From positions 1-33,118 of the forward strand of contig JAJFGD010000082.1 in the NCBI GenBank assembly GCA_021776315.1: DNA of 33,118 bases. The letters run 5' to 3'. Each line of letters starts with the position of its first letter. Within the stretch, counting starts at the first letter, position 1. The position numbers were made by a program, and so were the translations under genes. The notes beneath the pieces were generated by a model that worked only from the letters and a program-made list of their open reading frames with translations, was not told where the DNA came from and did not search any database. This document shows, piece after piece, positions 1-33,118 of this stretch. The stretch comes from Hyphococcus sp. (GTDB lineage Bacteria > Pseudomonadota > Alphaproteobacteria > Caulobacterales > Parvularculaceae).

Positions 1-5
1 TAAGC

Positions 6-34
6 AAGCCGCCCATTGGGGCGGCTTATTTTTG
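6..34 (+). terminator. Rho-independent terminator
   Basis: A 9-bp G+C-rich stem (6-14 with 19-27) closes a 4-base ATTG loop and is followed by ATTTTT. It most likely ends a plus-strand gene left of the window, and it also lies just past the stop of the minus-strand SRPBCC gene, so it may work in both directions. The T tract is better on the plus strand. Confidence 0.75.
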
Positions 35-41
35 CGTATAA

Positions 42-527
42 TCAGGCGGCTTTATTTTGTAACGATTCCTCAATCGCCTTTCGCCAACCGGCCATCATCT
101 CATCAAATTTTTCCTCAGTGTGTTGATCGACAACATGGCGGCCAGCCTGCGTGAGGGCGGTGTGTTGATAAGACGTTGTTACTGACGCGCCGGTTTGGCT
201 TTCGCTAACCGAAATATCGAGGCGGGTGACGCATTCCTCTGGCGTGACTTTGATCATCATCAGGTGCCGCGACGCAGGGTCATGGATTGGCGTCATCCAG
301 ACCGCGTCTCTGCTTTTGGCGTGGCTGCCCATAGAAGCACCGGCAGGCGTCGTAAAAATACAATCTTTTTCGACGAGGCCTGAATGGGACAGGATCAAAT
401 TGGTTGTCCAACCTGGCTCCCATTCATATTCCCGTACTGGGCACATCAGTGCGAAGACTTGATCGGGATCCGCTTGGACCATGATCGTTTTGGTGCGCTT
501 ACGCACGTATGGTTTTTCGATTTTCAT
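42..527 (-). CDS. SRPBCC (START-like) family protein
   Basis: This is a protein of about 161 residues with the look of the SRPBCC/polyketide-cyclase fold, a helix-grip pocket that binds hydrophobic ligands. Near the N-terminus an RTKTIMVQADPDQVFALMCPVREYEWEPGW stretch, given here by its key residues only, resembles the usual beta1-alpha1 opening with a W-E-P-G-W core. I chose the ATG at 527 rather than the in-frame ATG at 557 because GAAGGGA lies 6-8 bases before it, and because the longer form would overlap the upstream gene by 11 bases. It is the second gene of a two-gene minus-strand operon with the small ribbon-helix-helix-like protein. The ligand is unknown. The family assignment is by overall pattern, without a motif that settles it. 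Confidence 0.65.
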   Translation of the reverse strand: MKIEKPYVRKRTKTIMVQADPDQVFALMCPVREYEWEPGWTTNLILSHSGLVEKDCIFTTPAGASMGSHAKSRDAVWMTPIHDPASRHLMMIKVTPEECVTRLDISVSESQTGASVTTSYQHTALTQAGRHVVDQHTEEKFDEMMAGWRKAIEESLQNKAA

Positions 528-546
528 TGGATTTCCCTTCTGCGGG

Positions 547-810
547 CTAGGCTTCATCTGCTTCGTGCAATTTGTGAGCGTCAGCGGCGCTTAGATCGAG
601 GCCGAATAGGTTTTTCGCCTCCGAAATCATCTCTATCGTTTCTGGGCTAAAGGGTTGTTTCCCCTCAAATGCGTGAAGGACAATCCCTTCCAATAAATCG
701 CCTAAGCCAATCTCTTTTTCAGCCGCGATGGTCTTCAGCACTTTCAAAATGCGCCTCTCAATACGCACCCCAGTTTGGACCCGTGTGACAGTTTTTGGTG
801 TTTGGTTCAT
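547..810 (-). CDS. Small ribbon-helix-helix-like protein
   Basis: This 87-residue protein has a short strand-like segment (residues 8-17, TRVQTGVRIE) followed by two helices (about 20-49), the layout of a ribbon-helix-helix DNA-binding domain. Residues 50-87 look helical and acidic. It starts 8 bases downstream of a perfect 16-bp palindrome (818-833), which would suit an RHH dimer of dimers that represses its own operon. The following SRPBCC gene begins 19 bases after its stop, so the two are probably cotranscribed. No strong Shine-Dalgarno is visible; only GTGAAAA precedes the ATG. The DNA-binding role is inferred from fold pattern and context. It could instead be an uncharacterised partner of the SRPBCC protein. 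Confidence 0.6.
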   Translation of the reverse strand: MNQTPKTVTRVQTGVRIERRILKVLKTIAAEKEIGLGDLLEGIVLHAFEGKQPFSPETIEMISEAKNLFGLDLSAADAHKLHEADEA

Positions 811-817
811 TTTTCAC

Positions 818-833
818 TGGTACCATGGTACCA
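818..833. promoter_or_regulatory. 16-bp palindromic operator candidate
   Basis: TGGTACCATGGTACCA is a perfect palindrome and also two tandem copies of the palindromic octamer TGGTACCA. It sits 8 bases before the start codon of the RHH-like gene. A CATAAT sequence on the minus strand (about 836-841) could be the -10 element, so a bound protein would cover the transcription start. No convincing -35 was found at the right distance. I saw no second tandem copy in the window. Confidence 0.5.
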
Positions 834-949
834 ATTATGAGTCAAACCCGCCCTTCTTGGGTGCGATTTGAAGAGGCGTTGTGGGCCCAAATATTGTCAA
901 TGAATGGTGACTCGGCGATGGTCAGCCCAAGTCAAAGGGGAATTCTGCC

Positions 950-2626
950 ATGAGATTTTTCACAAAACAGATCGCGGTTTTTACGGCGATGTCAGTTGCG
1001 TTTTTCGGTCAGGCGATCGCCGATGATTATGATGAATTATTGACTTTGTTCGCTGAATGGCGGGAATTTCAGCCACCGACGATTACGTCTTGTGTGCCTG
1101 ACTACACTGCGGAGGCGATGGCCGAAAAAGCAACCGCGCTCGCCCAATGGCAAAATAAGCTCGGTGAAATTGATACTAAGAATTGGAAAACGCGACAGTT
1201 AAACGACATGAAATATGTCGTGGCGGAAATGAACGCCATGGACTTTGACTTGCGTGTCTTGCGACCATTCGCACGTGACCCCAGTTTTTATGCAAATGTA
1301 TTTGCCGACAAAAGTGATGTACCAGCCCATGAAGGGCCATCTGCTGATCCAGTAATTGATCTTTGGACGTATCAATACCCTCTTTCCGAAAAAGATGATA
1401 GGAAACTAACGTGCCTTATTGGTGCGGTTCCGGCGATTTTGGACCAAGCCAAAATCAATTTGGCAACCTCAAATGCTCGTGGTTTATGGGTTTATGGCAC
1501 GCGCGCTTTTCGTGGACAAAGCGCGACACTAGCGGCATTCGCTGACAACACCTTAAAAATGCGTACCTTGGAAGGGACGGTGGAAAGCGATCTTGACGGT
1601 GCGTCTTCAGCATTACGTGACGCTATTGCGCAGGCTAAATCCGCGACAGATGCTTTTATTGAATGGCTCGAAAGTGAAGCGCCGTCCAAGACCGGCCCCT
1701 CTGGTGTCGGCAAGGAAAACTATAATTGGTATATGAAGAATGTACGGCTCAACCCATATGATTGGGACGAACAAGTCACGCTGTTGCGCCGGGAGCTGGA
1801 TCGCACACGCGCCGCGCTTGCCATCGAAGAGTTTCGCAATCGTGATCAAGAGCCACTAAAACCTTTCAATGATCCTGACGCTTATTTGGCGATGGCAACT
1901 GCGAAAATGGATGCGCTAACGGATTTTCTAATTGATGGCGGCTTGGTCAAGGATAGGGACTATTACCGTGATGCACTCGCCCAACAGATTGGCAGTTTTG
2001 TCCCGCCTGAAAACCGTCATTTCTTTTACCATAGTGCGGCCCATGACCCATCGGCGCTTTATTCCCATTTTTATCACTGGGTCGAGTTAGCCGCGCGAAA
2101 ATATCAACCAAACAAAAGTCCCATTCGTGCAGCGGTGCCAATCTACAATATGTATGATGGGCGTGCGGAGGGTTTGGCGACCGGCATGGAAGAAGTGCTG
2201 ATGCATGCTGGGCTCTATGACGATTTCCCGCGTGGGCGTGAAGTGGTTTGGGTCTTGGCGGCTAATCGTGCAGCGCGCGGTCTCGCATCCCTTTATGTGT
2301 TATCAAACGAATGGACCCTGCAAGAAGCCGGACAGTTTCATTCGCGCTGGACCCCGCGGGGATGGACAGATCCCGAAAGCGATTTGGTTGCTTTCGAACA
2401 ACTGCTTTATCTACGCCAGCCTGGATATGGCACCAGCTATATTACTGGCAAGCTCGAATTTGATCGCCTTATTAGTGATGTCGCTTTTGATCGCGAGCAA
2501 GATGGTGAAGCGTTTGATCTCGAAGACTTCTTCGAAGTTTTCAACAAGTCGGGCATTGTGCCATTTGCGTTGATTGAAGATGAGATGGTTGACGCGCCAT
2601 TGCGCATTGGAGATGAGCCACGATAG
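950..2626 (+). CDS. Exported DUF885-like protein, degenerate metal site
   Basis: A 558-residue protein with a signal peptide (residues 1-24, ending AIA before DD). The C-terminal half matches the layout of bacterial DUF885 proteins, a family of putative zinc peptidases: a RAEGLATGMEEVLMHAGLY segment (405-423) stands where the family has its second glutamate helix, and LRQPGYGTSYITGKLEF (488-504) matches the conserved P-G-x-x-x-S-Y-x-x-G-K block. The usual HExxPGHH motif that should come about 30 residues before the RAEG segment is not there; the region reads HWVELAARKY at 376-385. The protein may therefore be catalytically altered or bind metal differently. A Shine-Dalgarno AAGGGGA precedes the ATG. 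It is first in a likely operon with two more exported hydrolases, 35 and 25 bases apart. Confidence 0.7.
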   Translation: MRFFTKQIAVFTAMSVAFFGQAIADDYDELLTLFAEWREFQPPTITSCVPDYTAEAMAEKATALAQWQNKLGEIDTKNWKTRQLNDMKYVVAEMNAMDFDLRVLRPFARDPSFYANVFADKSDVPAHEGPSADPVIDLWTYQYPLSEKDDRKLTCLIGAVPAILDQAKINLATSNARGLWVYGTRAFRGQSATLAAFADNTLKMRTLEGTVESDLDGASSALRDAIAQAKSATDAFIEWLESEAPSKTGPSGVGKENYNWYMKNVRLNPYDWDEQVTLLRRELDRTRAALAIEEFRNRDQEPLKPFNDPDAYLAMATAKMDALTDFLIDGGLVKDRDYYRDALAQQIGSFVPPENRHFFYHSAAHDPSALYSHFYHWVELAARKYQPNKSPIRAAVPIYNMYDGRAEGLATGMEEVLMHAGLYDDFPRGREVVWVLAANRAARGLASLYVLSNEWTLQEAGQFHSRWTPRGWTDPESDLVAFEQLLYLRQPGYGTSYITGKLEFDRLISDVAFDREQDGEAFDLEDFFEVFNKSGIVPFALIEDEMVDAPLRIGDEPR

Positions 2627-2661
2627 ATTGCGCTACCGTATACAAATTGGAGATAGCCGAT

Positions 2662-3546
2662 ATGAAACGGAAAACTGCTGCGGATTTTGATCCGCGCATC
2701 CTGGCGCTTTTTGACGGGTATGTTCACGGAGCGATTACAAAGCGTGAATTTTTAGAGCGGGCGGCAACGTTTAGTATCGGTGCTGCTGGGGCATTGGCGG
2801 CGTTTAATGCGCTAAAGCCCAACTACGCGCATGCTAAGCAAGTGGCCGAAGATGACCCATCGATCGACGTTACTTGGACGGAATACCAGTCCACTGAAGG
2901 TCACGGCACCATCAAAGGGGTGATGGCAAAACCGGTTGGTGAGGGGCCTTTTGGTGCTGTATTGGTTGTTCACGAAAATCGCGGACTTAATCCGTATATT
3001 GAGGATGTGGTCCGGCGTGTCGCAAAGGCTGGGTATCTAGCGCTTGGGCCCGATGGTCTTTCGTCGCTTGGTGGTTATCCAGGCAATGATGATGATGGCC
3101 GGGTCATGCAACGTCAGCTTGACCGCACCAAGCTACTTGCAGATTTCTTTGCCGGTTTTGAGTTTTTAACAGACCATGCCGAAAGTACTGGAAAAGTTGG
3201 TGCCGTTGGTTTTTGTTATGGTGGGAGTGTGTGCAACGCACTAGCTGCGGCCTATCCCGATATGGCGTGTTCTGTCCCATTTTATGGTCGCCAGGCGGCA
3301 ACGGAAGATGTGCCGCGTATCAAAGCGCCGCTAATGCTTCATTATGCAGGCAATGATGAGCGCGTGAATGCGGGCTGGCCTGAATATGACGCCGCCTTGC
3401 AAGCCAGTGGTGCTAGTTATGAGGCACATTTTTATGAGGGGGCCAATCATGGCTTCCACAATGATACGACGCCACGTTACGATGCCGACGCCGCAGCGTT
3501 GGCATGGGAACGCACCTTGGCATGGTTTGAAAAACATCTTGGATAA
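2662..3546 (+). CDS. Dienelactone hydrolase family protein, Tat-type leader
   Basis: An alpha/beta hydrolase of 294 residues. The nucleophile elbow is GFCYGG with Cys185, the acid is probably Asp232 (in YAGNDERV) and the base is His263 (in GANHGF). Glu105 in VVHENRG matches the glutamate that holds the resting cysteine in dienelactone hydrolases. The N-terminus carries a KREFLERAATF segment followed by a hydrophobic stretch ending AHA, the pattern of the Tat-leader YghX-type subgroup, so export is likely. I chose the ATG at 2662 over 2647 because TTGGAGA lies about 9 bases before it. It is the second gene of the hydrolase operon. The substrate is unknown; the family cleaves lactones and esters. 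Confidence 0.85.
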   Translation: MKRKTAADFDPRILALFDGYVHGAITKREFLERAATFSIGAAGALAAFNALKPNYAHAKQVAEDDPSIDVTWTEYQSTEGHGTIKGVMAKPVGEGPFGAVLVVHENRGLNPYIEDVVRRVAKAGYLALGPDGLSSLGGYPGNDDDGRVMQRQLDRTKLLADFFAGFEFLTDHAESTGKVGAVGFCYGGSVCNALAAAYPDMACSVPFYGRQAATEDVPRIKAPLMLHYAGNDERVNAGWPEYDAALQASGASYEAHFYEGANHGFHNDTTPRYDADAAALAWERTLAWFEKHLG

Positions 3547-3571
3547 AATCTAACAGGGAAAAGGGGCTTTC

Positions 3572-4885
3572 ATGAAGCTGAACACTGCCACATCGCTATT
3601 CGCCATCGGTGCATTTGCATTAAGCGCGCCGGCATTTGCACAATCGGATTTGCGTGACTCTATTGCTGCCGATTACGACGAAAACCTAGAGGCGCTATTT
3701 ACACATTTCCACCAAAACCCAGAGCTTTCTCACCGTGAGTTTAAAACGGCGGAACGATTGGCGACGGAGATTCGCGCATTTGGTTATGACGTTACTGAAG
3801 AGGTCGGTGGCACTGGTATTGTCGCTGTTATGGAAAATGGTGACGGCCCAACCGTGATGATCAGGGCCGATATGGATGGGCTACCGGTCAAAGAAGATTC
3901 CGGTCTTTCCTATATGTCGACGGCAACGCAAGAAGACATCGATGGCATTGTTAAGCCTGTTATGCATGCCTGCGGTCATGACGTGCATATCACATCGCTA
4001 GTGGGGACTGCCCGACAAATGGCGGCCCGCAAGGATCAATGGTCAGGCACATTGGTGTTAATTGGTCAGCCTGCGGAAGAACGCATTGCGGGTGCCCGCA
4101 TCATGATGGAAGACGGCCTATATCAGCGCTTTCCAAAGCCAGATTACGCGATGGCGTTGCATGTTTCAGCCAACACGCCTTCTGGCCGTGTCGAGGTACC
4201 GCTCGGTATTCGTGCATCATCATCAGACAGTGTCGATATTGTTGTGCACGGCGTCGGTGCCCATGGGGCGTCCCCGCATAAAGGCATAGACCCAGTGTTG
4301 GTCGCGTCGCAAATCGTGGTCTCGCTACAGACAATTGTCTCGCGTTCAATCAACCCACAAGACGCAGGTGTGATAACTGTTGGTGCCATCCATGGCGGAT
4401 TCAAACACAATATCATTGGTGACAAAGTTGAAATGCAGATCACAGTGCGTTCCAACAACCCTGAAATTCGCGAACAATTACTCGATGGAATTGATCGGGT
4501 CGCAAAAGGTGTCGCGGTTTCAATGGGTGTTCCCAAAAAACTGATGCCAGAGGTCATCCGATCAAAAACGGAATCAACACCACCGACAATTAATGATCGC
4601 GAAACTGCGGAGCGTGTGCGGACGGCGATTTCTGCCGGCATGGGTGACGGTGTGCTTATCGACAAGCCCCGCGAAGGCATGGGCGCAGAAGATTTTGCTT
4701 ATTTTGTAGCGCCCGAAACCGGGGTCAAAGGAGTTTATTTCAATGTTGGCGGTACGCCAGAAAAAGACATTGCCGATGCATCATCCCATCACTCACCATT
4801 TTTCAAAATTGAGCCTGAACCAGCGATTAAGACTGGTGTGGAAGCCATGACGACGGCGGCGATTGCTTTGTTTGGCGGCGAATAG
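3572..4885 (+). CDS. M20 family amidohydrolase (hippurate hydrolase-like), exported
   Basis: A 437-residue M20D-type amidohydrolase with a signal peptide (residues 1-23, ending AFA). Metal ligands of the family are visible: HACGHD with Cys134 and His136, GQPAEE with Glu169/Glu170, His197 in ALHVS, and a His-His pair near the C-terminus in DASSHHSPFF. A MGAEDFAYF motif is also present. Such enzymes remove acyl groups from N-acyl amino acids or related amides, here in the periplasm. It is the last gene of the three-gene exported hydrolase operon and is followed by two hairpin terminators. The exact substrate cannot be read from sequence. Confidence 0.88.
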   Translation: MKLNTATSLFAIGAFALSAPAFAQSDLRDSIAADYDENLEALFTHFHQNPELSHREFKTAERLATEIRAFGYDVTEEVGGTGIVAVMENGDGPTVMIRADMDGLPVKEDSGLSYMSTATQEDIDGIVKPVMHACGHDVHITSLVGTARQMAARKDQWSGTLVLIGQPAEERIAGARIMMEDGLYQRFPKPDYAMALHVSANTPSGRVEVPLGIRASSSDSVDIVVHGVGAHGASPHKGIDPVLVASQIVVSLQTIVSRSINPQDAGVITVGAIHGGFKHNIIGDKVEMQITVRSNNPEIREQLLDGIDRVAKGVAVSMGVPKKLMPEVIRSKTESTPPTINDRETAERVRTAISAGMGDGVLIDKPREGMGAEDFAYFVAPETGVKGVYFNVGGTPEKDIADASSHHSPFFKIEPEPAIKTGVEAMTTAAIALFGGE

Positions 4886-4900
4886 GACCGACGTCAAAAG

Positions 4901-4933
4901 GTGACCACAGGAATTGTGGTCACTTTGATTTTT
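4901..4933 (+). terminator. Terminator after the M20 gene
   Basis: GTGACCACA (4901-4909) pairs with TGTGGTCAC (4915-4923) around a GGAAT loop, followed by TTTGATTTTT. It ends the hydrolase operon. Confidence 0.7.
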
Positions 4934-4949
4934 AGCAATTCGAATAAGG

Positions 4950-4980
4950 AAACGGCGGCCATGATAGGCCGCCGTTTTTT
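4950..4980. terminator. Bidirectional terminator
   Basis: A strong G+C-rich stem (4950-4960 with 4967-4977) with a 6-base loop. T tracts follow on the plus strand (TTTTTT) and, more weakly, on the minus strand. It lies between two converging genes and probably ends the minus-strand lipoprotein transcript as well as backing up the terminator at 4901. Confidence 0.75.
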
Positions 4981-4999
4981 GATGACACTTAGCATAGCG

Positions 5000-5806
5000 T
5001 TAGCCCGGCTGTTGCATCTGCTTCATAATATCCTGAAGGTTGGGCGCTTGGGTTGCCTTTGATGCGTCATAGGCAAAAGCGCTGTCTGGGCCACCATCAT
5101 TCATGCGCACTGCCGTCGCCGTTTTTTCAAATGACATGCCGCCCATATTCACGATTGAATGCAAGGTACCACCCCATTCGGTGATGCAAGTTTTTGAATT
5201 GAGCGATGCGATTTCCCAATAGCCACAATCATGATTGGCAAAGCGACCTTTCTCGTCGGTTTCAACGCCGCCCATCTGGGCCATCATTTCTTTGCCAAAG
5301 TCGACGCCGGACTTACCTTTCATGCGGGAAACGATTGAATCATACATTGGGTTTTGTGCTTCAACGACCGACTTAGTGGCTTCATTGATGGTAATGATTT
5401 TTGCACTCTCATAGATGGCCCGTTGATTAGTTTCTTGAGAAAACCCAGCAACAGACATCGTCGTGTTTTTAATTTCTGCGCGCAGACGGCCCCATTCACG
5501 CACATGTTCGATTACCTCACCGGCTTCAACGCCTGTTTGTTCTGAAACGATGGTGAACGCTTTTTTGCCGTAAAACCGCTCAGTGCCGTCGGCTTCTGGC
5601 GCGTCTTCATTGACCATTTCCGTGGCCATATTGGCCAGGTTTTCGGTTATCTCTGAAGCGTTTTCTTCGACATCATCGGTCAGTTCTTCGAGGACAATTT
5701 CGACATCGTCTGGTGCAGAATTCGCTTCTGCGTCCTGTTCTTGCGTACATGCACTTAGTCCGGTCAGCAGCGCGATTGCGCCGGTGGTTGCAAATAGTGA
5801 TTTCAT
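5000..5806 (-). CDS. Lipoprotein of unknown function
   Basis: A 268-residue protein with a lipoprotein signal: MKSLF start, hydrophobic core and TGLSAC lipobox with Cys20. Residues 22-75 are strongly acidic and low in complexity (many D, E, N, A), probably an extended linker. The rest (about 78-268) looks folded and holds three cysteines near residues 194-208 (HDCGYWE and SKTCITEW), which could form a disulfide. I do not recognise the family. It stands alone on the minus strand, with the shared terminator downstream and argG divergent upstream. Confidence 0.75.
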   Translation of the reverse strand: MKSLFATTGAIALLTGLSACTQEQDAEANSAPDDVEIVLEELTDDVEENASEITENLANMATEMVNEDAPEADGTERFYGKKAFTIVSEQTGVEAGEVIEHVREWGRLRAEIKNTTMSVAGFSQETNQRAIYESAKIITINEATKSVVEAQNPMYDSIVSRMKGKSGVDFGKEMMAQMGGVETDEKGRFANHDCGYWEIASLNSKTCITEWGGTLHSIVNMGGMSFEKTATAVRMNDGGPDSAFAYDASKATQAPNLQDIMKQMQQPG

Positions 5807-5938
5807 GATTGGTCTCCCCTGGTCTGTATGCGTTGATATTCATAATCTTTAACCCCAATGCAGGCAAATGGTGCGCTGCACTGGCGCTTTTGCTGGCGGC
5901 GCGTTATAGGCCGCGATGAAGCAAAAAGGGCGCTCGCC

Positions 5939-7162
5939 GTGCCAGATAAAAAAGACATCAATAAAGTTGTACTCGCCTATTCCGGTGGGTTGGATACCTC
6001 CGTCATTTTAAAATGGCTGCAGGTCGAATATGACTGCGAAGTGGTGACCTTCACGGCCGATCTCGGTCAAGGCGAAGAGCTAGAGCCTGCGCGCCGTAAA
6101 GCGGAACGCGCGGGTATCAAAGAAATCTATATTGAGGATGTGCGCGAAGAGTTTGTGCGCGACTTCGTCTTTCCTATGTTTCGCGCCAACACCGTCTATG
6201 AAGGACAGTATTTGCTCGGTACCTCGATTGCCCGCCCATTAATTGCAAAACGACTGGTCGAGATTGCTGCCGAAACCGGTGCTGACGCGATTGCCCACGG
6301 CGCAACCGGTAAGGGCAATGACCAAGTTCGGTTTGAATTAAATGCTTATGCATTGAACCCCGACATTCATGTGATTGCGCCATGGCGTGATTGGGATCTT
6401 AATTCTCGGGAAAAGCTGATCGCATTTGCGGAGCAACACCAGATTGAAATCCCGAAAGACAAGCGAGGGGAAGCGCCATTTTCAGTAGACGCAAATCTTC
6501 TCCACACCTCATCTGAAGGCAAAGTGCTTGAAGATCCAAGCGTTGAAGCGCCAGCCTATGTTTATCAACGCACTGTTGCGCCGGAAGACGCCCCCGACAC
6601 CCCCGAAGTGATTGAAATTGGTTTTGCGCGGGGCGATGTAGTTTCTATCAATGGGGTGGCGATGTCGCCGGCAACCTTATTGACTGCACTCAATGACTAT
6701 GGCCGCAAACATGGGGTTGGCCGGTTGGATCTAGTTGAGAACCGGTTTGTCGGTATGAAATCCCGCGGGATCTATGAAACGCCGGGGGGAACGATTTTGC
6801 TCGCTGCGCATCGCGGTATTGAACAAATAACCCTTGATCGTGGTGCGGCGCATCTCAAAGATGAGTTGATGCCCCGTTATGCGGAGCTAATTTACAATGG
6901 CTTCTGGTATGCGCCTGAGCGCGAAATGCTCCAGGCCGCGATCGACAAAAGCCAAGAACATGTTTCCGGTACGGTTCAGATCAAACTCTATAAAGGATCG
7001 GCTAATGTGATTGGGCGAGCTTCGGAAAACACAATCTATTCTGAGGCCCATGTCACGTTCGAAGAAGATATGGTCTATGACCAAAAAGATGCAGAAGGCT
7101 TTATCAAGCTCAACGCGCTGAGGCTAAAATTACTCGCGCGGCGGAACATGAAAGCGTCATAG
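5939..7162 (+). CDS. argG: Argininosuccinate synthase
   Basis: Joins citrulline and aspartate with ATP in arginine synthesis (cytosol). The N-terminal PP-loop [13 protein letters not shown] is intact. Other family blocks are present: the [11 protein letters not shown] segment, the [15 protein letters not shown] segment, and [16 protein letters not shown] chose the GTG at 5939 as start: it gives 407 residues, normal for the family, and AAAGGG lies about 10 bases before it. The frame is open up to an ATG at 5858, but those 27 extra residues (rich in W, R, C) are unlike any argG N-terminus. ppa follows 2 bases after the stop. Confidence 0.95.
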
Positions 7163-7164
7163 CT

Positions 7165-7695
7165 ATGGATTTATCGAAAATACCCGTCGGCGTTAATCCG
7201 CCCGAAGATGTCAATGTCGTGATTGAGGTGCCGTTGGGCGGGGACCCGATCAAATATGAAATCGACAAGCCGTCGGGGGCGATGTTTGTAGACCGGTTTT
7301 TGTACACCGACATGCGCTATCCGTGTAACTATGGCTTCATTCCCAGCACCTTGTCCGATGACGGTGATCCCGTTGATGTGATGGTCTTTGGCAATCGCCC
7401 TTTGGTGCCTGGCTCTGTCGTTGGTGCGCGACCTATTGGTGTTTTGTTGATGGAAGACGAAGCTGGGATGGATGAAAAAATCCTCGCTGTGCCGTCACCG
7501 CGCCTGACGGGGTACTACACCAAGATCCACTCCTACACGGACCTCCCAGACATTATGATCGAGCGTATCAGCCATTTCTTCACCCACTATAAGGATTTAG
7601 AGCCAGAAAAATGGGTGAAAGTTGTTGGCTGGCGTGACCGGGATGAGGCGCAAGCGCTGATTTTACGCGGGATTGAGGCGGGGAAAAACGTCTGA
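7165..7695 (+). CDS. ppa: Inorganic pyrophosphatase
   Basis: A 176-residue family I soluble pyrophosphatase. The signature [12 protein letters not shown] holds the metal-binding aspartates, and [18 protein letters not shown] and [14 protein letters not shown] blocks are typical. It starts 2 bases after argG, so the two are very probably cotranscribed. The pairing makes sense, because ArgG releases pyrophosphate and Ppa removes it. Confidence 0.96.
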
Positions 7696-7700
7696 CCGAT

Positions 7701-7739
7701 GCCCCCCGCCTGGTCGGTGGGCTATTTTAACCCTTTTTT
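7701..7739 (+). terminator. Probable terminator after ppa
   Basis: GCCCcCCG (7701-7708) pairs with CGGtGGGC (7715-7722) with one mismatch; T-rich tracts follow (TATTTT and then a T6 run at 7734-7739). Confidence 0.45.
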
Positions 7740-7741
7740 AA

Positions 7742-7777
7742 GGCCACGCTTCGGGTTATGATAAAACCCATGTGGCC
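7742..7777. other. Two-part stem-loop between ppa and the small Cys protein
   Basis: GGCCAC (7742-7747) pairs with GTGGCC (7772-7777), and inside it GGGTT (7753-7757) pairs with AACCC (7765-7769) around a 7-base loop. A TATGAT -10-like hexamer (7757-7762) lies in the loop region, 17 bases after a T6 run. It could be a promoter or operator, or part of the 5' leader of the next gene. There is no T tract after it. Confidence 0.35.
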
Positions 7778-7835
7778 GGAGCAGTATTTCGGTGCGGCGC
7801 GCCATTGGCGGGCTATGGCGTAACGAGGGGTCGTG

Positions 7836-8234
7836 ATGCAGGGTTTAAAAACAGAAGCGATATTTGGAGCAATTGCGGCGGTCGCGGTTGTTGGCATCGC
7901 ACTATTTTCGATCGCAAATACAAATCTTGGCGGCACGATTGGCGGCGGGCCAGGAAACAATTCAGGTAATAATGGCGTTACCCCGACATCGACCACAATG
8001 GCCCCGACATTAACAGCTGCTGGTGGACAGGATCTTATCTGCCAATGTTATGACGAGGCTTTTGGCCTTGCTGGGAAAGTCAAAGTGATCTCACCAGAAT
8101 ATCGCACGGGCTTTGAACAATGTCGCGCACGCGGCGGCGTTGATGGTGGCGACGCGTGGACCGCAGGGTGGAACGCCCGGCTTTCTGCCAAGCCTTACGA
8201 AGCCAGCTGCCGTAGCTATAAGCGCCGCAACTAA
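7836..8234 (+). CDS. Small membrane-anchored Cys-containing protein, unknown
   Basis: A 132-residue protein with one N-terminal membrane segment (about 7-28), then a low-complexity G/N/S/T linker, then a compact domain of about 70 residues. The domain has four cysteines (CQC near its start, one in EQCRARGG, one in ASCRSY), likely two disulfides in the periplasm, and the repeated W-x-x-G-W / G-G-D-A-W character of a small extracellular fold. I chose the ATG at 7836 because GAGGGG lies 5 bases before it; a GTG sits directly in front of it. I do not recognise the family. It converges on the YciI gene with a 7-base gap. Confidence 0.7.
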   Translation: MQGLKTEAIFGAIAAVAVVGIALFSIANTNLGGTIGGGPGNNSGNNGVTPTSTTMAPTLTAAGGQDLICQCYDEAFGLAGKVKVISPEYRTGFEQCRARGGVDGGDAWTAGWNARLSAKPYEASCRSYKRRN

Positions 8235-8241
8235 TAAGTTT

Positions 8242-8538
8242 TTATGATTGTGTGAGTGCGCCTGTTACAAGCTTAAACGGGCTGATTTCCACGCCTTCAA
8301 ATAACCCAGCTTTCTCATAGGGGTCGTTTTCCACGAACTTCCTTACCTCTGCCTCGTCGGTGGTCTCGAGGATAAATAGGCTTCCATTTGGATTGCCCTC
8401 AGCGTCGAGCATTGGACCTGCCACCAAAACGGTAAGCGGGGCGGCCGCAACATAATCGAGATGGGCCGCGCGGGTCGCCTTGCGCAATTCAAGGCTGTCC
8501 TTTTTATCGAGACACCGTAGGACAAATTTTTGCATCAT
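8242..8538 (-). CDS. YciI family protein
   Basis: A 98-residue YCII-domain protein, a ferredoxin-like fold of about 95 residues with unclear enzymatic role. Typical features are the QKFVLRCLDK first strand, the R-x-x-H-L-D-Y pattern, VLVAGPMLD, and the FVENDPYEKAGLFEGVEI block with its conserved D-P-Y/F. It overlaps the gpsA stop by four bases (ATGA), so it is translationally coupled to gpsA; this gpsA-YciI pair is common in Alphaproteobacteria. Two ATG codons stand in tandem; either may be the start. Confidence 0.9.
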   Translation of the reverse strand: MMQKFVLRCLDKKDSLELRKATRAAHLDYVAAAPLTVLVAGPMLDAEGNPNGSLFILETTDEAEVRKFVENDPYEKAGLFEGVEISPFKLVTGALTQS

Positions 8539-9545
8539 TTTGTTTCCGTCTTAATGGGGCGAGCGAGAAGGTCAGTGACAATCTGATCGACAGATTTGCC
8601 GCCATCCACAAGGGCCGCGACAGCAGCGCAAATGGGCATTTCCACGCTGGCTTTTGCAGCTAAGGCGATAACGGCGCTCGCGCTGGCGACACCTTCACTC
8701 ACCGTGTTGCGTTCTTCTAATACATCTTTGAGAGTACGTCCTTTCCCCAGCTCAACCCCCAAGGACATATTGCGCGACTGAATTGAGGATGCGGTCAAAA
8801 TCAGGTCGCCAAGCCCGGAAAGTCCCGCCATGGTTTGCGGGTTAGCACCAAGCGCGACACCGAGCCGTTGGAATTCAGCAAAGCCGCGCGCGATCAAGGC
8901 AGCCCGGGCGCTTTCGCCAAAGCCGCGCCCCTCAACCACACCTGCCGCAATGGCCAAGACATTTTTGATTGCGCCGCCGAGTTCTGCGCCGATCAGGTCT
9001 GTCGACAAATAGGGGCGGAAATGCGTGGCCCCAACCGTTGCGGCCCATCGACGTCCAAGGGCTTCATCTGCACAAGCAAGGGTCACCGCTGTTGGTAGCC
9101 CCCGCGCAACATCGCGCGCAAAGCTCGGCCCCGAAAGAACGGCGGCCCGGGCTTGGGGCCATACGTCGGTTAATGTCTCTGTCATGAGCAAACCGGTTTT
9201 TTGTTCAATCCCCTTACAACACAGTGCGATTGGGACATGTGGAGACGCAAATTCTCTCAATTCACTCAAAACGGCGCGGGCATATTGTGCAGGACTGACA
9301 AAAACAATCGCTTCTGCATTGGCGCAATCGGCAAGCGATGACGTCGCACTCAGATTGGGGGCGAGAGGCACATTTGGCAGAAAGCTCGTATTTTCATGCT
9401 TGCCGTTTATGGCGGCAACGACGTTTTCTTCGCGCGCCCAGATGGTTGTTGTGGCCCCGTTCACAGAACACAATTGCGCGAGGGCGGTACCCCACGCACC
9501 GCCGCCGACAACGAAAATGGAGGCAAATGGCTGAGGGTCGCTCAT
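8535..9545 (-). CDS. gpsA: NAD(P)H-dependent glycerol-3-phosphate dehydrogenase
   Basis: Makes sn-glycerol 3-phosphate from dihydroxyacetone phosphate for phospholipid synthesis. The 336-residue protein has the N-terminal dinucleotide motif VVGGGAWGTALA (12-23), the LCCKGIE block with Lys111, SGPSFARDVARGLPTAV (138-154), and Lys194 in ELGGAIKNVLAIAAG, the expected catalytic lysine. A Shine-Dalgarno AAGGAA lies 6 bases before the ATG. It heads a minus-strand operon with the YciI gene and is divergent from the TetR gene. Confidence 0.96.
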   Translation of the reverse strand: MSDPQPFASIFVVGGGAWGTALAQLCSVNGATTTIWAREENVVAAINGKHENTSFLPNVPLAPNLSATSSLADCANAEAIVFVSPAQYARAVLSELREFASPHVPIALCCKGIEQKTGLLMTETLTDVWPQARAAVLSGPSFARDVARGLPTAVTLACADEALGRRWAATVGATHFRPYLSTDLIGAELGGAIKNVLAIAAGVVEGRGFGESARAALIARGFAEFQRLGVALGANPQTMAGLSGLGDLILTASSIQSRNMSLGVELGKGRTLKDVLEERNTVSEGVASASAVIALAAKASVEMPICAAVAALVDGGKSVDQIVTDLLARPIKTETK

Positions 9546-9552
9546 AGGTTCC

Positions 9553-9584
9553 TTGCCGAATGACGATTGAACGGTTTATATAAT
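9553..9584 (+). promoter_or_regulatory. Possible promoter of the TetR gene
   Basis: TTGCCG (9553-9558), an 18-base gap and TATATA (9577-9582), overlapping a TATAAT at 9579-9584, stand 30-60 bases before the TetR start in the gap shared with gpsA. The -35 match is only moderate. Confidence 0.35.
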
Positions 9585-9616
9585 AGTCAAATTAACCAAT
9601 TGCAGAAGAGCCGACA

Positions 9617-10261
9617 ATGCCAGCAGAGCATTTGGATGAGACCGCGACCGCAATATTAAGCGCCGCTAGCCGTCGCTTTCTCCACTATGGCTACGGTAAA
9701 ACGACAATGTCTGAGATCGCCAAGGACTGCAATATGTCCACGGGGAATCTCTATCGCTATTTCCCGTCTAAGTTGGATATTGCCGAGATGTTCGTTCGGG
9801 TTCTGCGGGGTGAGCAAGTCGAAAACCTTCGGGCGGTCTTGCAGATGTCAGATCGATCGCCAGCGGAAAAGCTACGTGATTTCTTCTTGCTAAAGTTCAA
9901 GATCGCCTATGACCGCTTCCACGATAAGCCAAAGGCCTACGAACTTTCATCTGAACTTTTGTCCCAGCGCCCTCAAGTGGCGGTCGAGTGGGAGAACGCC
10001 GAAGGCCGAGTGCTTTCGGAAATTTTGCAGATGGGCACGGTCGCAAAAACCTTCGCGATTGATGATTTCGCTGGAACCACCAAAATCTTACAAGATGCTG
10101 CCTACCGGTTTACCAGCCCTGCAGTTTTTCATGAGGGCGAATTTGAAGCCCTGGCCATAGAACTGAATGGCGTTATCGACCTCATATTAGATGGCTTCGC
10201 CTTTCGGGCTGCGCGTAAATGGGGTTCCGAAAACCAGATTTCCAAGGCCCAAGCAAACTAA
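9617..10261 (+). CDS. TetR family transcriptional regulator
   Basis: A 214-residue regulator. The N-terminal helix-turn-helix is clear: AASRRFLHYGYGKTTMSEIA, with recognition helix MSTGNLYRYFPSK (40-52 or so). The C-terminal ligand domain (60-200) is diverged, as usual. It lies divergent from gpsA and is not in an operon, with an A+T-rich gap behind it. Its target and ligand are unknown; gpsA and its own gene are the nearest candidates. Confidence 0.92.
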   Translation: MPAEHLDETATAILSAASRRFLHYGYGKTTMSEIAKDCNMSTGNLYRYFPSKLDIAEMFVRVLRGEQVENLRAVLQMSDRSPAEKLRDFFLLKFKIAYDRFHDKPKAYELSSELLSQRPQVAVEWENAEGRVLSEILQMGTVAKTFAIDDFAGTTKILQDAAYRFTSPAVFHEGEFEALAIELNGVIDLILDGFAFRAARKWGSENQISKAQAN

Positions 10262-10274
10262 TTTTTAGTTTTTT
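10255..10274 (+). terminator. Weak terminator at the TetR stop
   Basis: AAACTAA (10255-10261) pairs with TTAGTTT (10265-10271) and is followed by more T. The stem is A+T-rich and includes the stop codon, so it is probably inefficient. Confidence 0.4.
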
Positions 10275-10329
10275 CTGCTAATAAATTTGGGATGCTTTTC
10301 AAGCAAGTTACCGCTAAATCACATATCAT

Positions 10330-10347
10330 ATTGAATTTATTGAATTT
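10330..10347. repeat. Tandem 9-mer ATTGAATTT x2
   Basis: Two exact adjacent copies in the A+T-rich stretch upstream of the promoter at 10409. No other element was recognised in 10275-10408. Confidence 0.6.
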
Positions 10348-10408
10348 TATATCGTCCACTTAAGATTAATTTTGAACAGAAAAAAATGAACATTAACGAT
10401 TTTATTCA

Positions 10409-10437
10409 TTGACAACCTTTCAATGGGCTCCTATCTA
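10409..10437 (+). promoter_or_regulatory. Strong sigma-70-type promoter
   Basis: TTGACA (10409-10414), exactly 17 bases, then TATCTA (10432-10437). This is the best promoter match in the window. It points at the 39-codon ORF (10536) and the terminator at 10746, giving a predicted transcript of about 340 bases starting near 10444. Confidence 0.6.
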
Positions 10438-10535
10438 GACTTCATCGTCGATTGGATAAGGCTTCCCCAGCAAATTTCATCGGCGGCCAAAAACAAAACC
10501 GATATCAACAGATCAGAATCTAGAAAGTCCCGACC

Positions 10536-10655
10536 ATGACATCGTCAATTATAAATTTTGCCCTTCAACTCAGCGTTAGCCTGGTTTTAACCGGCGTCCT
10601 GGGTGCCGCGCTTTTGGGCGTTGCTGATTTCGCAACCCAAGGTGTGATTGCTTAA
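10536..10655 (+). CDS. 39-residue single-span membrane protein candidate
   Basis: A short ORF starting MTSSIINFALQ and ending ATQGVIA, with a hydrophobic stretch over residues 8-30 that would span the membrane once. AGAAAG about 8 bases before the ATG is a weak ribosome site. Support comes from its position inside a complete transcription unit: strong promoter at 10409 and strong terminator at 10746, with no other gene between TetR and Rrf2. I do not recognise it. Small one-span proteins of this kind are common and rarely annotated in Alphaproteobacteria. The unit might act as an RNA instead (see the C-rich tail). Confidence 0.5.
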   Translation: MTSSIINFALQLSVSLVLTGVLGAALLGVADFATQGVIA

Positions 10656-10745
10656 CGAGTTCCCTCCCGAGACCCCTAAATCGCTGACGAACGTCCCCTC
10701 ATCCCCTGACTGGACGACTTTCCCTACCTCGCAGCGATTGTACCT
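10656..10745 (+). other. C-rich untranslated tail
   Basis: Between the small ORF and the terminator the sequence repeats short pyrimidine runs (CCCTCCC, CCCCT, CCCCTCATCCCC, CCCTACC). Unpaired runs of this type are seen in alphaproteobacterial small RNAs that bind Shine-Dalgarno regions, so a regulatory role is possible. Confidence 0.35.
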
Positions 10746-10784
10746 AGCACGGAAGCCGCCCCCCGGTTTCCGTGCTTTTTTTTT
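10746..10784 (+). terminator. Strong rho-independent terminator
   Basis: A 13-bp stem (10746-10758 with 10764-10776, one G-T pair) with a CCCCC loop, followed by a run of T to 10784. It ends the small transcription unit that begins at about 10444. Confidence 0.85.
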
Positions 10785-10867
10785 GGAAATGGTTTCGAGT
10801 TCACGAAATCGTAAATCGTGTTGAGCAAAGTATGGCCTAGTTTAACCAAATTGTTAGAAATAGTGTG

Positions 10868-10890
10868 TATGTAACCAACAAAGTTACATA
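10868..10890. promoter_or_regulatory. Inverted repeat operator candidate for Rrf2
   Basis: TATGTAAC (10868-10875) and GTTACATA (10883-10890) are perfect 8-base arms with a 7-base spacer, ending 14 bases before the Rrf2 start codon. TGTAAC-type arms suit Rrf2-family regulators, and the position suits self-repression. Confidence 0.6.
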
Positions 10891-10904
10891 AGGGTAAATT
10901 CACC

Positions 10905-11333
10905 ATGCCCACGTCAAGTCGTTTTGCCGTAGCGGTGCACATTCTCACCTATCTGGCGCGTGATCGAAAGCGAGCGCACCGATCTGAAGAAATTGCTGGC
11001 AGCATTTCAACCAACCCAAGTGTTGTCCGTCGCATATTGGGTGACCTTGCGCGTGCAGGGTTAACGACCTCGCAATTGGGAAAAGGCGGCGGCGCCTTAT
11101 TAGCCCGCGGCCCAAAAAAGATTTCACTCCTCGAGATATTCAACGCCGTTGAGGATCAAAGCCTTGTCGCGATGCATCGCACACCGCCATCCAGGTCCTG
11201 TGATATCGGACGCACCATCCAACCAGTATTGCAGTCGATTACCAAAACCGCAGAGGATGCGTTTTTTGCGGAATTGGAAACCTATTCCCTAAAAGATGTG
11301 GTGCGATCGGTGCAAACGGCCGCGGCGGCTTAA
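10905..11333 (+). CDS. Rrf2 family transcriptional regulator
   Basis: A 142-residue winged-helix protein. The N-terminal segment SSRFAVAVHILTYLARD, the helix-turn-helix with SEEIAGSISTNPSVVRRILGDL, and LGKGGGALLARGPKKISLLEIFNAVE are typical of Rrf2, closest in look to the YwnA-like subgroup. Only one cysteine (in SRSCDIG) stands where iron-sulfur members such as IscR and NsrR have three, so it probably does not hold a cluster. A palindrome lies directly upstream. No target gene follows; tsaD converges with a 4-base gap, so it may act on distant genes. Confidence 0.9.
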   Translation: MPTSSRFAVAVHILTYLARDRKRAHRSEEIAGSISTNPSVVRRILGDLARAGLTTSQLGKGGGALLARGPKKISLLEIFNAVEDQSLVAMHRTPPSRSCDIGRTIQPVLQSITKTAEDAFFAELETYSLKDVVRSVQTAAAA

Positions 11334-11337
11334 TCCG

Positions 11338-12456
11338 TCAGGCTTTTGGGCCTTTTCGCCCACTCCCAAAAGCAGCGCCCTCAGTCGATGGTGCTAGTGG
11401 CCAACGCGCCCGTGGTGCCATGCTCAAGGCGTCTTCCCCATGATCGACCAAACCAGCAGCCAAACGTTCAGCGCCTGCCCATGCGATCATCGCACCATTG
11501 TCTGTGCAATATTTCGCAGGCGGCGAAACCAATTTCCACCCTCTGGATTCACAAAGAAGACCCAGCGTTGATTTAATGGCGCAATTTGCGGCAACACCAC
11601 CGGCCACAACCAAGTGTCGCGCCGTATCACCATAATCAGCCTCGACCATTTCCATCGCATTTTGTGTTCTGTCACTTAAATGCCGAGCCGCTGCAAACTG
11701 AAACGACGCCGCTAAATCGGCGACGTCTTGCCCGGTGCGTGGGTCGGTGTTTTCCGCCGTCTCTCTCAGCGCTGTTTTCAATCCTGAGAAAGAAAAATCA
11801 CAGCCAGCACGTCGCGCTAAGGGGCGCGGGAAATCAAATCGGTCGGCACGCCCACCAGTTGCCGCGGATTCCACCTTGGGTCCTCCTGGCTGTCCAAGGC
11901 CCAAAAGCTTCGCTGTTTTGTCAAACGCTTCTCCCGCTGCATCATCGATGGTCGTGCCGAGCCGCCGATAGTCACCAAGGCTACGGACGTCGATCAGCTG
12001 GGTATGGCCGCCGGAAATTAAAAGTAACAAATATGGAAAGGGCGCTGTTTCCGTCATGCGAGCAGAAAGGGCGTGTCCTTCTAGATGATTCAGGGCAATT
12101 AACGGTTTTCCGTGGGTGATACTGATGGCTTTTGCCGTGGTCAGCCCAACCATGACGCCGCCAACGAGGCCAGGCCCTGCGGTCGCTGCCACAGCGTCGA
12201 TTTTATCAAGCGAAATGCCGGCTTTAAGCAGAACTTTCACGACAGTTTGATCAAGGCGCTCCACATGGCTACGAGCCGCGATCTCCGGCACGATACCGCC
12301 AAAAGCCGCGTGGTCGTCATGTTCAGTCCAGACCTCATTGGAAAGAATGTGGCAGGCACCATCGGGCGCGCGGCGGATAATGGCCGCGGCCGTATCATCG
12401 CAACTGGTCTCGATCCCGAGGACGATTACATCCTTTGAAGTCGTTTCTACACTCAC
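11338..12456 (-). CDS. tsaD: tRNA threonylcarbamoyladenosine synthase catalytic subunit TsaD
   Basis: Transfers the threonylcarbamoyl group to A37 of ANN-decoding tRNAs. The 372-residue protein has LGIETSCDDT (13-22), the metal motif HLEGH with His124 and His128, and the LISGGHT and VAGGVAANCAIK nucleotide-binding blocks. Translation starts at a GTG at 12456; AAAGG lies about 10 bases upstream. It is divergent from hemD. In many Alphaproteobacteria hemC occupies the position between tsaD and hemD; here it is absent. Confidence 0.95.
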   Translation of the reverse strand: MSVETTSKDVIVLGIETSCDDTAAAIIRRAPDGACHILSNEVWTEHDDHAAFGGIVPEIAARSHVERLDQTVVKVLLKAGISLDKIDAVAATAGPGLVGGVMVGLTTAKAISITHGKPLIALNHLEGHALSARMTETAPFPYLLLLISGGHTQLIDVRSLGDYRRLGTTIDDAAGEAFDKTAKLLGLGQPGGPKVESAATGGRADRFDFPRPLARRAGCDFSFSGLKTALRETAENTDPRTGQDVADLAASFQFAAARHLSDRTQNAMEMVEADYGDTARHLVVAGGVAANCAIKSTLGLLCESRGWKLVSPPAKYCTDNGAMIAWAGAERLAAGLVDHGEDALSMAPRARWPLAPSTEGAAFGSGRKGPKA

Positions 12457-12610
12457 CTTGTTGGACCTTTGATCATGGATAGCCGCATGGACATCAAAAA
12501 TGGGTGGGAATGCAAGCCTTGTGATCGGGCTGGTATCGCCTATCTTTTTTGAACGCGTATGAATTTAACCGGTATGGCTGCGGCATTTCCGGGCCTAAGG
12601 AGCGGGCAAT

Positions 12611-13318
12611 ATGACCATTTTGATCACCCGCCCCGAACCGGAGGCAACTTCATTTGCCGATCTTTGCAAATCCCATGGTCTAACGGCGATCACATCACCG
12701 CTCCTAACTATCCATCATCTCAATCCTGTCATCGACCTTTCAGGAATTGGATGTCTTGCCTTCACATCAATCAATGGCGTGCGGGCGTTTGCACAAAGCC
12801 ATACTGAGAGACGATTGCCGGTTTTTACCGTCGGTAGTGGGAGTGGGGAAGCGGCGAAGGGTTTTGGGTTTGAAAATATTCGGGTTGCTGATGGCGATGT
12901 AGAGTCATTGGGGCACTTAATTGCTGCGCAGCATAATGCTGAAATTGGTGCAGCATTGCATTGTGCCGGGGCAACCCGTTCGGGCGATCTCGTCAAATTT
13001 TTGCAGGCTGACAACATCCCTGCGAGACGCACAGTGCTTTATGAGGCTCGGCAAAATGCTGCACTTTCTGCTGCAGCATTTTCTGCGTTTAAAGTGCAGC
13101 ATTCTATCGATTGGGTCGCGTTGTTTTCGCCGCGGAGTGCTGATCTATTTCAAGACGTGATCAATAGTTCGGGCTTGTCTGGTGAGCTAGCGGGCGTTCG
13201 CGCCGCCTGTCTTAGCGATGCCGTTGCTGTTCGGTTAACCCATTCGCATTGGAAATCTGTTGATGTGGCTGTGCGCCGCGACACTGGCGCAATGGTAGAA
13301 TTGCTTGCAAATGCTTGA
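12611..13318 (+). CDS. hemD: Uroporphyrinogen-III synthase
   Basis: A 235-residue HemD-type protein that would close hydroxymethylbilane to uroporphyrinogen III. The family is poorly conserved; support comes from the start MTILITRPEPEA, the LAFTSINGVRAF strand-helix, the LHCAGATRSGDLV block, the DWVALFSPRSADLF block, and the position before a mitofilin-like gene and hemY. A perfect AAGGAG lies 8 bases before the ATG. The coding sequence contains a TGCAGCATT motif three times and its complement once. Confidence 0.88.
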   Translation: MTILITRPEPEATSFADLCKSHGLTAITSPLLTIHHLNPVIDLSGIGCLAFTSINGVRAFAQSHTERRLPVFTVGSGSGEAAKGFGFENIRVADGDVESLGHLIAAQHNAEIGAALHCAGATRSGDLVKFLQADNIPARRTVLYEARQNAALSAAAFSAFKVQHSIDWVALFSPRSADLFQDVINSSGLSGELAGVRAACLSDAVAVRLTHSHWKSVDVAVRRDTGAMVELLANA

Positions 13319-13397
13319 GCATGTTGCGCTGCACGCGTAACATTTGATTGGGGGGCGAGAGGCTGTTGACATCCCCTATCTTCAAGGAAGGTCTTGA

Positions 13398-15038
13398 ATG
13401 TCGGACAATGTGGATAAACCGGACGATCAAAGCTCGGCGTCATCGCCTGAGACGCCGGAAGTTGAAGCCGAGATTGTGACCGATGAGGATTTGGTAGTTG
13501 ATGCTGTCGTTGATTCCGGGGGTGCTTTTGATGATACCGTTGATGAGGCGGTGCCACCGGACCGAAACTCGACTCTAACCTTAGGTGTTGTCTTTTTCAT
13601 CTTGTTTGCGGTTGCTGCGGTGGTGGTATTTGCCGTTTGGCGGTTTCAGTCTGGCCCGGCGACCCTTGACGTGGCCGAAGGCACAATAGCTGAATCCACA
13701 ATTGAAACCCCGCAATCAGCGCTAGATGGAACATCAGCGTCAGCACAGCTCAATGAGCCACTTACAACGACGCCCACGATCGATGCGACGATAATCGCGC
13801 AAGCGAGTGACGAAGACCTCGTTGATCGGCAGCCCGTCCAAGCTGACCCGTCGCTTGACCTACAATTGCCTGACGATCGCACTGAAAGTGTGATTCCGGA
13901 TGTTATGACCCCTGAAAACGATGCCTTGCCCAATGACAGTGCAGAAGTGGTTGAGACAAACTCGCCCGAAACCATGTCGGTGGATAATGTCGATACAACC
14001 GAACCTGAAGCAGCGTTTGATTTAAGCGCATCCGATTTAGTTGTTGACGGTGTGACAGGCGACGATGCGATCAGCGTTGCGGATCGTATCGCTGACAATG
14101 TTGATATCGCTGAGGCGGAACCTGAATCATTGGATTCTATCGTGGACGACCAAGTAGACGCGGTTGAACAAGATGTTGCGTCGTTAGCGCTGCCTGAAAA
14201 TACCGAAGCCGACGCATTTTTGAATGACGAACCAAGCGCCGACGATAGTGCGAGCAACGATGCGCTGGCAAGTGAGACGTTGCCTGCCGTGCAGAAGGTC
14301 GACAATGACGAGGTTCAAGAGATCAAAGAAAGCTTTGATGCTGAAATTGCGCGGCTCGAAGCGGCCCTTGCCGCGGAGCGGGAACAGAACGCCACTCAAC
14401 GGGATCAACTCGAGGATATGCGTCGGAATTTTCAGGCCGCCTTAGCGGCCCGCGACCGCAGCGCAAACCAACAAATCACGGCGTTAAATGCTCGCTTGGA
14501 CAAAATTGAAAACGGGAATGAGGTCCAGGGCGGACGGCGTGCTGCTGCGGCGTTGGCATTGAACAATTTGCGGCATGTGGCGGAGCAAGGTGAGCCCTTT
14601 GCCAATGAGCTGGATGTGTTGGCCGGCTATATCCCCCAGGGTGGTGAAATTGCGACCCTTCGCCGTTATGCAGATGTGGAGATTCCCATGGTGGGTGAAC
14701 TCGAAGCCGCATTTTCGGTCGCGGCTCGTGAGGCACTCGCCGCAGCCGGGCGGCAAGAAAAAACAGGCTTCACGGAAAAGCTTTCAGCACGGGTTACCAG
14801 TTTAGTCAGTGTGCGACCAGCTGGGCCCATCGAGGGTGATAGTGCACGGGCGATCATTTCCCGGGCGGAAGCTTTCATCGAGGCTGGAGATATCTCTGCG
14901 GGTGCAAATGAATTGGGTGCGCTAGTGGACGGGCCCCGTACCGCCATGGCAGATTGGCTGGCCCTGGCGCAATCACGCATTGCTGTTGACGGTGCGATTG
15001 CTTCTTTGGGTGCGCGCCTCGCCGCGCCAGTCAGGTAA
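13398..15038 (+). CDS. Mitofilin-like inner-membrane protein
   Basis: A 546-residue protein with the layout of alphaproteobacterial Mic60/mitofilin homologues: a short acidic cytoplasmic N-terminus, one membrane span (about 60-82), a long acidic, Asp- and Glu-rich low-complexity region (90-305), a coiled coil (about 312-375, with repeated R-L-E-A-A-L-A-A-E-R-E-Q pattern) and a conserved C-terminal helical domain (about 380-546). Family members bend the inner membrane and lie next to heme genes, as here. The acidic region is the variable part. A good AAGGAAGG site precedes the start. hemY follows 9 bases after the stop. Confidence 0.85.
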   Translation: MSDNVDKPDDQSSASSPETPEVEAEIVTDEDLVVDAVVDSGGAFDDTVDEAVPPDRNSTLTLGVVFFILFAVAAVVVFAVWRFQSGPATLDVAEGTIAESTIETPQSALDGTSASAQLNEPLTTTPTIDATIIAQASDEDLVDRQPVQADPSLDLQLPDDRTESVIPDVMTPENDALPNDSAEVVETNSPETMSVDNVDTTEPEAAFDLSASDLVVDGVTGDDAISVADRIADNVDIAEAEPESLDSIVDDQVDAVEQDVASLALPENTEADAFLNDEPSADDSASNDALASETLPAVQKVDNDEVQEIKESFDAEIARLEAALAAEREQNATQRDQLEDMRRNFQAALAARDRSANQQITALNARLDKIENGNEVQGGRRAAAALALNNLRHVAEQGEPFANELDVLAGYIPQGGEIATLRRYADVEIPMVGELEAAFSVAAREALAAAGRQEKTGFTEKLSARVTSLVSVRPAGPIEGDSARAIISRAEAFIEAGDISAGANELGALVDGPRTAMADWLALAQSRIAVDGAIASLGARLAAPVR

Positions 15039-15047
15039 AGGGCGTCC

Positions 15048-16577
15048 ATGAGAATTCTGATCATATTTTTGCTTTGGATCGTCCTCTTGGCCGGCGCCAT
15101 CACTTATTTTGCAAGCTTAGACAGCCGCATTACCGGAGAAGCGTTCGGGTATAAATTTGATGGTCCCTCAGGTCTCATCACCGGTGGTTTATTCTTCCTG
15201 TTTCTTGCGGCCATATATGTCACCCACAAGGTCAAAGACATCATGGCATGGCCCGCCAAGATCAAAGCGCGCGATGCCTCTGCACAACGTGCCCGTGGTG
15301 TTGCTGCATTAACACGTGGTCTTGAAGCGGTCGCCGCCGGTGACGCAACGGCGGCATCCCATCATGCGCAAATCGCATGTCGTCATCTTGATGATATGGC
15401 TCTGACGCGATTACTCACGGCGCAAGCGGCGCAAATGAGTGGTAATGAAGTGGCAGCCGAGCAGAGCTTCTCCGCTATGTTAGAGGCACCGGAAACAGAA
15501 TTTTTGGGTCTAAAGGGGCTTTATCTTCAAGCCATAGGGAAGGGCGATCGAACCAAGGCCCGTGATTTTGCTGAGCGCGCTTTTCGTCTTCGCCCGAATG
15601 CGCGATGGGCATTTGATTCCGTGGTGGAGCTTGGTTTAGAACGCGGTGCTTGGGGTGAGACCCGGCAAACCATTGAAAAAGCGCGCAAAAATAGCTTGCT
15701 CGACGCTGAGAAAGCCAATCGCGCGATTGCCGCACTATCAACGGCAGATGCATATGCTGCATCGATTTCCGGTGATACGGCATTGGCGCTGAAGGAAGCA
15801 GAGGCGGCCATCAAACTCGCCAATGGTTTTACACCAGCAGTGATGCTGGCAGCTAAGCTCCATCACGAGAATGGTAAACGTGGCAAAGCGGCGAAATTGA
15901 TCGAGACAGCATTTGCCAACGAGGCGCATCCCGCGCTTATTCGGTTTTACGATAAGCTGCATGCGGATCAATCATCTGAAAAACACGCAGATATGTTGCG
16001 TAAATTAGCAGAAAAAAATGCAGATACCCGTGAAGCGGTTTTGTTGCGTGCGCGGGCGCATAATCTGACCGAAAACTGGACCGATACGATATCAACCTTA
16101 GAGCCATTGATGACTGGCGCGCCATCGGCTGCTGAATATTCCCTGATGGCCGTCGCTGCGACCGGTATCCACGGTGCTGAAATTGGTCAAGGGTGGCTTG
16201 AACGGGCGGCTACAGCGCCACGTGATCCGCGACCTGGTGCTGACGGTGAATTTCAACTTACCCGTGACGGTTGGGCTCGATTGGTACGCGAATATATGGA
16301 ACATGAGCGGCTGACACCGCCTCCATTGGAAGAGGCGGGCGCAGGCGTTTCTGCCGAAGAGATCCGTTTGTTGACAGTCGCACCGGTCCCCGAGGACCCA
16401 GAGATTGCGGGCGATGATGGTACCGAAGCTGCTGGCGTCGAACCGACTGAAGAGGCCAAAGTTGTCGCTTCGGATGAGGCAAAAATTGCCCCAGCATTAA
16501 GCGCAGGCGATGACGATCAGATTAAAAGTGATGATGATGCGGCGCGGGTCGCCGCCGCCGCTCGTGAGATATCTTAG
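15048..16577 (+). CDS. hemY: HemY family protein
   Basis: A 509-residue protein with two N-terminal membrane spans (about 3-24 and 42-62), the KVKDIMAWP link and TPR-like helical repeats, as in bacterial HemY (HemY_N plus TPR). It is encoded with hemD and the mitofilin-like gene and probably works at the inner membrane in tetrapyrrole supply, though the precise role of this family is not settled. The last 80 or so residues form an acidic, Ala/Glu/Asp-rich tail. It converges on the AMP-binding gene with a 3-base gap, and no terminator is visible between them. Confidence 0.88.
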   Translation: MRILIIFLLWIVLLAGAITYFASLDSRITGEAFGYKFDGPSGLITGGLFFLFLAAIYVTHKVKDIMAWPAKIKARDASAQRARGVAALTRGLEAVAAGDATAASHHAQIACRHLDDMALTRLLTAQAAQMSGNEVAAEQSFSAMLEAPETEFLGLKGLYLQAIGKGDRTKARDFAERAFRLRPNARWAFDSVVELGLERGAWGETRQTIEKARKNSLLDAEKANRAIAALSTADAYAASISGDTALALKEAEAAIKLANGFTPAVMLAAKLHHENGKRGKAAKLIETAFANEAHPALIRFYDKLHADQSSEKHADMLRKLAEKNADTREAVLLRARAHNLTENWTDTISTLEPLMTGAPSAAEYSLMAVAATGIHGAEIGQGWLERAATAPRDPRPGADGEFQLTRDGWARLVREYMEHERLTPPPLEEAGAGVSAEEIRLLTVAPVPEDPEIAGDDGTEAAGVEPTEEAKVVASDEAKIAPALSAGDDDQIKSDDDAARVAAAAREIS

Positions 16578-16580
16578 TCT

Positions 16581-18383
16581 CTATTCAGCAGCGTTTTTGA
16601 TTTCATCTGTATCGAAATCTTCATTCGCTGATGGTTGATCATCAGTCTCAATCGTCGAAACTGGTGTTTCGCTTTTTTCGTCTGCAACCGAAACTTCTGG
16701 TTCTTCGGTTTTTGCTTCTTTCGCTTCTGCCTCAAGGCGTTTTTTTTCTGCGCGTTCTTCGGCTTCGCGTTTTTTTAGTTCGCGTTTGGAAAGTGCTGGT
16801 TCCGGCTCGGCTTTCTTTGCGGCCAGTGCTTCAAGCCCGTCTTCAGCCATAGTTTTGACTTTGAGGAAATCTATTTTCCCAGTGCCAAGCACAGGAATTT
16901 CATCAACAACCACAATCTTTTTTGGGACGGCGATTTCCGGCACACCATGAGATTGCGCCCATGCGAGCAAAAGTCCCCGCGGGGCATCCTGACGGTCCGT
17001 GACCAAAATGACTTGTTCGCCCTTTTTAGGGTCTGGCAAAATTGCTGCCGCATGAAGGTTGTCTGGCCATACAGCAGAGGCACAATTTTCAACGACGGCA
17101 AGAGACACCATTTCACCAGCAATTTTTGCAAAGCGCTTTAGGCGTCCGCGGATTGAAACATATCCTTTGTCATCGATTGCGACGATATCACCAGTGTCAT
17201 GCCAGCCATCGGCCAAAGGTTTGATGACGCCAGGTTCATCTGGCGTTAAATAGCCTTTCATCACGTTCAGACCGCGGACGAAAAGACGACCCGCATTGTC
17301 CAAGCCTTCAACATTTTCTAACTTCGTTTCGATTCCGGGCAGCATTTTACCAACTGTACCTGATCGAATGTCGCCTGGTTGATTGGCCGCAAGGACAGGG
17401 GCCGTTTCCGTGACGCCATAGCCTTCTAAAACCTCAAAACCAAAGCGTTTTTCTGCTGCTTGGCGGGTTTCGTCGCGTACGCGCTCTGCGCCACACACGG
17501 CGATACGCAAAGACGACATGCCACCATCGCCGCTGGCGCGCATATATTGGGTTAAAAAGGTGTCGGTGGCGAATAGAACCGTCGAGCCCGTGTCAAAGAT
17601 CCGCTTCGGGATGATTTTCGTCTGCAAAGGTGATGGGTGAAGAATAACTTTATGACCATTTAAAATTGGCCATAAAGCCCCTGCCGTAAGGCCATAACAA
17701 TGGAAAGTAGGAAGCGGATTAAAAAAGATATCCGTCGGCAATAATTTTACGTGCGCTGAAATCTGTTCAACATTCGCGACAATGTTTCGATGTGAAAGAA
17801 CAACGCCTTTTGGTGCGCCTTCAGTGCCCGATGTAAAAAGAATGACACCAGGGTCTTCCGGGTCAGGATTGGCGGCAAGCACGCTTGGCAAAAACGGACC
17901 AAGTAAGGCAAGCGCCTTATCGCGTTTGGAAATATCTTCCTTCACATCTTCAAGATAGATTATGTCGAGCCCACCGGAGAGTTCTTCGATCAGCTTTTCA
18001 AGATTGGCAATCTCAATGAATTTTTTTGCGGTGACAATGCGGCTGACTTCGGCCGCTTTACAGGCGGCAAACAGGTTCTTAGCGCCAGCCGTAAAGTTTA
18101 GCATTGCGGGCACGCGCCCACGAGACAAAACAGCCATTAGGGCGATGATCGCACCCGCACCTGTCGGTAACAAAATTCCAACACGCTCATGCTTGTTAGT
18201 TTTTCGTGCTAATGCGCCACCAAGGGCGAAACTCGCACGCGTAATGTCTTGAAAGGGAAATTCTTTGCCGTCACCGTCGATCAGCGCTGTTGTTTTTGCA
18301 CCGTTCTTTGCAGCGCTCTGCAGATAAGCTTGAAAAATAGTCCGCTTGGACCGGCGCTCAATGCGCTTCAACGGATCACCCAT
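16581..18383 (-). CDS. AMP-binding acyl-CoA/acyl-ACP synthetase-like protein
   Basis: A 600-residue adenylating enzyme. Visible are the P-loop TSGTEGAPKG (184-193), the GYGVTETAP motif (321-329), WHDTGD (394-399), the RLKRFAKIAGEMVS hinge (414-427), and the A10 lysine Lys503 in GTGKIDF. The sequence is most like the C-terminal synthetase half of Aas, the 2-acyl-glycerophosphoethanolamine acyltransferase/acyl-ACP synthetase, but no acyltransferase domain is fused or adjacent. Residues 523-600 form a charged tail rich in K, E and A, which looks like a coiled coil or linker and is not part of the enzyme fold. The substrate is probably a fatty acid; this is inference. Confidence 0.85.
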   Translation of the reverse strand: MGDPLKRIERRSKRTIFQAYLQSAAKNGAKTTALIDGDGKEFPFQDITRASFALGGALARKTNKHERVGILLPTGAGAIIALMAVLSRGRVPAMLNFTAGAKNLFAACKAAEVSRIVTAKKFIEIANLEKLIEELSGGLDIIYLEDVKEDISKRDKALALLGPFLPSVLAANPDPEDPGVILFTSGTEGAPKGVVLSHRNIVANVEQISAHVKLLPTDIFFNPLPTFHCYGLTAGALWPILNGHKVILHPSPLQTKIIPKRIFDTGSTVLFATDTFLTQYMRASGDGGMSSLRIAVCGAERVRDETRQAAEKRFGFEVLEGYGVTETAPVLAANQPGDIRSGTVGKMLPGIETKLENVEGLDNAGRLFVRGLNVMKGYLTPDEPGVIKPLADGWHDTGDIVAIDDKGYVSIRGRLKRFAKIAGEMVSLAVVENCASAVWPDNLHAAAILPDPKKGEQVILVTDRQDAPRGLLLAWAQSHGVPEIAVPKKIVVVDEIPVLGTGKIDFLKVKTMAEDGLEALAAKKAEPEPALSKRELKKREAEERAEKKRLEAEAKEAKTEEPEVSVADEKSETPVSTIETDDQPSANEDFDTDEIKNAAE

Positions 18384-18477
18384 AATCCCACATCCATCCC
18401 TGTCGCCGGCTTTTTTGATAGCCGTTTGGATAGAAGCGTAGCGTATCCCCTATGTTTGGGTAAAGGCGCTGGCCCCG

Positions 18478-19173
18478 TTATTCTGTACTCGCAAGGTCTT
18501 TCAGTATATCTTTGGCGGCTGCAAAAGGATCGTTAGCAGCAATGATCGGTCGCCCGACGACGATATGATCAGCACCGGATTTGATTGCTTCTGCGGGGGT
18601 CACGACCCGTTTTTGATCATCTGCGCTTACGCCTTTGGGGCGAACCCCTGGCGTCACAATGGTAAGTTCATTACCGAAACGTTGTTTGATGGCGGTGGCT
18701 TCTTTGGCGGAGGCGACAACGCCGTCAACACCCGCTTCGGCGGCAAACTCGGCGCGTTTGAGCACAAGATCCTCAAGTTTTATATCAATGCCAGCGCGGG
18801 TCAGGCTTTCCTGGTTGAGGCTGGTTAGCACAGTGACGGCCAGAATTTTGAGACGTGGGTCATCGCCGCGCCCAGCGACGGCACCTTTCAAAACATCCGG
18901 CTCAGCATGGACAGTCAGAAAGTCACCACCAAAAGTGGCAACACTTTTAACGCCGCGTTCAACTGTGGCTCCAATATCGTGAAATTTAAAATCCAGGAAG
19001 ACTTTCTTACCTAAGGCCGACAAATGTTCCGCAAGCTGAAGACCACCAATCGGCATAAGTTGATAACCGATTTTATAAAACGCGCCCGCATCGCCAATTG
19101 CTTTGATGGTGCTCTCGGCATCGTCAACAGTTGGCAAATCAAGGGCGATGATTAAACGGTCTTCTGGTGTCAT
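18478..19173 (-). CDS. pyrF: Orotidine 5'-phosphate decarboxylase
   Basis: Last step of UMP synthesis. A 231-residue barrel with the catalytic DFKFHDIG motif (Asp61, Lys63, Asp66), the N-terminal LIIALDLPT strand and the phosphate-binding VTPGVRP and IVVGRPI segments. Its ATG overlaps the nth stop codon (ATGA), so the two are translationally coupled. Confidence 0.96.
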   Translation of the reverse strand: MTPEDRLIIALDLPTVDDAESTIKAIGDAGAFYKIGYQLMPIGGLQLAEHLSALGKKVFLDFKFHDIGATVERGVKSVATFGGDFLTVHAEPDVLKGAVAGRGDDPRLKILAVTVLTSLNQESLTRAGIDIKLEDLVLKRAEFAAEAGVDGVVASAKEATAIKQRFGNELTIVTPGVRPKGVSADDQKRVVTPAEAIKSGADHIVVGRPIIAANDPFAAAKDILKDLASTE

Positions 19174-19967
19174 ATTTTAGCTTTCCTTTTTACGGTTTTT
19201 TTCTTTGTCGATTTTTTCGTAGCCGTCGTTCTTAGTTTTGGTGTGTTGGCGAGTTTCTTTTTCGCCTTTTTGGGCTTTGGTTTTTCGTCGCTCATTACTT
19301 TGTTTGTAAACCCACACAAATCTTCAATGCCACAGCGCCAGCATTCTGGTTTGCGTGCTTTACAAATATAACGCCCATGCAGGATTAGCCAGTGATGGGC
19401 GTGGAGCATAAAGTCGTCGGGAATAATTTTTTCAAGCCCAAGCTCGACTTCCAACGGGTTTTTCCCCGGTGCTAGACCGGTGCGGTTCCCGACCCTGAAA
19501 ATATGGGTGTCGACTGCCATGGTGGGCTGTCCAAAGGCGACATTCAACACCACATTGGCCGTTTTGCGACCGACCCCCGGCAAGGTTTCAAGCTCTTCGC
19601 GGGTTTGCGGAACAATACTGTCGAATTCATCGATCAGTTTTTGCGACAGCAAAATCACGTTTTTTGCTTTGTTGCGCCATAGGCCAATGGTTTTGATATA
19701 ACCGCCGAGCTTTTTTTCGCCGAGCGCGGCCATTTTTTCAGGCGTATCAGCAATCTGAAAGAGTGTTTTCGTTGCTTTGTTCACCCCTTCATCCGTTGCC
19801 TGTGCGGACAAAGCGACCGCGACGACCAGGGTGAACGGATTTTTAAAAAAAAGCTCGGTTTGGGGAGAGGGGTCGGCCTGGGATAGGCGCTCGAAAAGCA
19901 CTCGCGCGTTTTTGCGCGTCATTTTACGGGGCATGGGCGATATCTCTGTGGGTGTTGTCGCGACCAT
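19170..19967 (-). CDS. nth: Endonuclease III
   Basis: Base-excision repair glycosylase/AP lyase for oxidised pyrimidines. The 265-residue protein has the helix-hairpin-helix LPGVGRKTANVV (129-140) with catalytic Lys135, catalytic Asp153 in VDTHIFRV, and the iron-sulfur loop Cys202-x6-Cys209-x2-Cys212-x5-Cys218. Residues 227-265 are an unusual lysine-rich tail that may bind DNA. The ATG at 19967 has GAGGA in front; a second ATG 11 codons later is also possible. It precedes pyrF in an operon. Confidence 0.95.
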   Translation of the reverse strand: MVATTPTEISPMPRKMTRKNARVLFERLSQADPSPQTELFFKNPFTLVVAVALSAQATDEGVNKATKTLFQIADTPEKMAALGEKKLGGYIKTIGLWRNKAKNVILLSQKLIDEFDSIVPQTREELETLPGVGRKTANVVLNVAFGQPTMAVDTHIFRVGNRTGLAPGKNPLEVELGLEKIIPDDFMLHAHHWLILHGRYICKARKPECWRCGIEDLCGFTNKVMSDEKPKPKKAKKKLANTPKLRTTATKKSTKKKTVKRKAKI

Positions 19968-20007
19968 AGCGTCCTCGGCGCGCGGGTAAAGTTCCCTTGG
20001 TCAAGAA

Positions 20008-20607
20008 TTGCGGTCGCGCCGCACAAAGCATATGTTCGAACCCATGCGTCGCGTTCACCATATTGAGACCCTCGCTCCGGACTTAAAGGGCAAGAACGTT
20101 GCCCCTTTTGAAAACGATAGGTTGGATTTCGCGCGCGGTTCGCGCGTTTTTGACGCTATCTTATATCCCAACCGATCTCTCCCCACTTCTGGTTTCCGGC
20201 TGGTCATGGGCGTGGTGATTGGGGCGCATATTCTCATTGGCACCTACTTTTTTGCGATTGGCGCTTGGCCAGTGCTTGGGTTTTGTGGCCTTGATATTGT
20301 TGCCGTTTGGCTGGCATTTAAACTAAGTTATCGCCAGGGCCGCTTGCATGAGCGTGTGCGGATCACTGAGGATGAAATGTTCGTTGCACGCGTTTTGCCT
20401 TCAGGTCATGAGACCCGGTGGCGTTTACAGCCATATTGGACGAGGGTTCACATCGACCGACCGGTAGGCCATGAAAGCCAGGTAGAGGTGACAAGCAAGG
20501 GGGGCACATTACTGCTCGGTGCTTTTTTGTCGCCTGAAGAAAAAGGGCGTTTTGCTGATGCGCTTGCCCAAGCGCTCAGAAGCTGCCGTATTGGGAATAG
20601 GTATTAA
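20008..20607 (+). CDS. DUF2244 domain membrane protein
   Basis: A protein of up to 199 residues with two membrane segments (about 66-85 and 88-107) separated by a tight turn, then a soluble domain with YRQGRLHERVRIT and the RWRLQPYWTRVHID block typical of DUF2244. It lies divergent from nth, as is common in Alphaproteobacteria. The function is unknown. The start is uncertain: the longest frame uses TTG at 20008, while ATG codons at 20032 and 20044 are more likely, and none has a strong ribosome site. Confidence 0.8.
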   Translation: MRSRRTKHMFEPMRRVHHIETLAPDLKGKNVAPFENDRLDFARGSRVFDAILYPNRSLPTSGFRLVMGVVIGAHILIGTYFFAIGAWPVLGFCGLDIVAVWLAFKLSYRQGRLHERVRITEDEMFVARVLPSGHETRWRLQPYWTRVHIDRPVGHESQVEVTSKGGTLLLGAFLSPEEKGRFADALAQALRSCRIGNRY

Positions 20608-20612
20608 ACGAC

Positions 20613-21155
20613 ATGGTCTGGTTTTTTCTATTCACTGTCGCGCTTGTGGCGGCACTTGGCGGCCTGTTTTGGTACTGGCGTAGTCGGGTTGAAATTGAGA
20701 TCGTCGAAGGTGCTGCTATTGAATGGGCTCACCTCCAAAAACATGAACCTGAGTTTTTAGAAGGGATGAGCGAGGAAGAGTTTAATGCGGTCTATAAACG
20801 GGTCCACATGCCTCGTTTTCCGGGATATGCTTTGGCGGCATTCGGGACATTCCTCCTGTCGATGCCAGTGGGTTTTGGTGTGCTCACGGGGGTTTTGTGG
20901 GTAGCGGGGAAAATCGGTTTGTTACCTGAGCCCGTTGAAGTGGCGGACCGATTACTGATTGAAGACGGACAAGTTCGATTTTTTCAGGATGCGCCACCAG
21001 AGGCAGCGCTTTATTATATCGAGGATCTTGCCGGGTTTTATTATTTCTTCGGTATTTTGATTATCTGGCTCATCATCGTTGCTTTGTTTATGCGTCGCTA
21101 TCATGCAAAGCGGCCGGGCTATTTGCGCGATGAAATTATTCGTGCACGGGGTTAA
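20613..21155 (+). CDS. Three-span membrane protein, unknown
   Basis: A 180-residue protein with an N-terminal span (about 2-22), a soluble acidic stretch with an FLEGMSEEEFNAVYKRVHMPRFPGY segment, a second span (about 72-98) and a third (about 143-161), ending in a basic tail. It starts 5 bases after the DUF2244 gene and is followed 16 bases later by gloA, so the three are probably one operon. It has the look of a small conserved alphaproteobacterial membrane family, but I do not recognise a named domain. Confidence 0.75.
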   Translation: MVWFFLFTVALVAALGGLFWYWRSRVEIEIVEGAAIEWAHLQKHEPEFLEGMSEEEFNAVYKRVHMPRFPGYALAAFGTFLLSMPVGFGVLTGVLWVAGKIGLLPEPVEVADRLLIEDGQVRFFQDAPPEAALYYIEDLAGFYYFFGILIIWLIIVALFMRRYHAKRPGYLRDEIIRARG

Positions 21156-21171
21156 TTCGAAAGGGAGATTA

Positions 21172-21612
21172 ATGCAGTTTTTGCACACAATGGTGCGCGT
21201 TAGCGACCTTGATGCGTCGATGGATTTTTATTGTAGCAAACTCGGCCTAGTTGAGGTCAACCGCTACGATAACGACAAGGGGCGTTTCACACTGATTTTC
21301 TTGGCGGCTCCAGAGGATGTTGATCGCGCGCGCGATGACCAAGCTCCGCTGGTAGAGCTCACCCATAATTGGGATCACGAAGACTATTCTGGTGGGCGCA
21401 ATTTTGGTCACCTGGCCTATCGCGTGGACGATATTTACGGGCTTTGTCAGCGTTTGATGGATGCTGGGGTGACGATCAATCGGCCGCCGCGTGATGGTCA
21501 TATGGCTTTTGTGCGATCCCCCGATGGGGTCTCGATTGAGCTGCTGCAAAAAGGCGATAGTCTGGAACCAGCAGAGCCTTGGGCCAGCATGGAAAACACC
21601 GGCAGTTGGTAA
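21172..21612 (+). CDS. gloA: Lactoylglutathione lyase (glyoxalase I)
   Basis: Detoxifies methylglyoxal as its glutathione hemithioacetal. A 146-residue vicinal-oxygen-chelate protein with the four metal ligands His5, Glu62, His80 and Glu123 (contexts LHTMVRV, VELTHN, GHLAYRV, SIELLQ). The length matches the nickel-type bacterial enzymes. I chose the ATG at 21172, preceded by AAAGGGAGA, and not the longer frame from 21079, which would overlap the upstream gene. Confidence 0.95.
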   Translation: MQFLHTMVRVSDLDASMDFYCSKLGLVEVNRYDNDKGRFTLIFLAAPEDVDRARDDQAPLVELTHNWDHEDYSGGRNFGHLAYRVDDIYGLCQRLMDAGVTINRPPRDGHMAFVRSPDGVSIELLQKGDSLEPAEPWASMENTGSW

Positions 21613-21628
21613 GGGGTTGTTTGCATTA

Positions 21629-21657
21629 TTGCTTCGTTAACTGAGGCCACGCATAAA
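21629..21657 (+). promoter_or_regulatory. Possible promoter of the ABC pair
   Basis: TTGCTT (21629-21634), 17 bases, CATAAA (21652-21657), about 30 bases before the ATPase start. Confidence 0.4.
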
Positions 21658-21686
21658 AAACAGCGTTAAAAATTTAAGGGTTTTCG

Positions 21687-22655
21687 ATGTCAGATAAATC
21701 CGTTTCGCTTGAGAATGTGACGAAACGATACGGTGCGTTCACGGCGGTGGACGATCTGTCATTTGAGGTCTCCAAAGGTGAGATTTTCGGGTTTCTAGGG
21801 CCCAATGGGGCCGGTAAAACCACAACATTGCGGATGATGCTGGACATCATCCAACCGACGACTGGTCGCATCGCTATTTTGGGTTCGACATCAGCGATTC
21901 CGGTTCGCCAACGCATTGGGTATTTACCGGAGGAACGCGGGCTTTATCGCAAAATGAAGGCGGCCGATTCAATTGCGTATTTTGCGCAGTTGCGTGGGCT
22001 GTCGCGCAATGATGCAAAAGCAAAAGCAATGTCACTCTTGGAACAATTTGGCCTTGCCGAATTTGCACATTCAAAAAATGAAGCGCTATCAAAAGGGATG
22101 GCGCAGAAGGTGCAATTACTGTCGACGATTGCCCATGAACCTGAATTGCTAATCTTGGATGAGCCATTTTCTGGGCTCGATCCGATCAATCAGCAAACGT
22201 TGGAGGAGTTGATCCGAAATCAGCGTGATGCGGGTCGAACAATTATTTTTTCAACTCATGTAATGCAGCATGCAGAGCGCCTTTGCGATCGTTTCATAAT
22301 CATAGCGGGTGGTGGAAAAAGATTTGAAGGCACGTTAGCGCAGGCGCGGGCGGGTTTTGCAAAGCGCATGCATATCCGAACACCGGCCAGTGCTGATGCG
22401 TTATTCGCCTTAGGGCAAGTCGCGTCATTGCGCCCAGAAGACAACGATGGTGGCGATGAGAACACCTATGAAGTCACGCTTGAAGACGGTGCCGACCCAC
22501 AAGGCTATCTGAAACGCGCCATTGATAATGAGCTTATTATAAGTCGGTTTGAGCAAGCCGGGGCTACCTTGCATGATATTTTCATGTCGCTAGCAGGTGA
22601 AGAGAGTGATCGTGGGCAAACAACGCGCCCGCCGGTGATGGAGGCGGCAGAGTGA
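21687..22655 (+). CDS. ABC transporter ATPase, NatA-like
   Basis: A 322-residue ATPase: Walker A GPNGAGKTT (38-46), signature LSKGMAQ (134-140), Walker B LLILDEP with Asp158 and Glu159, and the switch histidine in STHVMQHAERLCDR. The C-terminal 80 residues form the extra domain found in NatA-type exporters. Its stop overlaps the permease start (GTGA), so the pair is coupled. Together they resemble NatAB sodium or drug efflux pumps; the substrate is not known. Confidence 0.92.
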   Translation: MSDKSVSLENVTKRYGAFTAVDDLSFEVSKGEIFGFLGPNGAGKTTTLRMMLDIIQPTTGRIAILGSTSAIPVRQRIGYLPEERGLYRKMKAADSIAYFAQLRGLSRNDAKAKAMSLLEQFGLAEFAHSKNEALSKGMAQKVQLLSTIAHEPELLILDEPFSGLDPINQQTLEELIRNQRDAGRTIIFSTHVMQHAERLCDRFIIIAGGGKRFEGTLAQARAGFAKRMHIRTPASADALFALGQVASLRPEDNDGGDENTYEVTLEDGADPQGYLKRAIDNELIISRFEQAGATLHDIFMSLAGEESDRGQTTRPPVMEAAE

Positions 22656-24178
22656 AACAGGTTTTGTTAATTGCCTGGCGTGAATACAAACAATATGTGT
22701 TTTCCCGCGGTTTTTTGTTGTTCTTGATCATGTTCCCGCTTGGCGTCATTGGTGCCGGCGCGGCTGTTGGATTTTTAGAAAACAACAAGCCGACGCGTCA
22801 TTTCGTGGTTTATGATCAAACTGGTGCCTATACAGCCCATATTGATCGCGAGTTAGAGCGCCGGCATATGTTGTCTGCAATTGCGGCGTGGGATGTCTAT
22901 GTTGGTGTGAGTACCGACCTTGACGCCCTTGTCGATAGTTCCGTGCCCGATGTTTTTCAGCCTGGGCCCGTGAATGAGCGACGCGCACAAGAATTCACGG
23001 CCGCAGGTGGGTTTGACGTGGCACGTGAAAATATTGCGCCTTTTTTAAAGTCGTTGGCGCTGCCGTTTGAAATGCCCAGGCCAAGTTTTCAACGCTTACC
23101 CCTACCGAATGATTTTTCGGAGACTGCAAGCCTTGCGGAAGTTGAGGCGACGCTGCGCCCATATCTGCTTGAAGAGCGACTGGTGCGCATTAATGGAGGA
23201 TCGCCTCAGCCGGTTTTCGCCGCGATACTCATCCCGGAAGGGTTTGGTCCGCAAGACGATGCTTCACCTGCGCAATATTGGAGCCGTAATCTTACCGATC
23301 AGGCATTAGAGATTGCGATTACGACGGCATTGGACACCGCCTTGCGTCGTGAAGCGATCGCTGATTTTGGCTTGTCGGAGGAAATGCTCGACGATGTTGT
23401 CGCGATAGATGCGCCGGTGGCGGCGTTCCGTCCGGACCGCACAGCAGAAGACGCGGAGCTTGGGCTTCAAGACCGTATCGAAACGGCATTACCTGCAGTG
23501 CTTACATATGTGTTGCTGGTGATTATCTTTGGTGTCGGCAATCTTTTGCTAACAAATACAATCGAAGAACGCTCTAATAAGATTGTGGAAATATTGCTGT
23601 CATCGGTTACTGCCAACCAATTGATGATGGGTAAATTGGTTGGTATCGCCGCCGTTGGTCTTACCATGCCAACGATTTTTCTGTTTGGTGCATTGGCCAT
23701 GTCGGCAACATCAGCAGGGCAAGAAAACATTATGGCCGTGGCCGTTGCATCTCTATTTTCTTCGAACCTCATTTATATTTATCTATTCTATTTCCTTTGT
23801 GCCTATGTGATTTTCGCCATGATCTTTTTAGCGATTGGCGCAGTTTCCAATTCGCTACAGGATGCTCAATCTTATATGGGTCCTGTCATGGTGCTGGTCT
23901 TCGCACCACTACCTTTGATGGTGATGGTGTTTCAAAACCCAAATGGCGTTGCGGCCTCAATACTGACCTGGATACCGCTATACACGCCCTATGCGGTGAT
24001 GATGCGCGCTGCCGCAGACCCTCCTTTATGGGAGATCCTTGGGGCAACAGCATTGATGTTGGCATTTGCAATTTTTCTAATGCGGATTATGGGCCGCATA
24101 TTCCGCAATGCCATATTGCAAGCCTCGCCACCAAAAATCCGTGACGTTTGGCGGTTGGCAAAAAATGATGGTGAATAG
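22652..24178 (+). CDS. ABC-2 type permease, NatB-like
   Basis: A 508-residue membrane protein starting at GTG. One span near the N-terminus (about 21-42), a large extracytoplasmic domain (about 45-270), and a C-terminal cluster of five or so spans (about 280-500) including the TNTIEERSNKIVEILLSSVTANQLMMGKLVG segment, here noted by its E-E-R-x-x-K-x-x-E-x-L-L-x-S core, which is the coupling helix of the ABC-2 family. It pairs with the ATPase at 21687. Confidence 0.9.
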   Translation: MKQVLLIAWREYKQYVFSRGFLLFLIMFPLGVIGAGAAVGFLENNKPTRHFVVYDQTGAYTAHIDRELERRHMLSAIAAWDVYVGVSTDLDALVDSSVPDVFQPGPVNERRAQEFTAAGGFDVARENIAPFLKSLALPFEMPRPSFQRLPLPNDFSETASLAEVEATLRPYLLEERLVRINGGSPQPVFAAILIPEGFGPQDDASPAQYWSRNLTDQALEIAITTALDTALRREAIADFGLSEEMLDDVVAIDAPVAAFRPDRTAEDAELGLQDRIETALPAVLTYVLLVIIFGVGNLLLTNTIEERSNKIVEILLSSVTANQLMMGKLVGIAAVGLTMPTIFLFGALAMSATSAGQENIMAVAVASLFSSNLIYIYLFYFLCAYVIFAMIFLAIGAVSNSLQDAQSYMGPVMVLVFAPLPLMVMVFQNPNGVAASILTWIPLYTPYAVMMRAAADPPLWEILGATALMLAFAIFLMRIMGRIFRNAILQASPPKIRDVWRLAKNDGE

Positions 24179-24186
24179 CAGATCGT

Positions 24187-24381
24187 TTAGTTGGTCGATT
24201 TTGCGTCGAGACGATAGATGAATTTTCGATCACAATAACCGCATTCGGCTTCGCCATCTTCCAGTGAATACCAAACAATAGGGTGCCCAAGAGCGCCGCC
24301 GCCGCCATTGCAGGATATCCGGTGGGAATCCACATAGATTTCTTCTGGGGCGGGGGTCGTCTTCGAAGTTGGGTTCGTCAT
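24187..24381 (-). CDS. zf-CHCC zinc-finger protein
   Basis: A 64-residue protein with ligands Cys24, His33, Cys47 and Cys50 in the order SCNGGGGALGHP ... ECGYCDRKF, the pattern of the zf-CHCC family, bacterial relatives of the mitochondrial complex I subunit NDUFS6. I chose the ATG at 24381, which gives the usual length; the frame is open to 24468, but the extra 29 residues are unlike the family. The ribosome site is weak at both. It is wedged between the two ABC loci on the opposite strand, with its stop 8 bases from the permease stop. Confidence 0.85.
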   Translation of the reverse strand: MTNPTSKTTPAPEEIYVDSHRISCNGGGGALGHPIVWYSLEDGEAECGYCDRKFIYRLDAKSTN

Positions 24382-24503
24382 CAACAGGCTCACATGTAAG
24401 GTTCTTGACCGTGCTTGCCGAGGCTTTGGGCATCCGTCAAGACCAGTTGACGTGGGCGCACTCATCATCTGATAAGTGCGGCGGGTAATCCCACAGGGGA
24501 GAT

Positions 24504-25457
24504 ATGCAGCAAAATACGGATATGACGCAATATGCCATTAGCGCGCGTTCGCTTCGCAAAACCTATAAAGGCAACGCAAAAGCGCCCCCCAAAGAGGCCC
24601 TGAAAGGGATTGATCTGCAAATTCCGCGCGGTTCCATTTTTGGCTTATTGGGGCCGAATGGTGCGGGAAAATCGACATTCATCAATATTCTGGCAGGACT
24701 TGTGAACAAGTCGTCGGGTGATGTTTCGGTTTGGGGTTTTGATCTCGATCGCAATGCGCGCCAGGCCCGTGCGGCCCTTGGGATTGTGCCTCAGGAAATC
24801 AACATGGATGTTTTTTTCACGCCAAAAGAGGCGCTCGACATCCAAGCGGGTCTTTACGGCGTGCCGAAAGAAAAACGCCGCACCATGGAGATTTTGACGG
24901 CGCTCGGACTTGCCGACAAAGCGGATTCTTATGTGCGCCAACTTTCTGGTGGGATGAAAAGGCGCTTGCTGGTTGCCAAAGCGATGATCCATTCGCCGCC
25001 AATTTTGATCCTGGATGAACCAACGGCTGGCGTTGATATCGAGCTGCGCAAACAGCTTTGGGAATATGTGCTTGAACTTCATCAGGCTGGCGTAACGATC
25101 GTACTGACAACGCATTATCTCGAAGAGGCGCAAGAGCTGTGCGATCAAATCGCTATTATTCACGAAGGTGGAGTTGTTGCCTGCGAACCGACCGAAAAAT
25201 TAATTGCATCGTTGGACCAAAAAACACTGATGGTAACCCCATTAGATGAAATGAACGGTGTCCCGGATCTTGGGCCCTTTAATGCCGAGATCAAACCGGA
25301 CGGGCGTCTGGCCATCCCTTATCAGCCAAGCAAAGCGCAGGTTGGTGAAATTTTGGCCAAGCTTTCCGCTGCAAAGATTGCGGTAAAAGATTTGTCTACG
25401 GTCGAATCGGATTTAGAGGACGTCTTTCTAGAGCTCACCTATCGAAACACCGGCTAA
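24504..25457 (+). CDS. ABC transporter ATPase, YadG-like, without adjacent permease
   Basis: A 317-residue ATPase: Walker A GPNGAGKST (50-58), signature LSGGMKR (147-153), Walker B LILDEPTAGVD with Asp171 and Glu172, and the TTHYLEEAQELCDQ switch. The look is that of YadG-type ATPases, whose permease (YadH type) is normally next to it. Here the next gene is a secreted VWA protein, 96 bases on. AGGGGAGAT precedes the ATG. The permease must be elsewhere, or the gene uses another partner. Confidence 0.88.
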   Translation: MQQNTDMTQYAISARSLRKTYKGNAKAPPKEALKGIDLQIPRGSIFGLLGPNGAGKSTFINILAGLVNKSSGDVSVWGFDLDRNARQARAALGIVPQEINMDVFFTPKEALDIQAGLYGVPKEKRRTMEILTALGLADKADSYVRQLSGGMKRRLLVAKAMIHSPPILILDEPTAGVDIELRKQLWEYVLELHQAGVTIVLTTHYLEEAQELCDQIAIIHEGGVVACEPTEKLIASLDQKTLMVTPLDEMNGVPDLGPFNAEIKPDGRLAIPYQPSKAQVGEILAKLSAAKIAVKDLSTVESDLEDVFLELTYRNTG

Positions 25458-25510
25458 GTCTCTGAGCTATTAGCAATTTTTTGTTGGCTTTCTTCCCAGT
25501 GCAAAAATCT

Positions 25511-25538
25511 GGTATGGCTTTCGTTTATTAGCCATGCC
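25511..25538 (+). other. Hairpin before the VWA gene
   Basis: GGTATGGCT (25511-25519) pairs with AGCCATGCC (25530-25538), one G-T pair, 10-base loop. It ends immediately before the Shine-Dalgarno AAGGGGAG of the VWA gene, so it might shape translation. Confidence 0.3.
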
Positions 25539-25553
25539 GAAGGGGAGATTGCC

Positions 25554-27794
25554 ATGTTGCTACGGTTTCAAAAAGCACTGCTTGCCACGCTTTTGTTGGG
25601 GTTTTTCGGATCGACGTCGGCGATCGCCGAAGATGGCGATGCGATATTGGTACTTGATGCGTCAGGATCGATGTGGGGCCAGATAGAAGGCGAAGCCAAA
25701 ATCACCATTGCAAAACGTGTGCTCGGCGATCTTTTAGGTGATCTGCCTGCGGAGCGCCGTCTTGGGCTTATCGCTTATGGTCATAATCGCAAAGGTGATT
25801 GTACCGACATTGAAGAGCTTGCAACGGTTGGCGCGTCGCGTGGCGCGATTTCCACAGCTGTTTCTGGGCTAAACCCTAAAGGCAAAACGCCAATGGCCGA
25901 CTCGGTTAAGATGGCGGCCGAAAAATTAAAATACACAGAAGAAAAAGCCACTGTCATTTTGATTAGTGATGGCATTGAAACTTGTGAACCGGACCCATGT
26001 GGTGTCGCGGCATCGCTTGAACAGGCCGGAGTTGATTTTACAGCGCATGTCATTGGTTTTGATATTACGGAAGAAAATGACGCGGCACAGTTGCGTTGCC
26101 TCGCCGAAAACACTGGTGGCAATTATGTGTCCGCGTCAAATGCAGATGAATTGTCTGCTGCTCTTGAAGAGACGGTTGTGGCTGCTCCCGAAGTGACAAC
26201 AGTAACAAGAGTGCGTTTGCGCGCGACGGAACTTGAAGGTGGCCTCGTGATTGAGGAAGGGCTCAACTGGACCATTACACCGCGCGCTGGTGGCGATGCG
26301 GTTAACCATGACAATGCCGGGGTTCTCGATATCGACGTTGAACCTGGCGCTTATGATGTTGCGGTTGAGCGGCCTTCAGATGGTCTTAAAGGAACACTGG
26401 AAGCTGTTGTCATTCGAGAAAATACTTGGAAGACTGTTACCATTGCTTTGACTTTCCCGGTTGAAGCGACGGTTCGTGTTGATCCAGCCGAAAGTGGTGT
26501 AGCCGGCACCAATGTCCTCATTTTTTGGGAGGGGCCAGAACGTCAGGGCGACTATATCGCGCTGTCAAAAAAGGGCGATGACGCTGGGAAATATTCAACC
26601 TACGCTTATGCCCATCGTGGTAACCCTGCGGAATTGCGCTTGCCGGTTGAGCCTGGTGAGTATGAGGCGCGCTATATGCTTGGGCGCCCCATTCGTGTGC
26701 TCGCGACTGCGGCAATAATTGCAACGGAAGCTGCGGCGACATTGACGGCACCGGATACTGCTGTTGCTGGGCAAGAAGTCAGTGTCGAATTTACTGGGCC
26801 ACCCGCTGGCTCCGGCGATTGGATTACGATTGTCAAAACGGATGCTGCCGACAAAACTTATACTGATTACCATTATTCGAAAAATGGAAGCCCCGGAGAG
26901 CTGCGCATGCCGCTTGAGGCCGGTGAATATGAGCTGCGGTTTGTGCAAGGCAATTCGAAAGTTCTCGCGCGCCGCCCGATCACCGTAACCGCTGCAATGG
27001 CTACGATCAGTGGCCCAGAAACAGCAATTGCTGGTGAAGAGGTGCAAGTTGATTTTACGGGTCCAGAAGCCGCGTCGGGTGATTGGATTACGGTGACGGC
27101 ACCGGAAGCCCCGGAAAAGAAATACAACGACTATCACTATTCGCGAAACGGAAGCCCTGCGACTGTTCGTATGCCGCTTGAAGCCGGTGAGTATGAGCTA
27201 CGTTTTGTGCAAGGAAACTCAAAGGTCATTGCGCGTCAAACAATCACCGTTTTGGCGGCGTCTGCGACATTGTCAGCAAAAGAAACTGCGATTGCTGGCG
27301 AAACGGTCAGTGTTGAATTTACCGGTCCCAAAGCGGCTTCCGGTGACTGGATAACCGTGACAGCGTTGGATGCGCCGGGGGAAAAATATAACGACTACCA
27401 TTATTCAAAGAATGGTAGTCCAGCCGAAATTCGTATGCCACTCGACGCCGGCAATTATGAAATTCGGTTTGTGCAGGGCAATTCAAAAGTTCTGGCGCGA
27501 AAACCAATTACGGTCACTGCGGCAACGGCAACGCTTGATGGGCCGTCATCTGCCCAAGCGAGTGAGTTAGTGGATGTTGCTTTCACGGGCCCACCACCAG
27601 GGTCGGGCGACTATGTTGCCGTATCCAAGGTGGGGTCACCTGATCTGAAATATGAAAGCTATGGCTACACCAAAGGCGGTAGCCCAACCCGCGTGCGCAT
27701 GCCTTCGGAGCCGGGAAAATACGAATTGCGATTTATCCATGGCAACAAGAAAGTTCTGGCGCGTGCGCCGATCACGGTGACGCCGAAGGATTAG
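25554..27794 (+). CDS. Exported VWA-domain protein with five C-terminal repeats
   Basis: A 746-residue protein. Residues 1-25 are a signal peptide ending AIA. The von Willebrand A domain (about 28-208) keeps the full metal site: DASGS (Asp35, Ser37, Ser39), Thr112 in KTPMAD, and Asp139 in ISDGIE; two cysteine pairs lie inside it. A beta domain follows (about 215-300). Residues 302-746 are five tandem repeats of about 88 residues, each with EVxVxFTGP, SGDWITV, a YNDYHYSKNGSP block, RMPLEAGEYELRF and VQGNSKVLAR. Repeats 2-4 are nearly identical and 1 and 5 are diverged. Such domains bind proteins through a metal. It may act in the envelope or outside the cell; the partner is unknown. Confidence 0.85.
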   Translation: MLLRFQKALLATLLLGFFGSTSAIAEDGDAILVLDASGSMWGQIEGEAKITIAKRVLGDLLGDLPAERRLGLIAYGHNRKGDCTDIEELATVGASRGAISTAVSGLNPKGKTPMADSVKMAAEKLKYTEEKATVILISDGIETCEPDPCGVAASLEQAGVDFTAHVIGFDITEENDAAQLRCLAENTGGNYVSASNADELSAALEETVVAAPEVTTVTRVRLRATELEGGLVIEEGLNWTITPRAGGDAVNHDNAGVLDIDVEPGAYDVAVERPSDGLKGTLEAVVIRENTWKTVTIALTFPVEATVRVDPAESGVAGTNVLIFWEGPERQGDYIALSKKGDDAGKYSTYAYAHRGNPAELRLPVEPGEYEARYMLGRPIRVLATAAIIATEAAATLTAPDTAVAGQEVSVEFTGPPAGSGDWITIVKTDAADKTYTDYHYSKNGSPGELRMPLEAGEYELRFVQGNSKVLARRPITVTAAMATISGPETAIAGEEVQVDFTGPEAASGDWITVTAPEAPEKKYNDYHYSRNGSPATVRMPLEAGEYELRFVQGNSKVIARQTITVLAASATLSAKETAIAGETVSVEFTGPKAASGDWITVTALDAPGEKYNDYHYSKNGSPAEIRMPLDAGNYEIRFVQGNSKVLARKPITVTAATATLDGPSSAQASELVDVAFTGPPPGSGDYVAVSKVGSPDLKYESYGYTKGGSPTRVRMPSEPGKYELRFIHGNKKVLARAPITVTPKD
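26457..27791 (+). repeat. Five tandem coding repeats (about 264 bases each)
   Basis: The repeats begin near 26457, 26730, 26994, 27255 and 27519. Protein identity is high between the middle three, while the DNA differs at many third positions, so they are not fresh duplications; the protein sequence has been kept by selection. Confidence 0.8.
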
Positions 27795-27870
27795 AGCACT
27801 CTTGAAGCCGTAGCCATGGTTTTGGCTAACTGACTGAGATCATGGCATATTCGCGTATTGCGATGGTAAT

Positions 27871-27892
27871 AAGCCGTGCACATGGCTTTTTT
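27871..27892 (+). terminator. Terminator after the VWA gene
   Basis: AAGCCGT (27871-27877) pairs with ATGGCTT (27882-27888), one G-T pair, GCAC loop, followed by T to 27892. It lies 80 bases past the stop codon. Confidence 0.55.
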
Positions 27893-28040
27893 GACGCATG
27901 ACATGCCACCAGCGGACATGTGATTAAATCACAAAGATTTGAGCATTCTGGCGCGAATTGCCCCTCAAGCGTTGTTTTCACGCGGCATCCATGGGTAGTA
28001 TATAAACAATTACACAACTGATGGTTGATGGGGTGAGGCG

Positions 28041-28337
28041 TTGGTAAATTTGTCAAATGGCGTTGTTCGATTTCTTAGTAAATCATTTGATTCCGACCTT
28101 TTAAATGATGATGTCGGTAACAATGGGGGGCCACTCTCTGAAAAAGACGTAGGCAGATTGAAACAAAAAGCCGTACGCGTAAAAACGATTAAGTTCATAT
28201 TTGACGTATTGACGGTCGGGTTTTTCTTTTTGATCACTGTTTTTGTGAGGGACATAACCGAGTTTTTCGCAAATCTGGATTCGACGAAGTTTTCGGTCGG
28301 TGAATATCACTATGTTGTCCACATATATATTTTTTAA
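28041..28337 (+). CDS. Membrane ORF, upstream half of a probable frameshifted gene
   Basis: A 98-residue frame in an A+T-rich stretch, starting at TTG with GGTGAGG just before it (an in-frame TGA at 28026 limits the start). Residues 50-68 are one membrane span (IKFIFDVLTVGFFFLITVF). The frame ends at a TAA directly after a run of six T. Adding one T, or a -1 slip, would continue into the frame of the next ORF and turn the ends of both into one clean membrane helix. I therefore read this as the first half of a gene of about 248 residues, now broken or read by frameshifting. No family recognised. Confidence 0.45.
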   Translation: MVNLSNGVVRFLSKSFDSDLLNDDVGNNGGPLSEKDVGRLKQKAVRVKTIKFIFDVLTVGFFFLITVFVRDITEFFANLDSTKFSVGEYHYVVHIYIF

Positions 28338-28339
28338 TC

Positions 28340-28783
28340 ATGGTTTGGTTTGCCGTCAGTTTCTTTGTAACTCGAATGATTTGGAAAAAATGGTGGAGTA
28401 TGCAGGCAACCAGTGGCGCTGCGACACCGAGGGTCGAAGCATTGCTGAATATTTCCCTTGGCTATGCTTGGGCTCGGCATTATTCGACCGTGTCGATGAT
28501 TGCGGGTATGGGCGGCTTTCTATTCGTATTTAATGTCCTAAGATCTGGAACCATTCATTGGGTAGAAATTACTTTTGTGTTGTTGTTGTCGTTTGTACTT
28601 GGCGTGCTGTCATTCCTGTTCAAAAACAGAATGCGTTTTTTAGGAATGAGTTTTATAGAACATTTGTTATTTAGCGCGGTGAAGGCTCAATCATCGACAC
28701 TTGATAACAATAGAGCCTTTGAGCAAGTCGAACAAAGACTAGCACCAAAATTCAAAAATAAATGGCCCGAATTATACTTTTAA
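28340..28783 (+). CDS. Membrane ORF, downstream half of a probable frameshifted gene
   Basis: A 147-residue frame beginning 2 bases after the previous stop, in the -1 frame. It has three hydrophobic stretches: the start (MVWFAVSFFV), one at about 50-68 (MIAGMGGFLFVFNVL) and one at about 73-95 (a V-L-L-L-S-F-V-L-G-V-L-S-F-L-F run). A helical charged tail follows. There is no ribosome site before its ATG, which supports reading it as a continuation of the upstream frame. Its stop overlaps the stop of the minus-strand acyltransferase by 3 bases. No family recognised. The A+T-rich composition suggests acquired DNA. Confidence 0.5.
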   Translation: MVWFAVSFFVTRMIWKKWWSMQATSGAATPRVEALLNISLGYAWARHYSTVSMIAGMGGFLFVFNVLRSGTIHWVEITFVLLLSFVLGVLSFLFKNRMRFLGMSFIEHLLFSAVKAQSSTLDNNRAFEQVEQRLAPKFKNKWPELYF

Positions 28784-29673
28784 GAATCCTTAGCATTCAG
28801 ATTTGATGGGACCCAATCTTTACCGTCCATCATATTTGTCATCGCATGTTCGCGTAAGGCGTCGGCTATAGCCGGAGGGTCGCCTTTTAGAGCGTCCGGT
28901 GGAATCGGCTTTCCGAATGTGAGTTTGTAGGTCTTTCCCTTTTTATTGAGCAATTCGTGAAACAATGTGATGTCACGAAGTTCGGTGTTGAGTTTCCAAA
29001 ACCAATAATAAAGCCAGGAATTTCGCATTTCGATATACACCGGAACAACGGGGCACTTATATTTTCGGGCGAAAATGGCGACGGAAGGTAACCATTCTTG
29101 CTCAACCAATATTTTTTTGTCACTCATTGCCGCCAACCGTCCGGATGGAAACAACACGACGCATTTTTCTGCATTAAAGGCGCGAATGGTGCTGGCTAGG
29201 GTTTCCCGGGAACGCAACATTGTGCGCTTTTCCTCGACCCATTCAACCGGAATGATCATGTCCTCCAACCCTGCCGATGCGCGCAGCGCGTCACGATTGG
29301 CAAAAAAGGTCATATCAGGTCGCCATGCTTTTATCGCATCATACATGGCGACCCCGTCGGGAATACCGGTTGGATGGGTTGATGCGATCAGTACACGTCC
29401 ATCAAGTGGGATGTTTTCAACGCCTTCCACTTGTATATCCAACGAGAGGAGATCGCTGATATAGTTGAATACACCCTGTGCCGGCAGATCTGATATCGCG
29501 TCTGCCATTGCTACAGCCTGTTTATGAAGCAAAAGGGGGTAAAGCATGGTTTTGTAAAGCGGCCACAGACGACTTTTCATCAATTTTTGTGCACGCTCCT
29601 CGATGAGCTCATCAACGATGTGCTTTTGGGGCTGATCACCTTTGAACTTTGTATCTAACGGTGTTGCGGCCAA
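28780..29673 (-). CDS. PlsC-like lysophospholipid acyltransferase family protein
   Basis: A 297-residue LPLAT-type protein. The catalytic block reads STHPTGIPDG (98-107), with His100 and Asp106: the His-Asp spacing is one residue longer than the classical HX4D, as in the haemolysin-like branch of the family. FPSGRLA (175-181) stands where FPEGT-type sequences bind the phosphate. A membrane-binding surface helix at 35-50 is likely. It would acylate a lysolipid or another lipid head at the inner membrane; the substrate cannot be read. It is transcribed alone on the minus strand, 123 bases from the small membrane protein gene. Confidence 0.82.
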   Translation of the reverse strand: MAATPLDTKFKGDQPQKHIVDELIEERAQKLMKSRLWPLYKTMLYPLLLHKQAVAMADAISDLPAQGVFNYISDLLSLDIQVEGVENIPLDGRVLIASTHPTGIPDGVAMYDAIKAWRPDMTFFANRDALRASAGLEDMIIPVEWVEEKRTMLRSRETLASTIRAFNAEKCVVLFPSGRLAAMSDKKILVEQEWLPSVAIFARKYKCPVVPVYIEMRNSWLYYWFWKLNTELRDITLFHELLNKKGKTYKLTFGKPIPPDALKGDPPAIADALREHAMTNMMDGKDWVPSNLNAKDS

Positions 29674-29796
29674 TCGAAAATTCTCGCTCGTTTACTAATC
29701 TGCATGCAGCAAAATAAGATTTGCCTCTAGCAAAGTTGGTAAGACTAACAAAGTTTGTGTTGAAATACATATCGCGATGGGCGCGGTTTTTCGCCA

Positions 29797-30063
29797 TTAA
29801 AACTTATGCGGTTCGTCCGTTTTCTCGCGATAGGGCTCACTTGCGAGATGCAAAGTCAGAAAAGAGCCGGCGATCAGTAGGGCGACTGCGGCTATTCCTC
29901 CGCCCATATTGCCAAGCCAATTGCCCACCGCACAGGTTAAAGCGATCAATAAATAAGGCATAATTGGCGGATCTTCGTGCCGAAACCGTAGGGCAAATAA
30001 GCCTGCGGTCGCCACAAACAACAAGGCCGCTAAGAGGTCGAAAATTGTCTCCAAAACATCCAT
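29797..30063 (-). CDS. Small membrane protein, resembling XrtV-system accessory proteins
   Basis: An 88-residue protein with a first span (about 7-24), a short loop with RFRHEDPPIMPY, and a hydrophobic region with CAVGNWLGNMGGG (about 37-72) that would form two more spans, then a polar tail. The P-P-x-x-P-Y followed by C-A-V-G-N-W-L-G-N pattern recalls small proteins annotated as exosortase XrtV accessory proteins in Alphaproteobacteria; this is memory of the pattern, not a search. No exosortase or PEP-CTERM gene is in the window. Confidence 0.6.
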   Translation of the reverse strand: MDVLETIFDLLAALLFVATAGLFALRFRHEDPPIMPYLLIALTCAVGNWLGNMGGGIAAVALLIAGSFLTLHLASEPYREKTDEPHKF

Positions 30064-30133
30064 CTCCTATACGGAAATGTGCGCCGGTGCCGTTAAAAAG
30101 CCCTTAGGAGAATTGGTAAATATATTGCATTGT

Positions 30134-30173
30134 AACTAAAAACGGCACTCCACCATGAGGCGAAGTGCCGTTT
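30134..30173 (-). terminator. Terminator of the M28 peptidase gene
   Basis: AAACGGCACT (30140-30149) pairs with AGTGCCGTTT (30164-30173). On the minus strand the stem is followed by TTTTTAGTT. Confidence 0.75.
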
Positions 30174-30192
30174 CAGAGATTGTCTTCAGCGA

Positions 30193-31914
30193 TTATTCCC
30201 CAGCGCGCTGTGCATCGCGAAGGGCACGGAACTCATTTCCTTCGTACCAGTTCGGCCAATCGTCAGAATATGCGATTTGTGCACCAGTTTTATAAAGGAT
30301 CTCAGTCGTGGTGCGCATAGCGTCCATCGGCCAGCTCTCATCATACTCATCACTTGGCGCGTGATAACGATTTGTTCGATAGTCAGCGCCAAGAGCTTCG
30401 CCAGCTTCAACGCCACCCTCGACAAAGTCGGCGCCGCCATCTGCGTAAAGCATCGGTACGCCTTTTTTCGCAAGCGAGATGTGATCAGAGCGGTAGAAAT
30501 ATCCTTTTTCCGCTTCTGGGTCTGGTGTCAGCGTACGATCATATTCTGCCGCAACGCTACTCAGAATGTCTTCAAGTTCTGACGCGCCGTAACCAACAAC
30601 AATCATGTCCTTTGGTTCCGGAGTTGGCAAAATTGCATCAATGTTGATTCCCGCCACAATTTGGCTGAGGGGTACTGATGGGTATTCGCCAAAATAAGCA
30701 GAACCTAGAAGGCCTGATTCTTCTGCTGTAACCGCCAAAATCATAATAGAACGATCTGGCGCTGTTTCGTTATTGGCGAACTTTTCCGCGACTTCCAAGA
30801 TAGCTGCGATGCCGGTCGCATTGTCGACGGCACCGTTGTAGATTTTATCCTCGCCCTCAACATTAGGATTGATACCAAGGTGATCCCAGTGACCCATATA
30901 AAGAACATATTCATCTGGGCGTTGCGCGCCCGGCAAGACGCCGAGAACATTCGCATCTTCGCTACGCGCGATATTATTGTTCAATGTTGCTGAAGCGGTG
31001 ATACCGGTCATCGGAACCGCTTGAAAATCACCGCCAAGTGCCGCTTGGGTTTGTTCGCCCAGGTCTAAACCTGCTGCGGTAAACAAAGATTGCGCCATCT
31101 CATTTGATAGCCACCCTTCGGCTGCTACGCGGCTGGCACCATTGTCGGTGCGTTGGAGATCGACTTGAGGACCTGACCATGAGCCTTCAACGACACCCCA
31201 TCCATAAGCAGCTGGTGCGGTGTCGTGAATGATCAGCGCCGCGGCGGCGCCTTGGCGGGCTGCCTCTTCATATTTGTATGTCCACCGACCGTAATAGGTC
31301 ATGGCATTACCGTTGAAAAGCTCGGGGTCTTGGGTCGCGAAGCCAGGGTCATTTACCAAAATGACAACGGTTTTACCGGTGACATCGACGCCCTCATAAT
31401 CGTTCCAGTCATATTCTGGTGCGACGATACCGTAACCGACATAGACCAAGTCACTGGCGTCAAATGCTACGTTTTCTTCAACTCGTTTCGTCCAGTAAAC
31501 GACATCCGTTCGATACTCGAGATCGCGGGCCTCGCCATTGATGTTGAGGGTGAAGGATGAGCTATCCGGTTGCAGGGTTGATTCAACGATCGGGACTGGT
31601 TGCTCATAGCTATCGCCAATTGGCTCAAGGCCGATGCGTTCAAATTCGCTTGCAATATAGGCTCTGGTTTTCTCGCCTCCAGGGGTGCCTGGTGCACGCC
31701 CTTCATATTCATCAGAAGCAAGAGTCGCGATATGGCGTCTAAGATCTTCAATGGTGATCGCGCCAGCTTCCATAGCGATGTCATCGCTCGTTGCCGTTTC
31801 CACGCTCGTTGGCGGTGTTGATGTGTCCTCGCCACCGGTTGAAGACTGCTCGGCACAGCCGGCGGCCAAAATGAACGCTGACCCCGCCAGCCACATGTAA
31901 AAATTGTTTTTCAT
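30193..31914 (-). CDS. M28 family lipoprotein metallopeptidase
   Basis: A 573-residue protein with a lipoprotein signal (lipobox LAAGC, Cys20). The zinc aminopeptidase site is complete: His342 and His345 region in MGHWDHLG, Asp364 in VDNATG, Glu398/Glu399 in TAEESG, Asp426 in INIDA and His518 in RYHAPSDEYD. Residues about 170-290 form the inserted PA domain. Such proteins trim peptides in the periplasm or at the outer membrane. I chose the ATG at 31914, with AGGGAG before it, over 31989, whose 25 extra residues would bury the lipoprotein signal. It is divergent from pckA. Confidence 0.9.
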   Translation of the reverse strand: MKNNFYMWLAGSAFILAAGCAEQSSTGGEDTSTPPTSVETATSDDIAMEAGAITIEDLRRHIATLASDEYEGRAPGTPGGEKTRAYIASEFERIGLEPIGDSYEQPVPIVESTLQPDSSSFTLNINGEARDLEYRTDVVYWTKRVEENVAFDASDLVYVGYGIVAPEYDWNDYEGVDVTGKTVVILVNDPGFATQDPELFNGNAMTYYGRWTYKYEEAARQGAAAALIIHDTAPAAYGWGVVEGSWSGPQVDLQRTDNGASRVAAEGWLSNEMAQSLFTAAGLDLGEQTQAALGGDFQAVPMTGITASATLNNNIARSEDANVLGVLPGAQRPDEYVLYMGHWDHLGINPNVEGEDKIYNGAVDNATGIAAILEVAEKFANNETAPDRSIMILAVTAEESGLLGSAYFGEYPSVPLSQIVAGINIDAILPTPEPKDMIVVGYGASELEDILSSVAAEYDRTLTPDPEAEKGYFYRSDHISLAKKGVPMLYADGGADFVEGGVEAGEALGADYRTNRYHAPSDEYDESWPMDAMRTTTEILYKTGAQIAYSDDWPNWYEGNEFRALRDAQRAGE

Positions 31915-31996
31915 GAGAAAGCTCCCTTTGGCCAATCGGCCATTTACCCTAGTGGGCAGGGATGTTGCATGGGTATTGGGCGGACACAAGATGAAA

Positions 31997-32028
31997 ACCA
32001 GCCCCGATAACCGGTAAATCTGGCTGGT
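31997..32028. promoter_or_regulatory. Inverted repeat in the M28-pckA divergent gap
   Basis: ACCAGCC (31997-32003) and GGCTGGT (32022-32028) are perfect arms with an 18-base spacer. It lies between two divergent genes and could be an operator; there is no T tract. Confidence 0.35.
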
Positions 32029-32039
32029 CAGGCCGGAAA

Positions 32040-32078
32040 TTTTGGACTAATAGCGGCCATCACGTTAGGTTTTGGACT
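32040..32078 (+). promoter_or_regulatory. Direct repeat upstream of pckA
   Basis: TTTTGGACT occurs at 32040-32048 and again at 32070-32078, exactly 30 bases apart, about three helical turns, and 48-86 bases before the pckA start. This spacing puts both copies on one face of the DNA and suits a regulator of gluconeogenesis. The TTGGAC part could also serve as a -35 box, but no good -10 follows. Confidence 0.4.
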
Positions 32079-32125
32079 TGGGATATGGCGTAGCGCCTCA
32101 AAAATGAGGGCTCGGGAGGAATAAA

Positions 32126-33118
32126 ATGACTGCAATGACGTCGCCAGCGCAAGGCGCGGAACGTTCTTTTGAGGATTGTGCGCCTAGCTCTCTAGCCAAT
32201 TTGTCGGCTGCCGCACTCTATGAACTCGCCGTCGCTCGCGGTGAGGGCGAGGTTGCTAAAGAAGGCCCCCTCGTCGTTAAAACAGGTGAACACACTGGTC
32301 GCTCCGCACAAGACAAGTTCATCGTGCGTCAGGTTGAAACCGAGCAGACTGTTTGGTGGGATGCGAGCAAAGACATCACACCTGAACAATTCGAACAACT
32401 TCACAGCGACATGTTGGAATACGCCAGCGGCACTGAATTGATCCGCCAGGATTTGCGCGGTGGTGCTGATGCGGAATATGCCATCAAGGTTCGGGTCTTT
32501 ACAGAATATGCGTGGCATAGCCTTTTCATTCAGCATCTTCTTGTGCGCCCTCCGATGGATGAACGTGGCGATGCCACGGATTTTACGATTGTCGATTTAC
32601 CAGGGTTCAAAGCAAACCCAGAAGTTCATGGTTGTCGAACAGGTACGGTGATCGCGGTCGATTTCGTTCGGCGCATCGTCCTGATTGGCGGAACGTCATA
32701 TGCTGGTGAAATGAAGAAATCGGTTTTCACGATTTTGAATTACCTATTGCCAGAGCAAAATGTGATGCCGATGCATTGTTCGGTAAATGTCGGGAAAGCA
32801 AACGACTCGGCGATATTCTTCGGTTTGTCTGGTACCGGCAAAACCACATTGTCGGCCGATCCAGAACGCGTTTTGATTGGTGACGATGAGCATGGTTGGG
32901 GACCAAATGGTCTGTTCAACTTTGAAGGTGGTTGTTACGCAAAAATGATCCGTCTATCTGCGAGAGCGGAACCAGAAATTTTCGCAACCACAAAGCGTTT
33001 CGGCACCGTACTCGAAAATGTGGTGATGGACCCAAAAACGCGCGAGCTTGATCTCGATGATGCGACACTCGCGGAAAACTCCCGTGGTGCGTATCCTATC
33101 CACTATATTCCAAATGCG
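32126..33118 (+). CDS. pckA: Phosphoenolpyruvate carboxykinase (ATP), partial
   Basis: Makes phosphoenolpyruvate from oxaloacetate and ATP, the entry step of gluconeogenesis. The frame is open to the window edge (331 residues, about 60% of the enzyme). Visible are the RSAQDKF block, [11 protein letters not shown] with the catalytic lysine, His217 in MHCSVN for metal, the P-loop GLSGTGKTT (233-241), and the kinase-2 motif LIGDDEHGW with Asp253/Asp254. This is the ATP-dependent bacterial type. GGGAGGA stands 5 bases before the ATG. It is divergent from the M28 gene. Confidence 0.96.

Follow-up and report, generated by a model that had tools for sequence, protein, structure and literature searches.

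Annotation easily overlooks small proteins and small RNAs (sRNAs) alike, and RNAs that combine the two roles have been characterized in few bacteria, among them VcdRP in Vibrio and SR1 in Bacillus. The locus studied here raises the question of whether a gap between two regulator genes of a Hyphococcus sp. genome (family Parvularculaceae; an assembly of 3,316,332 bases) holds a gene at all and, if it does, whether this gene works through a protein, through an RNA, or through both. The gap lies in a 33,118-nucleotide stretch of DNA (the window; all positions refer to it), between a TetR-family regulator gene (9617 to 10261, forward strand; Pfam TetR_N, E 9.3e-14) and a gene predicted to encode an Rrf2-family regulator (10905 to 11333, forward strand). 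An original prediction, made from the letters of the window, proposed a small membrane protein or a regulatory RNA. Conservation among relatives supports each half of this proposal and speaks against the "or": the locus is better described as a single dual-function unit, probably a transcript that encodes a one-span membrane protein and carries a 3′ sRNA with loops resembling the anti-Shine-Dalgarno sequence, perhaps under the control of TetR.

Layout of the unit

The gap contains, in this order and on the forward strand, a promoter, a 39-codon open reading frame (ORF), a C-rich tail, and a terminator. The promoter TTGACA-N17-TATCTA (10409 to 10437), with TTGACA at 10409 to 10414 and TATCTA at 10432 to 10437, had been placed correctly by the original prediction, and it is well conserved: TTGACA is kept in all 25 loci of the genus and TAT follows exactly 17 bases on in 24 of them. 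A generic promoter scan of positions 9600 to 11600 lists no promoter-like site on either strand. It misses this one because it demands a T at the last position of the −10 box; the case for this promoter therefore rests on conservation. If transcription starts 8 bases past the −10 box, the 5′ untranslated leader would span 10445 to 10535 (forward strand), and the same rule gives leaders of 72 to 122 bases in the 25 loci. A hairpin may form near the transcription start in the leader of the window, and the leaders of many relatives contain an A-rich stretch similar to ACAAGAAACGA.

The ORF (10536 to 10655 with its stop codon, forward strand; MTSSIINFALQLSVSLVLTGVLGAALLGVADFATQGVIA) has the 39 codons and the single hydrophobic span that had been described. 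It is followed by the tail, whose repeated C-runs are indeed there (TTCCCTCCC, ACCCCT, and GTCCCCTCATCCCCT), the first two forming a C-rich lead-in (10656 to 10680, forward strand) before the first helix. The intrinsic terminator (10746 to 10784, forward strand) combines a stem of 13 pairs around a C-rich loop of 5 bases (10746 to 10776) with a run of eight T, again as proposed. In the window alone, each of these features could have arisen randomly from promoter-, ORF-, and terminator-like sequence, and between 9600 and 11600 the scan gives fewer promoter-like and terminator-like sites than shuffled sequence does. Nevertheless, 25 genomes show these elements in one and the same order, with covarying stems, which leaves a chance assembly with a negligible probability; a chance ORF behind a chance promoter is ruled out by conservation. 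The complete small unit in the gap is thus confirmed, on firmer ground than when it was first claimed, and several of its properties had been absent from the first reading, namely a conserved block upstream of the −35 box, a constant TetR neighbor, and conservation of both protein and structure.

Distribution and gene neighborhood in the genus

With positions 10380 to 10800 as the query, blastn matched 18 of the genus's 27 other genomes; of 32 genomes from other genera, none matched. In each of the 20 loci found in this way (19 genomes, including that of the window), tblastn recognizes the ORF in the same place, and the order of genes is gpsA (where the contig reaches it), TetR, the ORF, usually Rrf2, and tsaD. 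The named records that carry the ORF (15 loci) are filed as Marinicaulis sp., Parvularcula sp., Parvularculaceae bacterium, and Alphaproteobacteria bacterium. When 19 ORFs were combined into a profile, it matched 25 of the 28 genomes of the genus, once in each, at E 0.01. The three genomes without a match (G005, G018, and G020) are not counted as absences, the locus being unreadable in all of them: in G005, two contig ends hold the neighboring genes, one gpsA with the initial 39 residues of TetR and the other tsaD; in G018, 5 bases separate the end of tsaD from a contig end; and G020, although rated 100% complete, has no match to the window's gpsA or tsaD at E 1e-20. In this last genome the two genes may be masked, missing, or very divergent.

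In each of the 19 genomes tested within the genus, counting that of the window, the TetR gene stands beside the unit. Rrf2 is the usual downstream neighbor, which does not imply membership in the unit, and no match to it was found near the unit in 5 of 19 genomes (L010, L011/L020, L012, L015, and L017). Moreover, gpsA directly adjoins tsaD in three genomes of three genera without the unit (G028, G029, and G033). Judging from this gene order, TetR, the unit, and Rrf2 therefore look like an insertion between old neighbors (8535 to 12456 in the window).

The small ORF evolves as a protein

To decide between protein and RNA, the original prediction had suggested comparing the conservation of codons with that of stems in relatives, and both turn out to be conserved. 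On the codon side, (i) the reading frame is kept, with pN below pS in 300 of 300 pairs among 25 sequences (means of 0.280 and 0.613; the pairs are not independent of each other); (ii) variability is highest at third codon positions (0.407, compared to 0.237 and 0.164 at the other two); (iii) the length is 38 or 39 residues in all 25 copies of the genus; and (iv) seven residues are invariant over 19 sequences. Each of the 34 small ORFs read, in the genus and outside it, encodes one hydrophobic span (best 19-residue mean of at least 1.74). In locus L044 a stop codon interrupts the frame after an upstream in-frame ATG, which favors the start codon used here. These patterns of substitution indicate that the ORF evolves as a protein, and one that resembles no known family in our searches: the window copy has no Pfam or NCBIfam match up to E 1, the 19 members reach only E 0.016 at best in Pfam, and the searches of Pfam, NCBIfam, and PDB with the small protein gave at best E 0.0097, with weak, hydrophobic matches.

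Type I toxins are generally small proteins with a single hydrophobic span. Given that the peptide fits them in both respects, it could be conceived as a toxin restrained by an RNA, but the conserved RNA is encoded downstream of it, in sense and not in antisense orientation, and the unit is present in one copy per genome and keeps the same chromosomal neighbors in 19 genomes. The scan also shows no antisense promoter-like site, a weak argument since it misses the unit's own type of promoter as well. Together, these observations make a type I toxin-antitoxin pair very unlikely.

The tail evolves as a structured RNA

Behind the ORF, the RNA is modeled as two stem-loops, of which the second is the terminator. 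Hairpin 1 (10681 to 10737, forward strand) consists of an outer helix (10681 to 10690 paired with 10729 to 10737, with one bulged A) and an inner helix (GTCC at 10693 to 10696 paired with GGAC at 10712 to 10715, forward strand), which delimit a C-rich apical loop (10697 to 10711) and a 3′ internal loop (10716 to 10728), both on the forward strand. The tail (10650 to 10784) folds at −44.3 kcal/mol, compared to a mean of −23.68 kcal/mol for shuffled sequences (z of −6.65; 0 of 200 shuffles as good), and the whole 343 bases fold modestly better than shuffles (z of −1.87; 6 of 100 as good). A covariance model built from seven copies matches the tail in all 25 loci of the genus, its own seven sources included, with E 1.4e-7 or better; another 18 matches are weak (E 0.002 to 0.37), and every one of them falls on the opposite strand of one of these tails.

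In the alignment of the 25 loci (24 of them distinct), 99.0% of the cells are paired, compared to 90.8% in shuffles, and pairing drops to 32 to 46% when the structure is shifted by one to three columns. Changes on both sides affect 14 of the 24 pairs, compared to 6.1 in shuffles, which is the stem side of the comparison suggested by the original prediction; double-change cells number 51, compared to 11.0 in shuffles, and 97, compared to 23.3, when nine loci of other genera are added. These numbers should be read knowing that the alignments A6 and A7 were fitted to the covariance model, which favors the structure. Compensated changes occur in all nine pairs of the outer helix and in 5 of 11 modeled pairs of the terminator. 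The four-pair inner helix has no double change, either in the 25-locus set or with the nine loci added, so that covariation gives it no support. The pattern of compensation indicates that the tail evolves as an RNA, although part of this conservation could serve termination or mRNA stability only.

The RNA outside the genus

Searching 62 genomes of the family with the covariance model gave a match at E 0.01 or better in 36. Four of these matches (those in G077 and G028 and the second ones in G015 and G063; L090 to L093) were dropped after reading: the 330 bases upstream of them contain no such promoter or block, and the short frames there were taken as parts of other genes. There remain 34 genomes, namely 25 of the genus, eight of the nine of a second genus, and one of a third. 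A draw of 384 other genomes from the class gave no match at E 1e-4. The nine loci of other genera keep the order of promoter block, small ORF, and RNA, and TetR is within the stretch read in eight of them. In G065, TetR stands by gpsA and the unit by tsaD about 13 kb away (L124, L130, and L089), both being kept together with the block. The remaining genome of the second genus, G064, has no RNA match in the 1,250 bases beyond tsaD, and its unit may have been lost, moved, or become too different.

The small ORFs of these nine loci have 31 to 40 codons and one span, and the ORF profile recognizes those of G031 and G060 and misses the other seven; for these seven, kinship would rest on place, length, and hydrophobicity, and we do not claim homology. 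A peptide that has become too different for the profile while the RNA persists is what one would expect if only the RNA mattered and the ORF were a leader whose translation controls or protects it. Against such a leader stand the excess of pS over pN in every pair, the constant length of 38 or 39 codons, and the seven invariant residues within the genus, and we consider it unlikely.

Loops stay C-rich while stems change

Between species the stems are rewritten, and the motifs CCCC and CCTCCC in the unpaired segments are preserved. CCCC stands in the apical loop of all 34 loci, and CCTCCC in the 3′ internal loop of 32 (24 of 25 in the genus and 8 of 9 outside it). The window copy is one of the two exceptions, and the only one in the genus, with TTTCCC in place of CCTCCC; in our reading, the CCCTCCC of its lead-in may substitute for the missing motif. 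C-runs are frequent in the lead-in of the relatives as well (CCCC in 18 and CCC in 23 of 25 loci), and the C content reaches 52% in the apical loop, 54% in the internal loop, and 75% in the terminator loop, compared to 24% in the spacer. In RNA form the internal motif is CCUCCC, which we take to resemble the anti-Shine-Dalgarno end of 16S rRNA. The likeness to sRNA loops that pair with ribosome sites, drawn by the original prediction, thereby stands as an analogy, since the loops stay C-rich as the stems change; this combination of varying stems and constant loops is evidence, drawn from relatives, as to which segments of the RNA are the working ones.

The same combination bears on whether the tail is more than a stabilizing 3′ UTR with its terminator, attached to a small membrane protein that alone matters. 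Hairpins at 3′ ends stabilize mRNAs, a terminator is required in any case, and the ORF is clearly under protein-type selection, all of which would fit such a role. Yet a stabilizer needs stems and not particular letters in its loops, and here it is the stems that change and CCCC and CCTCCC that stay; in addition, there are the seven loci of other genera where the model finds the RNA and the profile misses the ORF. On balance, a protein with a purely stabilizing tail appears rather improbable.

A conserved block next to the promoter

Immediately upstream of the −35 box lies a block of 22 bases, TGAA-N14-TTCA (10387 to 10408; no strand assigned), a candidate operator singled out by its conservation. 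It reads ATGAAYATT...TTCA just before the −35 box, its ends are kept in all 25 loci of the genus, and the same spacing is found in eight of the nine loci of other genera. Since the block was chosen by its ends, 8 of its 22 positions match by construction; the 14 bases of the interior have on average 5.12 palindromic matches, compared to 4.23 in shuffles, and six or more matches in 12 of 25 loci, compared to 36% of shuffles. Given that the interior is hardly more symmetrical than shuffled sequence, we regard it as a conserved block and not as a proven operator, and the weakness of the palindrome is the reason why we put TetR control as possible only.

In the genome of the window, the pattern TGAAYATT-N10-TTCATTGAC has one perfect match, which is this block, one site with two mismatches, and 22 with three. 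These 24 sites within three mismatches compare with 3 for a reversed control, but a spacer one base shorter gives 32 sites, compared to 2 for its reversed control, so there is no excess special to the right spacing. No TetR gene was found in 17 genomes without the unit, a result that carries no weight, as this search missed the fragment in G005 and had no positive control. Constant neighborhood and the conserved block are compatible with the adjacent TetR acting as a dedicated regulator of the unit, with binding to the block predicted; this control is possible and is the weakest step of our proposal.

Proposed mode of action

With the ORF under protein-type selection and the RNA under structure-type selection, the unit shows the two kinds of selection expected of a dual-function RNA. 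From the one conserved promoter and the one terminator we infer a single transcript of about 340 bases, which would start at the promoter (10409 to 10437) and end at the terminator (10746 to 10784). It would give two products: a protein of 38 to 39 residues, predicted to reside in the membrane through its one span, and a 3′ sRNA of about 100 to 130 bases, either processed from the mRNA or acting within it. Through its CCCC apical loop, its CCUCCC 3′ internal loop, and the C-run of the terminator, the sRNA may base-pair with other mRNAs at G-rich ribosome-binding regions and reduce their translation, as is the case for the sX13 and ar14 sRNAs. TetR may repress the promoter via the block beside the −35 box, in which case both products would appear together when its ligand is present. 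The conservation of the unit lets its protein and RNA halves be tested separately, with a constant regulator next door.

Comparison with known systems

No Rfam family matches the unit at the gathering score, with nine loci also scanned, and an open-paper literature search for Parvularculaceae and small RNA returned no paper. Two RNAs that we liken to the unit by mode only come from Caulobacter, which we take to belong to the same order as the window's organism. According to the available parts of their reports, GsrN targets a G-tract of katG with a C-rich loop and raises its main target (PMC5869019), ChvR pairs with mRNA leaders through its stem-loops 2 and 3 independently of Hfq (PMC6237742), and those parts describe an ORF for neither.

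As far as the available text goes, the alphaproteobacterial ar14 (NfeR1)/cuckoo RNAs vary in their stems and keep an unpaired anti-Shine-Dalgarno motif, and they have a sigma-70-type promoter with a conserved upstream stretch (PMC10746234). The unit resembles them in that its stems change while its loops stay. Unlike ar14, with three hairpins that each carry an unpaired CCUCCUCCC, the unit is modeled with two stem-loops, of which one contains an inner helix, its RNA comes after an ORF, and none of the loops of the 34 loci holds CCUCCUCCC or CCTCCTCCC. The Rfam ar14 model (RF02344) matches two copies from another genus at E 1 with 31.5 bits (L083) and 27.4 bits (L086), below its gathering score of 58.8, and has no match in the window (10300 to 10900) up to E 5 or in the congener L022 at E 1. 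With these scores, and with motif and hairpin number differing, we do not assign the unit to ar14/cuckoo.

The sX13 RNA of Xanthomonas has three stem-loops, and its loops of four or five C repress, independently of Hfq, mRNAs that carry G-rich motifs close to their start codon, as stated in the accessible part of its report (PMC3771888). The unit shares C-rich loops with sX13, and by analogy action on G-rich sites is proposed for it too. Unlike the unit, sX13 adjoins polA and has no ORF described in that part of the source (PMC3771888). Its model (RF02232) matches the window tail over its whole length with 22.6 bits (E 0.042); the gathering score being 50, membership was rejected.

For the layout, the closest precedent by analogy is ccaF1-ccsR (CIN1) of Rhodobacter sphaeroides, where, in the available text, a small-protein gene is cotranscribed with sRNAs up to a Rho-independent terminator and RNase E cuts the transcript (PMC10253847). 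The protein described there is an RNA-binding DUF1127 protein of 71 residues, the CcsR RNAs are four in number, and an RpoHI/RpoHII promoter is used (PMC10253847), whereas the unit has a 39-residue predicted membrane protein, one RNA, and a sigma-70-like promoter. No DUF1127 is among the Pfam and NCBIfam matches of the 19 members up to E 1, and membership in this group was discarded. The order of promoter, ORF, RNA, and terminator fits in 34 loci, in which ORF and RNA would be cotranscribed.

VcdRP of Vibrio cholerae joins a 29-residue protein and a base-pairing part in one RNA, with four consecutive cytosines required, and is repressed by CRP, in the account given by the available sections of its report (PMC8672173). 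The unit has a TetR neighbor instead, and we liken the two by description only; with this proviso, VcdRP, sX13, and GsrN are the closest precedents for its action by analogy. Pos19 is referred to, in a partially available source, as a coding sRNA of an alphaproteobacterium.

Peptide genes with C-runs in another family of the order

Among 299 genomes of the order, the covariance model has four weak matches outside the family, and three of the four lie in or behind genes of one-span peptides of about 30 to 34 residues. In a genome of family f3 (L121 in G298), a weak match downstream of an unrelated, longer gene consists of a C-rich hairpin and then a terminator whose loop is also C-rich. A second profile, built from five of the peptides of about 30 residues, matches 35 of the 299 genomes at E 0.001, with up to 23 matches per genome; all but one of the 35 belong to a single family (f4; L144 to L171). 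It has no match in the genome of the window, and five f4 members lack any Pfam match below E 0.25. By means of a letter pattern, 38 peptide copies were picked from 28 of the 30 loci returned. A C-run follows within 35 bases of the stop codon in 28 of the 38, a terminator within 130 bases in 30, and both in 27; by comparison, a C-run follows 48 of 279 frames of at least 60 codons in the same loci.

The f4 peptide genes are either kin of the window's unit or a parallel case. We offer, as a tentative generalization, that tiny membrane-peptide genes may have been joined repeatedly in this order, each on one transcript, to anti-Shine-Dalgarno RNAs, with one copy in Parvularculaceae, perhaps switched by TetR, and many in f4. 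If this were true, peptide-encoding RNAs directed against ribosome sites would be a regulator class of their own, and the peptide would perhaps bring the nascent RNA to the membrane. Inspected by eye, many of the 26 copies listed (17 of them aligned) have last codons ATC GTC GCN that stand opposite a GCGACGAT-like run located downstream, with the C-run between the two, so that the end of the peptide (Ile-Val-Ala-stop) looks like one arm of a C-rich hairpin in many copies.
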